A stretch of DNA of 64,000 nt from Sporolactobacillus laevolacticus DSM 442 (GTDB taxonomy: Bacteria; Bacillota; Bacilli; Bacillales; Sporolactobacillaceae): NCBI RefSeq assembly GCF_000497245.1, contig NZ_AWTC01000006.1, positions 124,001 through 188,000 on the forward strand, in the 5' to 3' direction. Position 1 is the first letter of the stretch, and each line of letters opens with the position of its first letter. Position numbers and translations under genes: made by a program. Shown here in pieces: positions 1 through 64,000 of the stretch. The notes under the pieces were generated by a model that searched no databases, was not told the DNA's origin, and worked only from the letters and a program-made list of their open reading frames with translations.

Positions 1-633
1 GGAGCGATTGAATACTTTCACCACTCGAATTCCGGATAAATAGTCTTGCATCGACCGGTTGACATGATCCAATGCGTGCTGCACCTTTCTGAAGTAAGGA
101 TAACTCACCTTCATATTAGCGAAAATCAGCAGTGCAATGATTGGCGCAACCCCAAGTAAGATCAAAGAAAGTCTTGAATTTAGATGAACCGCCATGATCA
201 AGCTGCCGATACCGACAAGCGGAGCCTTCATCATGATCCGCATCATGCCATTGGCAAACGTCTGCACGCGGGTGACATCATTGGTGAGTCTCGTGATCAG
301 CGTTGCATTGCCAAACCGGTCGATTTGGGTCTGTGACAGACTCTGTATTTTTATGTATAAGTCCTGTCTCAAATCCTGAGCAAATTTTTGAGAGACAATT
401 ACGGAGAGAATATTTCGGGTGCAGGCGCATATTGCGCCAATCAAAGTAATCAATAGCATCAGCAGACCATATCTCTCAATAAATGAGAGATTCGAATGTG
501 CGACACCTTGATCCACGATCTTTGACATGAGCGCTGGCTGCAACAAATCCGCTAATGCTTCAAGCGAAAGAAAAAAGATTGCCGTTAAAAATTTGAACCG
601 GTACTTTTTCCAATAAATGTGAAGATAACTCAT
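1..633 (-). CDS. ABC exporter, permease part (N-terminal fragment; gene runs off the window)
   Basis: Reading leftward from ATG at 633, 211 codons stay open to the window edge. The N-terminus has hydrophobic helices typical of an ABC type-1 exporter half-transporter, with an amphipathic start (MSYLHIYWKKYRFKFL). Family-typical segments follow: QDLRQDLYIKIQSLS, TQIDRFGNATLITRLTNDV and a stretch ending GIRVVKVFNR. The nucleotide-binding domain lies outside the window. Substrate is unknown; multidrug or lipid export is usual for this family. The next gene to the right, adeR, ends in its own terminator, so this gene is probably transcribed separately. Confidence 0.9.
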   Translation of the reverse strand, partial: MSYLHIYWKKYRFKFLTAIFFLSLEALADLLQPALMSKIVDQGVAHSNLSFIERYGLLMLLITLIGAICACTRNILSVIVSQKFAQDLRQDLYIKIQSLSQTQIDRFGNATLITRLTNDVTRVQTFANGMMRIMMKAPLVGIGSLIMAVHLNSRLSLILLGVAPIIALLIFANMKVSYPYFRKVQHALDHVNRSMQDYLSGIRVVKVFNRS

Positions 634-694
634 TGAAAGCCTTCTTTCTCAAAGGTACTGCTCTTAATGATGTCTTTAACTAGTATAACAACAA

Positions 695-725
695 AAAAAG
701 TGCCCAGGTAAGCGGAACACTTTTT
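695..725 (-). terminator. Terminator of adeR
   Basis: Inverted repeat AAAAAGTG / CACTTTTT around a 15-base loop. Read on the minus strand it ends in a run of T, directly after the adeR stop. Confidence 0.8.
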
Positions 726-744
726 CTGACATCCATATTAGCTT

Positions 745-2412
745 TTAATTATCGCTTTTCCGATCATAGATATCCCTTAGTGGATGGCCAAGCAGAGCCA
801 TCTCCAGGCAGTGACGCCGATGAGGTTCAAAAAAGTCTTCACCAAGAATATCCCGAATTTTTTCCAGACGATTGTAAAGAGTCTGGCGATGGATAAACAA
901 TCTCTTCGCAGTTTCACCTTTAGAGCCCATACACTTAAAATACATATCAAGTGTTTCAATTAGATTTAAATGATGCTTTCGATCATAATCAAGCAAGTCT
1001 CCAAGCTGATCATTTACAAAGTCTCCAAGAGTTGGCTGCGGTACAGCTTTCAGCAACTGGTAAACACCCATTTTTGCATAGAAACAGCAGTCTTTCATTG
1101 AGGGGACAGTTTGCGAGACTTCGATGACCTGATAGGCTTCCTTAAAACTTAGCCACATATCAAGTAGCTGTGTTTTTGATTTTCCGAACCCAACATGAAA
1201 CTGGAGCCCTGCTAAAGCTTGATCAATGTACTTCTTAAGTCCTTCAATCAACCCAAATATATTTTTATACAATGCTGGCAGGGACTCATGATTGACTTTC
1301 TCTTTTGCGCATAGCAAATAGATTTGATTATTCTTCATCATCAAAAGATGATGCATCTGATACCTCTTCAATAACGAACGAATCAGGACGAGAATGTCTT
1401 GGTTTCTAGCTTCCATCCTTTCCGGACCTGCTTCGATCACATTATGTTCAAACTCAATGATGCCTCCGACAAAGATATATTTTTCTCCATTCGGCGAAGG
1501 CAGACCCATCCTCATTTGAGCTTGTTCTTCGCTCTCAATCCGCCGACTTAAGATGTCTTGGATTAATTCATTTTGATTGCTCAATATCCTTTCTTCCAGA
1601 AACTGCGTACGCAGCAGAACAGTCGCCACTGCTTTCGCCGTATAATCGATAAGTAGTTTCATATATTCGGTAGGATGAGCTTGATGGAGCACCATACCGA
1701 CGCACGAGAATACTTGACCAAAGCAGACTACCGGTTGAATCAGGATAAAATGAGTTTCATCCATTTTCCATATCTCTGCTTCTTGAATTTGATCGAAATC
1801 TTTCATTTTCTTATTACAGAAGGCATTAATGATTTCTGCAGTCTCCGTAGCGACCGGCGGATAAAATTTATTGGACTCAATTGCCGAAAGATAGAGAATT
1901 TGTCCTTCTGAGTAGTTTTGCAAAAGACGAAGAATGGCTGGGATGTCAGTACTCCGCAAAACCAGCTGCTGCTGCTGTTGTGAGAATTGTTCAAGATTCT
2001 TTAACAAGCCGAAATGCTGATTAATCAGGTAAGAATGAATATCCTGAGTGATTTCTTCAAAACGGATCGGCTGCCGGAACAAAATAAGCGGAAAATCATG
2101 TTCATCACAAAGTTCAATGATTTTGTCTGGAATTTCGTCGATGGTCGTGCCGAATTCAATGCAAAGCCCTGAAGTTTCATGATCAATAATCTGACGTGTA
2201 TACTCTAGTCCTGATTTGACCGATCGCTTTAACCATAGACCGGTGGTCAGGATTAAATCATGCTTGCTGACATAAGGGGCAGCATGTGTAATTTCAAGAA
2301 TATGGACCCAGCGAACTTCGCGAAACATACCACGTCTGCCCGCAATCAGTGTCGCGCGCTGAAAGAGCGGCCGTTCGAGCACATCTTTTACACAAAAAGG
2401 CATTTCATCCAT
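745..2412 (-). CDS. adeR: PucR-family transcriptional activator of alanine dehydrogenase
   Basis: The 555-residue protein has an N-terminal PucR-type domain (starting near FCVKDVLERPLFQRATLIAG), a middle GGDEF-like/CdaR region, and a C-terminal helix-turn-helix with the family pattern GETAKRLFIHRQTLYNRLEKI. It is divergent from ald, the arrangement known for AdeR (YukF) of B. subtilis, which activates ald in response to alanine. That role is inferred here from family and position. The start at 2412 has a GGAGGG Shine-Dalgarno. A cluster of TGTCA/TGACA half-sites lies between the two genes and is a candidate binding region. Confidence 0.88.
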   Translation of the reverse strand: MDEMPFCVKDVLERPLFQRATLIAGRRGMFREVRWVHILEITHAAPYVSKHDLILTTGLWLKRSVKSGLEYTRQIIDHETSGLCIEFGTTIDEIPDKIIELCDEHDFPLILFRQPIRFEEITQDIHSYLINQHFGLLKNLEQFSQQQQQLVLRSTDIPAILRLLQNYSEGQILYLSAIESNKFYPPVATETAEIINAFCNKKMKDFDQIQEAEIWKMDETHFILIQPVVCFGQVFSCVGMVLHQAHPTEYMKLLIDYTAKAVATVLLRTQFLEERILSNQNELIQDILSRRIESEEQAQMRMGLPSPNGEKYIFVGGIIEFEHNVIEAGPERMEARNQDILVLIRSLLKRYQMHHLLMMKNNQIYLLCAKEKVNHESLPALYKNIFGLIEGLKKYIDQALAGLQFHVGFGKSKTQLLDMWLSFKEAYQVIEVSQTVPSMKDCCFYAKMGVYQLLKAVPQPTLGDFVNDQLGDLLDYDRKHHLNLIETLDMYFKCMGSKGETAKRLFIHRQTLYNRLEKIRDILGEDFFEPHRRHCLEMALLGHPLRDIYDRKSDN

Positions 2413-2451
2413 CGACCGAACCCTCCAAGTGTCGTTTTATGTTTCATCAAT

Positions 2452-2484
2452 TGTCATATTATCTGACACGGACATTAAATGTCA
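2452..2484. promoter_or_regulatory. Clustered TGTCA/TGACA half-sites between adeR and ald
   Basis: TGTCA (2452) and TGACA (2464) form an inverted repeat with 7-base spacing. They are followed at once by the perfect 6-1-6 palindrome GACATTAAATGTC (2471-2483). Four half-sites fall within 33 bases, directly upstream of adeR and about 210 bases from ald. They are plausible AdeR sites; no binding data are implied. Confidence 0.45.
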
Positions 2485-2693
2485 AGTTATTTAACGAAAG
2501 AGTAGACAAAATGTATGATGAAATGACTGCCTTTTGTTTGTAACATTCTAACTAAGGAATAACACAGACCCGATCCTAGTAAACGAACTTAACTATTTCT
2601 AGCAAATTGTTTTGAGATGGTTTATCCGAACTGACCGAGGTATCTGATTATTCAAACATTGGTAAGACTAATTAATTTGGGAGGAATTCATTC

Positions 2694-3833
2694 ATGATTA
2701 TCGGTATTCCTAAAGAATTGAAGAACAACGAACGTCGTGTCGCCATTACCCCTGCTGGTACGTATCACTTAGTTCAAGAAGGAAACGTTGTCTATGTTGA
2801 AACATTAGCAGGTGCAGGCGCCGGATTCTCCGATCAGCAATACGAAGAAGCAGGTGCGGTAATCACTTCAGCTGAAAAAGCTTGGTCCGCTGAAATGGTC
2901 ATCAAAGTTAAAGAACCAGAACCAGAAGAATATCATTTCTTCCGTGAAGGGCTTATTCTCTTTACTTATCTTCACCTTGCTCCGGCAGTTGGCGCGGAAC
3001 TGACAAAAGCACTTGTTGCAAACAAAGTCGTTTCGATCGCTTATGAAACTGTACAACGCGCGGATCGTGTACTTCCTCTCCTCCAACCAATGAGTGAAGT
3101 TGCCGGTAGAATGGCTGTTCAAATCGGTGCTCAGTACCTCGAAAAATTCAGTGATGAAGCTGGAAAAGGCATCTTACTTGGCGGTGTACCTGGAGTATCC
3201 CGCGGCAAAGTTACGATCATCGGTGGCGGTATTGTTGGAACAAACGCTGCAAAGATCGCCGTAGGTCTCGGTGCTGATGTCACAATTCTTGACATTAGTG
3301 CAGACAGACTTCGTGACCTGGACGATATTTTCGGCAATTCGTTGAATACGGTAATGTCCAACCCTTATAACATTGCACAATCGGTTAAAGAAGCTGATCT
3401 TGTCGTTGGCGCAGTACTGATTCCAGGTGCAAAAGCTCCTAAGCTTGTTACTGAAGAAATGGTTGCTTCAATGAAAGAAAACTCGGTCATTGTTGACGTT
3501 GCGATCGATCAAGGCGGTGTAGTTGAAACATCCGACCACAGCACAACTCATGATGATCCTACTTATACAAAGCATGGTGTCATTCATTATGCTGTTGCAA
3601 ACATGCCTGGTGCAGTTCCAAACACCTCTACACTTGCTCTGACTAACGTCACCATCCCTTACGCTGCAAAAATTGCCAGCAAGGGCTATGCTAAAGCATG
3701 CCTTGATGATGAAGCGCTGCTCAAAGGCTTGAACACATTGGATGGCTTTGTAACGTTCAAAGCTGTTGCCGATGCCCATGGTCTGGAATACAAATGCGCA
3801 AAATCGTTGCTTGAAACTGCTGAAAAGGTCTGA
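2694..3833 (+). CDS. ald: Alanine dehydrogenase
   Basis: NAD-dependent L-alanine dehydrogenase catalyses reversible oxidative deamination of alanine to pyruvate and ammonium, used in alanine catabolism and in sporulating bacilli. The protein has 379 residues, close to the family norm. The N-terminal PNT/Ald domain carries the conserved [10 protein letters not shown] start and the lysine and histidine expected at the pyruvate site (KVKEP near residue 73, TYLHLAPA near 94). The Rossmann motif is [12 protein letters not shown] (from about 175). The ATG follows a strong GGGAGGAATT Shine-Dalgarno. It is divergent from adeR, and a strong terminator follows. Confidence 0.97.
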
Positions 3834-3892
3834 TTTATTAGGCTCACTAACAGCACCAACCTTTTAGTTATTCGCGGCTCTTTATATACACT

Positions 3893-3926
3893 TTCCTCCT
3901 GTTTTCGAACAGGAGGAATTTTTTTT
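3893..3926 (+). terminator. Terminator of ald
   Basis: Perfect 11-bp stem TTCCTCCTGTT / AACAGGAGGAA with a TTCG tetraloop, followed by eight T. The stretch 3927-4027 beyond it shows no gene. Confidence 0.93.
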
Positions 3927-4027
3927 CAATCTCAAAAAGCTTTTGAGAAGCCAAAAGTGTAACTAATTTCTTGAGAATAATCCATTCTTTTCCACTTTCA
4001 ATACGTTATGAACTGGAAATAAAGAGA

Positions 4028-4543
4028 TCAATTGTTACGATCAATCTTATATTTATACAGAAATTCCTTTTCCTCATCATCGTAAATCGTTCCTAATAAC
4101 TTCCCATTATTTTTTTCAATTATTTTTCTTGAAGCTGTATTTTCCGTGTTGCACGTTACAATGACCTCTTCGACACCTATTTTCTTAGCCTCTTTTATTG
4201 CTAACTTAAGGATTTGTGTACCGTAGCCTCTACCTCTGAAACACGGCGAAATATCATACCCTATATGACCTGCACTTTCGACTTCCTGATGCCTGATCCG
4301 CACGACGCCTACCACTATATCCTTGTCGATCAACCAGAATGTTGACGTCGCTACCCAATCTTGTGGTATATTAATTCCTCTTGATTGATCATCCAAATCC
4401 TGAATATACCAATCAAAATCATGCAGCGCTTTTTCATATTTTTCAAAATAATATGTATCATTTACCTTTTGATAGGCTAAAGCATAATTTTCAAAACTCG
4501 ATTGATAATTCTTATTGGGCTTAGTTAAGTACAAATCATTCAT
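4028..4543 (-). CDS. GNAT-family N-acetyltransferase (RimJ/RimL-like)
   Basis: Acetyl-CoA-dependent transferase. The acetyl-CoA loop is visible as CFRGRGYGTQIL and the following helix and strand as VIVTCNTENTASRKIIEKN. The ATG at 4543 is preferred over an upstream GTG because it has GGAGG seven bases before it; that gives 171 residues. It is the last gene of a minus-strand operon, 35 bases after an MccF-like peptidase gene. In microcin C resistance a GNAT (MccE) and an S66 peptidase (MccF) act on the same drug, so a shared detoxification role is possible. Substrate cannot be read from sequence. Confidence 0.85.
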   Translation of the reverse strand: MNDLYLTKPNKNYQSSFENYALAYQKVNDTYYFEKYEKALHDFDWYIQDLDDQSRGINIPQDWVATSTFWLIDKDIVVGVVRIRHQEVESAGHIGYDISPCFRGRGYGTQILKLAIKEAKKIGVEEVIVTCNTENTASRKIIEKNNGKLLGTIYDDEEKEFLYKYKIDRNN

Positions 4544-4578
4544 ATTCGTTCCTCCAAATCGATACACTTGTTAATCAT

Positions 4579-5571
4579 TTAGTTGAGCTGATCAATTGTA
4601 ACGGATACTTCCACCGGATCCGCATTCATCGTTACTTGAGCTCCAATCGGCATCGTCAGCATTGGCTGTGTATGGCAGCAGTCAAAGTCTGCAATAATTG
4701 GCAACTTTGCTCCGTTTAGCACTTCAAGTAAAAGATCAATCGGGGTTCTTCCTGTTCCCTCATCATCAAAGCGTTCATGTTTTCCGAGCAGCAGACCGCC
4801 AATTCGATCAAAGACACCATTAACTTTCAGTAGAGAGAAGTTCTTCTCAACCTGCGAAGCGGTTTTCATAGAATCCTCAATGAGAAGGATATCACCCTCC
4901 CGAATTTCAGGCATATAGGGACTCCCCCAAAATCCGAGCATGGTATTAAGATTTCCTCCGATTAATCGACCGCTCGCGCAGCCACCATTGAAACCAATCC
5001 AGTGATTCTGCCGCCGTTCTTTTTCCCCTACCTTTTCTTCCCAATTAATCCCTTCGTCCGTCCAGTAAAGAGGTTTCGGTAAACGATAAGGAAGTAACTG
5101 GTCACCAAAAAACATTCTTAAAAAGTATGCGAATGTTTCCTCAACATAAGGCGGAAATTCACCAAACGAAGGCACAAGTGCAGGACCATAAAATACCGGG
5201 ATACCTGTCTGTGCATAAATGGCTAAGAGGATTGCTGTGACATCAGAGTACCCAATCATGATCTTTGGATTCTTTCTAAAAGCATCATAGTCAAGATAAG
5301 GAAGCAGAGAATTCGAATTGGTTCCCCCTATAGTTGACATAATTATTTTTATGTCTGATTCGCGAATCAGCGTATTTAATTCTGCGGCTCGTTCTTGTAT
5401 TGAACCTGATCGGTAGTGGTCTGACTTTCCTGTCAAGCTACCTTCTACAATTTCAAAACCCTTCGCTTCAAGAAATTTCTTTGCACGTGTGAATCGTTTT
5501 GGTGACGTTGCTGTGATTGGCGATGATGGTGAATAAATGCCGATTTTATCTCCACTCTTTAACGAAAACAT
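4579..5571 (-). CDS. S66-family LD-carboxypeptidase, MccF-like
   Basis: Serine peptidase of family S66 (muramoyl-tetrapeptide carboxypeptidase / MccF). The nucleophile serine lies in MIGYSDVTAILLAI. The Glu-His partners expected for the family are in LLIEDSMK and CCHTQPMLTMPIG. The oxyanion and substrate region is MSTIGGTNSNSLLPYLDYD. Length is 330 residues, normal for the family. The long middle segment and GGTNSN motif are closer to MccF-like self-immunity peptidases than to the ykfA product at 13.8 kb, although both belong to S66. It starts four bases after the nucleotidyltransferase gene ends, which indicates co-translation. Either peptidoglycan recycling or cleavage of peptide-nucleotide antibiotics is possible; its neighbours favour the second. 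Confidence 0.85.
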   Translation of the reverse strand: MFSLKSGDKIGIYSPSSPITATSPKRFTRAKKFLEAKGFEIVEGSLTGKSDHYRSGSIQERAAELNTLIRESDIKIIMSTIGGTNSNSLLPYLDYDAFRKNPKIMIGYSDVTAILLAIYAQTGIPVFYGPALVPSFGEFPPYVEETFAYFLRMFFGDQLLPYRLPKPLYWTDEGINWEEKVGEKERRQNHWIGFNGGCASGRLIGGNLNTMLGFWGSPYMPEIREGDILLIEDSMKTASQVEKNFSLLKVNGVFDRIGGLLLGKHERFDDEGTGRTPIDLLLEVLNGAKLPIIADFDCCHTQPMLTMPIGAQVTMNADPVEVSVTIDQLN

Positions 5572-5575
5572 AGAC

Positions 5576-6361
5576 TCACTTCTTTCTCAATTCGAGAGAC
5601 TTTCTTATTTTCTTGAGCAAACAATCACAAAATGCAACCGCATCTTCATAAGAATAGTGCACTTCTGAATCTGATGAACGATAATTGTTCAATGCCGTTC
5701 GTATCACCATTCCCCATTGACTTTCTAACGCTGACAATGCCCACTCTGCTCCCTGCTCTTTCGACAAAATCTTACCGCTTTGAAGATAACCTAGTACTCT
5801 GCAAAGATTCAGAATGGTGTAAGTCGGCCGGTTGATGATCATTGCCTTCGCATCTTTAATATCATTAACAATGCTTTGGATGTAAGCGTGAGTAGGAATC
5901 TCGCCAAATACTTCTGAGATTGGTTTCCCGCATAATACAATTCCACATTGCTTAATTACTTTAAAATGACCGGCAAGATCGGGATCCCGTTTACTTTCTA
6001 TGGCGCACAAGCTAAGGGGATTCTTCAGGTAAATTTCTCGCCACATGTTTGAAAAATGAAGCTCATAGGGTGTGGGATAACAAAAATGCTGGCAATCACT
6101 CACCAGCACAACACTCATTTCGAATCCCTTTTGAGGAGCCATTGTATGATACTTTTCCAATACGTGAAGCAGCGCCAATTTTGCCCCAAGACTCAATTTT
6201 GATTGAACGACAACAATAAAATCAAGATCACTTTTCAACGTGTTGAAACAGCCAAAGGCAAGGGATCCATGTAGATAAATGCCAGTTAATTGTTGACCTA
6301 AAATATCTTGATAATCCTTCTTAACACAATTAAGAAGTTCCTGTACACTCAAGCTTATCAC
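5576..6361 (-). CDS. AadA-like nucleotidyltransferase
   Basis: The protein has the nucleotidyltransferase signature GSLAFGCFNTLKSDLDFIVV (about residues 31-50), with the G-S and D-x-D metal ligands. The C-terminal part resembles the aminoglycoside adenylyltransferase C-domain (YTILNLCRVLGYLQSGKILSK). At 261 residues it is the usual size of ANT(3'')/ANT(9) enzymes, which adenylate streptomycin or spectinomycin. Chromosomal relatives often have unproven activity, so the drug is not assigned. Its start overlaps the stop of the upstream GNAT gene by four bases. It belongs to the same compact operon as the S66 peptidase and two GNATs. Confidence 0.8.
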   Translation of the reverse strand: MISLSVQELLNCVKKDYQDILGQQLTGIYLHGSLAFGCFNTLKSDLDFIVVVQSKLSLGAKLALLHVLEKYHTMAPQKGFEMSVVLVSDCQHFCYPTPYELHFSNMWREIYLKNPLSLCAIESKRDPDLAGHFKVIKQCGIVLCGKPISEVFGEIPTHAYIQSIVNDIKDAKAMIINRPTYTILNLCRVLGYLQSGKILSKEQGAEWALSALESQWGMVIRTALNNYRSSDSEVHYSYEDAVAFCDCLLKKIRKSLELRKK

Positions 6362-6792
6362 CTGTCAACCGCTTTTTTAAATACATAGCTGCTACAGTCA
6401 AAATTCATTTTATCATGATAAAATCTGTGCGCATCTTTGCGTTGAAGACCGCTTGATAGTGAAACAATGGTGTAACCGTGGTCTGCTGCCCACTCTTCAA
6501 CAAAAGTAAGCAACTGTTTGCCAAACCCTTTTGAACGGTGTTGTTCATCAGTGACCAAGTCGCACACCCACACAGATGGTCCGTTATACAAGGTCGTCAT
6601 TGGCATAAATCCAGTAACCGAAACGATTTCGTTTTGCTCAAATACAGCAAATAAATGATAGCCTTCATTCTTATAAGCGTGTTCCACGAGTTCCAAATAA
6701 GTTTCTTCATCCAATGACGTTCGTAGTTGTTGCATAACTAAAAATGCTGCCTTCCATTCGGCAACCGTTGTCAATTCGCGAATACAACTCAT
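6358..6792 (-). CDS. GNAT-family N-acetyltransferase
   Basis: The 144-residue single-domain GNAT has the acetyl-CoA motif DEQHRSKGFGKQLLTFVEEW and the C-terminal RKDAHRFYHDKMNF segment typical of the fold. It overlaps the upstream small membrane gene by four bases (ATGA) and the downstream nucleotidyltransferase by four bases, so all are probably translated from one mRNA. Substrate unknown. Confidence 0.85.
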   Translation of the reverse strand: MSCIRELTTVAEWKAAFLVMQQLRTSLDEETYLELVEHAYKNEGYHLFAVFEQNEIVSVTGFMPMTTLYNGPSVWVCDLVTDEQHRSKGFGKQLLTFVEEWAADHGYTIVSLSSGLQRKDAHRFYHDKMNFDCSSYVFKKAVDR

Positions 6793-6977
6793 TGAGGATC
6801 TCCTGAGGACGCATTGTTCCCATGATTATTTTTTCGCAGTTCATCACGAATTTCTTTAAGGTATTGATTCCGTTCTCTCATTAACTTTACTGCTGTTATC
6901 ACCATATAAATGACGAAAATCCAAAAAGCAATCACTATGAGTAAGGGGGTAAATAATCCAAATCCTCCTAACATCAT
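6789..6977 (-). CDS. Small single-span membrane protein
   Basis: The protein has about 62 residues: one hydrophobic helix (FGLFTPLLIVIAFWIFVIYM) followed by a charged coiled-coil-like tail (RERNQYLKEIRDELRKN). The ATG at 6977 is chosen because AAAGGAG lies nine bases upstream; a TTG and a GTG just upstream are alternatives. It is the first gene of the five-gene minus-strand operon. Function unknown. Confidence 0.65.
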   Translation of the reverse strand: MMLGGFGLFTPLLIVIAFWIFVIYMVITAVKLMRERNQYLKEIRDELRKNNHGNNASSGDPQ

Positions 6978-7019
6978 CACTATCAACTCCTTTATAAAAT
7001 TACCCTTATTTGAAAATAC

Positions 7020-8741
7020 CTACATATTCATTGTAAATTGCGACTCATACAAATGACTGTAAACTCCGTCACGTGCAAGCAATTGTTCATGCGTTCCTTG
7101 TTCGCTGATTCCCTCTTCAGTGACAACAACAATTCTGTCCGCATTCTTTATCGTTGCCAGGCGATGCGCAATAATGAGTGTGGTTCTGCCCGAGGACAGT
7201 TGTTCAAGTGAGTGTTGAATTGCTGCCTCAGTTTCGGTATCTAATGCAGAAGTGGCTTCGTCCAGAATCAGTATGGAAGGATCTTTAAGAAACATACGGG
7301 CAATAGAGAGCCTTTGCTTTTGTCCTCCTGAGAGTTTTACTCCACGTTCTCCTACAACAGTATCTAGGCCGTTTGGCATTCTTGCCACGGTTTCTTCAAG
7401 TCTGGCAAGCTTAATCACTCTCCAGATTTCATCATCAGTAGCGTCCAGTTTTCCGTAAGCTACATTTTCTCTGAGTGTGCCTGAGAAAAGGAAGACGTCC
7501 TGCTGCACAAGGCCGATGTGCTTTCGCAATGAAGAGAGCTTCATGGCACGAATATCCATACTATCGATGGTAATCTCACCGTCCGACACATCATAAAAGC
7601 GTGGCAGTAGGCTGCATAACGTCGTTTTTCCTGCTCCTGTCGGACCAACAAAAGCAACAGTCTCCCCTTGATTTATATGCAGATTAATATGATTCAGGAC
7701 AGCCTTCTTCCCTTCATAGCCAAAGCTTACATTGCGATACTCAATCTCACCGTGAACAGCATCAACCTCAATCGCATCTTTCGTGTCAACGATCTCAGGA
7801 GTCTGACTTTTTAACTTCATAAATCGTTTGAATCCGGCAATCCCTTTTGGATAAAGTTCAATAATCGCGTTAAATTTTTCAATTGGTTGAACGAAAATAT
7901 TTGCAAGCAGCAAGAATGCAACAAACTGTCCACTGCTGAGTTCGCCATGAATAACGAACCAAGAACCGCTGATCAACGTGAACAGTATGATCAATCGTAT
8001 AAATAGATAGTTTGTGGTTACACTCGTCGCCATAATTTTATAGGAGAAGAGTTTTGCTTTTCTATATAATTTATTGTTTTCTCTAAACTGCTTCTTTTCA
8101 TAGTCTTCATTAGAAAAGGCCTGGACAACGCGAACGCCGCCGACCGCATTCTCCACATTGGCGTTAAATACGGCGATATCTTGATAGATTTGATCAGTAG
8201 CATGAGTCATCTTCATGTTAAATGAGGTAATGAAAACACCTAAGATCGGAACGAGTACAAAAGTGATGCATGCTAACTTCCAGTTGATCGACAGCATCAG
8301 GAAAAAGGCACCGAACAAAGACATCAATGCAATGAATATGTCTTCCGGTCCATGGTGTGCGGTCTCCCCAATATCAAAGAGATCCGTCGTCAGACGCGAC
8401 ATCATATGTCCTGTTTTATTGTTATCAAAAAAATGAAAGGATTGTCTTTGGATATGTTCAAATAGTTCCTGACGAATATCTGTCTCAATATTAATACCAA
8501 GCATATGGCCCCAAAAAGTGACAACATAGTGCATAAAGGTGTTAATCAGATAGAACAGAAGCAATCCGACTGACGCGAGCAAAATGATCGACCAATCCTT
8601 GCCTGGCAGCAACCGGTCAATCACTTGATTCACCGCCACCGGGAAGATCAGCTCGAGCAAAGCGAGAAGTACCGCACATGAAAAATCAAGAAAAAACAAT
8701 TTCTTATAGGGCTTGTAATACGAAAAAAAACGGCGAATCAC
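7020..8741 (-). CDS. ABC exporter half-transporter (fused permease and ATPase)
   Basis: The protein has 573 residues. The N-terminal six-helix ABC type-1 transmembrane domain covers residues 1-310. The ATPase domain has Walker A GPTGAGKTTL, the Q-loop VQQDVFLFSGTLRENVAYG, signature LSGGQKQRLSIARM, Walker B ILILDEATSALD and the H-loop IIAHRLAT. The family includes multidrug exporters such as B. subtilis YwjA. The start is a GTG with AGAGAGG upstream. It ends 33 bases before the small membrane protein operon. A homodimer in the membrane is expected; substrate unknown. Confidence 0.92.
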   Translation of the reverse strand: MIRRFFSYYKPYKKLFFLDFSCAVLLALLELIFPVAVNQVIDRLLPGKDWSIILLASVGLLLFYLINTFMHYVVTFWGHMLGINIETDIRQELFEHIQRQSFHFFDNNKTGHMMSRLTTDLFDIGETAHHGPEDIFIALMSLFGAFFLMLSINWKLACITFVLVPILGVFITSFNMKMTHATDQIYQDIAVFNANVENAVGGVRVVQAFSNEDYEKKQFRENNKLYRKAKLFSYKIMATSVTTNYLFIRLIILFTLISGSWFVIHGELSSGQFVAFLLLANIFVQPIEKFNAIIELYPKGIAGFKRFMKLKSQTPEIVDTKDAIEVDAVHGEIEYRNVSFGYEGKKAVLNHINLHINQGETVAFVGPTGAGKTTLCSLLPRFYDVSDGEITIDSMDIRAMKLSSLRKHIGLVQQDVFLFSGTLRENVAYGKLDATDDEIWRVIKLARLEETVARMPNGLDTVVGERGVKLSGGQKQRLSIARMFLKDPSILILDEATSALDTETEAAIQHSLEQLSSGRTTLIIAHRLATIKNADRIVVVTEEGISEQGTHEQLLARDGVYSHLYESQFTMNM

Positions 8742-8764
8742 AGGTTTACCTCTCTTTCGTCTTC

Positions 8765-10687
8765 TTAAAAGTCATTCAACCACAGATTACGGCTAGCATC
8801 CGAAGGCATCCGCCAGTCCCCGCGTGGCGACAAGCTTACTGTACCCACTTTAGGTCCATCCGGGATCGCAGAACGCTTGAATTGCATCGCGAAGAACCGT
8901 TTAAGAAAAATTTGAAGCCATTTACGGAGCGTTTCTTCATCGTAACGATCAGAGAATGCGGATTTTGCCAAAAACAGAATTTTTGCCGGTGTAAATTCAC
9001 TGCGCACAAAGTAATACAAGAAAAAGTCGTGGAGTTCATAAGGACCGACAATGTCTTCTGTTTTCTGTGAAATCTTCCCTTCCCCACTCTTTGGAAGCAA
9101 TTCAGGAGTAACCGGTGTATCTAGTACATCGAGCAAAATTGCGGAAATTTCCGCACTGGTCTCTTCTTCAGCAACATAGCGGACAAGATAGCGGACTAAT
9201 GTCTTTGGCACTGAACAATTAACGGCGTACATTGACATATGATCGCCGTTGTAGGTACTCCATCCAAGTGCAAGCTCAGAGAGATCCCCTGTTCCAATGA
9301 CAAGTCCGCCTTCTTTGTTGGCAATATCCATCAGGATTTGCGTACGTTCACGAGCCTGAACGTTTTCATAGGTGACGTCATGTATCGCAGGATCATGGCC
9401 AATATCTTTAAAATGCTGCAGACAAGCGGCCACAATGTTCACTTCACAAAAATCAGTTTCTAGCTTCTTGCAGAGCGAAACGGCATTTTGATAGGTGCGA
9501 TCGGTCGTACCGAAACCTGGCAAGGTCACTGTTATGATGTCTTTCCGGTCATAACCGAGCAGATCAAAGGTTTTGACAATGACCAGAAGAGCCAGTGTTG
9601 AATCTAATCCGCCTGAAATGCCAATCACCGCTTTTTTCAGTCCGGTGTGTTCCAAGCGCTTTGCGAGTGCAGCTGCCTGGATACTGAATATTTCACTGCA
9701 GCGCTCCTCTCTTTGCTTGGCGTCGGAAGGCACAAATGGGTGTTTATCAATAGGACGGTCGAAAGTTCCAAAATCAGTTTTCTTAAAATTAAATTGTATC
9801 TTGCGTGCTTCAAATGGCACGGTCGATGCTGCTTCACGGAAACTTATGTTTTTAATACGTTGCAAATTCAATCGGTCAATGTCGACAATTGAGGTCACAA
9901 CCTCGTTTTCTCTCTGAAAACGCTCGTTTCTATTGAGCATATTCCCATTTTCAGCAATAAGCAGTTCCCCGCCGAAAACAACATCCGTTGAAGATTCACC
10001 TGTTCCCGTTCCAGCGTAGATGTAAGAAGCCATGCACTTCGCGCTTTGCGATTGAACAAGCGCCTTTCTGTAATCCGATTTGCTGACTACTTCGTTTGAA
10101 GCGGAAAGATTTCCGATCAATTGGGCGCCCGCTAAGCTTAAATAACTGCTTGGTGGCACGACACTCCACAAGTCTTCGCATATTTCAAAACCGATTTGAA
10201 ATCCGCCGCTCTGGAATACAAGATCAACACCAAAGGGGATCTCCTTCTGAAAGGAGAGATCCACCGAACGATTAACTATGTCTTTTCCAGATGTAAACCA
10301 TCGTCGTTCATAGAATTCTTCGTAGTTTGGTATGTAACTTTTTGGGACGATGCCTAGTACTTTTCCATTGAACAATATATATCCGCAATTATAGACAACC
10401 GTCTGAGAAAACAGCGGTGCACCGATTGCAATCATAATATCTTTTTCAGCGCTGTAGGCTCGGATTTCTTCTACACCGGCCTCAGCCTCATCCAGCACCA
10501 GCTTTTGCAAAAATAAATCGGCACAAGTATATGAAGTGACGCATAATTCAGGAAAAACGATAAGTTTTGCCCGCTGCTCAATCGCTTGATCAATACATGC
10601 TTTAATATTGGTAACATTGGCTCGTACATCGGCGACTCGTGTCACAGGGCATGCGGCTGCGACTCTGATAAAATTTAATGACTCCAT
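8765..10687 (-). CDS. nadE: Glutamine-dependent NAD(+) synthetase
   Basis: Last step of NAD synthesis: amidation of deamido-NAD. The 640-residue two-domain form is present. The N-terminal carbon-nitrogen hydrolase (glutaminase) has the Glu-Lys-Cys triad in VFPELCVTSY, GIVPKSYIPNYEEFYERRWF and FEICEDLW. The C-terminal synthetase has the ATP pyrophosphatase loop ISGGLDSTLALL. Many bacilli carry only the short ammonia-dependent form (about 270 residues), so the long form is a useful lineage marker. The ATG follows TGGAGGTTAT. It lies 23 bases from the exporter gene and may share its transcript. Confidence 0.95.
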   Translation of the reverse strand: MESLNFIRVAAACPVTRVADVRANVTNIKACIDQAIEQRAKLIVFPELCVTSYTCADLFLQKLVLDEAEAGVEEIRAYSAEKDIMIAIGAPLFSQTVVYNCGYILFNGKVLGIVPKSYIPNYEEFYERRWFTSGKDIVNRSVDLSFQKEIPFGVDLVFQSGGFQIGFEICEDLWSVVPPSSYLSLAGAQLIGNLSASNEVVSKSDYRKALVQSQSAKCMASYIYAGTGTGESSTDVVFGGELLIAENGNMLNRNERFQRENEVVTSIVDIDRLNLQRIKNISFREAASTVPFEARKIQFNFKKTDFGTFDRPIDKHPFVPSDAKQREERCSEIFSIQAAALAKRLEHTGLKKAVIGISGGLDSTLALLVIVKTFDLLGYDRKDIITVTLPGFGTTDRTYQNAVSLCKKLETDFCEVNIVAACLQHFKDIGHDPAIHDVTYENVQARERTQILMDIANKEGGLVIGTGDLSELALGWSTYNGDHMSMYAVNCSVPKTLVRYLVRYVAEEETSAEISAILLDVLDTPVTPELLPKSGEGKISQKTEDIVGPYELHDFFLYYFVRSEFTPAKILFLAKSAFSDRYDEETLRKWLQIFLKRFFAMQFKRSAIPDGPKVGTVSLSPRGDWRMPSDASRNLWLNDF

Positions 10688-10775
10688 TGCATATAACCTC
10701 CATTTGAGCCCACTGAAAAACTCTTAGTAACTTATCATTTCCAATAATAGATCAAGAAGTGTAATACTGTGCAAA

Positions 10776-10800
10776 AAGCCTCCCGATCTCAGAGAGGCTT
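10776..10800 (-). terminator. Terminator of the ykf operon
   Basis: Stem AAGCCTC / GAGGCTT followed on the minus strand by TTTTT. It lies after the last gene of the murein-peptide operon. A separate perfect 14-bp palindrome TCACTAATTAGTGA sits at 10904-10917 just after that gene's stop. Confidence 0.8.
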
Positions 10801-10925
10801 AACTATTATTGTGATTCAATTAATAATCAGTGATGATAAAAGACGTATAGAATTACGTTCATTCTAATGCGACTGTAAATGATTGTCAATAACGGACATT
10901 GATTCACTAATTAGTGATATAACGA

Positions 10926-11735
10926 TTAACCAACAGAATGAGCGACCTCAACTAGATACTCCTCAATCAATTGACCGATGTTCTGTATCGGGAAGAGAGC
11001 ATCCTGCCGATTCTCAATACCTGATGTTAATACAGTAACAGCAACAGAATGACCATTATAGAAGAAATAGGCGGCATCATGGTCGATTTCTTCCATTTCA
11101 CCAGTCTTATTATACACAGTCACAGGCTGCGACTTCTCGTCAAATAACCCAGGGAGCTTATCTCTGTATTGCTGATGAAGCAGCCATGCTTTAGCATCAT
11201 CAGGAAGAGGATTTTTCTCAGAAAAAATCTGCTGAATCATCCAATTGGCATCATGGGCGCTGATCCAATTGGTACGCCCCTCTCGTTGAGCTTCCTCGTC
11301 CATCATCTTTCGTTCAATCCTTGTTTCGACCAATCCTTGTTTCTCGACCCACGCCTGTAGATTTTCAATTCCGAAAAAATCCATTAATAAATTGGTCGCG
11401 GTATTGTCCGATACATTGATCATCAGTGCTAGTAAATCTCTGATTGTCCAATCTCTAAGTGAGAGTATTTGAAGAACACCTGAACCGCTCACGATCTTCT
11501 GTTCATCAAGATGAATGGTCTGTTCCAGTATAGACGAATCGAGCTCAGCACTTTTATATGCATACAGCAAGACGGGCAATTTAATCAAACTCGCGGAGAG
11601 CATCGGAATATTCTCATGATAGGAAAATGAAAATCCATCCGATCCGCTTATTTCCACTGCAATATGATCACCAAGTGGGCGAACGATCGTGCTAATTGTA
11701 TCGGCTAATTGTTTATTCAAATCTATCAATGTCAC
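10926..11735 (-). CDS. Class A beta-lactamase-fold serine hydrolase, no signal peptide
   Basis: The protein has 269 residues and the three active-site motifs of the penicillin-binding/beta-lactamase fold: SASLIKL (SxxK), VSDNTAT (SDN) and YNKTGE (KTG). The omega-loop glutamate region (RKMMDEEAQREGRTNW) differs from the usual ExxLN motif. There is no N-terminal hydrophobic segment, so the product should be cytosolic, unlike secreted beta-lactamases. It ends an operon for recycling cell-wall peptides, so a substrate among muropeptides or cyclic/D-amino-acid peptides is a better guess than antibiotics. This is inferred from context. Confidence 0.8.
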   Translation of the reverse strand: MTLIDLNKQLADTISTIVRPLGDHIAVEISGSDGFSFSYHENIPMLSASLIKLPVLLYAYKSAELDSSILEQTIHLDEQKIVSGSGVLQILSLRDWTIRDLLALMINVSDNTATNLLMDFFGIENLQAWVEKQGLVETRIERKMMDEEAQREGRTNWISAHDANWMIQQIFSEKNPLPDDAKAWLLHQQYRDKLPGLFDEKSQPVTVYNKTGEMEEIDHDAAYFFYNGHSVAVTVLTSGIENRQDALFPIQNIGQLIEEYLVEVAHSVG

Positions 11736-11801
11736 TCACCCCTTTTTTCCATCAAATATTGAGATTGTGTTTATCGTAATCAAGCAAGCAACGTTGCTTG
11801 T

Positions 11802-12698
11802 TCATCCTTTCCAATATCGGCGAATCGCGCATAATTCTTCTTCATATTTCGATCCTTTGAGCACGGTAATGCTGACAATCTTGCCTGGTGTCGGAGAATG
11901 AATCATTTTACCGTCACCGTAGTAAATACCGACATGATGCACATACCCTTTTCCTTTTTCATAAGCAAAAAATAGCAGATCACCCGGAAGTGCCGATTGC
12001 AGTGTGATTTCTTCACCTTGCAACGCTTGGTCGTCGGCATCACGAGGAATCAGATAGCCACCTGCGCGCAGCATCGAAAAGCTGAATCCTGAGCAATCAT
12101 AACCGTAAGCGCTCATTCCTGACCACAAATAAGGAAGATCAATAAATTTTTCAGCATTTTTCACAATTTCAAAGCCAGTATGCAAATGCTGCTGCACTGG
12201 CATTAGGATGTCTTTCTTATACATGAAACCTGGACCAATTGGGCTATCTACTTTCACTTCATCCTCTGACTCCTCAAGCAGAGGCAAGAATGTACCGAAG
12301 CTTAAATCAAAAATCGGTTGTTTTTGCAAGTCATAGAAAGTAGCCACATTACTTTGAACCTTGATCTGCTGACAATCGGTTGCCATCTCTGATTCTACAG
12401 ATTGTCCGAGCGGCATCCAGCCGGGATACCCACGCTTGTCTTTTGTTGAATATTGAGTAGGTACACAAATTTTCGCCCATGGTCCTTTTACTTCATCAAT
12501 AAGGATTTCATCACCAAACAAAACCTGAGACTGAAGTCTTTTTTCCCCGCAAAGAGCAATGGTTTCTTCCCTTGTCATTGTTTTAAGCCACGCAACCATA
12601 TCTGGTTGATCAGCGATAGCTTGAGCATCTATGGATCTGACTGACTCAGGACTGGTCCAAATCGTCGCTACTGGTACAGATACTCTTATTTTTTTCAA
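11802..12698 (-). CDS. ykfC: Gamma-D-glutamyl-L-diamino acid endopeptidase (NlpC/P60)
   Basis: The 298-residue protein has two N-terminal SH3-like regions and a C-terminal NlpC/P60 cysteine peptidase. The nucleophile Cys is in SAYGYDCSGFSF and the His in HHVGIYYGDGKMIHSP. The family cleaves L-Ala-gamma-D-Glu from muropeptide stems. No signal peptide is visible, in line with action on imported peptides. The next gene upstream, 13 bases away, is the matching L-Ala-D/L-Glu epimerase. Together with ykfA this reproduces the ykf recycling module of B. subtilis. Confidence 0.92.
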   Translation of the reverse strand: MKKIRVSVPVATIWTSPESVRSIDAQAIADQPDMVAWLKTMTREETIALCGEKRLQSQVLFGDEILIDEVKGPWAKICVPTQYSTKDKRGYPGWMPLGQSVESEMATDCQQIKVQSNVATFYDLQKQPIFDLSFGTFLPLLEESEDEVKVDSPIGPGFMYKKDILMPVQQHLHTGFEIVKNAEKFIDLPYLWSGMSAYGYDCSGFSFSMLRAGGYLIPRDADDQALQGEEITLQSALPGDLLFFAYEKGKGYVHHVGIYYGDGKMIHSPTPGKIVSITVLKGSKYEEELCAIRRYWKG

Positions 12699-12711
12699 TG
12701 GAAACCCTCCG

Positions 12712-13794
12712 TCATTTAATCTGAACGTCTTGAATACCTAGACCAGGTTGATCTAGAAGTGTAATTTGGCTTTGCTGGTAAACCGCTCCGCCTATTACCG
12801 GATCCGATGCAAACATCAGAGGTGTATCCAGATCGCAACGTGTGACATTCGCTTTCGCTGCAGCAAAGTGGCAGGCTGCGGTAACCGCAACTTTAGATTC
12901 AACCATACAGCCGACCATGCATTCAACACCGTAGGCCTCAGCTAAAGCATTTATCTTTTCGGCACCATAAATGCCGCCGGCTTTCATCAGTTTGATATTA
13001 ACGATATCACAGCCATGCATTGCCAATAGACGCGCCGCATCGCTAGGACTAAAAATACTCTCGTCCGCCATAATCAGTGTGTCAACGTGTTCTGTAACAA
13101 ATTTCATGCCTTCAAAATCCCAAGCCGGTACCGGTTGTTCAATCAACTCAATGTCCAATCCCAAATCTTCCATTTTGTGGATTGCTGCCACTGCATCTTT
13201 GGCGTTCCATCCTTGATTAGCATCCAGTCTCAGCTTGATCTTGTTGCCAACTGCTTGGCGCAAACCCTTCACCCGTTCAAGATCTTCCTCAATCGTCGAA
13301 TTTCCTACTTTGATTTTCAAGGTATTAAACCCCTTTGCTACAAAGCCGAGTGCATCTTCAATCATTTCATCAACATGATTAACGCTGACAGTAAAATCAG
13401 TTTCCAGATGGTTGGCATTTCCGCCGAGCAGTTGATACAAAGGAAGTCCTGCCCTTTTTGCAAAACAATCATAAACAGCTATGTCAATCGCAGCTTTTGC
13501 ACTCGAATTATGAAGTATCGCCTTATCGGCCACATGGTTGATTCGTTCTTTTTGTTCGATCTCCAACCCAATAATCAGTGGTCGGATGACTTCCATAATC
13601 GCATAATCAATGCTGGCAAGACTGTCTCCCGTGATCACATGGGTAGGCGGCGCTTCGCCGATACCAATCGTTCCATCATCACAGGTGATAAAAACAACAA
13701 CACTTTCAGCGGTACTCACGGTGCGCAATGCCGTTTTAAAAGGCTTAACGAGCGGAATAGAAAGCCGCTTCGTTTGCACATCAACAATTTTCAT
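12712..13794 (-). CDS. ykfB: L-Ala-D/L-Glu epimerase
   Basis: Enolase-superfamily dipeptide epimerase of the muconate-cycloisomerase group. It converts L-Ala-D-Glu to L-Ala-L-Glu so that the dipeptide from murein can be hydrolysed. The 360-residue protein has the catalytic KxK region (FNTLKIKVG), metal ligands in LRLDANQGW, IELIEQPV and MADESIF, and the second lysine in VNIKLMKAGG. It lies between ykfA and ykfC, as in the known pathway operon. Confidence 0.94.
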   Translation of the reverse strand: MKIVDVQTKRLSIPLVKPFKTALRTVSTAESVVVFITCDDGTIGIGEAPPTHVITGDSLASIDYAIMEVIRPLIIGLEIEQKERINHVADKAILHNSSAKAAIDIAVYDCFAKRAGLPLYQLLGGNANHLETDFTVSVNHVDEMIEDALGFVAKGFNTLKIKVGNSTIEEDLERVKGLRQAVGNKIKLRLDANQGWNAKDAVAAIHKMEDLGLDIELIEQPVPAWDFEGMKFVTEHVDTLIMADESIFSPSDAARLLAMHGCDIVNIKLMKAGGIYGAEKINALAEAYGVECMVGCMVESKVAVTAACHFAAAKANVTRCDLDTPLMFASDPVIGGAVYQQSQITLLDQPGLGIQDVQIK

Positions 13795-13844
13795 TTTTAA
13801 CTTCCTTTCACAGTCCTGATGTTAAATGTTTCATTCGTCTTTTC

Positions 13845-14765
13845 TTACATCACGCCCGGCTGGATCCAAAGCTGTTTCCGATCAGCGTCCAGCATTGCTT
13901 CCACACCAAGCGGTACTGAAAAATTCGGCTGGCAGTGTCCGATGAAAAATCCGCTAACAGCCGGCTTTCCAAGCGTCCCTAAATAGGTTCTGAAAACTTC
14001 CTCATAAGTTAACGATGATTCCTTGTCAGGTGGATGATCCGTGTGAAAATCGCCAATAATAAAACCCGCCGCCTGATCAAGCTTGCGTGCCAGTCTAAGC
14101 TGATTTAGCATGTTGTCTACTCGGTAAGGCGCCTCGCCGACATCTTCAATCAAGAGCAGCTTATTCCTCGTATCGATCTCATAGGCCGTACCTAAAGTGC
14201 TGACAAGCAGTGAAAGATTCCCCCCCACAAGCATACCTTCAGCAGTTCCACCGCTTAAGGCAGTCAACGGCGATAAATGTTCATCATAACGGAGAGACAT
14301 CGGTTGAAAAAGCTGAGAAAATAATTGTTTTGAGAGTAAAGGAACGTCGGGATCTCCCAAATCCGAAGCAAGCATTGGTCCGTGAAACGTCACCAAACCG
14401 GTTTGTTGCCTGATCGATGTATGTAAATAAGTAATATCGCTATAACCCCAAAAAATCTTTGGGTGTTTGCGAATCAAATCAAAATCGATACGATCAGCAA
14501 ATCGGGCCGTTCCGTACCCGCCACGAGAACAGATCACTGCGCGTACCGTGTCATCGGAAAACATCTCGTGCATGTCTTCCAAACGTTCATCGTCTGAACC
14601 GGCTAAGTAGCCATAAACCTGATCAATTTGCTTACCTAACCGTACTTGAAAGCCAAGGTGTTTCAGCCAGTCGGTTGCTTTCGCTAATCGTTCAAGATCC
14701 GGAGGTCCTGCGGGACTGATTACCCCTATTGTATCTCCTTCGTATAATCGGCTTGGAAAGATCAA
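13845..14765 (-). CDS. ykfA: LD-carboxypeptidase (S66) of murein-peptide recycling
   Basis: S66 serine peptidase that removes the terminal D-Ala from tetrapeptides. The catalytic Ser is in WGYSDITYLHTSI, the Glu in LLIEDVGE and the His in FIGHCQPNFSVP; the CSRGGYGTARF loop is conserved. The best start is a TTG at 14765 with AGGTGG upstream, giving 306 residues (MIFPSRLYEGD). A longer frame to 14822 would run into the preceding hairpin. It is first of the ykfA-ykfB-ykfC block and follows a DUF3870 gene. Confidence 0.92.
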   Translation of the reverse strand: MIFPSRLYEGDTIGVISPAGPPDLERLAKATDWLKHLGFQVRLGKQIDQVYGYLAGSDDERLEDMHEMFSDDTVRAVICSRGGYGTARFADRIDFDLIRKHPKIFWGYSDITYLHTSIRQQTGLVTFHGPMLASDLGDPDVPLLSKQLFSQLFQPMSLRYDEHLSPLTALSGGTAEGMLVGGNLSLLVSTLGTAYEIDTRNKLLLIEDVGEAPYRVDNMLNQLRLARKLDQAAGFIIGDFHTDHPPDKESSLTYEEVFRTYLGTLGKPAVSGFFIGHCQPNFSVPLGVEAMLDADRKQLWIQPGVM

Positions 14766-14803
14766 TGAACTTCCACCTTTCTGTTCATTACCTGTATAAA
14801 CGT

Positions 14804-14842
14804 ACAAAATCCAGCTCATCAAATACTTGAACTGGATTTTGT
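14804..14842 (-). repeat. Intercistronic hairpin before ykfA
   Basis: Perfect 11-bp inverted repeat ACAAAATCCAG / CTGGATTTTGT around 17 bases, between the DUF3870 stop and the ykfA start. No long T run follows, so it is more likely an mRNA-stabilising or attenuating stem than a full terminator. Confidence 0.6.
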
Positions 14843-14848
14843 CTAGGA

Positions 14849-15181
14849 TTATTTAGACAAAGCGGTTTGGCTTCTATATTGCTTGTATTTTTTTAATGCA
14901 TCACCAAAAGCGACGATTAACGCTTTCTGGGAAGAACCGAAATATCTTTGTTCAATGTCCGAAATAATTGACGGATCATCAATCAAACGACCGGTCAACA
15001 AGGAGCAAACAAAATGAGCGGTCAATGCGATCGTCGCTGAACAATCAGCATCAACAATTCGCCCGCTTGCTCGATCAACAACGACCCCAATAAAAAACTG
15101 ATTAAACCGCAGGGTAATCGGATTCTTCTGTGATGATTTGGCATCTCCAATAATATAAATGGTGTCTTTATGATAAGTCAT
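14849..15181 (-). CDS. DUF3870 family protein
   Basis: The 110-residue soluble protein resembles the DUF3870 family: N-terminal TIYIIGDAKSSQKNPIT, central GVVVDRASGRIVDADCSATIALTAHFV, and C-terminal SDIEQRYFGSSQKALIVAFGDALKKY. The family has no established biochemical role. It is the promoter-proximal gene of the ykf cluster, which ties it by position to muropeptide or amino-acid metabolism. An excellent promoter lies about 100 bases upstream. Confidence 0.8.
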   Translation of the reverse strand: MTYHKDTIYIIGDAKSSQKNPITLRFNQFFIGVVVDRASGRIVDADCSATIALTAHFVCSLLTGRLIDDPSIISDIEQRYFGSSQKALIVAFGDALKKYKQYRSQTALSK

Positions 15182-15281
15182 CGTAGTGATTTCCTTCCCT
15201 ATTCGTGATCAGATGATCTAAGGGGCCGTCAGCCGGAGAGCAGCGGATACTTAGACCGTGAAAACATCAAGGAACAGAATA

Positions 15282-15310
15282 AGTATATTAGGCTCCTTTT
15301 ACTTTGTCAA
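15282..15310 (-). promoter_or_regulatory. Sigma-A promoter of the DUF3870-ykfABC operon
   Basis: On the minus strand: TTGACA, exactly 17 bases, TATACT. The predicted leader is about 95 bases and includes a GC-rich stem-forming stretch (CCGGCTGACGG) that I could not match to a known riboswitch. Confidence 0.8.
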
Positions 15311-15570
15311 TATTTAAAAAATTTGTATCTGTTGTCGTTAGTACTGCACATTTCTTATCGTAGTTTCGGATATATATAGAAAAATCTGTGGCATAATTCC
15401 ATTCGAATGATCTAATTTCTCTATAAATTGTATACCTCTAAAAAGTGAAGTAATCATCTTTAATGTATGAATCCAAACCTTCGAGGAAAAATAAAAAAAG
15501 CTTTAATGAAAATAATTGAAATAAATAAACAATAATAACACTCAGCAGTAATATGGAATGGAGCTTCTCG

Positions 15571-16347
15571 ATGGTACGTAGAAACAAAGCATTAATGGAC
15601 TTTATTGGTACAACTAGACTAAGTTATCATAGGCCATCAGTTGTTGCCTGGTGGTCAGCTGCCTTTCCCGGGTTTGGGCATATGCTGCTTAACATGCATG
15701 TTAAGGGTAACGCTTTGTTTTTGATTGAAATTATCATCAATGTCCAGTCAAAACTCAACCTTGCTATGGTTTATACCTTTATGGGTGATTTTCACCAGGC
15801 TACAACGGTTCTCAATACTCAATGGACGTTAATTTACATTCCTTTTTATTTTTTTTGCATTTGGGACAGCTATCGCTCTGCCATTGATATAAATAAGCTG
15901 TATTTTTTGACAGAAAATCAGCCGGTTGAGGTTAATGTAATGGACCTGCATTCGTATGAAATCTGCTATCTGGACAAACGTGTACCTTGGGTCGCTGGCA
16001 TGTGGTCCCTGCTTCTTCCCGGACTTGGCCAGTTCTATGCACGCCGTCTTATTACTTCGTTCTCACTGTTAGCATGGTCGTTGACAATCTATATCATTTC
16101 TCACGAGTTACAAAGCATCCAAATGCTCCTTAACGGGACACTTAGTGATGCGACAAAAGTCATTCGTCCTGAATGGCTGCTCTTTATGCCTTCATTAATA
16201 TTCGGCGCTTCTTACGATGCCTACGCAAAAACGATTGAATATAATTGCCTTTTTGCCGATGAGCAGCGATCTTACTTACATAGAGAGTGGCAGCCCAAAA
16301 ATTTCCCATTGCCATTTAAGAAAGGGAGGACACCGGATTATGATTGA
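15571..16347 (+). CDS. Polytopic membrane protein with a repeated PGxG motif
   Basis: The protein has about 258 residues and at least five hydrophobic helices. Two halves each contain a similar helix-turn: WWSAAFPGFGHMLLN and MWSLLLPGLGQFYAR, the second close to TM2/DUF5683-type 'PGxGQ' motifs. This points to an internal duplication. The ATG at 15571 has GGAG seven bases upstream; an ATG at 15553 is the alternative. The next gene overlaps its stop by eight bases, so both are co-expressed. Function unknown. The upstream stretch 15311-15552 holds no recognisable gene. Confidence 0.75.
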   Translation: MVRRNKALMDFIGTTRLSYHRPSVVAWWSAAFPGFGHMLLNMHVKGNALFLIEIIINVQSKLNLAMVYTFMGDFHQATTVLNTQWTLIYIPFYFFCIWDSYRSAIDINKLYFLTENQPVEVNVMDLHSYEICYLDKRVPWVAGMWSLLLPGLGQFYARRLITSFSLLAWSLTIYIISHELQSIQMLLNGTLSDATKVIRPEWLLFMPSLIFGASYDAYAKTIEYNCLFADEQRSYLHREWQPKNFPLPFKKGRTPDYD

Positions 16348-16789
16348 CATTATGTGTCTGTTCCAGCAATCCATAAGAGTTGAAATTGTTCTCTCTGAAC
16401 TTCAGCGACTATCCGTTGGGCAAAACGATATCGCTTGCTATGTAATGAATCGTCCTGCATTACAGAATCGATCCAACAAAGGTCAATTGGGAAATAACGA
16501 TGAAACAAGTCGAGCCGATATCAGCTTTATTATTGCAACGATTTTCGGTGTTGTCGGAGCAAGTGTCGGCTTTCGCTTAGCTTGGGGGCCGATCGTTTGG
16601 GGAGTTGTTTCAAGCTTTATCGGTTTTTTAATTGGCTTAGTCATCGATTATTTTATATCTAATAAATTCAAAAAAAGGCCCGATCCTTGTGTAGTGATCA
16701 TTATTCGCTGTCGAAAAGATCAGGTATCATCGGTTGAGCAAATGCTGAACAAGAATCAGACTTTGGGGCTAACCATCATTGAATCATGA
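16340..16789 (+). CDS. Small membrane protein, unknown function
   Basis: The protein has about 149 residues. A soluble N-terminal part is followed by two hydrophobic helices (about 80-120) with a glycine-rich hairpin (IFGVVGASVGFRLAWGPIVWG), and then a C-terminal soluble segment with a ferredoxin-like pattern (VVIIIRCRKDQVSSVEQML). The start overlaps the previous stop and has GGGAGG upstream. Its 3' end overlaps the zur gene on the other strand by 34 bases. Confidence 0.7.
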   Translation: MIDIMCLFQQSIRVEIVLSELQRLSVGQNDIACYVMNRPALQNRSNKGQLGNNDETSRADISFIIATIFGVVGASVGFRLAWGPIVWGVVSSFIGFLIGLVIDYFISNKFKKRPDPCVVIIIRCRKDQVSSVEQMLNKNQTLGLTIIES

Positions 16790-17223
16790 TTCTTTTTTTC
16801 CGTCTCTTTCATTTTCAGCTGACAACTCTTACAGTAACCATAGATTTCAAATTTATGGCCGGTCACCTGAAATTCGGGATCAATTTGTGACAGATCCTGC
16901 ATCGGGCAAACTTCGATCGTTCGTGTTTTGCCGCAGCTGAGACAGATTAAGTGATGATGGTGGTGTTCAGTGCAATGAAACTGATAAATTTTTTCGCCGT
17001 CAAGCTCTGTTTCCTCAAGAATCATCAAATCCTGGAACAAGGAAAGATTTCGATAGATCGTATCGAAACTGATCCCAGGATAACTATCCTTCAACGCGGT
17101 CTGAATTTCTTTGGCTGATAAATAGCCGCCTTTTTGATCAAATAGTTCTAATATATCCTCACGTTTATCCGTGTGTTTATAACCTTTATTTTTTAACAAT
17201 ACCATGGCTTCTCGTTTATTCAA
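16756..17223 (-). CDS. zur: Zinc-uptake repressor, Fur family
   Basis: The 155-residue protein has the Fur-family winged helix (YPGISFDTIYRNLSLFQDL) and the Zur-like histidine cluster and structural Cys sites HCTEHHHHHLICLSCGK, EVCPM and CKSCQ. The combined pattern closely matches B. subtilis Zur rather than Fur or PerR. It represses zinc importers when zinc is plentiful, but no target operon is visible nearby. It is convergent with the membrane-protein pair, with overlapping 3' ends. Confidence 0.87.
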   Translation of the reverse strand: MNKREAMVLLKNKGYKHTDKREDILELFDQKGGYLSAKEIQTALKDSYPGISFDTIYRNLSLFQDLMILEETELDGEKIYQFHCTEHHHHHLICLSCGKTRTIEVCPMQDLSQIDPEFQVTGHKFEIYGYCKSCQLKMKETEKKNHDSMMVSPKV

Positions 17224-17362
17224 TGAGAATCACCTCTTTGATCCTAAATTGCTCTTCTACCAGCATACCATTTTTTATTGAAAAAACCTAACAAACCTCT
17301 TTTCGACAAGAAAAACAGGCAAGCCCAGTCCTTGACTATCGCTTTTTATGCGGCTTTAATTC

Positions 17363-17545
17363 ACCAAACTTGTGCTTCGACGACACTTCAGTTGCTGGCA
17401 TCAACTGGTGCGACCGCGGGCGATCCGTGAGCCTCCTCAAACAAGCAGTAATCTGCGGGGTCTCACTTGGCTCGCATCAACAATGGCAGTCCCGCAGGAG
17501 TCTCGCACTTTCGTGTTTGAACCTAAATCATGGCGAAGTGACGCC
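17363..17545. repeat. Degenerate dispersed intergenic repeat
   Basis: The stretch has GC-rich words (CGCGGGCGATCCGTGAG, GCCTCCTC, CTGCGGGGTCTC, TCCCGCAGGAGTCTCGC) that recur together in intergenic repeats of many Bacillales chromosomes, here in reverse orientation. Reading frames inside it are translations of the repeat, not genes. The assignment rests on memory of the pattern and needs a genome self-search. Confidence 0.45.
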
Positions 17546-17590
17546 AATCATCCTGGTGACTAAGTCCAAAATCTTATACTTTTGTTTGCA

Positions 17591-17625
17591 AAAAGGGAGC
17601 TTCTCTTAACGAGAACCTCCCTTTT
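17591..17625 (-). terminator. Terminator, probably bidirectional
   Basis: AAAAGGGAG-C-TTCTC / GAGAA-C-CTCCCTTTT: 14 base pairs with one mismatch and a TTAAC loop, located after the small LSm-like gene. Confidence 0.85.
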
Positions 17626-17643
17626 CCTGACCACATTATAGGC

Positions 17644-17892
17644 TTACCATAAAAAGCCCAGTGCCACTATAGCTGCAATTGAAGCAAGGGCAATTGGAAA
17701 TCCCCAACCCCAGCCTCCCCACAAAAACAACCCGGGACCACTTAGTGAATTACCACCTGCAGATTGGATATAAACATTTCGATCGTCGACCCGAGACAAC
17801 ACACCACGATGCACAGATCCATCATGGCATCGAATTTCAACCGGTTGGTTGACAAGCCCGCAACACTGAGAATAAATCGATTGATTTGACAA
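17644..17892 (-). CDS. Small LSm-like protein with C-terminal membrane helix
   Basis: The 82-residue protein has an N-terminal module NQPVEIRCHDGSVHRGVLSR followed by VDDRNVYIQ, which resembles an LSm/Sm-like small beta-barrel. After a glycine/tryptophan-rich linker comes one hydrophobic helix (PIALASIAAIVALGF). A TTG at 17892 is the best start (GGGGC nine bases upstream) and aligns with the start of its paralogue at 20936. Function unknown; a spore or envelope role is only a guess. Confidence 0.65.
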   Translation of the reverse strand: MSNQSIYSQCCGLVNQPVEIRCHDGSVHRGVLSRVDDRNVYIQSAGGNSLSGPGLFLWGGWGWGFPIALASIAAIVALGFLW

Positions 17893-17989
17893 ATTGTACA
17901 CGCCCCATTCACAGATTGTTCTTTAGCACGATATGTTCAAGCTGCTTGATCGGAACGGCTTGTGTACTGGGTATGTATGGATTTCTCTT

Positions 17990-18307
17990 TTATAGGATTT
18001 GACGATGGCGCGTGTGATCTATGGTCTGGGCAAGAAGATTCATCACATGCTCATCTTCCTCAGAGTAATATATGACTTTGCCATCTCTGCGCGATTTAAC
18101 CAAATGCAAGTGTTTGAGAAAGCTGAGCTGATGCGATACGGTTGACTGTTGCAGTCCAAGAATTTCTGCAATTTCTGTAACAGAACATTCACTTTGTGAC
18201 AGCAAATATAGTATCCGCACACGTGTTGGATCTGAAACTGCTTTGAAAATCTGTGACACAGCGATCAGCGTCTCTTTATCCAATTCTTCTAGCTTGTGGT
18301 CAACCAT
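17990..18307 (-). CDS. czrA: ArsR/SmtB-family metal sensor, CzrA type
   Basis: The 105-residue winged-helix repressor has recognition region [22 protein letters not shown]. The last helix carries D-x-H, then H and H-x-x-H spaced exactly as in the alpha-5 zinc site of CzrA ([18 protein letters not shown]). Zn(II)/Co(II) sensing is therefore expected. No CxC arsenic site is present. No metal exporter is adjacent, so its target must lie elsewhere. It sits downstream of the ABC-F gene on the same strand, 85 bases after it. Confidence 0.8.
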
Positions 18308-18392
18308 AATATCACCCTAATCATCTTTAACACATCATTGTTTAACTGTACCAGAGCAGAAATAGAACTGTCCATTTAAGTGTACATTTTTC

Positions 18393-19943
18393 TTATTTTT
18401 TCTTTTTCATTGACCACTCTTCAATATCCCAGATCCTCGTCACCCATTCTTTATAGAATGAAGGCTCATGGCTAACCACCAATACGGTACCTTCATAATC
18501 TTCAAGTGCTTTACTTAGCGCCGCCTTAGCATCAACATCCAAATGATTAGTCGGTTCGTCAAAGATCAGCACATTGCTTTTCTGCAGCATCAGCCGTCCA
18601 ATGCGAACCTTCGTTTCTTCTCCACCGCTAAGTGTATCCATCGGTTGACGCATATGCTCTGCGAATACACCGCATTGAGCCAAATGCTGACGAAGCACCT
18701 TTTCGGGAATATCCGGGAATTGATCCATCATCCATTCAAGCGGCGTCAGATGAGGCGGTGCGGATAACTGAGAAAAATATCCAGGCAATACACGATCGCC
18801 TCTCATCATTTTACCGGAGAGCGGGGCCAGCTCACCTAATAGTGTCCTCAGCAACGTTGTTTTCCCAATACCATTGTGACCGGTAATCGCGATTTTTTCA
18901 CCGCGCACAATCTTCGCAGACATCGTCGGGAATAGCTGATGCTCATAACCAACACCTAAATCTTCCGCTGTGAAAATCAAACGAACTGGCTGGCTGCTCA
19001 CTTTGAAGTGGAACTTGGGTTTTCGAGTTTGAGCAGGCGGGTCAAGACGATCAATTCTGTTGAGCTGCTTTTCTCTGCTTTTTGCCTGTTTCGCTGTGGC
19101 AGTCCGCACTTTATTCTTTTGAATATAAGTTTCTAATTTTTTTATTTCCCTTTGTTGCTGCCTAAAAGCGATCTCCTGCTGCTCGAGACGCGCTTCGTGC
19201 TGCTTCAGAAACGACTGATAATTCCCGACATAACGGTTCAGCTGCTGGTTTTCGAGATGGTAAACATACTGAGAAATAGCATCCAAAAAGTGTGTGTCGT
19301 GGGAGATCACAATAAATGCATGCGGATAGGCATTCAGATAATTGGTCAGCCAGTCGATGTGCACGGTATCTAAATAATTGGTTGGTTCATCCAAAAGAAG
19401 CACTTCTGGTTTTTCAAGCAGCAGTTTGGCAAGACAGAGTTTCGTCAACTGTCCGCCACTCAGCTGATCGACATCTGTATCCAGCCCGATTGCTGTCAAT
19501 CCAAGTCCATCTGCCATCTCGCGGATTCGCGCGTCAATTGTGTAAAAATCATTGGCAATAAGCTGTTCCTGCAGCTGGCCGTACTGATCAATTATTTCTG
19601 GATCGGCTTCTGGTTCCTGCATGCTCACTGCAAGCTCATTCATCTTCTGTTCAGCATCAAACAACTCTTTAAAGGCATCCTGCAAGCTTGCATACACACT
19701 TTTTTCTTTTCCAAAATGCAGATGCTGCTCAATTACGCCAATTTTCAAGTCCTGTCGTGTATCCATACTGCCGCTATCCGGCAGCAACTCGCCGAGCATC
19801 AACTTCAGAAAGGTTGATTTACCCGCACCATTATGACCAACGAGGGCAATATGCTCTCCTTCCATCATACGAAAATTCATATCTTTATAAATCAGCTTAT
19901 CTCCATATGAGAAAGCCATGTTTTTTGCTTCGATCAGTAACAT
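18393..19943 (-). CDS. ABC-F ATPase (ribosome-protection/translation-factor family)
   Basis: The 516-residue protein has two ABC domains and no membrane domain. Walker A motifs are GHNGAGKST and GHNGIGKTT, signatures are LSGGQLTKL and LSGGEETKV, and Walker B motifs are VLLLDEPTNYLD and VLIFDEPTNHLD. A charged inter-domain linker follows the first ABC (about 240-300), typical of YfmM/YdiF-type ABC-F proteins that bind the ribosomal E site. The ATG at 19943 has GGGGAG upstream; a longer frame would run back into the leader. The leader holds a 12-codon peptide gene and an intrinsic terminator, as in inducible antibiotic-resistance ABC-F genes. Confidence 0.9.
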   Translation of the reverse strand: MLLIEAKNMAFSYGDKLIYKDMNFRMMEGEHIALVGHNGAGKSTFLKLMLGELLPDSGSMDTRQDLKIGVIEQHLHFGKEKSVYASLQDAFKELFDAEQKMNELAVSMQEPEADPEIIDQYGQLQEQLIANDFYTIDARIREMADGLGLTAIGLDTDVDQLSGGQLTKLCLAKLLLEKPEVLLLDEPTNYLDTVHIDWLTNYLNAYPHAFIVISHDTHFLDAISQYVYHLENQQLNRYVGNYQSFLKQHEARLEQQEIAFRQQQREIKKLETYIQKNKVRTATAKQAKSREKQLNRIDRLDPPAQTRKPKFHFKVSSQPVRLIFTAEDLGVGYEHQLFPTMSAKIVRGEKIAITGHNGIGKTTLLRTLLGELAPLSGKMMRGDRVLPGYFSQLSAPPHLTPLEWMMDQFPDIPEKVLRQHLAQCGVFAEHMRQPMDTLSGGEETKVRIGRLMLQKSNVLIFDEPTNHLDVDAKAALSKALEDYEGTVLVVSHEPSFYKEWVTRIWDIEEWSMKKKK

Positions 19944-20011
19944 ACGTACACTCCCCTTATTTGCGGCCTTCAAGAAGCGAACAGATAAGGGCCTTTTCCG
20001 AATCCATTTGA

Positions 20012-20043
20012 AAAAGGGCGAAACAATAATGCTTCGCCCTTTT
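20012..20043 (-). terminator. Attenuator terminator in the ABC-F leader
   Basis: Perfect 11-bp stem AAAAGGGCGAA / TTCGCCCTTTT with a 10-base loop and T run on the minus strand. It lies 69 bases upstream of the ABC-F start and downstream of a leader peptide gene, so it can stop transcription before the structural gene. Confidence 0.85.
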
Positions 20044-20138
20044 AGTCTGAAGATCAAACGTTAGGAGCAGAAACATCCATGATCTGTTGTCACAACTCAT
20101 TGGCCTGTTTTAAATGAAAAAGGCAGACTTCACCTGTA

Positions 20139-20177
20139 TCAGGCCATTTTAAGTTGCAGACAATCAGATAAAACCAT
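20139..20177 (-). CDS. Leader peptide upstream of the ABC-F gene
   Basis: Twelve codons (MVLSDCLQLKMA), ATG at 20177, with AGAGGAG ten bases upstream. The last codons pair with a downstream segment (TGGCCTG / CAGGCCA), so a ribosome stalled on this frame would disturb that stem and could change folding of the following terminator. The design is that of drug-sensing leader peptides ahead of resistance genes. Function is inferred. Confidence 0.6.
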   Translation of the reverse strand: MVLSDCLQLKMA

Positions 20178-20250
20178 CGATGTTTCGCTCCTCTTCATTA
20201 ATTATTTATTCTATTTTAATCCTTCATTCGTTTAAATGCAATGTCAATGG

Positions 20251-20736
20251 TCATGTTCGATTAAAGTCATACGTCAATTCAAGTTCATGTTCAATCGGAA
20301 TGCCATCGTTTCCTATTAATGGAATTGATGGTTTCAGCTTTCTCGCTTCAATAACCGCTCCAATCCTCAATCCCGATAAAGTAAAGCCCCTTTTTTGATA
20401 AAAATGCAAAGCATGCAAATTGTCGTTCGTTGTTGTCAAATAAAGGCGCCCTAAATTCTGTTCCTCAGTGGCTCGCACGATTGCTTTTAGCAAGGCCGAG
20501 CCAATACCATGATGTTCTATGAAACTGTCAAGTGATATGATTTCAATGCCTTCCGATGATTCCCTATAGGTCAGCATGCCAACGAGCTGAGTATTCTCAA
20601 ATGCAAGGAAGCCCGGCAAGTTTGTAACATCAATAAGTTCCCCATGAATGGCCATCGATCTTCCGCCCCATCTCATAACCACTTGTTTTTCAATTTCTTT
20701 CCTGTCTTTCTCACAAATCGGTCTAAACTCAGCCAT
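20251..20736 (-). CDS. GNAT-family N-acetyltransferase
   Basis: The 161-residue protein has the acetyl-CoA motif EHHGIGSALLKAIVRATEE followed by LYLTTTNDNLHALHFYQKRGF, the standard GNAT beta-bulge and helix. Substrate unknown. It ends immediately before the region that should hold the ABC-F promoter. The ATG follows GAGAGGTGA. Confidence 0.85.
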   Translation of the reverse strand: MAEFRPICEKDRKEIEKQVVMRWGGRSMAIHGELIDVTNLPGFLAFENTQLVGMLTYRESSEGIEIISLDSFIEHHGIGSALLKAIVRATEEQNLGRLYLTTTNDNLHALHFYQKRGFTLSGLRIGAVIEARKLKPSIPLIGNDGIPIEHELELTYDFNRT

Positions 20737-20935
20737 TAGTTAGTCACCTCTCGCATCAAATTCACACTTACGATCAAAAAAAGCAAAAACTTGATCATTT
20801 GCCCCGTACATCATGACAGATGCCCACCCACTTTTTCAACTCAAGCATACTGTAGGATTAGGCATTTGCTCAACGATGACTGGATGTGTTTTCAAAACTC
20901 TTGCAAACACTCAAATGATCACAGGAGGTACGAAA

Positions 20936-21307
20936 ATGTCATATCAAAACTATTGGCAAAATCTGCTCAATCAGCCTGTCGAAATTGAATGCAATGACGG
21001 CTCGGTTCATTATGGAATCATTGATTCTTTCGATCAGGAAAATGTCTATTTGAGACCTTTGGATAATGATCAGACGCCAGCAGAAACAAGAAATAATGAT
21101 GAACGATTCTTTGGTTTAGGTGTAGGTGCTCCGGCATTCTTAGGCGGATTTGCAGGAGGTTTGCTCGGCGTTGGATTAGGATCAATTATTGGTGTGAGAC
21201 CATGCCCGTATTGTCCACCTGGACCATACCCGTACGGACCAGGACCGCGACCGCCTTATTATGGCGGAGGTTTTTACGGACCGGGACCAGGACCGTTTTA
21301 CTATTAA
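20936..21307 (+). CDS. LSm-like protein with a Pro/Gly/Tyr-rich tail
   Basis: The 123-residue protein starts at the ATG with AGGAGG seven bases upstream; a longer frame from 20813 lacks a Shine-Dalgarno. The N-terminal module NQPVEIECNDGSVHYGIIDS, then FDQENVYLRP, is shared with the protein at 17644. A glycine-rich hydrophobic segment follows (FLGGFAGGLLGVGLGSIIGV), and then a low-complexity tail of PGP, PY and GGG repeats (from about 92). Such tails are common in spore-coat and surface proteins. No function is established. Confidence 0.7.
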   Translation: MSYQNYWQNLLNQPVEIECNDGSVHYGIIDSFDQENVYLRPLDNDQTPAETRNNDERFFGLGVGAPAFLGGFAGGLLGVGLGSIIGVRPCPYCPPGPYPYGPGPRPPYYGGGFYGPGPGPFYY

Positions 21308-21323
21308 ATGTCGGTCCATAACC

Positions 21324-21352
21324 GCACACCCACAACGGAGTGTGCTTTTTTT
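21324..21352 (+). terminator. Terminator of the LSm-like gene
   Basis: Stem GCACAC / GTGTGC followed by seven T. The stretch 21353-21517 shows no gene. Confidence 0.75.
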
Positions 21353-21517
21353 ACACTATAAGAATGTATAAAGATCTTTCGAATTATAGTTTAAGTGATC
21401 GGATAAAACGCCACGTCCTGTGGCATATCCAACATTAGGCCATCGTGATCGTCACAACTAAGGCTTCACCTATTTTAAAGATTTGGCAAAGCCAAGTTTT
21501 CTAATGTAATCAAAAAA

Positions 21518-21543
21518 GAAGAACCAGTCGCAACTGGTTCTTC
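21518..21543 (-). terminator. Terminator of gapN
   Basis: Perfect 11-bp stem GAAGAACCAGT / ACTGGTTCTTC with a 4-base loop and T6 on the minus strand. A-rich and T-rich flanks allow action in both directions. Confidence 0.9.
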
Positions 21544-21560
21544 CCTTTTTACATAAATCA

Positions 21561-23012
21561 TTATTTCAAGTTCAAAACGGTCACGCGTTCGCGAGACATC
21601 GACAGAAGGCTGTGGTGAATACCTTGAACGCCCATACCAGAAGCTTTGACACCAAGGAATGGGAAATGATCCGGTCCACGTTCTGTCCGGCCATTGATTT
21701 GAACTGTACCTGCTTCAACCTGTCTCGCAACGGCAAGCGCACGGTCAATGTCTTGTGTGAAGACACTAGCTTGCAGGCCGAACTCAGATTTATTGGCAAT
21801 TTCAATCGCTTCATCATCCGATTTCACACGAATGACAGGAAGTACAGGACCAAATGGTTCGATCCAGGCAACGTCCATATCTTCTGTTACATTGTCCAGC
21901 AATGTTGGATAAATCAGGTTGTTCTCACGTTTATTGCCCGTAACAAGCGTCGCATTTTTCGCAAGCGCATCGTCAATTAAGCCCTGAACAAAATCAGCAG
22001 ATTTGTCATCAATCAGCGGAACAATTGTGCTGTCCACTTCTGGTGAACCAACGGTCAATTTCTCAACCTTTGCTTTTAATCTCGAAACCAATTCATCAGC
22101 AACACGCTCGTTTACGAGCACACGCTTGATCGCCGTACAGCGTTGACCTGAATAAGAGAAAGCACCATTCATAATGCTGCTAACTGCCACATCCAGATCA
22201 GCGTCATCACAAACGATTGCCGGATCTTTTCCGCCGAGTTCAAGAACAAGCGGGATCATTGTCGTTTGTTTTGACAAGTGACGGCCAGTGCTTGAACCGC
22301 CGGTAAAGCTGATCATATTGATGCCCTTGTGTTCCACGAGGTAATCGCCAATAACCGAACCGCGGCCGGTTGTCAGGCTGAGCAACCCTTTCGGAAGTCC
22401 CGTTTTATCCAAAGCCTCAATCATTTTAATACCGCTAATTGATCCTTGTGTTGCTGGTTTGAAAATAACAGCATTACCAACCATCAATGCCGGAGCAATT
22501 TTTGAAGCTGCCAAGTTAACCGGATAGTTGAATGGCGCGATAGCAAGTACAACACCAAGAGGAGCTCTTTCAACAATACCGATTTTCTTTTGATCGCCGC
22601 CAGGGAATCCATCGCCTCTCAGGCTTTCACCATGCATATGGAGCGCTTCCTGTACGGTATAGCGAATCAAGTCTGCTGTACGGACAACTTCTTTTTGAGC
22701 GTCCTTGAATCCTTTTCCGACTTCCTGCATAATCGCTTGAGCAATTTCCTCACTGTTTTTAACCAGTTCGTCTGCCCATCGATCTAAATATTCTCCTCTG
22801 GCGCTTAAAGATAACCCAGCCCATTCCTTCTGTGCATTGTGCGCTGCAGTAATTGCATCATCCACTTCATCCTGCGTAACTGCTTGCACGTAACCAATCG
22901 TCTGTCGAAGGTAAGGGGATTGAATCGCGATGGTCTCACCAGATGAACTTTTCTTCCATTCACCTTCGAGGTAAGCCATATAGGTGGTCAATTCTGATAC
23001 GTTAGAAGCCAT
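21561..23012 (-). CDS. gapN: NADP-dependent non-phosphorylating glyceraldehyde-3-phosphate dehydrogenase
   Basis: Aldehyde dehydrogenase superfamily enzyme that oxidises G3P directly to 3-phosphoglycerate, giving NADPH and no ATP at that step. The 483-residue protein has the cofactor site FTGGSSTGRHLSKQ, catalytic Glu in VLELGGKDPAIV and catalytic Cys in SYSGQRCTAIKRVLV. The last motif and RTERGPDHFPFLGV are characteristic of GapN and separate it from general aldehyde dehydrogenases. It supplies NADPH alongside zwf (43.9 kb). A leader of roughly 260 bases with palindromes precedes it. Confidence 0.92.
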   Translation of the reverse strand: MASNVSELTTYMAYLEGEWKKSSSGETIAIQSPYLRQTIGYVQAVTQDEVDDAITAAHNAQKEWAGLSLSARGEYLDRWADELVKNSEEIAQAIMQEVGKGFKDAQKEVVRTADLIRYTVQEALHMHGESLRGDGFPGGDQKKIGIVERAPLGVVLAIAPFNYPVNLAASKIAPALMVGNAVIFKPATQGSISGIKMIEALDKTGLPKGLLSLTTGRGSVIGDYLVEHKGINMISFTGGSSTGRHLSKQTTMIPLVLELGGKDPAIVCDDADLDVAVSSIMNGAFSYSGQRCTAIKRVLVNERVADELVSRLKAKVEKLTVGSPEVDSTIVPLIDDKSADFVQGLIDDALAKNATLVTGNKRENNLIYPTLLDNVTEDMDVAWIEPFGPVLPVIRVKSDDEAIEIANKSEFGLQASVFTQDIDRALAVARQVEAGTVQINGRTERGPDHFPFLGVKASGMGVQGIHHSLLSMSRERVTVLNLK

Positions 23013-23177
23013 ACCTGTTCATTCTCCTTTTTTGCCAATTCTGTTCTTTATCGAGATTGCTGTTGCCAATCTGCAAAAGTCTAGCCGAAACAAGCACTCT
23101 CATTGGCAATTATTTTCGTTAAGCCATTTCAGCAATACAATAAGATTTTCAATGAGTACTCATCTTTTACAGGATTA

Positions 23178-23313
23178 TTTTCGCACGAAAAGCGCTTAAT
23201 TTCCAATCTTCTGCTCACTGACTGTGTGACTTTTTCGTTACTAAAAAAGCATGTAATAAAAATATTTTACCTGTTTATTATAAGGTTTTAAAGCAAATTC
23301 ATATATTTGTCAA
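23178..23313 (-). promoter_or_regulatory. Candidate gapN promoter and palindromic leader
   Basis: On the minus strand TTGACA (23308-23313), 17 bases, TAAAAC (23285-23290); a TATAAT follows at 23277-23282. Downstream are the inverted repeat TTTTCG-CA-CGAAAA (23178-23191) and the adjoining palindrome AAGCGCTT. This looks like an operator-rich leader. No riboswitch was recognised. The rest of 23314-23623 shows no convincing gene. Confidence 0.4.
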
Positions 23314-23623
23314 GAAATTAAATTCAATAGCACCTGCGTGAACAAAATCATTTTTCCTTATTCACTGATCAGGAATCGCGATAATTTTCACCCGATTACT
23401 TATAGGACATGGCTTGAGCGCCAATCTACTTCTAACCGTCGACGAACTTTCGTTTAAACACACGTTGATTTTTGAAGTCGGTGCGGATTTTAAAAAAGAT
23501 AAAATCAGAACCGGTAAGATCTATGGCGTGATCACCTAGATGCTGCTTGGCCAATTCTGCAACAGGCTTATAGAAACATCTCTATAATTTCTCACTTTTC
23601 TTTTGTTGAATAACAAATTACAG

Positions 23624-23657
23624 AGAAAGAGGCTCCTCCATTCTGGAACCTCTTTCT
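23624..23657 (-). terminator. Possible terminator after the small gene at 23.7 kb
   Basis: AGAAAGAGG / CCTCTTTCT stem with an inner TCCA/TGGA stem; the T tract is weak (TTTCTCT on the minus strand). Confidence 0.45.
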
Positions 23658-23734
23658 AATATATAGGGTATTATCATATTGAAATTAATCTAAGCATGAT
23701 CGAATCATCCGAGGTCCTCTTTACGCCAAGATCT

Positions 23735-23953
23735 CTAATAATCACTGTCCTGAGACAAACGGAACCTGTTCGCTAGTGGTGCTGCAATTAATGTAAGGAC
23801 AGCTATTGGAAGCCAAGCGACCAGCAATAGAAAAAATGCAGCGACATGCTTGGTTTGCCACGTGCGCCAAAACGGGAGAAGACCTAACATTGATCCCATG
23901 ATCAGTCCAATAATTCCGTAACACAGCCCAAATTGCAGATATGATATGAACAT
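23735..23953 (-). CDS. Small two-helix membrane protein
   Basis: The protein has about 72 residues with two hydrophobic segments (LCYGIIGLIMGSMLGLLPF and AAFFLLLVAWLPIAVLTLIA) and a short polar tail. The ATG at 23953 is chosen because GGAG lies eight bases upstream; frame extensions to 23992 lack a ribosome site. It lies downstream of dfrA on the same strand. No family was recognised. Confidence 0.55.
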   Translation of the reverse strand: MFISYLQFGLCYGIIGLIMGSMLGLLPFWRTWQTKHVAAFFLLLVAWLPIAVLTLIAAPLANRFRLSQDSDY

Positions 23954-24039
23954 TCTGATCATCTCCGTCACTCTTTTTAACAGTTTATGCAAACTGCTTA
24001 AAGAGGTGAAAGTCCATGAACTCCATGCTGGCTTTGTGA

Positions 24040-24525
24040 TTAAGCGCGCTCATACACGCAAAAAGAATGCGGGAAGATATTCTTTTGATCTAATTTTCCA
24101 GATGTGCAACTGACAAGCCGCCATTCTTCCGGATTAAAGCCCGAGAAATAGGTATCGCCATCAAACTCCGCTTCAATATGTGTGATGTAAAGCCGGTCTG
24201 TAAAGGGAAGAAACGCTTCAAAAATTCTCGCTCCTCCGATGACAAAGCATTCATGCCCATAAGACTGGCCGCTTTTTAAGAACTCATCAACCGATGAAAA
24301 GCGATCTACATGACTTTTTGTAAAATCCGGATTATGCGTCAAAACGATATTTCTTCGACCAGGCAGCGCTTTTCCAATCGAATCGAACGTTTTTCTTCCC
24401 ATAATAATGGAATGTCCAAGTGTTTTCTGCTTAAAGTAGCGCAGATCATCCGGCAAATGCCACGGAAGAGCATTATCTCGGCCAATCAGCTGATTTTGGT
24501 CCATAGCGAGCAGACATGAAATCAT
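24040..24525 (-). CDS. folA: Dihydrofolate reductase
   Basis: NADPH-dependent reduction of dihydrofolate to tetrahydrofolate. The 161-residue protein, normal for bacteria, opens with [30 protein letters not shown], which contains the catalytic acid Asp in the PWHLPDD motif. The NADPH-binding [12 protein letters not shown] and [15 protein letters not shown] follow. Its start overlaps the stop of thyA by four bases, the standard coupling that recycles the dihydrofolate made by ThyA. Confidence 0.97.
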
Positions 24526-25316
24526 ACCGAAACCTCTCCTTTTATTGCCGGATAAGGATGATAATCATTGAACTCAAAATCATCATAATCAAAATCAAAA
24601 ATAGATGATACAGTCCGTTTGATTTTAAGCGTCGGCAGTTTTCTCGGCTCACGTTCAAGCTGCTTTCTGACTTGATCAAGATGGTTTAGATAAATATGAG
24701 CATCGCCAAACGTATGTATAAAATCTCCGACTTTCAGTCCAGTGACATGGGCGATCATATGGGTAAGGAGCGCATAGGACGCAATATTGAAAGGAACGCC
24801 AAGAAAGATATCCGCGCTTCGCTGGTAGAGCTGGCAGCTCAAACGACCGTCATTAACGTAAAACTGAAAAAGACAATGACATGGTGGCAAAGCCATATTG
24901 GGTATATCTGACGGGTTCCATGCGGTCACAATCAGACGTCTGGAATGCGGATTGGTTTTGATTTCATGAACGACATTACTGATTTGATCAATCGTTTCGC
25001 CATTTTTTCCTGGCCACGAACGCCACTGATGCCCATATACCGGGCCAAGATCGCCTTGCTCATCCGCCCATTCGTTCCAGATACGCACACCGTGTTCCTG
25101 TAAATACTTAACATTCGTATCCCCTTTAAGAAACCAAAGCAGTTCGTAAATAATGGATTTAAAGTGCAGCTTCTTGGTTGTCATCAACGGGAATCCATCC
25201 TGAAGATTGAAGCGCATCTGATGGCCAAACACGCTGACTGTCCCCGTACCGGTACGGTCAGATTTTTCATGGCCTTCGTCTAGCACCCTTTGGCAAAGGT
25301 CTAAATACTGTTTCAC
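24522..25316 (-). CDS. thyA: Thymidylate synthase
   Basis: Converts dUMP and methylene-THF to dTMP and dihydrofolate. The 264-residue protein is the short form (as E. coli ThyA and B. subtilis ThyB). The catalytic Cys is in [13 protein letters not shown]. The folate/phosphate motifs are [16 protein letters not shown] and [20 protein letters not shown]. It is in an operon with folA. GC content and context give no sign of recent transfer. Confidence 0.97.
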
Positions 25317-25391
25317 GACTCATCACTCCACTTTTCTCTTGCTGACTTATAGTTTAACATAATCTGTTCCGTTCAGAAACGACATTCACGA

Positions 25392-25414
25392 TGTCTGCCA
25401 ATTTATGGCAGACA
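25392..25414. repeat. Perfect inverted repeat between thyA and the spore operon
   Basis: TGTCTGCCA-ATTTA-TGGCAGACA, nine base pairs with a 5-base loop. No T run follows, so it may be an operator or a processed-RNA stem rather than a terminator. Confidence 0.5.
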
Positions 25415-25524
25415 CCTTTCCATACTCTCCTCATGAACCGCTCTTCTTTCATTGTGGTTAAAGCATAAAAAATACATAGGGGCATAAGCATGTTACAAGG
25501 TTTACGACACTGGAGGGAAACACG

Positions 25525-26508
25525 ATGAGCGCTGAGAACCAGCAGAGCAATCCTTTAAATCATTTACGGCATGAGCAACCGGACGCACTTATCGAAGAAT
25601 GGAATAAAATCAGGAGTACTGACCATGAACGTGCTTTGACGCTGATCAATGATCCGGGACTTGAGTTTCCTGTACTTTATATGCTACGTGATCAATTGGA
25701 AACTCGTTCGGACGACCTCGATCATCGCACTCGAATAGCATTATCGCATATACGCAATGTGCTTCATGGCGCCGATTTGGGCATCACCCATGCTGCTTCA
25801 TTTGCAAATCAGCATGATGAAGTTGTCGGATCAATGCTCTGGATTCTGCAAACCGGGTGGAAAAATATCGTTTCAACAGATTATACGCAAGTCATAGATC
25901 AGACAGCTATTAATCTCTTGCATACGTTTCATGAGAATTGGCTTAAAGAAATGGTGGATTTGGTCTTTTACCGTTATAAAAACAAGAGCCAGCGCCATTA
26001 TTTGATCAGCGCGATGTGGGAGACGGCGCAGCCCATCTGTCTCGTCTATATGTCAAATTATCTTTTATCTGATCAGACTGTTGAGAGCAATTACGCACGC
26101 CGTATGCTCTCGTTTATCCCTGAAGTACGGCACGCAGTTGATAATCCTGCAGCCTTGCTCACTTTTGAAACGTGGTATGAAGAAAATGCACATTATCTTG
26201 TTTATACAGGAGAGACCAATGATGCGGTTCCAGGAGGCCATCCGTACCGCATTCACTACAGCGCAAAGTATCTCGGTAAAACCGTTTCCCCGCTAAGCGG
26301 AGAGCCCGTTCAGACATTAATGCCGAATGAGAAAAAGAACTATTATGATTTTATTAAGCTACCACTCCGCCTCCAAACCAGCCTTTCCGCATACTCGAGC
26401 CTGCTTCGAAAACAGCAGCCGCAAATTTGGAGAGCCTGGATTATTGATCCGCTTAAAGAGCAACTGCAATCGATAAGTAACCCAGCGCACGGGGGGTATG
26501 GTCTATGA
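25525..26508 (+). CDS. Unknown protein coupled to spore transglutaminase
   Basis: The 327-residue, mostly helical soluble protein is rich in Gln and Tyr. No signal peptide or membrane helix is visible and I do not recognise a family. The ATG follows TGGAGGG. Its stop overlaps the start of tgl by four bases (ATGA), so both proteins are made from one message. That suggests a coat protein, a chaperone or a cross-linking substrate for the transglutaminase. This is inference from coupling only. Confidence 0.75.
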   Translation: MSAENQQSNPLNHLRHEQPDALIEEWNKIRSTDHERALTLINDPGLEFPVLYMLRDQLETRSDDLDHRTRIALSHIRNVLHGADLGITHAASFANQHDEVVGSMLWILQTGWKNIVSTDYTQVIDQTAINLLHTFHENWLKEMVDLVFYRYKNKSQRHYLISAMWETAQPICLVYMSNYLLSDQTVESNYARRMLSFIPEVRHAVDNPAALLTFETWYEENAHYLVYTGETNDAVPGGHPYRIHYSAKYLGKTVSPLSGEPVQTLMPNEKKNYYDFIKLPLRLQTSLSAYSSLLRKQQPQIWRAWIIDPLKEQLQSISNPAHGGYGL

Positions 26509-27305
26509 TTATTGCCGCAAACCAGCAGCTGTCAGCTGATGATTTCGGAAGTTTTGCCATGAACGGGCGTTTTGCTCCGGTAATCTTCAAGACTATGGTA
26601 GAATCTCAAGAAATATTCGCCTATCCCTCGCGTAAAGAACTCAACTTTGAAATAAAACTGAGGAATGAAACAATCGAGTCCTCATACGCATTACAAGCAA
26701 GTGGCGTATCCTTCGCGACATTCTACTATTCTCAGTGCAATGATTACTACTGGACATTAACGGGAGATGGTGGCTTTGAATTAAAACCGGGGATTCAATC
26801 CTCTGAAGCAATTCGAGACATCTTCGTCAATGGTGAAGCTTATGCTTTCGAATGTGCAACTGCAATGATGATTATTTTTTATAAAGCGCTGATAGAAACA
26901 ATTCCCAAAGAACGATTCAATGAAGTCTTCCAGCATCTGTATCTTTGGGACTGGCAAAACCATCCTTTTTTCCCTTTAAGAAATGTTTCACGGGTAGGCG
27001 GCGGCATTCCCGGAGATGTGCGCTACTTCAAAAATCCCGATGTCAGTCCACAAACACCTCAATGGCAAGGGGAAAATGCCGTTGATTTATCTAATGGCCA
27101 ATTTTTTGGCCATGGCATAGGAATCATGCCTGCAGATCAAATCATCGTTGAGCTAAATAAATACCGGAGACCGAACGCAATGGTTTCTGCCTTTCTCATG
27201 AACAATGCCACACGACCGAACTACCTTGCGCTCTCCGCACTCGCAGACGGCGCACAGATGGACGGCATCCGAATTGCCGCCGGAACATCATTTTACACCT
27301 TCTGA
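26505..27305 (+). CDS. tgl: Spore-coat protein-glutamine gamma-glutamyltransferase
   Basis: Transglutaminase that cross-links Gln and Lys side chains of coat proteins in the spore. The 266-residue protein is slightly longer than B. subtilis Tgl. The catalytic Cys is in NGEAYAFECATAMMIIFYKAL. Other family blocks are YYWTLTGDGGFELKPG, YFKNPDVSPQTPQWQGEN and FFGHGIGIM, with C-terminal AFLMNNATRPNYL. Its presence marks the organism as an endospore former. It overlaps the upstream unknown gene. Confidence 0.93.
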   Translation: MIIAANQQLSADDFGSFAMNGRFAPVIFKTMVESQEIFAYPSRKELNFEIKLRNETIESSYALQASGVSFATFYYSQCNDYYWTLTGDGGFELKPGIQSSEAIRDIFVNGEAYAFECATAMMIIFYKALIETIPKERFNEVFQHLYLWDWQNHPFFPLRNVSRVGGGIPGDVRYFKNPDVSPQTPQWQGENAVDLSNGQFFGHGIGIMPADQIIVELNKYRRPNAMVSAFLMNNATRPNYLALSALADGAQMDGIRIAAGTSFYTF

Positions 27306-27490
27306 TGCTCTTCTTTCGGCAAGTGGTTAGGAAGCAGCAGTGCAAGTAATACTGTAATCAGCGCAAGAATCAGAAACACGGTAAAAAGCATATGAATGCT
27401 GATTGAGAGCACTTCACGCAGCGCGTTCAGTACGGACTTCGGCAACTGTTCGTGCCCACGAGGGAAATTACTCAACCAAAATAAGCCCAA
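27293..27490 (-). pseudogene. C-terminal remnant of an MFS drug-efflux transporter
   Basis: The 65-codon open stretch resembles the last periplasmic loop and final helix of EmrB/QacA-type 14-helix transporters (VLNALREVLSISIHMLFTVFLILALITVLLALLLP). The rest of the gene is absent, and the frame overlaps the 3' end of tgl by 13 bases. It is therefore probably a relic truncated during rearrangement. A short genuine membrane peptide cannot be excluded. Confidence 0.6.
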
Positions 27491-27540
27491 GAACAGGTTA
27501 ATCTGCTCTTAGACTTATAAAGATTGATCCTATTGTTTTT

Positions 27541-28215
27541 TTACCTGTTCAGCTTATCAAGCAATCGATTAAGCTTTTCGTTCAAACGCTGGTATTCTTC
27601 AGAATTTTTCAGTCGTTCGGCAACTTCACTAAGTTCTTTTTTTACATTATCAATCTCATTTTTAATCAAATTCATGTTTTGATCTGGTTCGTCTTTATTA
27701 GCATCATCCGCCATGTTGACATGGACGCGAATTTTCGACAAGTCTCTCAGGCTCTTTTTAACTTTTTTAAGTTGCTTATTCAGCTTTTCCTGAACAGAGA
27801 ATGAATGATCATTTTCATCAATATTGAGTTCATCCTTTAACGCATCCTGCAGAATTCTAGAATAATTCAAGTCGGCATCTTTTGCTGCATCGTCAAGCCA
27901 CTTTGGAATGGTCAGTGTTTTTTTAACTGCCTGATTCTCCATTTTTTTACGGAATGGCGGCATCCACGTCTCAATTAGAGTCACAAATTGATTTTCTCCC
28001 GTCTGAATGCCAACTACTTCTGATGGTTCAGGAATGATTTCTCCGTTTTCTTCCAAACCGTAAAGATGCAGCGCGAGCGCTTCTTTGGCATTGGCAAATC
28101 CCTCTTCTACGTTGTCGGCAGAAGCCTTACATTCCGGCAGATCTGGAAAAGCAATCGACAAATGTTCACTTTCCTTCGTAAAAACAGCGGGATAAATGTA
28201 TTGATCTTTGCTCAT
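27541..28215 (-). CDS. HicB-family protein with coiled-coil extension, no HicA partner
   Basis: The 224-residue protein has the N-terminal HicB-like partial RNase H fold (YPAVFTKESEHLSIAFPDLPEC, ADNVEEGFANAKEALALHLYGLEENG). A ribbon-helix-helix-like segment follows (KKTLTIPKWLDDAAKDADLNYSRILQDALK), then a long charged coiled coil (from about 135). HicB normally neutralises the HicA RNase toxin, but no HicA frame lies on either side. The start at 28215 has GAGGTG upstream. The gene has its own promoter overlapped by phased repeats, which fits autoregulation. Confidence 0.82.
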   Translation of the reverse strand: MSKDQYIYPAVFTKESEHLSIAFPDLPECKASADNVEEGFANAKEALALHLYGLEENGEIIPEPSEVVGIQTGENQFVTLIETWMPPFRKKMENQAVKKTLTIPKWLDDAAKDADLNYSRILQDALKDELNIDENDHSFSVQEKLNKQLKKVKKSLRDLSKIRVHVNMADDANKDEPDQNMNLIKNEIDNVKKELSEVAERLKNSEEYQRLNEKLNRLLDKLNR

Positions 28216-28233
28216 TATGATCACCTCACATCC

Positions 28234-28280
28234 ATTATAACACGTGTTTTATACGTGTAAAGTATTTATTAAGCACGTGT
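28234..28280 (-). promoter_or_regulatory. hicB promoter with helically phased ACGTGT repeats
   Basis: Minus-strand promoter TTTACA (28256-28261), 16 bases, TATAAT (28234-28239). On the plus strand ACGTGT occurs at 28242, 28253 and 28275. The spacings of 11 and 22 bases put all copies on one face of the helix, overlapping the promoter. Likely a repressor operator. Confidence 0.65.
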
Positions 28281-28299
28281 TGTTACCCAATAAAATAAA

Positions 28300-28323
28300 G
28301 AACCGGACAACTAAATCCGGTTC
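28300..28323 (-). terminator. Terminator of trhO
   Basis: GAACCGGA / TCCGGTTC stem; the minus strand continues TTTATTTTATT. Confidence 0.75.
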
Positions 28324-28349
28324 AGCTTGTTATTCAATTACACTACGAA

Positions 28350-29288
28350 TTACACTCGTACTGCTGGTTGCGCAACTTCTTGGTCATATCGATTACGCGG
28401 ATGATGGAAGCATGCATCACTGCATGAGCGATGATATTCATGTTCACATTCCTCACAGCAAATAAATTGTTTATTGCATTCTGGGTTGGCACAGTTAACG
28501 ATACGGTCACAAGTCTTCCCACAATGATGACAATGGCCGACGACTACATCCTCGTCCGTGCGATTAACAGGAACAGAAATCCGTTGGTCAAAAACATAGC
28601 ACTTTCCATCGTAAAGTCTGCCCTTTACTTCCGGATCTTTGCCGTATTCTACAATTCCGCCTTCCAACTGGCTGACATCATGAAAACCAGCACGCAGCAA
28701 GTAACCGCTGAACTTCTCACAGCGAATGCCGCCGGTGCAATAGGTCAGTACTCTTTTATCCTTGTAGTCAGCTAAATTGTGTTCAATCCATTCAGGCAGG
28801 TCACGAAAGTTTTTAACATCAGGAAGGATCGCATTCCGAAAACGGCCAATTTGGGTTTCATAATTGTTTCGCGCGTCAATGACAAGCACATTCTCATCCT
28901 GAATCGCTTCATAAAATTCTTTAGGTTTTAGGTGTTTACCGGTCACCTGATGCGGATCAATATCTTGATCAAGCTTGAGCGCGACGATTTCCTTACGCGG
29001 TCGGACATGCATCTTTTTAAACACATGCCCATCTGCTTCATCAATCTTAAACGGCATATCTGCAAAACGCAGATCACGATGCAGTGTATCCATGTAAATT
29101 TGTGTTTGTTCAGTTGTTCCGGACAACGTCCCGTTCAACCCTTCACGTCCGACGAGAATACGGCCCTTCAATCCCAGTTCTTTGCAGAAACGCAAATGAG
29201 CCTGAGCAAATGTTTCAGGATCTTCAATCGTTACATAATGATAATATAGCAAGACACGAAAAGGCTTGCTTTCCTTCATTTCTTCCAC
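28350..29288 (-). CDS. trhO: tRNA uridine(34) hydroxylase (rhodanese-like)
   Basis: The 312-residue YbfQ/YceA-type protein makes 5-hydroxyuridine at tRNA wobble positions. An N-terminal acylphosphatase-like domain ([23 protein letters not shown]) precedes a rhodanese domain with active-site loop [11 protein letters not shown]-terminal zinc-like cluster has many Cys/His ([24 protein letters not shown]). The size matches the Gram-positive form with the extra Cys cluster. ATG at 29288 after GAGGTGG. Monocistronic with a terminator. Confidence 0.92.
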
Positions 29289-29459
29289 CTCATTTTGTCA
29301 AAGCATCACTAGCGATCGCTCAACATAATTCTTTATTTATCCTATCAAATTTCTCGAGGTGTGACAAATGTCACATTTGATTATTTTCAGTACAAAGATG
29401 AAATTGGCTCTGGATTCTGTTAATGTAGCGTTAGTATATCGAAGAAACGAGGGCTAATT

Positions 29460-30845
29460 ATGGATTTTGATGTCATTGTCGTTGGAGGAGGACCCGCGGG
29501 GTTGATGGCAGCGATTGCTGCAGCAGAGCAAGGTGCGCATGTTCTCCTATTAGATAAAGGAGATAAATTAGGCAGGAAGTTGGCTATTTCAGGCGGCGGC
29601 CGCTGTAATGTGACGAACGCAATGCCGATTGACGAATTGATCAAGCACATCCCAGGAAACGGAAGATTCTTGCATAGTGCCTTGGCCGCTTTTGATAATC
29701 AGGATATCATCACTTTTTTCAAAAATTTAGGAGTCGAGTTAAAAGAGGAAGATCACGGACGTATGTTCCCGGTTTCGAATGACGCAAAATCTGTAGTAAC
29801 CGCTCTATTGAACAAAATGAGATCCTTACATATTAGTGTTCGAACAAATAGTCCGGTACAGACTGTACTCTACTCAACACATGCTTGTGGTGTTAAGACC
29901 ATGAATGGCGAAAAGCTGTATTCAGAAGCTGTTATAGTTGCTGTTGGGGGAAAATCCGTACCTCAAACAGGTTCACCTGTGGGAGTGACAGGCACGTCTA
30001 ATCGTGTGATCGGCGTAAAAACACGCAGTGGAGAAACCTATTACGCAAATTCAGTTATTGTTTCTGTCGGAGGTAAAAGCGTTCCAAATACCGGCAGTAC
30101 CGGGGATGGTTACGCGTGGGCTAAAGCTGCCGGGCACACCATCACTGAATTGTATCCGACTGAAGTGCCGCTTACTTCAGAAGAATCGTTCATTAAGGAA
30201 AAAACACTTCAAGGCTTATCGTTATCCGATGTTGCTGTAACGTTAATAAATCCAAAAGGAAAAGCGATTCAAACCCATAGATGGGACATGCTGTTTACCC
30301 ACTTCGGTCTTTCAGGACCTGCTATACTCAGACTCAGCCAGTTCGTCGTAAAAGCACTTAAAAAGTTTAAAACAAAGGACGTCACCGTGCTGATCGATGT
30401 CAAACCGGATGTCCGCGAAGAAGAATTGGTTCAGAATCTTCACCATCTTGCTGAATCCGATCCAAAAAAAGCAGTAAAGAATGTATGGAAAGGTATCGTT
30501 CCGGAACGTTATCTGCTTTTTATATTTGATCAAATTGGACTCTCCCCAGATCGTAACTTTCATGAGCTGTCAAAGGAAGATATTCGCCAGATGGCAAAAA
30601 TGCTTAAAGGGTTTCCTGTTCGAATTTCTGGCACACTGTCCATTGAAAAAGCGTTTATAACAGGCGGTGGCGTTTCTCTCAAAGAAGTGAATCCAAAAAC
30701 ATTGGAATCAAAGTTAATGCCCGGTTTGTATTTTTGCGGAGAAATTCTCGACATTCATGGCTATACGGGTGGCTACAACATTACATCCGCTTTTGTTACC
30801 GGGCATGCCGCTGGTCTTGCAGCTGCACAGTCTTACGTACATTGA
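29460..30845 (+). CDS. HI0933/YtfP-like flavoprotein with internal duplication
   Basis: FAD-dependent oxidoreductase of the HI0933 family. The FAD site is [19 protein letters not shown], followed by [18 protein letters not shown]. Length is 461 residues against about 420 for relatives. The excess is a repeated block: [28 protein letters not shown] and then [28 protein letters not shown], with a short linker between. The copies are diverged at DNA level, so this looks like a join of two homologous genes rather than recent slippage. A second copy of the gene's 3' end lies at 37.8 kb beyond a prophage remnant. Physiological substrate unknown. Confidence 0.88.
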
Positions 30846-30968
30846 AAAAGATGTTTCTCTGATCTTAACATTAATGAGATGACTTTATCTTTTTCACTAG
30901 AAATAAATTGCAGATATTGGATAATGTTCTTGTGGCTATAAGTAATTGAGGAATTGGCTGAGTAATAT

Positions 30969-31003
30969 AAAAATACCCATCTTGGATAAGGATGGGTATT
31001 TTT
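30969..31003 (+). terminator. Terminator after the flavoprotein gene
   Basis: Perfect 13-bp stem AAAAATACCCATC / GATGGGTATTTTT, 9-base loop. It marks the left edge of the prophage-derived island. Confidence 0.9.
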
Positions 31004-31041
31004 ATGCGCTACTAATTCGGCAGCTAGTAAGGAGCCCATCT

Positions 31042-31125
31042 TTATTTTGATTGCTTAGTCGTTGTTCGCGACCATAAACACTCTCCGCAGCAATCGCCGC
31101 ATCTCGTGCATACGACCCATTTCAT
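31042..31125 (-). CDS. 27-residue cysteine-rich peptide
   Basis: The frame starts MKWVVCTRCGDCCGECLW and ends in a basic tail. Five cysteines in C-x2-C-x2-CC-x2-C spacing suggest a zinc- or metal-binding knuckle. Its ATG overlaps the stop of the portal fragment (ATGA), which implies translational coupling in the phage operon. No homologue recognised. Confidence 0.5.
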   Translation of the reverse strand: MKWVVCTRCGDCCGECLWSRTTTKQSK

Positions 31126-31526
31126 CCTAAATGTTCGTAAAAAAACAGAAGTAGACCTGGTAGTGTCTGTTCGCTAACCACACCTTTAAGCGCAACCGAT
31201 GCCTGAGTATCTGAAAGAATATCATCCGGGAGTTTCCGTTTAAACTGAAAATCAATATGCAAGTAATCATCTGGGTTGGCCAGTCTCTTTTTCGCCCATA
31301 CCGTACAAATCACCTTGAATCGATCCCTTAACCCAGCTGTCATCTTTCGGTCCATTGTGATCGCCTTATGTTCAAGAGCCATAAGCTTGTATCTCATTGC
31401 AACTCCGGTCACCGTCGTCCCGAACGAATCATCAAAGAAGTTTACCGATTTGGCAAATCGTGAAATGTTTTCTGCCAGTCGATCTAAGTGCTGCTCGATG
31501 ATGCTGTCATTCAGCTCCTTGGTCAT
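31122..31526 (-). pseudogene. Phage portal protein (SPP1 gp6-like), C-terminal remnant
   Basis: The 134 codons match the portal C-terminal region: SFGTTVTGVAMRYKLMALEHKA, MDRKMTAGLRDRFKVI, IDFQFKRKLPDDILSDTQ, LKGVVSEQTLPGLL. A full portal protein is about 450-500 residues, so the N-terminal two-thirds are missing. No terminase or capsid genes are adjacent. Together with XtrA-like and ArpU-like genes it identifies the island as a decayed siphophage or PBSX-like prophage. Confidence 0.72.
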
Positions 31527-31726
31527 ACTTCACATCCTGAGTTCCATCATAAAGGGGGGGTAAAGTGAAAAAAGAAAATACATTTTTATAGTTAATTTGC
31601 TGATCATTCGTCTTTATTTGATCTATCGCTAATTGATCGAAGAATATAAATGGTGTTTTGCGAATGAAATGGGGTTCCCTCCCCTTGAGCAGATGAATTA
31701 ATTAAATATGACAAATAAACAAGTCA

Positions 31727-31834
31727 CTAAATCCCTTCCGCATACTCCACTTTCAACTCATCCATCCGCTTTGAGATCTTGTCATTCATTCTAATGTATT
31801 TGTTATTTAATTTAATTACTTTAACCTTATCCAC
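31727..31834 (-). CDS. 35-residue helical phage-type peptide
   Basis: GTG start overlapping the stop of the zinc-ribbon gene, then 35 codons rich in Lys, Asn, Glu (KVIKLNNKYIRMNDKISKRM). A charged amphipathic helix is likely. Support is the start-stop overlap and composition only. The stretch 31527-31726 holds nothing else recognisable. Confidence 0.4.
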   Translation of the reverse strand: MDKVKVIKLNNKYIRMNDKISKRMDELKVEYAEGI

Positions 31835-32018
31835 CGGCAAGTTTTGGCACTCTTTCTGAATCTTCTTTAGCAGCGATTGCCTGTGCATCCATCAAATAAA
31901 CTGTATACTTTCGATTGCAGTTTGGACAAACAAAAAAACCGACAATGAGTTTGCCGACTCGTTTTTCTTGGTTATTCAGCTCGAATTCTTTGTGGTAGGG
32001 GTCGCAGGTGACTTGCAT
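31827..32018 (-). CDS. Small zinc-ribbon-like phage protein
   Basis: The 63-residue protein has Cys at position 5 near the start (MQVTCDPYHKEF) and a second knuckle FVCPNCNRKYTVY, so it probably binds zinc. The ATG has GGGG about eight bases upstream. Similar small proteins occur among the structural or accessory genes of Bacillus phages. Function unknown. Confidence 0.6.
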   Translation of the reverse strand: MQVTCDPYHKEFELNNQEKRVGKLIVGFFVCPNCNRKYTVYLMDAQAIAAKEDSERVPKLAGG

Positions 32019-32124
32019 TTTATTTACCCCGCTTTGATCGTTTATGGTTATCTATTATATTTAATTAATTTATACAATAAAATAGTTGGTTAGCACTTGT
32101 CATATTTTCCCCATAGCAAAAATA

Positions 32125-32172
32125 AAAATCAACTTAAAGCTAGATTCTGTGCTTTAACTCAAAATTGATTTT
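32125..32172 (+). promoter_or_regulatory. Leader hairpin ahead of the 29-residue peptide gene
   Basis: Two nested perfect stems, AAAATCAA / TTGATTTT and TTAAAGC / GCTTTAA, end two bases before the AAGGGGTG Shine-Dalgarno. The structure could gate ribosome access, as in type I toxin messages. Confidence 0.55.
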
Positions 32173-32186
32173 AAGGGGTGCTGCAT

Positions 32187-32276
32187 ATGAAAAAACTGTT
32201 CAAAATAATGATTGAGTATTTTATCCTTGGCTTATTTATGCTTTGCCTTACAGCAATGTTCCTACATCTTACGTAA
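32187..32276 (+). CDS. 29-residue hydrophobic membrane peptide
   Basis: The product starts with a basic cap (MKKLFKIM) and continues as a single transmembrane helix (EYFILGLFMLCLTAMFLHLT). It has AAGGGGTG upstream, a leader hairpin and a strong terminator 30 bases after the stop, so the whole unit is a compact about 210-base transcript. The design resembles type I toxin or small regulatory membrane peptides; no known family matched. Toxicity is not shown by sequence. Confidence 0.6.
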   Translation: MKKLFKIMIEYFILGLFMLCLTAMFLHLT

Positions 32277-32304
32277 CACATATTATGAATTAAACGATGT
32301 TTTC

Positions 32305-32333
32305 AAGTGAGCTAATCTAAGCTCACTTTTTTT
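32305..32333 (+). terminator. Terminator of the 29-residue peptide gene
   Basis: Perfect 9-bp stem AAGTGAGCT / AGCTCACTT with a 6-base loop and a T7 run. Confidence 0.9.
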
Positions 32334-32435
32334 ATTTTTATTTAATTTATTTATATTCATGAAGCAAAGAAATATTATATTTAATTATTTAATACTAAAA
32401 GCGCCCTCCCGGATGCCCTTTACTCTATTCATTTA

Positions 32436-32453
32436 AGCACCGAAGGTGCGCCA
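32436..32453. repeat. Hairpin repeat copy 1 (AGCACCGAAGGTGCGCCA)
   Basis: GCACC-GAA-GGTGC mini-hairpin plus GCCA, ending one base before the stop codon of the gene at 32455. Identical to copy 2 over 18 bases. Confidence 0.7.
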
Positions 32454-32454
32454 A

Positions 32455-32763
32455 TTATTTATCATCAGTCCAACAATACAAAATATCTGAGATACCGGTT
32501 TCCACTGCTTCATCAAAACACTGGAGAGAATCTTCGTCATCAGGATCGTTTTCATGATAGAAGTCACGAGTCACAACGAATTGATCTTCAACCTCTACGA
32601 TCTCCCATCCTTCATCGTTATTAAGAAAATTTTCTGCTTTGCTATAAGCAGATTTTATATCATCAGCTTTAACCCAACAACTAATAAAAGCTCCTTGATA
32701 TACATCTTTTTCTGGATTGTCGTCAGATGGTCTAGCTTCAAACATGAAATAGAAAATTGACAT
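32455..32763 (-). CDS. Acidic 102-residue protein, unknown
   Basis: Start at the ATG with GAAGGGGCAG upstream; the longer frame would cross repeat copy 2. Strongly acidic soluble protein with segments FMFEARPSDDNPEKDVYQGAF, WVKADDIKSAYSKAENFLNN, and the C-terminal ETGISDILYCWTDDK. Size and charge recall immunity or anti-defence proteins of phages, but there is no recognised family. It is flanked on both sides by copies of the GCACC hairpin repeat. Confidence 0.6.
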   Translation of the reverse strand: MSIFYFMFEARPSDDNPEKDVYQGAFISCWVKADDIKSAYSKAENFLNNDEGWEIVEVEDQFVVTRDFYHENDPDDEDSLQCFDEAVETGISDILYCWTDDK

Positions 32764-32798
32764 GGGCACTGCCCCTTCAAAGCTTTTTCGACCATTAT

Positions 32799-32816
32799 AG
32801 CACCGAAGGTGCGCCA
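32799..32816. repeat. Hairpin repeat copy 2 (AGCACCGAAGGTGCGCCA)
   Basis: Identical to copy 1, 36 bases before the start of the acidic protein gene, so copies 1 and 2 bracket it with a 363-base period. Confidence 0.7.
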
Positions 32817-33019
32817 TGTACTGTGCTTTGATCGAGGTAAAACTCAACTCCCCGACCTGCCTTCCATGCTACATGACACTTACCTCCGTTTGTTCTATAT
32901 TCTTTTCATATATGAAAAAAGCCACCAAAATTGGCAGCTTTTCCCGTGAGTACTGTAATTAGCTTTTGCTCAAACTATTCAAGCGACAATAAAACCAAAT
33001 AAAGGAGACGATAACCAAT

Positions 33020-33076
33020 ATGAACAATAACATATGGGCAATCATTGTCCTTATTGTTATCCTTCACTATTTGTAA
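33020..33076 (+). CDS. 18-residue hydrophobic peptide
   Basis: The frame MNNNIWAIIVLIVILHYL has AAAGGAGACG upstream and its own terminator downstream. It is an almost pure membrane-helix sequence. It lies between hairpin repeat copies 2 and 3. Very short, so coding status rests on the Shine-Dalgarno and terminator. A bidirectional terminator-like stem at 32918-32945 precedes it. Confidence 0.45.
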   Translation: MNNNIWAIIVLIVILHYL

Positions 33077-33098
33077 ATGAAGGTTGGTGTGTAAATTT

Positions 33099-33127
33099 GA
33101 AGTGGCGTTGTATAGGAACGCTACTTC
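33099..33127 (+). terminator. Terminator after the 18-residue peptide
   Basis: GAAGTGGCGTT / AACGCTACTTC stem (one G-U pair) with a 7-base loop, then TTAATTTTTA. Confidence 0.75.
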
Positions 33128-33184
33128 TTAATTTTTACATTATAGTTATGTCTTATATTTAATTATTTATACATTGTCAAGATC

Positions 33185-33202
33185 AGCACCGTAAGGTGCG
33201 CA
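33185..33202. repeat. Hairpin repeat copy 3 (AGCACCGTAAGGTGCGCA)
   Basis: Third copy with a one-base insertion in the loop, 386 bases after copy 2. An AT-rich word TTATATTTAATTA occurs about 35 bases before it; similar words lie at about 32056 and 32371. Confidence 0.65.
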
Positions 33203-33302
33203 ACGTCTTCTGTTCTGGCTAGAGAGCCTTGTCCTATCCGACCCGCCGTCCACGTTATCATATTATCACAGATTTTCATCAAAAAAGTTCCTTCTTGATT
33301 CC

Positions 33303-33677
33303 TTATTTAATTTTATTTGATTTCGGATACAGCGTAAGGTGAACACTATCTACAGTGCGCTTTCCGGATCCTTCACTTATCTTTTTAATCCATCCGTAAC
33401 TATACCCCAGCTTGTCAGATATCTCTGCCAATGCCAGCCCCTGCATGCGCCAGTACGCAACCAAGTAATCCAGTCCTTCAAACTTGCCTATACTCTTCTC
33501 CATTTTCGTCTTAACCTGTTCTTTTTCAACCATCACTCTGTTTAATATATTTAATTTTATATCGATCTTGGTGATGTGCTCCAGAGCGCGGTCAAAAGGC
33601 ATCAGCGTGAAGTTGTGGCCCACACGTTCCTCGTCATAATTAGCAGCTCCGATCATACCCCTATGTTGCGTGCTCAT
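33303..33677 (-). CDS. Phage transcription regulator, ArpU/Xpf-like HTH
   Basis: The 124-residue protein has a C-terminal sigma-region-4-like helix-turn-helix (FEGLDYLVAYWRMQGLALAE, ISDKLGYSYGWIKKISEG). Such proteins control late genes in PBSX-type phages. Its place downstream of an xtrA-like gene and upstream of the portal remnant on the same strand matches the PBSX order xtrA, xpf, terminase, portal. It starts three bases after the stop of the 35-codon gene. Confidence 0.65.
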   Translation of the reverse strand: MSTQHRGMIGAANYDEERVGHNFTLMPFDRALEHITKIDIKLNILNRVMVEKEQVKTKMEKSIGKFEGLDYLVAYWRMQGLALAEISDKLGYSYGWIKKISEGSGKRTVDSVHLTLYPKSNKIK

Positions 33678-33680
33678 TTT

Positions 33681-33788
33681 CTAGTAATATTTACGCTCAT
33701 GCTCTAGCTGAGTTATTCTCATATTTAATAAATCTATTTCACGGCACAAATCACGGTACTCGGTAATCCGCAATAGATCTGCAGCCAT
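33681..33788 (-). CDS. 35-residue coiled-coil phage peptide
   Basis: MAADLLRITEYRDLCREIDL followed by LNMRITQLEHERKYY: one long charged helix with heptad spacing. The ATG at 33788 has GGAG eight bases upstream. It is in an apparent operon with the ArpU-like regulator. Confidence 0.55.
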   Translation of the reverse strand: MAADLLRITEYRDLCREIDLLNMRITQLEHERKYY

Positions 33789-33851
33789 ACTCATTGCTCC
33801 TTCCTACGCAGTGCGTGATTATGCCGTTCATATTGTCTCGGTCAATACCTA

Positions 33852-33959
33852 TCAAATTCTCGATCGTCCGTCTCGACAGCTTTTCGGAACGATAACCATG
33901 TTTTCACGAACGATTGCCCTCTGAACTGGTCCTTTTCTGCATTTTTCGGAACGATTCAT
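33852..33959 (-). CDS. Possible 35-residue basic peptide
   Basis: ATG at 33959 with GGGGG seven bases upstream; basic sequence (MNRSEKCRKGPVQRAIVREN). The other frame downstream also reads like phage protein, so this may be one piece of a frameshifted gene. Confidence 0.3.
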   Translation of the reverse strand: MNRSEKCRKGPVQRAIVRENMVIVPKSCRDGRSRI

Positions 33960-33988
33960 AATATTACCCCCTTTTAAGCAAATAAAAA

Positions 33989-34031
33989 GAGGACAAGAAT
34001 CCAACGGCATTTAACCGTCGATTTTGTCCTC
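33989..34031 (-). terminator. Terminator of the three-gene membrane cluster
   Basis: GAGGACAA / TTGTCCTC with an inner ACGG/CCGT stem; the minus strand ends in T5. Confidence 0.8.
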
Positions 34032-34048
34032 CAGCTGACTGGTAGAAA

Positions 34049-34378
34049 TTATTGCTGATTCATTTTTATTAATTCACTTTTAACAGAATTTGCGTACACT
34101 TCTATAGTATTGATTAAGGGATCTAATCTGTTTAGGTGATCAGTCCAGCGTTCCTTCATCTTATTTTTGTCAAATTCGTTATTTGTTAAATAAATTGGTA
34201 TTGATGAACCCATCTCTATACAAAGAATCAATGGAGTTAGATAATCACGATATTTCAAAGCAGGTACAATATTCCAGTCGCTTGAATATTTAAGCGTGCT
34301 AGTGTCATTAACTATAATAGTTGAATATGCTTGTAATTTTTGAATCGTTTCATACTTTTTTGATGTATCTTTAAGCAA
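34049..34378 (-). CDS. Unknown soluble protein, possibly split from its neighbour
   Basis: The 109-codon frame from a TTG start at 34378 has only a weak AAGG upstream. No family recognised; the C-terminal half is helical (KMKERWTDHLNRLDPLINTI). It begins 13 bases after the stop of the membrane protein gene in another frame. It could be an independent coupled gene or the displaced C-terminal part of that protein. Confidence 0.5.
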   Translation of the reverse strand: MLKDTSKKYETIQKLQAYSTIIVNDTSTLKYSSDWNIVPALKYRDYLTPLILCIEMGSSIPIYLTNNEFDKNKMKERWTDHLNRLDPLINTIEVYANSVKSELIKMNQQ

Positions 34379-34391
34379 CTTATCTGCCTTA

Positions 34392-34748
34392 CTACATATT
34401 CCCTCTTATAGATCTAACCTCAAGTAAATAATTTTCATTAAACTTAACCAATTTATTTAGATTTTCTTTTCTTATTTCATCTAAATTCGCTTTAATTTGT
34501 CTATTCCCTACTTCAATTGCATATTTACCAGCTAACCAGGCACCAGCAAAGGATCCAAATAATGTACCAACGGTCTGTATCCAAGCATTAGCATCTGTAT
34601 TCCCTATCCATGACCTAATATTTATTAACCAGAAGAGAATTATCATTATGATCATGCTTGAGAAGATGCCTATAAATAACCCAAGAATTTGGATCTCTTT
34701 GAACTTTTTAATAATCCAATCTTTCCCTTTTGAGAGTTTTACCTTCAA
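34392..34748 (-). CDS. Two-helix membrane protein with coiled-coil tail
   Basis: The 118-residue protein has a basic N-terminus and two membrane helices (LGLFIGIFSSMIIMIILFW and WIQTVGTLFGSFAGAWLAGK), then a charged helix (QIKANLDEIRKENLNKLVKF). It is a common architecture in mobile regions of Bacillales. Function unknown. It may be the N-terminal part of a protein continued by the next frame downstream. Confidence 0.6.
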   Translation of the reverse strand: MKVKLSKGKDWIIKKFKEIQILGLFIGIFSSMIIMIILFWLINIRSWIGNTDANAWIQTVGTLFGSFAGAWLAGKYAIEVGNRQIKANLDEIRKENLNKLVKFNENYLLEVRSIRGNM

Positions 34749-34760
34749 AACTCCTCCCCC

Positions 34761-35285
34761 TCATCCCACTTCCCCGTTCTTACTTAAATGAACTTTCTTT
34801 TTTGGCATCGATGTGCTGATCAATCTCCGAAAGTCGCTTATTACATCATCATTTTTGAAGAATCTCTTTGGAAGAACTACTGCCTGATTCTTTGATACGT
34901 GAATCTGAAACATATCTTTATGTTCGTATGCAGAAATGAAATCTTCCCACTTGAAAAAAGTCTTTGATTTTCCACGAGTTTGCACAACTTCGTCTTTATT
35001 AACATCATACTGAATTTCTTGTTTAATTAATTGATTACTTGAGTATTCATTTCTGACTTTAAGAGGAAAAATAATCGTAATCAATATCCATAAAACTAGC
35101 GCAAAAGCTGCTGCCATTGTAAATGAAATAAGTATTTTGTGAAACAGGATTATATATATCAAAAATAAGATGAAAAAAAATGAAATGCTTGTTATTGTAA
35201 ATAGCTTTCGTCTTGCATAAAAATTATACTTTTTAAATTCACGCCAAGTTAATGTGCCGCCACAATGCACCTCTTCATTTTTCAT
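34761..35285 (-). CDS. YcxB-like membrane protein
   Basis: The 174-residue protein has two adjoining membrane helices (FTITSISFFFILFLIYIILF, FTMAAAFALVLWILITIIF). A C-terminal PH-like YcxB domain follows, with TFFKWEDFISAYEHKDMFQI and VVLPKRFFKNDDVISDFRRL. The ATG has AGGGAG nine bases upstream. The family is widespread but uncharacterised; it is often found beside bacteriocin immunity or mobile genes. Confidence 0.75.
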   Translation of the reverse strand: MKNEEVHCGGTLTWREFKKYNFYARRKLFTITSISFFFILFLIYIILFHKILISFTMAAAFALVLWILITIIFPLKVRNEYSSNQLIKQEIQYDVNKDEVVQTRGKSKTFFKWEDFISAYEHKDMFQIHVSKNQAVVLPKRFFKNDDVISDFRRLISTSMPKKKVHLSKNGEVG

Positions 35286-35307
35286 CGGTTCAACTCCCTG
35301 ACTGTTA

Positions 35308-35552
35308 TTAAAACTCTTCGCCTTCGTCCCATTTCACGCGCTTCACTTTGACCTGGTGCGTCACAATTATCTTCTCCCCGTGTTTCGGAAACTTGGTCAT
35401 TCTCGCCTTACCGTCGCGCGCAACAATGGCAAATGGTTCCCTATTTCCAATTATATCAATATTTAATTGCATTGAGCGTGGAACTATCTTCCGTTCATTT
35501 CGGATTTCATTGTTCGTGGATCAATCGGAACTAACTCTTTATTAATGTTCAT
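35308..35552 (-). pseudogene. XtrA/YqaO-like phage protein, frameshifted
   Basis: ATG at 35552 with AGAAGGA upstream opens MNINKELVPIDP. The frame then closes at a TAG, while a second frame continues EIRNERKIVPRSMQLNID and further IVARDGKARMTKFPKHGEKI, VTHQVKVKRVKWDEGE to the stop at 35308. The latter part is the conserved core of the PBSX/skin XtrA family. A one-base shift near 35515 joins the two. Either decay or a sequencing error. Confidence 0.65.
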
Positions 35553-35590
35553 CGGAAATCCTTCTTATGGTAAAATATTCATATCGGTTG

Positions 35591-35613
35591 ATCGGGAGGA
35601 ATCCCGATTTTTT
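35591..35613 (+). terminator. Terminator hairpin in the leader of the 61-residue gene
   Basis: ATCGGG / CCCGAT stem followed by six T, starting about 10 bases after a likely -10 (TAAAAT). It sits before, not after, a gene on this strand, so it may attenuate that gene. Confidence 0.6.
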
Positions 35614-35629
35614 ATTAGGAGGAAATTCA

Positions 35630-35815
35630 ATGAAACTTTTTAAATATTCATTGTTTGCGATTATCATCTTGACTGGTATATATATGATCTGCGATTTTCT
35701 TTTCGGACTTGAGCAAAGCTATCCTCAAAGCTTGTGGATAAGACTTCCGAAACTATTGTTCTTCGTTTCAGTTTTTATTTACGTGATTTCTTTTTCAAAG
35801 AATAGAAATAACTGA
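35630..35815 (+). CDS. 61-residue two-helix membrane protein
   Basis: ATG at 35630 with TTAGGAGG eight bases upstream. There are two hydrophobic helices (FKYSLFAIIILTGIYMICDF and LPKLLFFVSVFIYVISF) with a short loop and basic tail. No family recognised. The terminator-like hairpin between promoter and start suggests conditional expression. Confidence 0.65.
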   Translation: MKLFKYSLFAIIILTGIYMICDFLFGLEQSYPQSLWIRLPKLLFFVSVFIYVISFSKNRNN

Positions 35816-35931
35816 TGCTACACTTTAGTGTCATACTGCAACAAACAGGACGCTTTCTTGTAATGATCAACGTAGAGTAATAGAGATTAATCAGCAAACT
35901 TGTTTAACTAAATATATCAGGAGTGACTTCT

Positions 35932-36018
35932 ATGTTTGATTTAATTAGTTATATTGTTGCGGATATCATCGGAAGCTCATTAAGTTGGTTGTACCGTAAA
36001 GTGTTCCGAAAAAATTAA
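35932..36018 (+). CDS. 28-residue membrane-anchoring peptide
   Basis: ATG at 35932 with CAGGAGTG eight bases upstream. It has a hydrophobic helix (MFDLISYIVADIIGSSLSWL) and a basic C-terminal tail (YRKVFRKN). The helix-then-basic order is common in type I toxins and small membrane regulators. No homologue recognised. Confidence 0.5.
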   Translation: MFDLISYIVADIIGSSLSWLYRKVFRKN

Positions 36019-36057
36019 AATTAAAATTTGTAAGTGTTTCTTATTCAGGTTAGCTGC

Positions 36058-36168
36058 CTACTCTGATACAGCCCACTGATACTTCATTACGTACATCTCT
36101 GGCATGTTCGGTCTCACCAAAACTTCCACGATTATCTCTCTGAATAAATCAAGCTGCATAACTGGCAA
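36058..36168 (-). CDS. 36-residue phage-type protein
   Basis: TTG start at 36168 directly after GGGAGGAGAATATT, with MPVMQLDLFREIIVEVLVRP and then NMPEMYVMKYQWAVSE. Helical and soluble. The ribosome site is strong. No family named. Confidence 0.5.
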   Translation of the reverse strand: MPVMQLDLFREIIVEVLVRPNMPEMYVMKYQWAVSE

Positions 36169-36228
36169 AAATATTCTCCTCCCGGATAAATAGTGATAAG
36201 ATAAACAAAAATCATGTTTGGAGTAGTC

Positions 36229-36665
36229 ATGCAAATCATAAAAAACGCGTTAAAGGTTATCTTTTTAAGCGCATTGCACGCAGTATGTCTTTTTATCGTT
36301 ACCTTTCCAATGTTTCGGCCATTTCAAATAGCCTCTTGGTTTCGTATTTTTTTAATACCTTTGAACATATCTATTTCACAACAATTATTATTGGGGCAAT
36401 TGTTTATTTTTACTTGATTGTTAGGATGACATCCTCATTGATAAACGGCCATCCAATATCTTTTTTAACTACGTTGCTATGGATTCCTTTTTGGATTGCT
36501 ATCACCTACTTCTCAACATGGATTCCTAATGCTAATCCTAATGACGGAGATAACTACGGTGCTGCCTTTATCCTGTTGTTTCTACTCTGTGTATATCCTA
36601 TCTTTATTGGAGTCGCGTGCGCTTTTGGGATTGAAAGAAAAAATAATCAAAACAAAGACTCCTGA
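36229..36665 (+). pseudogene. Four-helix membrane protein, frameshifted at a T7 run
   Basis: ATG at 36229 with TTTGGAG eight bases upstream opens MQIIKNALKVIFLSALHAVC. In this frame the sequence degenerates after the seven-T run at 36347-36353, while the neighbouring frame continues as a clean membrane protein (TTIIIGAIVYFYLIVRM and more) to 36665. A one-base change in the homopolymer restores one protein of about 145 residues. Slippage, mutation or sequencing error are all possible. Confidence 0.6.
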
Positions 36666-36732
36666 TAAAACCCCGTCCGCGCAGCTATCGGGTTGATCCA
36701 TAAGACTTCAGTACGTTTCTGCCCTGTCTCAA

Positions 36733-37377
36733 TCACTTGACTTGATTCCTCACGTACCCATCCAGACATCGTTTCATCATGCAATTGGCTTGTGTATATC
36801 CAAATATGATAACCGGTCCTGGATGATCAATCAGAGTTGCAAGCAAGTCAGCGTGTTCATCATCAGTCATTTCGTACTTATAAATGTTTCCATTTCTCGT
36901 TTCAGATAGATTTGGTGGATCTGTATAGATTAATACATCTTTCCTTTTGTACCGCTTGATGATATCTAGAGCAGGCCGGCATTCAATCCGTACTTCTTTA
37001 AGTCGCTCAGCTACTCGTTGCAGCTTATCCGGTATACTGTTCCATTGCTTAATTCGATAGGAATCATCCGCTGTTCCCCGTTCTAAATTCTTATCACCAC
37101 CAAATTGACAGGATAGATACTCTTCACGGCTGTATGGGGTCCATTGGACTGCTCTTGCAAGTTCCTCAGGATAATCCCGAATCACCCGAAATAAATTAAC
37201 CACATTACCGTCAATGTCATTGATGGTGCCTTGTTCTGATCTTAACTTGTTGAAGAACACCGCACCACTGCCGAAGAACGTTTCCAAATAAGTGCTATGT
37301 TCCGGCATGTGATTGATAATCCAGCTGGCCATGCTCCATTTACTGCCGGGATAATGCAGGATACGCGGTATGGACAT
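36733..37377 (-). CDS. D12-class adenine-N6 DNA methyltransferase, degenerate
   Basis: Phage-type Dam relative. The SAM-binding motif is YLETFFGSGAVFFNKL and the motif IV equivalent is LIYTDPPNLSETRNG. The catalytic motif should read DPPY; here the Tyr is Asn. The region between about residues 85 and 110 is shorter than in relatives, and the C-terminus ends early (214 residues). The enzyme is probably inactive. The ATG at 37377 has GGAGG ten bases upstream. Confidence 0.75.
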   Translation of the reverse strand: MSIPRILHYPGSKWSMASWIINHMPEHSTYLETFFGSGAVFFNKLRSEQGTINDIDGNVVNLFRVIRDYPEELARAVQWTPYSREEYLSCQFGGDKNLERGTADDSYRIKQWNSIPDKLQRVAERLKEVRIECRPALDIIKRYKRKDVLIYTDPPNLSETRNGNIYKYEMTDDEHADLLATLIDHPGPVIIFGYTQANCMMKRCLDGYVRNQVK

Positions 37378-37446
37378 TGCTCTCATCCTCCTATCTTTTC
37401 AAAAATTTCAGCACCATTCCGATATAATAAGAAGGAGGCGAATTAC

Positions 37447-37620
37447 TTGGATATTGCATCTGCATCAATTGGTATGAACCAAACATTACTCAGTCAGAAT
37501 GTAAGCCTTGCTGTTACTAAATTGGCTTTGAACAGTGCTCAGCAAAACGGAGCTCAATTTATTCAAACGCTTCAGGCTTCAGATCCGAATTTGGGAAATA
37601 TCATCGACCTAAAAGTATAA
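37447..37620 (+). CDS. YjfB-family small protein
   Basis: The 57-residue protein starts at a TTG with AAGGAGG eight bases upstream. MDIASASIGMNQTLLSQNVS and DPNLGNIIDLKV match the YjfB 'putative motility protein' family, common in motile Bacillales. Function is not established. A terminator follows. It is divergent from the methylase gene. Confidence 0.8.
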   Translation: MDIASASIGMNQTLLSQNVSLAVTKLALNSAQQNGAQFIQTLQASDPNLGNIIDLKV

Positions 37621-37628
37621 GGATCGAA

Positions 37629-37658
37629 AAAATGTATCTCAATTGGGATGCATTTTTT
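37629..37658 (+). terminator. Terminator of the yjfB-like gene
   Basis: AAAATGTATC / GATGCATTTT stem (one G-U pair) and a T6 run. 37659-37796 shows no gene. Confidence 0.8.
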
Positions 37659-37796
37659 CTTCTCCTCACCATTTCTTCTCACTGACTCCTTTCCAACCAT
37701 CCCGTAAACGCACGTTCATCGTGTATCTGTAACAGCTCATACAGGTGCACTTTTTGGTCCCCTTCCAAACGAAAAAGCATTATCCACCGTAATATC

Positions 37797-38088
37797 AAAA
37801 GAAGATGTTCGCCAGATGTCAAAAATGCTTAAAGGGTTCCCTGTCCGAATTTCCGGCACACTATCTATTGAAAAAGCATTTATAACAGGCGGCGGTGTTT
37901 CTCTCAAAGAAGTGAATCCAAAAACATTGGAATCAAAGCTTATGCCCGGTCTTTATTTCTGCGGGGAAATCTTAGATATTCATGGTTATACGGGTGGATA
38001 TAACGTTACATCTGCTTTTGTTACCGGGCATGCCGCAGGCAAAGCAGCCGCCGAGCGAGCAATTTATGTACATAAACAACAAGAATAA
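37797..38088 (+). pseudogene. Second copy of the 3' end of the HI0933-like flavoprotein gene
   Basis: About 90 codons ([20 protein letters not shown] through the [20 protein letters not shown] region) align with the last quarter of the gene at 29460. By eye about nine bases in ten match, with one identical stretch of over 40 bases and most differences at third codon positions. Its N-terminal three-quarters are missing. It is the right border of the island: either the displaced original 3' end after insertion, or the end of a second homologue. Confidence 0.85.
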
Positions 38089-38133
38089 CCTTTGAGGTAT
38101 GATCATTACGATAAATTCGTGAAATCCTAACCT

Positions 38134-38183
38134 GAAATAGAAAAGGAAGCGCCACAGAATATCGGCGCTTCCTTTTCTATTTC
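38134..38183. terminator. Strong bidirectional terminator between island edge and fhs
   Basis: Perfect 20-bp stem with arms 38134-38153 and 38164-38183 (core GGAAGCGCC / GGCGCTTCC) and a 10-base loop. Confidence 0.92.
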
Positions 38184-38210
38184 AATATATACTTATTTTC
38201 TTGTCGAACA

Positions 38211-39902
38211 TTAAAACAAGCCAACAGCTTTCCCGTTTGCGTCAACATCCATATTAAGTGCTGCCGGCTGTTTCGGCAACCCTGGCATCGTCAACACACT
38301 TCCTGTCATGACAACAATGAATCCTGCACCAACGGATGCCTTTAATTCACGCACATGAATCGTGAAATCCTTCGGCCGTCCTATCTCTTTCGGGTTATCC
38401 GAAAGAGAATACTGAGTTTTCGCGATGCAGACCGGGAATTTATCCCAGCCATTTTTCTTTATTGCTTTGAGCTGTTTTAACGCCTTTGGTGAGAATTCAA
38501 CATCTTTACCGCCATATACCTTCTTTACTACGGCATTGATTTTATCTTCAACAGAGTCGGTAAGCTCATAGATGGGCTTAAAGTTATTCTCTTGCTTCTC
38601 TACGGTCTCTACTACTAATTGAGCCAGCTCCTTGCCGCCTTCACCGCCTTGTTCCCACACTTTAGCTAAAGCGACCGGATGTCCGTTAGAGGCACACCAA
38701 TCCTTCACATAAGCAACTTCACGATCTGTGTCAAAAATGAAATGATTGATCGCAACGACATATGGTAAGCCAAATGCCTGGATGGTATCGATGTGGCATG
38801 CCAAGTTTTCCATGCCACGGGCAAGAGCGTCCAGATCTTCATGTTTCAGTTCTTCTTTGGTCAGTCCGCCATGCATCTTCAGCGCGCGGATTGTAGCTAC
38901 GATGACGACCGCGCTTGGTTCGAAATGTCCGGCACGTGTTGTGATATCCAAGAATTTTTCAGCACCCAAATCAGCACCAAATCCGGCTTCTGTAATCAGA
39001 TAATCGCCAAGTTTAGCTCCTATTTTCGTTGCTAACACACTGTTGCAACCATGCGCAATATTCGCAAATGGTCCACCATGGACGAATGCCGGCGTGTTTT
39101 CCAGGGTCTGGACAAGATTCGGATGAATCGCTTGTTTAAGCAACAAGGTTAATGCGCCTTCAACCTTCAAATCACGAACAAACACCGGATTACCTTCATA
39201 TGTATAGGCAACCAACATACTGCTAAGGCGCGACTTAAGATCGACAAGATTTTCCGATAGACATAGAATGGCCATAATTTCGGAGGCAACAGTTATATCA
39301 AACCCATCTTCACGAGGGACACCGTTAGTCCGCCCCCCAAGCCCGACAATAACATGCCTCAGAGCCCTGTCATTTAAATCTAAGACACGTTTCCAGACAA
39401 TGCGTCGCGGATCAATATTCAGTTCATTTCCTTGTTGAATATGGTTATCAAGGAAAGCTGCCAACGCGTTATGTGCGGTTGTAATCGCGTGAAAGTCACC
39501 CGTAAAATGCAAATTAATATCTTCCATTGGCACAACTTGCGCATAGCCTCCGCCAGCTGCCCCGCCTTTCATACCCATCGTTGGTCCGAGAGATGGTTCG
39601 CGAAGAGCGATCACGGCTTTGCGCCCAATTTTATTAAGTGCTTGTCCCAACCCTACAGTTACCGTTGACTTTCCTTCTCCAGCCGGTGTCGGGTTAATTG
39701 ATGTGACGAGAATTACTTTGCCATCAGCTTTATCGTTCATTTTTTCCAGCGTGTCAACTGATACCTTAGCTTTATAGCGCCCGTAAGGTTCCCAATCGCT
39801 GTCCTTCAGCCCGAGTTGTTCGGCAATTTTCCCGATCGGTTCAAGCACTGCCTCCTGAGCTATTTCAATATCCGATTTAACTGTTTTCGATGTCTCTGAC
39901 AT
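38211..39902 (-). CDS. fhs: Formate-tetrahydrofolate ligase
   Basis: ATP-dependent formation of 10-formyl-THF from formate, feeding one-carbon metabolism. The 563-residue protein, usual length, has the ATP loop [18 protein letters not shown], the [18 protein letters not shown] block and [18 protein letters not shown]. The substrate is shared with the thyA/folA pathway at 24-25 kb. No THF riboswitch was found in the leader. Confidence 0.96.
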
Positions 39903-40043
39903 ATTCTCTTAATCACCCATTCAATAATAAAGTTGTCCAGCCATTTCTCTTTTATTATGATAACATAATGTGAGTGCCGCTAAAATGTCAGGAAAGTAAT
40001 TCGTACGGCAATTTTTCTATATGCATGAACATTTCACAAGGAT

Positions 40044-40475
40044 GTGTTGAGCTTGATCGAAGTTTCATTCGATGGCGCGGCAACTGGTAATCCAGGGCTC
40101 GCTGGCGGTGGATTGTATATAAATGAAGGAAACGGAAAAGAAATTAGGCACTCATTTGCTCTGGGTACGCTCTCCAGCAACCATGAGGCGGAATTTGCTG
40201 CACTTGTAACAGCTTTGCAATTCTGTGTTGATCAGGGCTATCGCGCAGTATCCTTCCGGACAGATTCTCAACTTGTCAATCATGGACTAGAAAAACAGCA
40301 TGTCAAAAATGCGCTCTATTCACCCTATTTACATCAAGCTATGGAACTCATTGAACACTTTGATTTGTTTTTCTGCAAATGGATTCCGGACAATCAAAAC
40401 AAAAATGCGGATTCACTAGCCCGTCTTGCGATTCAAAAACAACTGCATGCTAAACAGAAAAAGGAGGACGTTTAA
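40044..40475 (+). CDS. RNase H-like protein (YpdQ/YpeP type)
   Basis: The 143-residue RNase H fold has the four acidic positions in order: VSFDGAATGNPG, NHEAEFAAL, FRTDSQLVNH and NADSLARLA. This group removes RNA from hybrids or has a reduced activity; B. subtilis relatives are not essential. The start is a GTG or one of two nearby TTGs after AAGGAT; the exact one is uncertain. The next gene starts on its last stop base. Confidence 0.85.
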   Translation: MLSLIEVSFDGAATGNPGLAGGGLYINEGNGKEIRHSFALGTLSSNHEAEFAALVTALQFCVDQGYRAVSFRTDSQLVNHGLEKQHVKNALYSPYLHQAMELIEHFDLFFCKWIPDNQNKNADSLARLAIQKQLHAKQKKEDV

Positions 40476-41401
40476 TGAATCTAAAACGTGTGTTAATGGC
40501 AGATTCTGCTTTGCTCGGAATCACCTTCGTTTGGGGCACGACCTTTATCATTGTCCAGAACATTCTCGATAAGCTGACACCGCTGACTTTTAATGCCTGG
40601 CGATTTTTTTTCGCAGCTTTATTTTTAGTGTTGTGGCAGTTAATCATTAAGAAGAAAAAAAGCGGTTCGAGCATTCGCCGTTACAATTGGAAGCTGATCG
40701 CGTCAGGTGGGCTATTGGGCTGCTTTCTTTTTGCAGGATATGTCTGTCAAACCATTGGCCTGCTTTATACTTCTGCTTCGAACGCGGCGTTCATCACGGG
40801 TCTAAGTGTTGTTCTCGTCCCTGTTTTCTCAGCGCTGTTATTGCGGAAGCCGCCACAATCAGCAGCTATCGCCGGCGTGATCTTTGCCGCCATCGGCTTG
40901 TTTTTCCTGACTACGAAAGGCCAATTTTCATTGAATAAAGGCGACCTGATTGTTCTTGTCAGCGCTGTTACGTTCGCCTTACATATTATATTCACCGCAA
41001 AAATCACTGAGCATTTCAACAGTATGTCTCTAACTATTGTTCAGCTTACTGCTGTTGCGATCCTTGCATTCGTTATCGGCCTGATTTTTGACGGAGGAAA
41101 AGTAATTGATACCCATACACTTTTTCAGACGGATGTTATTCTGGTCATTCTATTTATGGCATTATTCGCTACCGCTTTTGCCTTTCTGCTTCAAACCGCT
41201 CTGCAAAAAGAAACACCTGCCACACATGTTGGTATCATCTACATTATGGAACCCGTATTTGCGGCGTGGACATCAGTTATTTTTCAAAACGCGCGATTAG
41301 GGGTTGGAGAATTAACAGGATCGTTGCTTATCCTTATAGGCATGCTGTTTGCCGAATGGCCTGGGAAGCGTGGGAAACATCAAAAAGTTGAGTCTCAATG
41401 A
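40475..41401 (+). CDS. EamA-family (DMT) transporter
   Basis: The 308-residue protein has ten predicted helices and two EamA repeats. It starts LLGITFVWGTTFIIVQNILD, with the second repeat starting near residue 150. The family exports amino acids or metabolites; substrate unknown. ATG after AAAGGAGG, overlapping the RNase H-like stop by one base, so the pair is one operon. A long terminator follows. Confidence 0.9.
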   Translation: MNLKRVLMADSALLGITFVWGTTFIIVQNILDKLTPLTFNAWRFFFAALFLVLWQLIIKKKKSGSSIRRYNWKLIASGGLLGCFLFAGYVCQTIGLLYTSASNAAFITGLSVVLVPVFSALLLRKPPQSAAIAGVIFAAIGLFFLTTKGQFSLNKGDLIVLVSAVTFALHIIFTAKITEHFNSMSLTIVQLTAVAILAFVIGLIFDGGKVIDTHTLFQTDVILVILFMALFATAFAFLLQTALQKETPATHVGIIYIMEPVFAAWTSVIFQNARLGVGELTGSLLILIGMLFAEWPGKRGKHQKVESQ

Positions 41402-41444
41402 ATATCAATCAAGTGAAAAAATTGGATATGATATTAAATTTAAC

Positions 41445-41489
41445 ACACACAAAAGGAACCCGACATATGTACGGGTTCCTTTTGTGTGT
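41445..41489. terminator. Terminator of the EamA gene
   Basis: Perfect 18-bp stem, arms 41445-41462 and 41472-41489, core AAAAGGAACCCG / CGGGTTCCTTTT. Confidence 0.9.
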
Positions 41490-41601
41490 ATGTGTGTAGT
41501 AATGAATCGCGAAACAAATGAATAACTTGGGGAATAAAGATGACCCATTCACCCTTGACTATAACTCAATCATTCGCTTCTTTTATTGATCCGCTGTTGA
41601 A

Positions 41602-41829
41602 TCAACGGGTTAGCGCCATGTATTCTTCAGTCAATTTCATAAATAGTGCTTCATTCCTTGAATCCAAGCTTGCATCAATCTGCTCGCGCAACTGTTTAAC
41701 TTTCTGATTGAATTCCATTTCATCAAGGATCATTTGGGCATACATTTCGACAACCGAGACCTTCGCTTGCTGTTCTTTGTAAACAACTAGCGCCTTCGTA
41801 TTTTCCTGGAAAGAGTGATCATTGTTCAT
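41602..41829 (-). CDS. IDEAL-domain protein
   Basis: The 75-residue protein ends with the IDEAL motif pattern VEMYAQMILDEMEFNQKVKQ and IDASLDSRNEALFMKLTEEY. The domain is found in ClpC adaptors such as McsA/ComK-related proteins and many small Bacillales proteins; no partner is visible here. The ATG at 41829 has AAAGGGGG nine bases upstream. Confidence 0.85.
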   Translation of the reverse strand: MNNDHSFQENTKALVVYKEQQAKVSVVEMYAQMILDEMEFNQKVKQLREQIDASLDSRNEALFMKLTEEYMALTR

Positions 41830-41942
41830 CTTTATTGCCCCCTTTGCACTTTTCATTATTCTACACTACTTTTCTGAAAGTTACAACCATTTAAAATCAT
41901 TTTCTTTTAATTTTTCCAACTATTTTGATAAAATTGGATTAT

Positions 41943-41978
41943 ATTAACAATGCAGGCCTTAAGGCCTGCATTGTTAAT
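41943..41978. repeat. Perfect 36-bp palindrome without loop
   Basis: Centre AAGGCCTTAAGGCCTG; the full arms (ATTAACAATGCAGGCCTT and its exact complement) leave no unpaired loop. No T run follows either arm, so it does not look like a normal terminator. It lies between the IDEAL gene and the cshA terminator. Confidence 0.9.
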
Positions 41979-42053
41979 CAGCATATATATAAATAAAGAT
42001 AAATAGTTAGAACCAATAAAATGGTCTAAATTGTTAATTTTTTTCATAGAGTA

Positions 42054-42081
42054 AAAAAGAAAGAAGCCATCTCGGCTTCTT
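42054..42081 (-). terminator. Terminator of cshA
   Basis: AAGAAGCC / GGCTTCTT with a 5-base loop and TTTCTTTTTT on the minus strand. Confidence 0.85.
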
Positions 42082-42101
42082 CCTCCTCATCCTTTATTGC
42101 A

Positions 42102-43544
42102 TTAATAATGCTGTGACTTTTGTTTGCTTCTTCCTCTGTAATTGTTGCTCTGGCGGTGATCGCGTTCACGAGAATGGTAATTACTCTTTCCTCTTCCGCC
42201 TTTTTGCGGACGTCCGGATCTTTTTACCATAAGCGGCGCTTCACGCGTCAGTCGAACCGGTGTTGTGTCAGGTTCTTTGGTCATGATTTTTAAAGCAGCG
42301 GCGACGAGTTCAACCGCATCATGATCGTCGAGTAATTGTTGCGCTTTAACTTCGTAGGCATGATAATTTCCGGATTCCAGCGTCTCCTTCAAATTATCAA
42401 CTGCCAATTTTTGTTGACCTGCCAGTGCTTCATCAAAGCTAGGAGCGTTGATCTGCTTCATTGGCTGCTTTGTCAACCGTTCGATTGAACGAAGGTGCGG
42501 AAATTCACTTGGCGTGATAAAAGTTAGTGCCATACCCGTTCTACCCGCACGTCCAGTACGGCCGATTCGGTGCACATAGCTTTCAGGATCCTGTGGCAGA
42601 TCAAAGTTATATACGTGTGTCACATTGCTGATGTCGAGACCGCGAGCGGCAACATCTGTTGCCACAAGCAATTTGACTTCATTTTGTTTGAAGCGGCGAA
42701 GAACAAGATCACGCTTGGACTGTGTCAAATCGCCATGAATGCCTTCCGCTTCGTAACCGCGTTTTTGCAACGCGCGCATTAGTTCGTCAACACGGCGCTT
42801 CGTTCTGCCGAATACAATTGCGCGTTCAGGTGATTGAATGTCAAGGAACCGGGTCAGCGCATCAAATTTTTCTAATTCTCTTACTTTGACATAGTTCTGT
42901 TCAATCAGTGATACCGTTAAGGTTTTTGCCTTGATTTGCACTTTCTTCGGTTCATTCATAAACTTTTCTGCGAGCAATTGAATCGGTTTCGGCATGGTCG
43001 CTGAGAAAAGAAGGGTTTGACGATTCTGCGGGGTGCTTTCAAGTATTTCATGAATATCGTCAATGAAACCCATGTTCAACATTTCATCTGCTTCATCCAA
43101 AACAATCATTTTGATCTGGTCCAAGCGAATGGTACGCCGTTTGATGTGATCGAGCAGGCGTCCAGGAGTCGCCGATATGATGCTCGGGCGCCTCTTTAAA
43201 TCGCGAATCTGTTTCTGAATGTCCTGGCCGCCATAGATAGCAACTGTTTTAACTTTTTTAAAGGAACCGAGAGCATTCAGTTCCTGTGCATTCTGTATGG
43301 CAAGTTCACGTGTAGGTGTAATGACTACACCTTGAATTTCCGATTCATGAGGGTCTGAAACCTCAATCATCGGTATACCGAAGGCAGTTGTTTTTCCTGT
43401 TCCGGTTTGGGCTTGGCCAATTAAGTCCACACCCGTTTTCGCAACCGGAATGGCTTGCTCTTGAATTGGGGTCATATCAACGAACCCCATCCGTTCGGTT
43501 GCCTTTTTAATTTCGTCGCTAATTTCGAGTTCTGCAAATTTCAT
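42102..43544 (-). CDS. cshA: DEAD-box RNA helicase, CshA type
   Basis: The 480-residue protein has a Q motif (GFVDMTPIQEQAIPV), motif I AQTGTGKTTAF, DEAD box VLDEADEMLNMGF, SAT motif LLFSATMP and motif VI HRIGRTGRAGRTG. The basic C-terminal tail is rich in Arg/Gly/Ser/Gln (from about 440). The tail and sequence match CshA, which unwinds structured RNA in ribosome assembly and the degradosome, notably in the cold. The leader carries a GC-rich hairpin. Confidence 0.92.
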   Translation of the reverse strand: MKFAELEISDEIKKATERMGFVDMTPIQEQAIPVAKTGVDLIGQAQTGTGKTTAFGIPMIEVSDPHESEIQGVVITPTRELAIQNAQELNALGSFKKVKTVAIYGGQDIQKQIRDLKRRPSIISATPGRLLDHIKRRTIRLDQIKMIVLDEADEMLNMGFIDDIHEILESTPQNRQTLLFSATMPKPIQLLAEKFMNEPKKVQIKAKTLTVSLIEQNYVKVRELEKFDALTRFLDIQSPERAIVFGRTKRRVDELMRALQKRGYEAEGIHGDLTQSKRDLVLRRFKQNEVKLLVATDVAARGLDISNVTHVYNFDLPQDPESYVHRIGRTGRAGRTGMALTFITPSEFPHLRSIERLTKQPMKQINAPSFDEALAGQQKLAVDNLKETLESGNYHAYEVKAQQLLDDHDAVELVAAALKIMTKEPDTTPVRLTREAPLMVKRSGRPQKGGRGKSNYHSRERDHRQSNNYRGRSKQKSQHY

Positions 43545-43593
43545 TAAGCTATACTATCTCCTTTTTCATGTTCAGTTTGATCAAACAAATGAT

Positions 43594-43626
43594 TAGGCAT
43601 TCCCCGCGACGGACGGAAAATGCCTA
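43594..43626 (-). repeat. Hairpin in the cshA leader
   Basis: TAGGCATT / AATGCCTA with a GC-rich 17-base loop, about 50 bases upstream of the start. Possibly relevant to cold or feedback control; not a recognised element. Confidence 0.5.
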
Positions 43627-43894
43627 CTAAACATTGAACGAGACATCATCGTTGTTTTCAAAAGTAAACCTCTTCCATCCCTTTAATTACCTAAACACAT
43701 AATTTCACCATAACATGTACGGACATGAAATGCAATGGAAGCGACATTTAAATCAAGATTGAAACATTTTTAAACGGGCAATACTCACGATTATTCACAT
43801 TCATTTCATATGAATTGGGTTTAAAGTGTAACACATTAGCCTAAAAGTGTGATAACATTCAAGTATAATGAACGAGGAACGAGGGAAATTAGAC

Positions 43895-45367
43895 ATGACT
43901 GAAACCACAAAAGAGCCAGTACTTATTTTTCTGTTCGGAGCAACTGGGGATCTCGCCCGAAGGAAACTCTATTCCGCTCTTTATCGGTTATACAAGAAAG
44001 ATCAGGATTTTGCAGTAATTGGACTTGCGCGCCGCGCGCATACAGATGCAACGTTTCGTGACTTAATTAATGATTCGTTGCCGTCTGAAGCCGGACAACG
44101 CAAGCATTTTCTGGAACGATTCTACTATCGCCGTCTTGATATTACGCGGCCTGAAAGTTTCGTTCAGTTGAAAAATTTTAGTGATGAACTCGATGAACGC
44201 TACCAATTACATGGAAATAGAATTTTCTACTTATCGCTTGCGCCCGCCCACTTTGGCTTGGCGGCAAAGCATCTAAAAGAGTCCGGCTTGGCAACGACAC
44301 CAGGCTGGAAACGACTGATAATTGAAAAACCGTTTGGCCATGATCTACAATCTTCTAAAGAATTGAATGAAAGTTTGCTGCATGCATTTAATGAAAATGA
44401 GATCTATCGTATTGATCACTATCTTGGAAAAGAAATGGTTCAAAACATTGAAGTTCTTCGTTTTGCAAATCCAATATTTGAAGCAGTCTGGAATCGGCGC
44501 TATATCTCAAATGTGCAAATCACGCTAAGTGAAACGCTCGGTGTTGGGGAACGCGCCAATTATTATGACCAGACCGGTGCACTGCTTGATATGGTACAGA
44601 ACCATATTATGCAGCTTCTGACACTGGTCGCAATGGAGCCGCCTACTCGATTAGAGACGGATGATGTTCGATACGAGAAGGTTAAGGTACTTAAAGCGGT
44701 CCGTCCAATGAACGAGAATAATGTTGTCGAACAAATCGTACGTGGACAGTATACCCGAGGAATGACTCCGGAACGCAAGAAATTGCGTGGTTATCTTGAT
44801 GAAGAAAACATAAGCAGCGCTTCTGATACAGAAACCTTCGTTGCCGCCCGTTTCCTAATCGATAATTATCGCTGGTCAGGAGTACCCTTCTATGTACGAA
44901 CTGGGAAACGGATGGCGGAAAAATCAACTCAGATTGTCATTCAATTTAAGAAATTGCCGAAAAATCCGTATTTCCATAACGTTAATCATGTCGGCCCTAA
45001 CCTGCTGGTCATTTACATCTCGCCCGACGAAGGGCTTTCCCTTAAACTGAACGTTAAAGAAACCGGAGAAACAGGAAATACGATTCCAATCTCTATGAAA
45101 TTTCGCAATAATGAACTCGCAATGGAAAATATGCAAGATGCCTATGAACGGCTCATGGCTGACTGTATTAAAGGCGATTCAACCAATTTTACACGTTGGG
45201 ATGAAGTCGCTTATTCATGGGAAATCGTAGATTCCATTGTCGATTCATGGAAAAAACGTCGTGTTCCTGTTGACTACTATGAAGCAGGAACAATGGGGCC
45301 AACTTCCTCTGATGAACTATTAGAAAAATATGGTCATCGATGGTGGCCGCTCATGCATATGGAATAA
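43895..45367 (+). CDS. zwf: Glucose-6-phosphate 1-dehydrogenase
   Basis: First step of the oxidative pentose phosphate pathway, producing NADPH. The 490-residue protein has the nucleotide site FLFGATGDLARRKLYSALY and the active-site signature RIDHYLGKEMVQN. The start at 43895 (MTETTKEP) has GAGGG ten bases upstream; an ATG at 43868 is possible but has no site. It is monocistronic and ends in a very strong terminator. Confidence 0.96.
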   Translation: MTETTKEPVLIFLFGATGDLARRKLYSALYRLYKKDQDFAVIGLARRAHTDATFRDLINDSLPSEAGQRKHFLERFYYRRLDITRPESFVQLKNFSDELDERYQLHGNRIFYLSLAPAHFGLAAKHLKESGLATTPGWKRLIIEKPFGHDLQSSKELNESLLHAFNENEIYRIDHYLGKEMVQNIEVLRFANPIFEAVWNRRYISNVQITLSETLGVGERANYYDQTGALLDMVQNHIMQLLTLVAMEPPTRLETDDVRYEKVKVLKAVRPMNENNVVEQIVRGQYTRGMTPERKKLRGYLDEENISSASDTETFVAARFLIDNYRWSGVPFYVRTGKRMAEKSTQIVIQFKKLPKNPYFHNVNHVGPNLLVIYISPDEGLSLKLNVKETGETGNTIPISMKFRNNELAMENMQDAYERLMADCIKGDSTNFTRWDEVAYSWEIVDSIVDSWKKRRVPVDYYEAGTMGPTSSDELLEKYGHRWWPLMHME

Positions 45368-45378
45368 CAGTATGTAAT

Positions 45379-45422
45379 AAAAAAGACGCGTTTCGGTATT
45401 TTTTACGAAACGCGTCTTTTTT
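45379..45422. terminator. Bidirectional terminator between zwf and dat
   Basis: Perfect 17-bp stem, core AAAGACGCGTTTCG / CGAAACGCGTCTTT, with A and T tracts on its two sides. Confidence 0.93.
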
Positions 45423-45460
45423 TAATTGAATTATGTCAAATATAAATAAAGAAATTTATC

Positions 45461-46318
45461 TTACGAGAGAGAGACAGTCCTAATCCGTTCAACTTCCGCA
45501 TCAAATGCTTTAATCAACTTCTTTGTGACTGGGCCCTGCTCACCATCAGCTACCACTTGCTGTTCAATCTGAAGTACCGGATTGACTTCATTGCTTGTGC
45601 CTGTAATGAATACTTCATCCGCATTAACCAATTCATCAACAGTAAATTCGCGCTCGACAAAGGGAATACCGAGCTGTTTCGCTAGATCAAGTACAAACAA
45701 ACGTGTGATACCATTCAAGATAAAATGATCCGCCGGATGGGTAATCAATTGTCCGTTCTTAACGATAAACGCATTACTTGATGATCCTTCTGTTACGGTA
45801 TTTCCTCGGTGAAGGATGGCTTCTCCTGAACCCTCAACATGCGCTTTCTGTTTCGCAAGCACATTACCAAGCAGATTTAGCGTTTTGATGTCACAGCGCA
45901 GCCAGCGAATATCTTCGGCAAGACTTGCCTTAATGCCCTTTGGCCGTTTGGAAAGATCGCGCGTATGATTTGAAACCGATCCAGTGATCACAGATGAAAC
46001 ATGATCTGGAAAGAAATGCTGACGCGGAGCCGCTCCTCGTGTGATCTGAAAATAAACCACACCATCCTTCAACTGGTTTATTTCAATGAGTTTCTTTATA
46101 TTTTCTGTGATGTGCGCGACGCTGTATGGCAATGTAAGACTTAATTCTCTCGCGCTCCGTTCCAAGCGTTTCATATGCGGTTCTAAGAGGAAAATCTGGC
46201 CGCTGTACACCATCATTGCCTCATAGATACCGTCACCGAACTGATATCCTCTGTCTTCAATATCAACTTTCGCTTGTTCTCGATCAATAAATTGATCCTG
46301 ATATAGAATCGTTGCCAC
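45461..46318 (-). CDS. dat: D-amino-acid (D-alanine) aminotransferase
   Basis: Class IV PLP aminotransferase that makes D-Glu or D-Ala for the cell wall. The PLP lysine lies in DIKTLNLLGNVLAKQKAH. The signature EGSSSNAFIVKNGQL and N-terminal DRGYQFGDGIYEAM are typical of Dat. The best start is a GTG at 46318 (VATILYQDQF) with GAGGGGG upstream, giving 285 residues like known Dat. The longer frame to 46378 is probably leader. Confidence 0.92.
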   Translation of the reverse strand: MATILYQDQFIDREQAKVDIEDRGYQFGDGIYEAMMVYSGQIFLLEPHMKRLERSARELSLTLPYSVAHITENIKKLIEINQLKDGVVYFQITRGAAPRQHFFPDHVSSVITGSVSNHTRDLSKRPKGIKASLAEDIRWLRCDIKTLNLLGNVLAKQKAHVEGSGEAILHRGNTVTEGSSSNAFIVKNGQLITHPADHFILNGITRLFVLDLAKQLGIPFVEREFTVDELVNADEVFITGTSNEVNPVLQIEQQVVADGEQGPVTKKLIKAFDAEVERIRTVSLS

Positions 46319-46414
46319 TGCCGTTTCCCCCTCAACATGTTTATTTCTGATTATATTCTTGAACGACAAAACCGACAATAGTCTGCATCCGGAATGGGTA
46401 AAAAGACATTAAAA

Positions 46415-47185
46415 TTACCTTTGGACACTCGACCTGCTTTTTTTCAAATAGTCAAGCAATCGGCCGGACATTTTTGCGTAACCTTGTTTATTCGGATGAA
46501 AATGATCCTTGTAAAGTAATTGATCCGTCTTTCCTTTAAACAAGTCACTGGTCGGAATAAAAGAAATTGCTGTATATTTTTTTGTAATCGTCGTACTGTT
46601 CGCATTCCATCGATTTAGAATCGGAACGAAATCTTTATTTGCCTTACCGAGGTAATCTTCAAAAGGATTATAGAGACCAAAGTAATAGATATGTGCATTC
46701 GGATTCAACCGTCGTACTTCAGCAAATACTTGATTCAAATTTACGGAAAAAATCTTTTGTTGTGTGGAGAAGTCACTGGCGTGTAGATCTAGAAAATGCT
46801 TTTTAAAAACATGAACAAGATCATTCCCGCCGATGGTCAAGAAAATAGTATTTGATTTTTTAACGGCTTGAATGATCTCAGGCCGCTTTAATTTCTTTAA
46901 TAAATCTGTAGAAGTGTCACCACGATGTCCGAAATCCTGAATCGATACCTTTTTCACCAGCGTCTCTTTTTTTAGAATCTTAGTTGTGACTCCAACATAA
47001 CCTTGATTATCGAGATCACCAACTCCTTCAGTTAGTGAATCTCCCAAAGCGACGATGTTATAACTCACCTTTTCCGGCTTTTTATGAGGCACCGGACGCT
47101 TTTCAACAAAAAAATAAAACAGGCATGCAGCTAGGATACCTGCCGCAAGTATTACCAGAAGACTAATAATGATTCTCTTTTTAAT
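46415..47185 (-). CDS. SGNH/GDSL lipoprotein hydrolase with apparent ATT start
   Basis: YpmR-like SGNH hydrolase. Block I is NIVALGDSLTEGVGD, block III TIFLTIGGNDLVHV, and block V DHFHPNKQGYAKM. A GTG at 47092 starts right at the enzyme domain. The frame continues upstream through a basic start, a hydrophobic segment and a lipobox (KKRIIISLLVILAAGILAAC). The only codon with a ribosome site (GAGGGG, nine bases) at its head is ATT at 47185, so AUU initiation is proposed. The alternative is a mutated start codon. Confidence 0.8.
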   Translation of the reverse strand: MKKRIIISLLVILAAGILAACLFYFFVEKRPVPHKKPEKVSYNIVALGDSLTEGVGDLDNQGYVGVTTKILKKETLVKKVSIQDFGHRGDTSTDLLKKLKRPEIIQAVKKSNTIFLTIGGNDLVHVFKKHFLDLHASDFSTQQKIFSVNLNQVFAEVRRLNPNAHIYYFGLYNPFEDYLGKANKDFVPILNRWNANSTTITKKYTAISFIPTSDLFKGKTDQLLYKDHFHPNKQGYAKMSGRLLDYLKKSRSSVQR

Positions 47186-47211
47186 GACCCTGCACCCCTC
47201 TTGCCCTTACT

Positions 47212-47748
47212 TCAAGCGCCGTACCACCATTGCAGCGCGAGTTGCTCAATTCGTTTGCACGCTTCATTCTTTCCTTCACAATAGCTCTCACTATCATACC
47301 GAAATTGTTCCGCCAGCGTCTGTTTCAATTGACTGTAAAATACGGCGTCATCCTCGTGCGCCTTAAGATAATCACGGAACGCTAAATGACGCACGACGTC
47401 TTCAGATCCGGTTTCAAAAATATGCAAATGAACAAGATGATTTGCCAACCCATCAGTTTTAACAAAATAGCGGCGGCCTTTTATTCCATATTCTCCTAGT
47501 GCCTCATAACCTATCATTGATAGTTTTTCATTATAATCGTCGATCGTGTCCAGTTCGTTAACTTCCGCAACGATATCAATCGTAGGTTTTGCCGAAATTC
47601 CGGGTATTGCCGTACTCCCCGCATGATGAATGGCAGACAAAACAGGCTTAAGCACTTGAATAATTCTAGCAGCTTCCTTCTTATAGGTCATCGGCCACTC
47701 CTCATCATACGGGACAACATTAATTTCCCTCTGAGCCAATTCATTCAC
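47212..47748 (-). CDS. GrpB family (UPF0157) protein
   Basis: The 178-residue nucleotidyltransferase-fold protein has IHHAGSTAIPGISAKPTIDI and the C-terminal YCEGKNEACKRIEQLALQWW typical of the GrpB family. It is frequently annotated near dephospho-CoA kinase or as a fused domain, but its activity is unclear. AAGAGGTGA precedes the ATG. Confidence 0.88.
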   Translation of the reverse strand: MNELAQREINVVPYDEEWPMTYKKEAARIIQVLKPVLSAIHHAGSTAIPGISAKPTIDIVAEVNELDTIDDYNEKLSMIGYEALGEYGIKGRRYFVKTDGLANHLVHLHIFETGSEDVVRHLAFRDYLKAHEDDAVFYSQLKQTLAEQFRYDSESYCEGKNEACKRIEQLALQWWYGA

Positions 47749-47815
47749 CTCTTACGCATACTCGAACTGTCCTCATTTTAACATAGGCTACTAGAGTGAT
47801 AAACGCTGGCAACAA

Positions 47816-47840
47816 AAAAACAGCGTTATTTCGCTGTTTT
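47816..47840 (-). terminator. Terminator of the FbpB-like gene
   Basis: AAAACAGCG / CGCTGTTTT with a 6-base loop; T7 on the minus strand. Confidence 0.8.
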
Positions 47841-47898
47841 CTTAAGGACCGCTATGTCGGAAATTATCTCAAGCTACCTCGATATTTGGTTCGTTTAC

Positions 47899-48018
47899 TT
47901 ATTTCATAGCATGCCTATTATCAATTTTCACTTCAATTTTTTCCAAAGCTTTTTCATTTTGAAGAATTTCCGTCTTATTTTTTAGGATTAATTCCTTAAT
48001 ACTGCCTCGTTTTCGCAT
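47899..48018 (-). CDS. FbpB-family small basic protein
   Basis: 39 residues: MRKRGSIKELILKNKTEILQ followed by NEKALEKIEVKIDNRHAMK. Pattern and size match the Fur-regulated basic protein FbpB family, which acts with the sRNA FsrA in iron sparing in B. subtilis. GGTGG seven bases upstream of the ATG and a terminator downstream support it. I see no clear Fur box upstream, so iron control is uncertain. Confidence 0.7.
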   Translation of the reverse strand: MRKRGSIKELILKNKTEILQNEKALEKIEVKIDNRHAMK

Positions 48019-48218
48019 TAACGTCCCACCTTTCTCTTTATCTTCCAATACGGTTAGTGTACATGATTGGGTTAAATTAGCCCAAATTGTGTGAATGTTT
48101 CTTCATATTTGTATGATTCCCCATTATCAGCTTTTAAAACCCTTTCATCGGCATTTTGTTCATCGCTTGATCAATCTGCTACAATAGAGAAGTTATATGA
48201 AGCGTAGGGGGTTTTTTT

Positions 48219-49592
48219 ATGGATAAACAAGTGGTTGAAACGTTGAAGAAAAATCGCGATCAGTATTTAAAACAAATGATCGAATTTCTCTCCATTCCAA
48301 GTATTAGCTCAGATTCAACGCGAAAAGCTGATGTGAGAAAAGCTGCTGAATGGCTCGCGGAAGACCTGCAAAAAGGCGGATTGGAAAACGTACAGATCTT
48401 GGAGACGGAAGGCCATCCGGTCGTTTATGCAGATTATCTGAAAGCAGCTGGAAAGCCTACAGTATTATGCTATGGCCATTACGATGTCCAGCCCGTTGAT
48501 CCGATTGACAAATGGAATACAGATCCCTTTAAACCTGTTATTAAAGATGACATTATTTTCGGGCGTGGAACAAGTGACGATAAGGGACAGGTTTTTATGC
48601 TCGCAAAAATGGCGGAAGCTATTCTTGAAGCAAAAGGAGAGCTGCCGGTAAATATCAAATTCTGCTTTGAAGGTGAGGAAGAAATCGGAAGCGCTCATTT
48701 GGATGCATTCGTAGATGCCCATCTGGATCTGTTAAAAGCTGATGTATTGCTCGTTTCAGATACGACCATGCTTAGCATGGATCAGCCTGCAGTCAGCTAC
48801 GCACTTCGCGGACTCTGCGGTCTTGAAGTTCGGCTTCAGGGCACGAAAGGAGACCTCCACTCAGGTGTTTATGGCGGAGCAGTACAAAACACACTACATG
48901 CCATGGTGGAATTACTTTCAACGCTCCATGATACTAAAGGGCATGTTACAGTGGATGGATTCTATGATCAAGTTAAGCCGTTAACAGATGAAGAGCGAAA
49001 AACATGCGAAGAACTTTCAAATGATGAAGCTCTGAAAAAAGAACTTGATGTCGACACACTTTACGGTGAAGAAGGTTATTCAACTGTCGCACGTATCTGG
49101 TCTCGCCCGACACTTGAACTCAACGGAGTTTTTGGCGGTTTCCAAGGCGAAGGGTTGAAAACCGTCATTCCATCGACGGCTACTGCGAAAATTACATGCC
49201 GTCTTGTTCCTGACCAAGATCCCGCTATCATTGGTGCGCTGCTTAAGAAACATCTACGCGCTCATTTGCCAGCTGGAGTAAAACTCGATGTTGAACTGAT
49301 GGATCACGCGGAACCATTCAGCATGCCGGTTGACCATCCGGCGTTGAAAGCTGCACATAACGCCTTAGAAGAAGCTTTCAATACAAAAGCCATCCTCTCC
49401 CGTCAAGGCGGATCGGTACCGATTGTTAACACGTTCCACGACAAGCTTGGACTGGCACCGATTCTAATGGGCTTTGGTCTGGATAGCGAAAATTTCCATG
49501 CGCCAAACGAACATTTCCATCTTCGTAACTTCGACCGCGGCATGTTAGCGCTCACCGCATTTCTGTTTGATTTACCAGAACAAATGAAATAA
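48219..49592 (+). CDS. M20-family dipeptidase
   Basis: Zinc metallopeptidase of 457 residues. Metal and catalytic motifs are CYGHYDVQPVDP, FGRGTSDDKGQ, and FCFEGEEEIGSAHLDAF, with the dimerisation lid GLEVRLQGTKGDLHSGVYGG. The HAPNEHFHLRNFDRGM C-terminal motif is typical of the CNDP/DapE-like dipeptidase branch. It is cytosolic, with no signal peptide, and probably hydrolyses dipeptides. The ATG follows TAGGGGG. Confidence 0.9.
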   Translation: MDKQVVETLKKNRDQYLKQMIEFLSIPSISSDSTRKADVRKAAEWLAEDLQKGGLENVQILETEGHPVVYADYLKAAGKPTVLCYGHYDVQPVDPIDKWNTDPFKPVIKDDIIFGRGTSDDKGQVFMLAKMAEAILEAKGELPVNIKFCFEGEEEIGSAHLDAFVDAHLDLLKADVLLVSDTTMLSMDQPAVSYALRGLCGLEVRLQGTKGDLHSGVYGGAVQNTLHAMVELLSTLHDTKGHVTVDGFYDQVKPLTDEERKTCEELSNDEALKKELDVDTLYGEEGYSTVARIWSRPTLELNGVFGGFQGEGLKTVIPSTATAKITCRLVPDQDPAIIGALLKKHLRAHLPAGVKLDVELMDHAEPFSMPVDHPALKAAHNALEEAFNTKAILSRQGGSVPIVNTFHDKLGLAPILMGFGLDSENFHAPNEHFHLRNFDRGMLALTAFLFDLPEQMK

Positions 49593-49617
49593 AAAACACA
49601 AAAATTTGTATGGAGCC

Positions 49618-49833
49618 TGTTCGAAAAGCAGGACAAAAAGGGCCAAGAAGGTCAAGAAGGTCAAGAAAACGCTGCTTTGAGCACCGGAGCGTATGAATAT
49701 AATACGTGAGGAACGGAAAAGCAAGTTGACGCAGAGAACTTCCGCAGGATGCGGTGACTTCTGCGTTATGCACAGGACGTGCATGAATTTAGCAGAAGAT
49801 CCGTTTTTACCTTTTTCCCGGACTTTTCGAACA
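49618..49833. mobile_element. MITE-like element with 11-bp terminal inverted repeats
   Basis: A 216-base non-coding unit bounded by TGTTCGAAAAG and its exact inverse CTTTTCGAACA. Inside are a GGTCAAGAA tandem motif, and palindromic words GGAGCGTATG...ATACGTGAGG and GTGCA...TGCAC. It encodes no convincing protein. It probably depends on a transposase elsewhere or is a structured dispersed repeat; copy number must be checked in the genome. Confidence 0.6.
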
Positions 49834-49846
49834 CCCTCATGTAGCT

Positions 49847-49886
49847 AAAGAGGCTGTCCTTCTTATCAAAGGACAACCTCTTTTTT
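49847..49886 (+). terminator. Terminator downstream of the dipeptidase gene
   Basis: AAAGAGG-TGTCCTT / AAGGACA-CCTCTTT with T6. The stretch 49887-50108 holds no gene. Confidence 0.88.
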
Positions 49887-50108
49887 AGGTTGAAGAAGCC
49901 ATATGAAGTTTGTTCATCCAAGTCGAATCTTTCTCATCCAGAGCCTCTTTTTAATAAAAGAACTTAGGGAATACAATGGATTGATGCACTAACCTTTCCA
50001 ATGGAACCCTCTCCTCCGAAAAACAATCCGAATGTCTGAAGGCACTAAATGATCTCCTTCGTTGATTATCATGCTCAGTTTTTCATTAATCATACATCAT
50101 GCAGAATA

Positions 50109-52844
50109 TTATTCTGCAAGCTTTCTGCGTAACACAGTCTGAAGAATACCACCATTACGATAATAGTCAATCTCAACTTCACTGTCAAAACGGACAATAA
50201 CTTCAAATGGTGTTTCCTTTCCATCTTTACCAATCGCTAGAGCAGGAACTGTTTTCCCTGGTGCTACCTGTTCATCCACTTCGATCGTAATAGATTCTTC
50301 ACCAGTCAGTCCCAGAGAGTCGGCACTTTGGCCATCTTTAAACTGTAAAGGCAAAACACCCATCATTACCAAATTGCTACGATGAATACGTTCATAGCTT
50401 TGTGCGATGACCGCTTTAATACCCAGCAGGTTTGTACCTTTCGCTGCCCAGTCCCTTGAACTACCCATGCCGTAATCTTTGCCGGCAAGCACAACTAAAT
50501 GAGTATGGTCTTGTTTATATTTCATAGCGGCATCATAAATCGGCATCACTTCGCCTGTCGGCCAGTATGTGGTATAACCACCTTCAGTTCCCGGTGCAAT
50601 CTGATTGCGAATGCGCACGTTCGCAAAAGTTCCACGCATCATTACTTCATGGTTGCCGCGCCGCGATCCATATGAATTAAAATCAAATTGTTGTACACCT
50701 TCACTCAGTAGATACTGTCCTGCAGGGCTCTGTTTTGCGATCGAACCAGCCGGGGAAATATGATCGGTTGTGACCGAATCGCCAAACTTGCCGATCACAC
50801 ACATCTGCTCAATCGGTTTAATCGCCTTCAGTTCAGCAGAAAGATCTTCAAAGAAAGGGGGATTCTGAATATAAGTTGACTTGGCATCCCAATCATAAAG
50901 CTCTCCGTCACTTGTCTGGATGTTATTCCAGCGCTGATTTTCAGTAAACACGCGGGCGTATTCATTCTTAAAGCTTTCCGGACCGACTGATCGGTTCATC
51001 ACTTCTTCGATTTCATCGCTGGATGGCCAGATATCTTTGAAGAAAATATCATTTCCTTCATTATCTTTGCCGAAGGAATCATGAAGCATGTCAAAATCCA
51101 CCGTACCCGCTAAGGCAAAAGCGACAACGAGCGGCGGTGAAGCCAAATAATTTGCCCGTATGAGCGGATGAATTCGTCCTTCAAAGTTACGGTTTCCAGA
51201 TAGTACAGCAGAGACCGTCAAATCCTGTTCAACGATCGCTCTTTCTACTGGTTCAGGAAGAGGACCAGAGTTTCCGATGCAGGTCGTACACCCGTAACCA
51301 ACGACATTGAAGCCCAACTTCTCGAGATACGGGATGAGCCCGGCTTTTTCAAGATAATCAGTTACAACCTTTGATCCAGGCGCCAAGCTTGTCTTAACAT
51401 AATCGGGAACGGTCAATCCTTTTTCAACAGCTTTTTTGGCGACCAGACCTGCACCTATCATTACACTCGGGTTGCTCGTATTTGTACAGCTAGTTATCGC
51501 TGCGATCACGACAGCACCGGTGTTCAGTGCTTCTGTTGTCCCGTCCTCATAAACAATTGTCGCTGATTTGCCTAATTCATTTTTCTCAAAACCGAATCCA
51601 TGATTTCCTGCCGGACGTGTTAATGATTGTTCAAATTCATTTTTCATATTCGAAAGCGGAATACGATCCTGTGGACGTTTCGGCCCTGCAAGCGATGGCT
51701 GAATATCGGACAGATCCAATTCAAACACTTTCGTAAAATTCGGATCTTTCGCGCCAGGTACATAAAACAAGCCATTTGCTTTACAATAGTCCTCAACAAG
51801 CTGAACTTGCTGCTCGGAACGACCGGTCAGCCTTAAGTATTCCAGCGTTACTTGATCGACAGGAAAGAACGTTGCTGTTGCGCCATTTTCAGGTGACATA
51901 TTCGAAATCGTTGCTCGATCTGCCAGGGACATATGTGAAAGACTCGGTCCAAAAAATTCGACAAACTTGCCAACGACACTTTCTTCACGCAGCAATTGTG
52001 TCACACGAAGAGCGAGGTCGGTCGCTGTTGTTCCATTTGGAAGGCTGCCGACAATTCTAATACCAATCACATCAGGAACCGGGAAGTAAGAAGGCTGCCC
52101 CAACATACCTGCTTCAGCCTCAATACCTCCGACACCCCATCCCAGCACACCTAATCCGTTAATCATTGTTGTGTGGGAGTCTGTGCCGACTAGTGTATCC
52201 GGATATGCAAGTGTCTTACCGTCTTCGGTCTCAACTGCGTGAACAACAGAGGCTAGATATTCCAAGTTCACCTGGTGGACAATTCCCGTAGCCGGTGGAA
52301 CCGCACGAAAATTTTCAAACGAAGCTTGCGCCCATTTTAAAAATTTATATCGCTCCTCATTGCGTTCAAATTCCCGTTCCATATTAAAACTCAAAGCGTG
52401 ATTCGTACCAAATTGATCGACCTGTACCGAATGGTCAACAACAAGATCGACTGGTTTTTCCGGATTGATCTTTTTTGGATCGCCACCCAAATCAGCCATT
52501 GCTTTTCTAAGCGACGCCAAGTCGACAACTGCAGGTACACCGGTGAAATCCTGGAGTATAATACGTGACGGATTAAAAGGAACATCAATATGCTTATCTA
52601 GCTTCTCAGTACCCCATTTAGCCAGATTTTCGACATGTTCTCTTTTAATTACTTTGCCGTCGCATTGTCGAAGCACAGCTTCCAGCAATACTTTTATTGA
52701 ATAAGGAAGCTTCTCGATTTCTCCATACTCCGACAGTACATCCAATTGATAATAACTGAATATTTTTCCACCACTTGAAAAAGTGTTAAGAGCATTAAAA
52801 TAATCTGTCTTTTTCAACCTCTTCGTTTCAGCCGCTGCTGTCAT
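50109..52844 (-). CDS. acnA: Aconitate hydratase
   Basis: TCA-cycle citrate/isocitrate isomerase (citB in B. subtilis), also an iron-dependent RNA-binding protein. 911 residues. The [4Fe-4S] Cys ligands are in [15 protein letters not shown] and [11 protein letters not shown]. The substrate motif [16 protein letters not shown] marks the swivel domain. A CcpC-type box lies about 100 bases upstream of the start. Monocistronic. Confidence 0.97.
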
Positions 52845-52940
52845 TTTGTCACCATCCCGTCTGATTTCATAGGCATATTCTTAACTTAATCTTAAAGGAT
52901 ACTACGAATTAAGTAAAATTTATTTATTTGATTCTTATTA

Positions 52941-52955
52941 ATAAGCATTGCTTAT
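52941..52955 (-). promoter_or_regulatory. CcpC-type operator upstream of acnA
   Basis: ATAAGCATTGCTTAT is a perfect 7-1-7 palindrome that satisfies ATAA-N7-TTAT, the dyad used by the citrate-responsive LysR regulator CcpC at B. subtilis citB. A second palindrome TTATTAATAA abuts it at 52935-52944. The ccpC gene itself is not in the window. Confidence 0.6.
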
Positions 52956-53017
52956 CATTAAATAAAAGATAGTGGCTTTTGCTAATGGATCAAACAGTTA
53001 GGGATCGTTTGTTTTAA

Positions 53018-53054
53018 CAAAAAAAGGATAAACATCATAAACCATGTTCATCCT
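53018..53054 (-). terminator. Terminator overlapping the nagR stop codon
   Basis: AGGATAAACAT / ATGTTCATCCT stem (one G-U pair), T7 on the minus strand. The stem includes the last codons of nagR. Confidence 0.8.
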
Positions 53055-53776
53055 CTAGGAAGCGTAATCATAAATTTATATCGATCTGCCCGAAAAAGAG
53101 ACTTTGTCTGTTCTATTGGCTGCCCGTTTTTCAGAAAGGAGCACCGTTCAATGAGTAGAACAGGTGATCCATTCTGTATGTCAAGAATTTTAGCCTCTTC
53201 ATCTGTTACAAGGGCTGCTTCCAGCGATTGATCTGCGTGATCAATTAGCAGGCCACATTCCTGTTCTATATAATGGTAAAGCGAAGGACTTGCTTTCTTC
53301 TCGGTGAGTTTCGGAAATACATGAACCGGAAGATACGAGGTTTCAATCGCCATTGGCTCGTCATCTGCTAGTCGTGTACGCTTAATCTCAAAAACCTCTT
53401 CTGATTTACTCAATCCAAGGCGCTCCGCGATTTTCGTTGATGGAAGGATTCTTCTGAAACTCAGCATCCTACTGCCAGGCTTCATTCCACGGCTGATCAT
53501 ATCTTCTGAAAAACCATTGAGGCCGATTAAAGCTTTTTCAATTTTATTGTAGTTTGATACAAAAGTACCTTTCCCTTTGATTCGAACAAGCAAGCCCGAG
53601 TTTACCAAGTTCATAATCGCTTGGCGAACCGTCATTCTCGATACGTGAAATTGATCAGTGAACTCTCTTTCAGATGGAATCTGATCGCCGGCTTTCAAAT
53701 TCCTGTTTTCGATTAAGTGCTCAATGTAACGTTCGATTTGATAGTACATTGGCACCGGAGACTCGCGGTCAAACAT
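53048..53776 (-). CDS. nagR: GntR/HutC-family repressor of N-acetylglucosamine use
   Basis: The 242-residue protein has an N-terminal winged helix (IPSEREFTDQFHVSRMTVRQ, AIMNLVNSGLLVRIKGKGTF) and a C-terminal UTRA effector domain that binds amino-sugar phosphates. It lies four bases after nagB in the nagA-nagB-nagR operon, as yvoA/nagR in B. subtilis. The predicted operator is upstream of nagA. Confidence 0.92.
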   Translation of the reverse strand: MFDRESPVPMYYQIERYIEHLIENRNLKAGDQIPSEREFTDQFHVSRMTVRQAIMNLVNSGLLVRIKGKGTFVSNYNKIEKALIGLNGFSEDMISRGMKPGSRMLSFRRILPSTKIAERLGLSKSEEVFEIKRTRLADDEPMAIETSYLPVHVFPKLTEKKASPSLYHYIEQECGLLIDHADQSLEAALVTDEEAKILDIQNGSPVLLIERCSFLKNGQPIEQTKSLFRADRYKFMITLPRG

Positions 53777-53780
53777 TTCA

Positions 53781-54521
53781 TCATTCCTTGCTGAATTTGA
53801 TTAGCGACAATGCTGCCTCATCCGCAATCACGGTGACATCCGGATGCTGGACAAGCGCTGAAGCAGGAAAACAATCATCTGGAACAGAAAAGTGCAGCAT
53901 CCGATTCATCGCTTCTGCTTTTTCTTCGCCTGAGGCGATCAGAACAATCTTCTTACTTTTTAAGATCGTGCCAATCCCCATTGTGATCGCCTGTTCCGGA
54001 ACTTCCGACAGGCTTCCGAAGAAACGCGCGTTTGCTTTACGCGTTGATTCTGTTAATTGTACAACATGTGTACCCATCGTTAAAGGGGTGCCAGGTTCGT
54101 TAAACCCAATATGTCCGTTACGCCCAATGCCAAGCAGCTGCAGATCAACTCCACCAAGACTTTCGATAAGGTTATCATAATGCACGCATGCTTCCACCGA
54201 CGTATTTTTTCCATCTGGAAGAAATCGTTGATCTTTCGGAAGATCTATATATTTAAAAAAATGACTTTCCATATACGAATGATAACTATTGGGATCTTCG
54301 GGATTGATTCCAACATACTCATCGAGATTAACTGTATGAATCTGGCAGTAACTTGTTTCATTTTTTTGGTGATCAGCCACCAATTCCTTGTATGTTCCTT
54401 CAGGTGTGCCTCCGGTTGCTAGCCCAAGCACAGCATTCGGTTTTTCCTTAATAAGTTCAAGAATGATTTGTGCAGCTTTTTTGCTCATCTCATTTTTATC
54501 GGATACAGAAATGATTTTCAT
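53781..54521 (-). CDS. nagB: Glucosamine-6-phosphate deaminase
   Basis: Converts GlcN-6-P to fructose-6-P and ammonium. 246 residues. The phosphate-binding GLATGGTPEGTYKEL, the catalytic Asp region NLDEYVGINPEDPNSYHSYM and GIGRNGHIGFNEPG are conserved. The start at 54521 has GAGGG nine bases upstream. It begins one base before the end of the nagA gene region, so it is tightly coupled. Confidence 0.96.
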   Translation of the reverse strand: MKIISVSDKNEMSKKAAQIILELIKEKPNAVLGLATGGTPEGTYKELVADHQKNETSYCQIHTVNLDEYVGINPEDPNSYHSYMESHFFKYIDLPKDQRFLPDGKNTSVEACVHYDNLIESLGGVDLQLLGIGRNGHIGFNEPGTPLTMGTHVVQLTESTRKANARFFGSLSEVPEQAITMGIGTILKSKKIVLIASGEEKAEAMNRMLHFSVPDDCFPASALVQHPDVTVIADEAALSLIKFSKE

Positions 54522-54522
54522 A

Positions 54523-55692
54523 TTAACGTCCCTCTTTCTTTTGAAAAGCAATTGTTCCACGGCAAACAGTCAGAACGAGTTCATTATGTTCATTAAGAAC
54601 GATGAAATCAGCATCTTTTCCTACTTCTAGCGAGCCTTTCCGATCAAATACGCCGCATTGCATTGCCGGATTAATGGCGCCCATCTGTACGACATCGGCC
54701 AAAGTTGCATCTGTGAACGCCAGGATGTTTCGCAAAGATTCATCCATCTTCAACACACTGCCCGCAATTGTTCCGCTCTTCAGAACAGCAAGCCCATTGT
54801 CGACATAAACATCCTGGCCTCCTAGATCATATACACCTTTCTTCAGGCACTTCGCACGCATTGCATCCGTGATTAAAATCATTCGATCGCTTCCTTTTAA
54901 TTTGTAAGCGAGATTGACCATGCCTTGGCAGACATGATGACCGTCACAGATGAGTTCTGTATAAAGTTCATGATGAAGCAGCGCGCCTCCAAGAATGCCT
55001 GGTTCACGATGATGCATGCCTCTCATTCCATTAAAAAGGTGAGTGACTTGCGTCGCGCCTGCATCGATCGCACGAATAACATCATCATCTGTTCCATTTG
55101 TATGCCCGATCGAAGCTACGACGCCTTGGCTTGCTAAATGGCGAATTAAGTCTAATCCTCCTTTTGTTTCTGGAGCGAGGGTGACTTCTTTAATTTTGTT
55201 TCCAGAAAGCTTCTGCCATTGATCAAAAAGGTTACGATCGGCTTCGAGGATATACTCAATTGGTTGGGCACCTGTTTTTTCCTTATTAATAAACGGACCT
55301 TCAAGGTGTATGCCCAAAATCTCAGCTTCACCTGGTTTCTGGTGACCGATCGTTTCTCCGGCGTTTGCTACTGCTTTTTCAATGGCTGGAACTGATTGTG
55401 TGATCGTCGTCGCAAGAAATGAAGTCGTTCCTTCTTTAACCAAAGCCGAAGCAATGGTACTTAAAGCTTCCGGAGTAGCATCCATTGTATCCGATCCATT
55501 TGCGCCATGAATATGCATATCAATCATTCCGGGAAGACATTTATAGGTCTCCGGAAAACGAATGGTCTCGTTTATCGCTGAGTTTTCATCAAACCCGATG
55601 CCAACGATTTTGTCTTTATCAAAAACCAGATAACCGTTTTCCTTCCACTCATTTTGACTAAAGATGGAGCACCCTTCAATTTTTGTCGCCAT
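54523..55692 (-). CDS. nagA: N-acetylglucosamine-6-phosphate deacetylase
   Basis: Amidohydrolase that deacetylates GlcNAc-6-P, the first committed step before nagB. 389 residues. Metal motifs are GMIDMHIHGANGSDTMD and ILGIHLEGPFINKEKTGAQP; the substrate loop is VTHLFNGMRGMHHREPG; the catalytic Asp is in LITDAMRA. It is first of the nag operon. Wall-derived GlcNAc links it to the murein-peptide recycling genes at 11-15 kb. Confidence 0.96.
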   Translation of the reverse strand: MATKIEGCSIFSQNEWKENGYLVFDKDKIVGIGFDENSAINETIRFPETYKCLPGMIDMHIHGANGSDTMDATPEALSTIASALVKEGTTSFLATTITQSVPAIEKAVANAGETIGHQKPGEAEILGIHLEGPFINKEKTGAQPIEYILEADRNLFDQWQKLSGNKIKEVTLAPETKGGLDLIRHLASQGVVASIGHTNGTDDDVIRAIDAGATQVTHLFNGMRGMHHREPGILGGALLHHELYTELICDGHHVCQGMVNLAYKLKGSDRMILITDAMRAKCLKKGVYDLGGQDVYVDNGLAVLKSGTIAGSVLKMDESLRNILAFTDATLADVVQMGAINPAMQCGVFDRKGSLEVGKDADFIVLNEHNELVLTVCRGTIAFQKKEGR

Positions 55693-55737
55693 ACCGATCG
55701 CTTCCTTTTTTCTTTTATTTTATCACTTAATACATCT

Positions 55738-55753
55738 AGTTGTCTAGACATCT
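55738..55753 (-). promoter_or_regulatory. NagR-type operator overlapping the nag promoter
   Basis: AGTTGTCTAGACATCT contains the perfect palindrome TGTCTAGACA and resembles dre/NagR sites. On the minus strand it overlaps a likely -35 (TAGACA) followed after 18 bases by TAAAAT. Confidence 0.6.
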
Positions 55754-55870
55754 ATACGCTGATAGTCTGCATAATCTAATAGTGGTTTATGGCGATCTCA
55801 AGATTTTTTATGGGTTATCTTTCCTTCATTATTATTAATCAGACAAAAAAACATAACCCCATTGCATTGC

Positions 55871-56785
55871 TTAAAGATTACTTTCGGCTTGTTCAACAAT
55901 CCATTCACAAAGCCGATGCGTCTCCAGTGCATCTTGTTTATCAACAGGCTCATTTTTACCCTGTTGAACCGCATCTAGGAACGCGTAAATAATTGGTTCA
56001 AAACCGCGTTTTTGCAAAGTTCCTGTCCAGTCACCAAACTTTTCGATACAATGGTCCGCGCTTTTGACCCACTCCATCTCCGTCAGGTCTTTGATGATGT
56101 ATTCCCCTTGTGGGGACATCACTTGCGCAAGCTCCTGATTCGCACCACTGACTCGATTCATGATTGCTAAAGCAGTTAGATCTCCACTGCGCAAAATTAC
56201 AGATATACCGCTGCATAGATGTTCCTCATTCATAGAAGCATGAACAGAAAGTGAATTAATTGGCTTTCCTAGCAAAAAACGAGCCGTATCAATGACGTGA
56301 ATGAAATCATCGAAAACAGCAGTTCTTAAATCTTTTGGATCATTCACTCGATTCTTCTGGCAAATCACCATCGTCTTGTTTGGAAGAAGAGAAGCTTTGG
56401 CGATGAACGGTGCAAACCGTCTATTAAATCCGGTCATAAGCAGCACATGATTGACCTCTGTCAACTCAGTCAATCGTTTCGCGCCTTCATAATGATCGGC
56501 TATTGGTTTATCAGTATAAACTGCAATACCGTGCAGTATCAATTGTTCGATAATCTTTGGATGAGCATGGGTTGCAGCATGCACAAAAGCAGCATGGATG
56601 CCTTGTTTCAACAATTCATCAATGGACGTACAGAGATGTGTCCAGCGATATTTCGCGCGGACCTCCTCCAATGTTGCCTTGTTTCGTGTGCAAAAGTAAA
56701 ATTCAATTCCGCTCATTCCGGCATAGACCGGCAGATAAGCCTTCATCGCTATTGAACCAAGCCCAATCACACCAACCTTTAACAT
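55871..56785 (-). CDS. Gfo/Idh/MocA-family oxidoreductase
   Basis: The 304-residue protein has an N-terminal Rossmann domain VGVIGLGSIAMKAYLPVYAG, the family EKP-like motif reduced to YTDKPIADHYEGAKRL, and a C-terminal substrate domain. NAD(P)-dependent oxidation of a sugar or inositol derivative is the family norm; the substrate is unknown. The ATG at 56785 is preferred over one two codons upstream because of spacing from GGGGAG. It is adjacent to the nag operon, so an amino-sugar link is possible. Confidence 0.85.
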   Translation of the reverse strand: MLKVGVIGLGSIAMKAYLPVYAGMSGIEFYFCTRNKATLEEVRAKYRWTHLCTSIDELLKQGIHAAFVHAATHAHPKIIEQLILHGIAVYTDKPIADHYEGAKRLTELTEVNHVLLMTGFNRRFAPFIAKASLLPNKTMVICQKNRVNDPKDLRTAVFDDFIHVIDTARFLLGKPINSLSVHASMNEEHLCSGISVILRSGDLTALAIMNRVSGANQELAQVMSPQGEYIIKDLTEMEWVKSADHCIEKFGDWTGTLQKRGFEPIIYAFLDAVQQGKNEPVDKQDALETHRLCEWIVEQAESNL

Positions 56786-56971
56786 GTGCATTCACTCCCC
56801 GCTTTGATTTTTCACCTAAACCAAATTTCTCTATTCAAATCAAATCTTTAGTGAGATCGATATCTAAAAACGTTAACACAACTGCAATAATGCCCCAAAG
56901 ATAGAATTTTTTTCGTTTCATTACTTCTCACTTCACTTTTTTTAAAAGGATAGTAACAAAAAGCCAATGTG

Positions 56972-57141
56972 GTATCTATTAGTAAATTTGCAGAAGTTGT
57001 GGATATATGAAGAGCAACACTTTCTGAATTAGCAAATGGAAAACGTCAACGCATCCAATTTGATCATATCATATAGAAAAGATCGCTGATCAGTTGAATA
57101 ATAAAAATATAAGAGAGATTATTGATTTTGTGGATGAATAG
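56972..57141 (+). pseudogene. Broken Cro/C1-type HTH regulator gene
   Basis: Reads VSISKFAEVVDI, stop, RATLSELANGKRQRIQFDHI and then, after a shift, IADQLNNKNIREIIDFVDE. This is the recognition helix and C-terminal part of a small XRE-family regulator. An in-frame TGA and at least one frameshift break it, and the N-terminus is missing. Confidence 0.6.
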
Positions 57142-57163
57142 GCGATATCATGGAGGCATAGGC

Positions 57164-57327
57164 ATGAAAAAAATAATCATTGAATTTTTTATTGTCTGTA
57201 TCTACAGTCTCACATGCAACTATTATTAATAGGTAGTTTACTCATATTAATCCCTCAATTAATTGTCTATAAATTTTCTAAACCTTTCAAGAGAAAGAAC
57301 AAGTACTCATCCATTACTATCCATTAA
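57164..57327 (+). pseudogene. Small membrane protein, probably frameshifted
   Basis: ATG at 57164 with TGGAGG upstream gives MKKIIIEFFIVCIYSL before the frame ends at 57229. Another frame from 57214 continues a second helix and basic tail (LLLIGSLLILIPQLIVYKFS) to 57327. One shift would make a two-helix protein of about 54 residues. It could also be two tiny overlapping genes. Confidence 0.45.
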
Positions 57328-57340
57328 TAAGGAGGAAAAC

Positions 57341-57538
57341 ATGCACTTTCATAAATTAATGAAATCTACCACAGATATCGGTTTATCTGGTGTTTGTGGA
57401 GGTATTGCTGAATTTTTTGGTATATCCTCAATTGCAGTGAGATTAATTTTCCTAGTATTGGTATTTGTTAACCCTTTAGCAATGCTTATTATTTATTGTA
57501 TTTTAGCTGTCTCTTTACCAAATAACGATTTAAATTAA
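57341..57538 (+). CDS. PspC-domain protein
   Basis: The 65-residue protein consists of one PspC domain: KSTTDIGLSGVCGGIAEFFG, then ISSIAVRLIFLVLVFVNPLA and a last hydrophobic helix. Related proteins act in envelope-stress responses at the membrane. ATG after AAGGAGG. It stands alone between eroded genes. Confidence 0.88.
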   Translation: MHFHKLMKSTTDIGLSGVCGGIAEFFGISSIAVRLIFLVLVFVNPLAMLIIYCILAVSLPNNDLN

Positions 57539-57606
57539 TTGGTATCATAAGAGAGACATATCAAACTATTAGAAGTTAACAATAATTAAATAACGGAGGA
57601 AATAAA

Positions 57607-58175
57607 TTGTACTTCCTGACTCCCTTTCCATTCATTTTCATTTTTACAATTATTTACTTTCCTGTATCAATAATTTTTTTGATTAGAAAAGGCAATTTTA
57701 AATTATCTCAATTTATTATTAGGACTGTTTCCTATACTATATTCTTCTAGTTATCAGCCTAACTTGGTTTTCCATTCCATTGATTACACGTTGGTCAGCT
57801 CACATTCACAGCTTCACTGAACTCAACCAACAAGATAATTTTATCCCTTTCCTTTCAATTTCCAATACTTTATTTCACTCAGTTGGTCTAGAAGTCATTC
57901 TTAAACAATTAGGTGGAAACATTTTATTATTTTTGCCTTTTGGATTTCTATTACCTCTCGTATCAGAGAAATATCATAACCCTATAAAAATGCTTATCGC
58001 TAGCATACTGTTCAGTTTATATATTGAACTGGGACAAGCTGTAATAAGTTTTATTGTTGGAATAACTTATCGATCTACTGATATTGATGACGTAATCTTA
58101 AATACTCTTGGGGGAATGATCGGTTTCTGTCTTATAAAATTACCATTTAGATTATTATCGGCTAAAAAGAAATAA
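57607..58175 (+). pseudogene. VanZ-family membrane protein, frameshifted
   Basis: TTG start at 57607 with ACGGAGG upstream; 47 codons of membrane sequence end at a TAG (57748). The adjoining frame continues TWFSIPLITRWSAHIH and the VanZ core GGNILLFLPFGFLLPLVSEK, YIELGQAVISFIVGITYRST, DIDDVILNTLGGMIGF. A one-base shift near 57740 restores about 189 codons. VanZ-like proteins are linked to teicoplanin resistance and envelope functions. Confidence 0.75.
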
Positions 58176-58232
58176 AAGATTTGTTTATATGTCTGTCGCT
58201 GTTCATTATAAACTTATTTAATCTAAACAAGA

Positions 58233-58272
58233 AAAAAGGACGCCACCCAAATTAATGGATGATGTCCCTTTT
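58233..58272 (-). terminator. Terminator of the DUF805 gene
   Basis: GGAC / GTCC plus CATCC / GGGTG stems on the minus strand, then T6. The stem shares its core with the hairpin at 58855. Confidence 0.65.
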
Positions 58273-58285
58273 TCTGAACTTTATT

Positions 58286-58762
58286 TTAGCTGTCTGTATG
58301 TTCTCTAAAATTATTTGGATCCTTTGACGGTAAAAGTGTAATGACAAAACGTGCAATAACTGCAGCAAAATAAATCAATGCTAATAAACCGTCTATCGTA
58401 ATCGTACTTTTTGTTACTCCTTCAGCAATAAATACCAGAACTTTAGGCGCCAAACACAAACCTACGTACCACCAAGCAGAAAGATTAGCATCATGAAAGC
58501 GTCGAACAGTTAAACTGATACCTGGTATGATGATTGCTAAAGTGTACAAAAGATACACAAATACAAAAACCGTGCTCAAACCCATACCACCATAATCCTT
58601 AGTTGTAAATGTATGGATAACAGGAACAATGACAAACGCAAGTATGATGATAAAAATTAAGAAATTCCATAGCTGCACCCACCAGTAGGTTGAACGGCTA
58701 CTTCTTCCTCCAAAATAAACATAGTTTTTCCAGAAAGCTGCATAAGCTTTCAAAAAACCCAT
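58286..58762 (-). CDS. DUF805 membrane protein
   Basis: The 158-residue protein has the DUF805 opening FLKAYAAFWKNYVYFGGRSS and RSTYWWVQLWNFLIF, four helices, and the conserved SLTVRRFHDANLSAWWY. YhaH-like proteins of this family have no defined role, though some are tied to stress. The ATG at 58762 follows AGGTG. Confidence 0.87.
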   Translation of the reverse strand: MGFLKAYAAFWKNYVYFGGRSSRSTYWWVQLWNFLIFIIILAFVIVPVIHTFTTKDYGGMGLSTVFVFVYLLYTLAIIIPGISLTVRRFHDANLSAWWYVGLCLAPKVLVFIAEGVTKSTITIDGLLALIYFAAVIARFVITLLPSKDPNNFREHTDS

Positions 58763-58854
58763 TATAATCACCTTGGTTTCATTTAATTGGTAAATTATAG
58801 CGCAAATATAATTACTTGTCAGTGTTTTAGGAATGATATTGAATAAATGAAAAA

Positions 58855-58885
58855 AACCCCACCTAAAATTAATTGGATGAGGCTT
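58855..58885 (-). terminator. Terminator-like hairpin
   Basis: CCTCATCC / GGTGGGG (with G-U pairs) and T7 on the minus strand. It lies left of the integrase remnant; similar core sequence to 58233-58272. Confidence 0.5.
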
Positions 58886-59000
58886 AATTATTACTTAAGT
58901 TACAGTTTCTGTTTTGGATAAATAGTATCCGAATTAAGATGGTTCAATTTGCTACAGACATATTATTATCTGTAGCTATTTCCCAATGTATTACTTGACA

Positions 59001-59725
59001 CTACTGTATACTGATATGGCCGTGACTTGGGCTTACTAGGTTCGTTGTTAGACTAGCAACTACCTTATCTAGTGCCGTAGCTGTCTCAGACCCAAATCGT
59101 TTTTTATTTTCCTTGCCAAGAACATTGATTATTGTTTCTTTAATATCTTCAGGTTTTAGTCGCCTAATCTCAATTGACCTCAAGCCACAATCTATTAGCA
59201 TGCATAAGATTGCTTTACTTCTAAGTTCAAGGTACGAATCTGATTAAACGCATGAATCATCCAATAAACCTGATCTGGTTTAAATGTGTGTATAACAGTC
59301 TTTGGAAGCTTTGGACATTCCACCTTCTCCATGGGACCCTCTTTGATGTACTCTTCCTCAACACACCAACTAAAAAAAGCATGAATCATTTTATACATTG
59401 GGATAATGCTTGTTGCTTTAAGTTTCCTGTCTTGTGTCATTCGGAAACAAATTCTCTTAAGTATAGAGTAACCTGTTGTAGATCAGTAATAGATATCTTA
59501 TCTTGTTAGAAATTCAACTACCCTTCTTACTTCATATTCTTTAGTAAGCATCGTCTTATCCGTAAAACCCTTGGCTTTGAAATGATAAAAATACACCTGA
59601 GATAACTCCTCTAGATTTAAGTCAATAAAAAAATCACCAACTTCTGTTGGTTTACTTTTCAACAGAAAATGGTGATTAAGAAAGATTAACCTATGTTTTT
59701 TCAATGCTTTGTGTCTGAAAATCAA
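59001..59725 (-). pseudogene. Tyrosine recombinase (phage integrase) remnant
   Basis: Three pieces in different frames. The first is an N-terminal SAM-like domain (DLNLEELSQVYFYHFKAKGF, MLTKEYEVRRVVEFLT). The second is the middle (IIPMYKMIHAFFSWCVEEEY, VECPKLPKTVIHTFKPDQVY). The third is the start of the catalytic domain with the first Arg and Lys (CGLRSIEIRRLKPEDI, NVLGKENKKR). The HxxR and Tyr motifs are missing, so it is inactive. It is the only integrase sequence in the window. Confidence 0.75.
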
Positions 59726-59819
59726 GATGAAGGATGTTCAATTCGACGAAATAAGTATGAAAATTAGACGTTAAAAGGACTTTTCAAACGTTCAAAACCC
59801 TCGCTACGTCTAGCATTAC

Positions 59820-60035
59820 TCATTTCATTTGGTTGTTGATGGCTTTCATCATCTGATTAATTTTCTTCTGTGACGGGTGTTGACCCATTTGAGCCATCAT
59901 CACGCGCAGCATGTTTTCATTAATCGGCGGATTTTTCTTAAGGTAGTTCATCATATATTTACGGGCGATTAGAAAGCCGAGGATTAATCCGGCGGCCAAG
60001 CAAATCACGCCCACTAATATGTATAACCAGAGCAT
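59820..60035 (-). CDS. yneF: UPF0154 membrane protein YneF
   Basis: The 71-residue protein has one N-terminal helix ([20 protein letters not shown]) and the conserved [20 protein letters not shown], then [23 protein letters not shown] at 60035 with AAGGAGG ten bases upstream. In B. subtilis it lies in the same lexA-yneA neighbourhood. Function unknown. Confidence 0.93.
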
Positions 60036-60072
60036 GCGTCTGCTTCCTCCTTGTGTCAAATGTCCATAGTTC

Positions 60073-60102
60073 AGTGTACACTATCACTTGATTTCAGGTC
60101 AA
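60073..60102 (-). promoter_or_regulatory. Sigma-A promoter of yneF
   Basis: TTGACC, 18 bases, TACACT on the minus strand, about 30 bases upstream of the yneF start. A separate plus-strand palindrome CCATGAATTCATGG followed by T6 is at 60112-60132. Confidence 0.6.
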
Positions 60103-60215
60103 CCTTGTACCCCATGAATTCATGGCTTTTTTATTGATTGTACGGCTAAAAACACAAAAAAAAGAAAGCGTGTTCTTATAAAAAGAAAATGCTTTCTTCT
60201 GAAGGAGGATGAAAA

Positions 60216-60284
60216 ATGGCCATTAATGATATAAATCATCAATGGAATTCAGTAATCACATACCAACAAAACATAAAGGGATAA
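60216..60284 (+). CDS. 22-residue peptide with strong ribosome site
   Basis: ATG at 60216 after GAAGGAGGATG; it reads MAINDINHQWNSVITYQQNI then KG. A nested hairpin AGAAAGC / GCTTTCT (60162-60198) lies directly before the Shine-Dalgarno. A 9-bp stem AAAGGGATA / TATCCCTTT (60275-60322) overlaps the end. It is not hydrophobic. Coding is likely but function unknown; it may be a relic of a longer gene. 60323-60401 shows nothing. Confidence 0.45.
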   Translation: MAINDINHQWNSVITYQQNIKG

Positions 60285-60401
60285 AACGTTGTACCAACAC
60301 ATTAACATCGATATCCCTTTGTTATATAACAGTATAACATAGAAGGATGAATATGCCAATTAAAAGTATTTGTCATGATTCGACAAGAGATGAGGTTCCG
60401 G

Positions 60402-60695
60402 TTACTTTCGAACAGGAATAATAAGCTTTTCATTCGGAACAATATGATCCCGGATTAAGCCATTCTTGTTCTCGACCCAGCTGACAAATGCCTGATTGGA
60501 CAGTTTTGGATTTTCCTTTTGATATGCTTCGGCAATAGTCCAAAGCGAGTCCCCTGTTTTCACTGTGATTTCTTTATAATTGTTTTGATCGGCCGCAACC
60601 GTATTTGTTAATGTCAGGAACAGAACGACAGTCATAATTAAAAATAGGATAATGAAAGAAATGCCTTTCGCTTTTTGATGAATGCTTGTATTCAT
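60402..60695 (-). CDS. yneA: SOS-induced cell-division suppressor YneA
   Basis: The 97-residue protein has an N-terminal membrane helix ([20 protein letters not shown]) and a C-terminal LysM domain ([20 protein letters not shown], with NEKLIIPVR). It delays septation during DNA damage. The ATG at 60695 has GGGGG eight bases upstream. It is divergent from lexA with shared LexA boxes, as in B. subtilis. Confidence 0.92.
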
Positions 60696-60728
60696 ATCAA
60701 TTTCCCCCTGTAAGGAATATTTGTTCGC

Positions 60729-60799
60729 GGAACGTTTGTTCGTTTTCTCTATTTTAATGCGAACATATATTTGTGTCAATACTTTCGAACGAATGTTTG
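60729..60799. promoter_or_regulatory. Three LexA (SOS) boxes between yneA and lexA
   Basis: GGAACGTTTGTTCG (60729-60742), CGAACATATATTTG (60760-60773) and CGAACGAATGTTTG (60786-60799) fit CGAAC-N4-GTTYG. The last overlaps the -35 (TTGCAT) of lexA, whose -10 TATAAT is at 60820-60825 with 17-base spacing. Confidence 0.88.
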
Positions 60800-60855
60800 C
60801 ATCACTCTTTTCTGAATGCTATAATATTGACAGGATAAGGAAAAGGAGAAGCATC

Positions 60856-61467
60856 ATGAAACTCTCAAATCGGCAGCAAGCTATTTTGGATTTTATAAAA
60901 CATGAAGTTGCAAGCAAAGGTTACCCGCCATCCGTCCGTGAGATCTGCGATGCAGTCGGACTGGCCTCTAGTTCAACAGTACATGGTCATCTCGCACGAC
61001 TTGAAAAAAAGGGATTCATTCGACGCGATCCAACCAAGCCGCGAGCAATTGAAGTGCTGGATCATGACGGTGATGTTTATACAGAAAAAACGGTGAATAT
61101 CCCGGTCATTGGAAAAGTGACAGCCGGTCTACCGATCAGTGCTGTTGAAAATATTGAAGAATATTTTCCGGTCCCAAGTTCAATGGTTGAGGATGATGAT
61201 GCTTTTATTTTGAATGTATCTGGTGAAAGCATGATAAATGCCGGCATTCTTGATGGAGACAAAGTGATTGTCCGTCAGCAGAGAACCGCTGAAAATGGGG
61301 AAATTGTTGTTGCTATGACTGATGATGATGAAGCAACGGTCAAACGCTTTTTTAAAGAAAAAGACCATATCCGTCTTCAGCCGGAAAACGCATCAATGAA
61401 TCCGATACTACTTGATAATTGTGTCATTCTCGGAAAAGTAGTTGGGGTCTTCCGCTCAATTAAGTAA
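60856..61467 (+). CDS. lexA: LexA repressor
   Basis: SOS master repressor, 204 residues. The N-terminal winged helix is [20 protein letters not shown]. The self-cleavage site Ala-Gly lies in VTAGLPIS (about 90-91). Catalytic Ser is in VSGESM (125) and Lys in DEATVKRFF (163). The start at 60856 follows AAGGAGAAG. It controls itself and yneA through the three boxes. Confidence 0.97.
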
Positions 61468-61544
61468 CTCGGTAGCCTGTTTGACAGATACACAGCTAAG
61501 TTTGAAATTATATATTTTCGTCCTTTTATTGAATCAAAACAATG

Positions 61545-61580
61545 AGCCTGAAAGCACTTTAAGTGTCTTTCAGGCTTTTT
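61545..61580 (+). terminator. Terminator of lexA
   Basis: AGCCTGAAAG-CACTT / AAGTG-CTTTCAGGCT, 15 base pairs with one bulge, then T5. Confidence 0.92.
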
Positions 61581-61681
61581 CCGTATCCTTTCGCATCAGG
61601 TTCTGAATTTCAGGCACCCTAATCATATACAGGTCATAGAATGTCAGTTAAAATAAAGGAAAAGCGCGAGGAGGAAGAACC

Positions 61682-62017
61682 ATGAATGATTTGATAAAAA
61701 AAGGGTTTCTTATTGGACTTGGCGCAACGATTGCGAGTAAGGAAAAAGCGGAGAAGCTTTTTGAAGACCTTTCAAAAAGCGGTGGTGCAGCTGCTGAAGA
61801 AGCAAAAGCATTACTTACTGCTTTAAATGAAAAAGGCAAAGGAAATACAGGAAAATGGCGTGACGGTTTTGAGCAGGAGATCATAGATGTCATTAAGGAT
61901 CTGGGGTTTGTTACCCTGGATGAATTCAATGGTTTAAAGGAAAAACTGACCGCTCTTGAAAACCAAATTACAGAACTGAAAAGTACCACAACAAAAGAAG
62001 AAAACGATGAAAAATAA
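61682..62017 (+). CDS. Phasin-like/PhaF-type coiled-coil protein
   Basis: The 111-residue protein has an amphipathic start (MNDLIKKGFLIGLGATIASK) and a long alanine- and charge-rich helix ending in a heptad coil (LKEKLTALENQITELKS). This resembles the polyhydroxyalkanoate regulator/phasin family often found before UbiB-type kinases in Firmicutes. ATG after GGAGG. Nineteen bases separate it from the kinase gene, so they form an operon. Confidence 0.75.
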   Translation: MNDLIKKGFLIGLGATIASKEKAEKLFEDLSKSGGAAAEEAKALLTALNEKGKGNTGKWRDGFEQEIIDVIKDLGFVTLDEFNGLKEKLTALENQITELKSTTTKEENDEK

Positions 62018-62035
62018 ATCGTTCAGGTGATCTTC

Positions 62036-63715
62036 ATGATTGGAAAGCACATTCGCCATATAAAAAGATATCAAGAAATTGTCGCGGTTCTGGTAAAGTA
62101 CGGTTTTGGTTATATTGTTAAAGATGTTGGCCTCTTTCATCTTCTCTCATTGCCAAAGCAGATCATTTCCGACTTCTCAGGAACAGGAAATGAACAAAAA
62201 TCGATCGGTCAGCGTATTCGTTCAATGCTTGAGGAACTCGGGCCAACTTTTATTAAACTTGGCCAGCTCCTCAGTCTAAGAACAGACATTTTGCCGGAAC
62301 AGATCGCTGAAGCGATGCGCGAACTTCAAGATCATGTCACACCGATTGATCCACAGACAGTTAAAAAAAGAATTTCCGAAGAATTCGGTAAACCGGTTGA
62401 AGAGCTATTTTCTCGGTTTGATGAAAACTGCCTTGCTGCTGCTTCAATTGCTCAGGCGCATTATGCCGTCTTAAAAACAGGTGAAGAAGTCGCCGTCAAA
62501 ATCAGACGGCCGGATATTGAAACCGTTATTGAAAACGACATTGAAATTCTTTGGGATCTCGCATCACTTGTTGAAAAAAGATATGAATGGGCACGTACTT
62601 ACCAGATCAGTGATATTGTTGAGGAATTTTCTCTAGCAATCCGAAGTGAAATGGATTACATCATGGAAGCCAGGACGACCGAAAAGCTGCATGACTTTTT
62701 TAACAACAACGACACGATCGTGATACCAAAGGTATATCGAGAGTTTTCTACCCAAAGAGTACTGACTCTTGACTATATTCACGGATACAAATACAGCGAG
62801 CTTGTCAGCGGTCCTCCAGAAGGTATCGATAATAAGGTGATTTGTGAACGTCTTGTGCGCTCGTTCTTGGATCAAGCGCTTATTTGCGGTATCTTTCATG
62901 GCGACCCGCATCCCGGCAATCTTTTTTTCTTCTCAGGAAATAAAATCGGCTATATCGATTTCGGACAAGTTGGGCATTTAAATGATGCGATGAAGCGCGA
63001 TTTTGGTGACTTGATTATCGGCCTTATGAAAGGAAATACCGAAATGCTATTTCGCACGATTTCGTCCATGACCAACATGCCCGATGATCTGAATGAACGG
63101 CACTTCAAAGCGGATCTTGATGTTCTCCGCGAGAAGTACTACCGTTTGCCTTTTAAAGATGTTCATATTGGGAAAGTGATCCATGATATCTTTGAAGTGA
63201 CCAAGAAGCACCACATCAGTATTCCGAAAAATTATACACTTCTTGGTAAAGCGCTGATTACACTAGAAGGCTTAATTACACGGCTGGACCGAAACATTAA
63301 TATATTGGAACTTGCAGAACCGTATGGACAGAGACTCTTGATCAAAAGGCTAAATCCAAGTGAGCTTTCAAAGAAGTTTCTATTGAATGGATACGACATC
63401 GTTGAAAACAGTATGCACATCCCTTCTCTTTTAAGAAAAACACTAACTCATCTCTACAAAGGAAAGACGCGAGTGGAAATGAAACTTCCTCAATTGGAAT
63501 TCTTGCTTGCAAAAGTGGATCGAGCAGCAAACCGAATTTCATTCAGCATCATGCTTCTTTCCTTCAGTATCATACTGTCATGTATTATCATTGGAGAAAC
63601 ATTCGGATCTCGCTCCCTCCTTAGCAATGTCCCTGTTCTTGGCATTGCAGTGACTGTTGTCCTTTTCATGTTCATGATTGTTCTCTTATCTATTTTTCGA
63701 TCCGGCCGCTTCTAG
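62036..63715 (+). CDS. ABC1/UbiB-family atypical kinase
   Basis: The 559-residue protein has the UbiB kinase core: LGPTFIKLGQLLSLRTDILP, AASIAQAHYAVLKTGEEVAV plus KIRRP, GIFHGDPHPGNLFFF and the metal loop YIDFGQVGHL. Two C-terminal membrane helices (about 500-555) anchor it. Family members support isoprenoid-lipid or quinone metabolism. ATG at 62036 after AGGTG. Its last 30 bases overlap the convergent MFS gene. Confidence 0.9.
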   Translation: MIGKHIRHIKRYQEIVAVLVKYGFGYIVKDVGLFHLLSLPKQIISDFSGTGNEQKSIGQRIRSMLEELGPTFIKLGQLLSLRTDILPEQIAEAMRELQDHVTPIDPQTVKKRISEEFGKPVEELFSRFDENCLAAASIAQAHYAVLKTGEEVAVKIRRPDIETVIENDIEILWDLASLVEKRYEWARTYQISDIVEEFSLAIRSEMDYIMEARTTEKLHDFFNNNDTIVIPKVYREFSTQRVLTLDYIHGYKYSELVSGPPEGIDNKVICERLVRSFLDQALICGIFHGDPHPGNLFFFSGNKIGYIDFGQVGHLNDAMKRDFGDLIIGLMKGNTEMLFRTISSMTNMPDDLNERHFKADLDVLREKYYRLPFKDVHIGKVIHDIFEVTKKHHISIPKNYTLLGKALITLEGLITRLDRNINILELAEPYGQRLLIKRLNPSELSKKFLLNGYDIVENSMHIPSLLRKTLTHLYKGKTRVEMKLPQLEFLLAKVDRAANRISFSIMLLSFSIILSCIIIGETFGSRSLLSNVPVLGIAVTVVLFMFMIVLLSIFRSGRF

Positions 63716-64000
63716 GCTGCCATTGATTGGTTCCACCACTGTGCGTTCTTCAATTGTATCGGACGGCACAAAGAATAAATAATAAACTGCTGAAAGTACT
63801 GTCACAGAACCAATAATAAGAAAGATAGTTTCAATCGACACGAGTCTTGGAAAGGCAAACGTGATGAAGCCGAGCGTCAGCGATTGCGAGAACATCAGGA
63901 TCGGTGTGCTCCAGCTCTCCACTCGCCCCATCATTTTGGGATCAACAATATGCGGCATCCATCCTCCGATCGCAACATTAACCAAGGGAATTAACAGAGT
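63686..64000 (-). CDS. MFS transporter, C-terminal part (runs off the window)
   Basis: 105 codons are open from the right edge to 63686. Four hydrophobic helices of an MFS exporter are visible, including IGGWMPHIVDPKMMGRVESW and LGFITFAFPRLVSIETIFLI, and then a polar tail. The MGRVESW motif suggests the macrolide/drug-efflux branch. Substrate unknown. Its 3' end overlaps the UbiB-like gene. Confidence 0.8.
   Translation of the reverse strand, partial: TLLIPLVNVAIGGWMPHIVDPKMMGRVESWSTPILMFSQSLTLGFITFAFPRLVSIETIFLIIGSVTVLSAVYYLFFVPSDTIEERTVVEPINGSLEAAGSKNR

Follow-up and report, generated by a model that had tools for sequence, protein, structure and literature searches.

The locus studied here lies on the minus strand of the window—that is, the complete stretch of 64,000 nucleotides of Sporolactobacillus laevolacticus DSM 442 that we analyzed—and consists of a gene for an ABC-F protein of 516 amino acids (18393–19943, the open reading frame starting at 19943), preceded by a structured leader. 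The protein scored 401 bits against NF000355 (cut-off 380), which is a general NCBIfam model of ribosomal-protection-like ABC-F proteins and the sole model of that collection that it passed; the cut-off of no named ARE subfamily was reached (e.g., OptrA, 281 of 1450 bits; Vga, 270 of 725), and this ABC-F is no proven resistance factor. Among the best 15 of at least 5000 records, the closest plasmid-borne relatives were unnamed ABC-F proteins with identities of 49% or less. The ABC-F is present in all 15 Sporolactobacillus genomes, and the window's own genome contains four further ABC-F places above the NF000355 cut-off. By its sequence pattern, the protein appears to resemble the YfmM group. 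That group is counted as housekeeping in the excerpted text of PMC11381351 and is listed also in that of PMC6723617. The possibility of a defence protein was considered and discarded, since the PADLOC matches, of which mad3 was the best (179.5 bits), resemble those expected of any ABC/ATPase protein.

The promoter, as read from the sequence (20213–20241, minus strand), comprises a −35 element TTGCAT and a −10 element TAAAAT separated by 17 nt, and ends 35 nt before an upstream open reading frame (uORF) of 12 codons, MVLSDCLQLKMA* (20139–20177, minus strand), which frame was recognized from the sequence, its homologues, and a codon test. A −35/−10 pair with the 17-nt spacing was located by the promoter script 32–35 nt upstream of the uORF in all 12 other uORF-bearing Sporolactobacillus leaders, and no good pair was located at L029, a leader without the uORF. 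The first choice of that script in the window was a pair different from TTGCAT/TAAAAT.

The Shine–Dalgarno sequence (SD) of the uORF, AAGAGGAG (20188–20195, minus strand), overlaps the base of a large hairpin, SL1 (20064–20192), predicted by folding, which contains that SD along with the start and the codons of the uORF and would constitute an anti-antiterminator. Past the uORF stop there is a conserved hairpin with a T run, AGGTGAAGTCTGCCT (20117–20135), identified by its invariant bases and by paired changes in homologues, and then, on the evidence of sequence, folding, and the terminator script, an intrinsic terminator (20012–20043) whose stem is a perfect helix of 11 bp (AAAAGGGCGAA/TTCGCCCTTTT; 20043–20033/20022–20012) or, when the script counts G-U pairs, one of 13 pairs and −19.9 kcal/mol. 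A simple consensus scan for promoters and terminators did not list that terminator and returned two terminators vs. 2.7 expected by chance. In the fold model, the 3′ arm of the SL1 base (GAUGUUUCUGCUC; 20065–20077) is the proposed 5′ half of an antiterminator, whose 3′ half would be the 5′ arm of the terminator (GGGCGAAGCAUU; 20028–20039). A last hairpin, SL4 (19954–19991), predicted by folding and by comparison of its pairing with the freed SL1 arm against shuffles, lies over the SD of the ABC-F gene (AAGGGGAG; 19958–19951), which SD pairs within it.

The 275-nt leader RNA attained a minimum free energy of −103.2 kcal/mol vs. −63.9 (standard deviation 4.7) for 200 dinucleotide shuffles, none of which reached the native value (z = −8.3). 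The preliminary description of this DNA had placed the uORF, its SD, two complementary heptanucleotides, the 11-bp terminator, and the ABC-F start on the minus strand, and each of them was recovered where it had been placed; the folding of the leader RNA, which that description had proposed as a check, exceeds chance. The pairing of TGGCCTG (20146–20140) with CAGGCCA (20107–20101), noted there as a stem, is confirmed, but those seven base pairs form just the top of the larger hairpin SL1 (20192–20064). The hold of SL1 on the SD and start of the uORF, as well as the presence of SL4 over the ABC-F SD, had been omitted.

Conservation of the leader and its peptide

A covariance model of the leader core, R1, matched 13 of the 15 genomes of the genus, 17 of the 26 of the family, and, at E ≤ 0.01, 25 of 398 sampled genomes of Bacilli, where 14 of the 26 places fell below 2e-8 and the weaker matches included hairpin-only ones. 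The window's own genome has a single copy of the leader. Among the 53 loci examined, the uORF was carried by 10 of the 13 from Sporolactobacillus and by nine of the 40 others, these latter coming from Virgibacillus, Bacillus sp., Pseudalkalibacillus, Tumebacillus, Heyndrickxia, and Pseudoneobacillus. It was missing in two of the 15 genus genomes and at three of the 13 named Sporolactobacillus loci, having been lost in S. vineae, and by script such a leader was absent upstream of the Paenibacillus orthologues.

The tabulated uORFs number 40, several of them in leaders from the same species, and 31 have 12 codons. The 26 distinct 12-mers share S (24) or T (2) at position 4; V (19), C (5), or I (2) at position 6; L (18), F (6), or R (2) at position 7; and A at position 12 in 23 instances. 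Two versions have nine codons, L060 and L016 (G005), the latter with a stop at codon 10, where its relatives have a sense codon. Upon counting single-base codon differences over 20 leaders—both nine-codon ones being excluded, and the compared pairs not being independent—we obtained 336 synonymous and 310 non-synonymous differences in the uORF frame vs. 112 and 655, or 40 and 717, in the other two frames; given this in-frame synonymous excess, translation of the frame is very probable. All 22 leaders inspected for a terminator had one, recognized by script in 21 and by eye in L070. Alignment of the orthologue leaders thus revealed a conserved uORF, terminator, and layout, so that the objection foreseen in the preliminary description, namely that orthologues might lack the frame or the terminator, does not hold.

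The leader-peptide type MxxSxV[LF], mostly of 12 codons, was not found described in the literature searched, to the extent that the text of those papers was accessible. The same type occurs, at extra R1 places, upstream of transporter genes in three relatives (MKLSVVRMLVFA, MKLSLSVVRMLVFA, and MDLSVIRLLVLA); two of these transporters match the MFS model TIGR00900 below its cut-off, and the third was read as an MFS protein without a family match. By script, no ABC-F was shown downstream of L103 or L089.

Ribosome-dependent switching in the fold models

We consider it probable that the leader combines ribosome-mediated transcription attenuation with translation attenuation in the manner of vmlR, the post-stop hairpin serving as a pause site. 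By default, a ribosome would translate the 12-codon leader quickly and then leave; SL1 would refold and hold the 3′ arm that could otherwise pair with the terminator, the terminator would form, and SL4 would mask the ABC-F SD in any read-through RNA. Under induction, a translation inhibitor or some other translation defect would hold the ribosome on the first codons, SL1 could not close, and its 3′ arm would pair with the 5′ arm of the terminator, in an antiterminator bearing a small hairpin at its apex, with the consequence that the RNA polymerase would read through. Once freed, the SL1 arm would in addition pair through its upper part into SL4 and thereby help to expose the ABC-F SD. The post-stop hairpin and its T run would hold the polymerase until a ribosome had loaded, and would be a transcription-side part, common to leaders with quite different peptides. 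What the computations demonstrate is the anatomy of the leader, its conservation, its excess of folding, and how widely the hairpin is spread; stalling, antitermination, pausing, and the inducer are proposals built on these.

For the window, with a transcript ending in the terminator loop, the terminator 5′ arm was paired upstream with a probability of 0.31 in the absence of a ribosome vs. ~0.8 with a ribosome at codons 1–4, and the helix 20077–20065/20039–20028 passed from a probability of 0 in the free RNA to ~1 with a ribosome at codons 1–2. When larger 5′ ribosome footprints were assumed, codons 5–6 also freed the antiterminator, and codons 8–9 did so partly (0.61–0.71). The stem at the last codons of the uORF, to which the preliminary description had drawn attention, is unlikely to be the switch; in this model it is stalls at codons 1–4 that free the antiterminator. 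Over the 13 Sporolactobacillus leaders the mean antiterminator probability was 0.42 in the free RNA and 0.73–0.76 at codons 1–4, and over nine other leaders 0.52 and 0.67–0.72; a rise of at least 0.2 at codon 1 was seen in 14 of the 22 (10 of the 13 and four of the nine, respectively). Four leaders had a high antiterminator probability without any ribosome (L024, 0.82; L037, 0.94; L033, 0.99; L055, 0.87), and with a ribosome at codon 1 that probability dropped in L036 and L055. At equilibrium, the complete terminator prevailed in the window at every ribosome position (0.96–0.98), and any such switch must therefore be kinetic.

Comparisons with swapped partners and with shuffles discriminated among the pairings. 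The antiterminator obtained no co-variation support in the partner-swap test, the native and swapped means being −8.2 and −9.1 kcal/mol in the 13 Sporolactobacillus leaders and −9.4 and −8.2 kcal/mol in the nine others, and its mean z against shuffles was −0.2 in each set. The base of SL1 had a z of −7.4 in the window, with means of −1.9 in Sporolactobacillus and −2.0 in the others, and its native partner was the best among the swaps in only one of the 13 and three of the nine; the upper part of SL1 had a z of −5.9 in the window, with means of −5.3 and −4.0. From a cross-genus alignment RNAalifold retained only the small post-stop hairpin, the two arms of SL1 being impossible to align between genera. 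For the freed SL1 arm paired with SL4, z was −2.5 in the window and averaged −1.8 and −4.0 in the two sets, better than shuffles, but the modelled accessibility of the ABC-F SD gained little: it went from 0.35 to 0.48 when a ribosome stood at codon 2 and did not rise with one at codons 5, 9, or 12.

That the freed arm and SL4 form the better-supported long-range pairing, and that SL4 covers the ABC-F SD, would also suit translation attenuation alone, with SL1 and SL4 gating the SD and the terminator being minor; we judge this improbable in view of terminators throughout the 22 leaders (one of them assigned by eye). An attenuator of the leu/ilv type, in which the leader would measure a charged tRNA—that of Leu, for example—under amino-acid or tRNA starvation, might be suggested by the Leu/Val-rich peptides, but these contain no run of a single codon, the shared residues being scattered over S4, V/C6, L/F7, Q8, and A12, and the downstream genes observed encode the ABC-F and transporters, not biosynthesis, for which reasons we hold it to be very doubtful. 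That the leader is decayed or constitutive and regulates nothing today, as the loss of the uORF in S. vineae, the premature stop of L016, and further relatives without the leader might indicate, is scarcely credible when most of the genus, and other families too, have retained frame and structure. On the best reading, the window would hold an attenuator of a known kind that is ribosome-mediated, works at two levels, and is well conserved.

The post-stop hairpin among the Bacilli

Usually 2–4 bases past the uORF stop, the leaders contain a small hairpin followed by T's, in which a G, a further G, a G-U, and a U are invariant in 21 leaders of many genera, and of which the outer pair varies between G-C and A-U, with both sides changed in five of 19 and the pair broken in one. 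Its consensus, ANGGGANANGUNUGYCCNUUUU, was searched for in the form GGGANANGTNTGCCCNTTTTNA with one mismatch allowed, which search returned 120 places in 101 of 398 Bacilli genomes vs. six for a backwards-pattern control. A stricter form without mismatches was found in three of the 16 Bacilli and one of the 382 others among 398 genomes of the phylum; the hairpin is therefore largely confined to the class Bacilli. The window copy, AGGTGAAGTCTGCCTTTTTC, is divergent and escapes the pattern; what links it to the consensus is the alignment of the homologous leaders. Of the 120 places, 119 were read together with the flanking sequence (all but G096:C27), and on our own reading we set 22 of these aside as lying inside long frames or having no plausible gene, so that 97 were kept for the logo and the terminator counts. 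An A two bases before the GGG, a position outside the pattern, was present at 99 of the 119 unfiltered places; among those kept, the 80 non-RLR places had it in 97% of cases and the 17 RLR places in 76%.

At 63 of the 119 places the first downstream gene belonged to a single blastp cluster, whose members are ABC ATPases and, on reading, almost without exception ABC-F, and some 62 of the places lie upstream of ABC-F genes; the one member of that cluster that was HMM-scanned, L139, whose end is cut by the locus, scored 323 bits against NF000355 (cut-off 380). Another member, L222, looks like a different ABC ATPase. An Erm cluster follows nine places (one member scanned: NF000499, 249 bits, cut-off 212); an RlmA-II/TlrB-like cluster, three (one scanned: 130 bits to Erm32, below cut-off); Mef-like genes, two (304 and 313 bits, below the cut-offs); and an Mph (563 bits to MphL, cut-off 612), a Fex-like gene cut by the locus end (587 bits, cut-off 900), and an HflX (456 bits, cut-off 217), one place each. 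RibD lies downstream of two places (one scanned: 418 bits, cut-off 156), and in both of these the hairpin begins 18–19 nt past an FMN aptamer. By reading, the other downstream proteins included MFS (L094, L124, L125), methyltransferase (L127, L129, L137), GNAT (L191–L193), RidA-like (L119, L152, L153), and APH-like (L133) proteins; the eight of these that were scanned (L094, L119, L124, L125, L127, L133, L137, and L191) gave no NCBIfam match at the limits used. About 20 singletons or gene-less places look like chance.

The peptides that accompany the hairpin are diverse. The window leader is of the SxVL type; RLR-type peptides were detected by script before most of the Erm genes, one RlmA-II-like gene, and HflX; x-L-R frames were discerned by eye before the Mef, the Mph, and the other RlmA-II-like genes; and other ABC-F groups have longer frames that run through the hairpin. 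In some leaders, apparently including the RLR type, the hairpin may be shared because an entire leader was passed from one gene to another, which circumstance would leave the pause reading unaffected. That the hairpin originated as peptide-coding sequence (NGIRMPFF in some leaders) was rejected, since it lies past the stop codon in other leaders, and a match of its loop to 16S rRNA, like a pairing of the loop within the leader, was judged by eye and dropped.

Taken together, the dissimilar sensor peptides and the riboswitch context make the hairpin unlikely to be part of a peptide sensor. We infer that its best reading is an RNA-polymerase pause site, because the hairpin is weak, has a T run, and lies upstream of the decision point, and because pausing acts, in the excerpted accounts, in the leaders of tlrB (PMC6851288), vmlR (PMC9226507), and ribD (PMC12288461). 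An early terminator, or a protein-binding site, is an alternative that we regard as possible though unlikely: the loop is conserved beyond the needs of a pause hairpin, a T run follows, and an exact TTNTTT is present at just 36 of the 97 kept places; against it, the stem is weak (−2.5 to −5.2 kcal/mol in the five forms folded), 49 of the 97 kept places have a terminator-like hairpin of its own kind within the next 215 nt, distinct from this one, vs. four of 97 shuffles, and the element occurs behind two FMN aptamers, where leader peptides play no part. Within the pause-site reading, a NusG-dependent site would have its hairpin 11–12 nt before the RNA 3′ end and TTNTTT at −11 to −6; the window has the hairpin and a T run but no exact TTNTTT there, and its hairpin, while no proven NusG site, may nevertheless act as a hairpin-stabilized pause. 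We lean somewhat toward the broader proposition that this hairpin is a portable pause module of the Bacilli, placed in the leaders of many genes that confer ribosome-drug resistance but are unrelated to one another (ABC-F, Erm, RlmA-II-, Mef-, Mph-, and Fex-like, and HflX), the sensor peptides being different, and even behind FMN aptamers, and that it marks an inducible resistome.

Relation to known leaders, and significance

The likeness to vmlR-type leaders to which the preliminary description had pointed agrees with the layout given for vmlR of B. subtilis in the available part of PMC9226507: a uORF in the first stem-loop, an antiterminator with an apex hairpin, a terminator, and an SD-sequestering SL-4, with the dual transcription and translation attenuation that is here proposed. 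In the window, likewise, the uORF SD is at the first stem-loop and an intrinsic terminator stands between the uORF and the gene. The vmlR uORF is, in contrast, the tripeptide MIN, whereas that of the window has 12 codons with a conserved core; VmlR, unlike the window ABC-F, is a proven resistance factor; and the window hairpin differs in being without an exact TTNTTT after it. An ABC-F behind a uORF is also described, in the portions seen of PMC10201436 and PMC8079631, for cplR, lmo0919/Rli53, and lsaA, whose uORFs have 3–4 codons as against 12, a conditional terminator having been demonstrated for cplR and lmo0919. The tlrB (yxjB) leader of B. subtilis similarly has a leader peptide (of nine codons), a terminator, and an SD-sequestering hairpin, and its pause hairpin is needed to synchronize ribosome and polymerase, according to the excerpt of PMC6851288; it precedes an rRNA methylase and carries an RYR arrest motif, while the window peptide has no RxR.

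Two Rfam families, RF01487 (rliI) and RF02452 (ncr1575), contain the shared hairpin in their consensus (GGcgAAGUccgCC and GGaUUAgUCUgcCCAUUuu, respectively); both are listed as sRNAs and are whole-leader families, and neither matches the window leader. An Rfam search of the whole window together with a permissive search of eight loci gave no family for the leader, and although four of the 20 loci searched resemble rliI or ncr1575, they do so below the gathering score, the best relatives reaching 30.7 vs. 45 and 53.6 vs. 60. According to the text at hand of PMC8079631, an ABC gene has rliI as its putative conditional terminator. In the part consulted of PMC8632094, uORFC-6-1 is described, mainly for hflX, as a candidate attenuator of the Bacillales whose RLR leader precedes that gene; it can be likened to L224, where a hairpin-bearing leader with an RLR peptide precedes HflX. 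Neither the shared hairpin nor the window leader was found described in the accessible text of the literature searched.

The occurrence of the SxVL leader type before both ABC-F and transporter genes means that the inducer that we infer can be sought directly. The most valuable part of these results is, however, the lead to a hairpin that recurs in leaders of numerous resistance genes of Bacilli, genes that are probably inducible. This suggests that inducible resistance leaders discovered independently of one another have one transcription-side part in common. If this is true, a short sequence search would flag inducible resistance genes in the Bacilli, and pausing at the hairpin would explain a step common to many attenuators.

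Surroundings of the attenuator and leaders of the same type

Immediately upstream of the attenuator promoter (20213-20241, minus strand), and on the same strand, lies a GNAT acetyltransferase gene (20251-20736); elsewhere in the window, a Bacillaceae-1 RNA (RF01690) was found at 49741-49808 on the minus strand, with 67.9 bits. In relatives, leader peptides of the same type as that of the window occur upstream of MFS-like transporters, these being MKLSVVRMLVFA, MKLSLSVVRMLVFA and MDLSVIRLLVLA at the loci L095, L097 and L094, respectively, of which the L097 leader matched R1, the covariance model of the leader core, weakly (E 0.002).

The hairpin in other leaders

The hairpin that follows the leader stop codon, with its T run, which we read as a candidate RNA-polymerase pause module, was also observed before other genes. 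Upstream of ribD, preceded by an FMN riboswitch, the same hairpin lies 18-19 nt 3' of the aptamer (L156, L157). Within a further ABC-F group (MQIKAEQ... and similar; L116, L117, L123), the leader frame extends through the hairpin, that frame being MYFARVITFDFANNG.. in L116 and L123. A uORF and then the hairpin precede a RidA-like protein gene at L119, L152 and L153, the uORF of the latter two being MKKRxIRFLSMGIGFSTAVFF*. At L191, L192 and L193, the hairpin, flanked by the repeats CATTA.. / TAATG.., stands upstream of proteins that read like GNAT acetyltransferases.

Natural variants of the ABC-F leader

The leader uORF of L016 (1243-1272) carries a natural stop at codon 10 (MFLSVVLAL*), with the remainder of the leader retained, and that of L060, from a different genus, likewise has 9 codons. 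Upstream of the Alicyclobacillus ABC-F orthologue (L073), a by-eye reading gave the hairpin together with a frame that ends in ISARLMLAVA* and has no ATG in the usual position. In S. vineae (L018/L029), the leader upstream of the ABC-F gene is without the uORF, while TGGCCTGA, the sequence following TGGCCTGA, and the terminator are retained; this loss of the uORF looks like a natural deletion.
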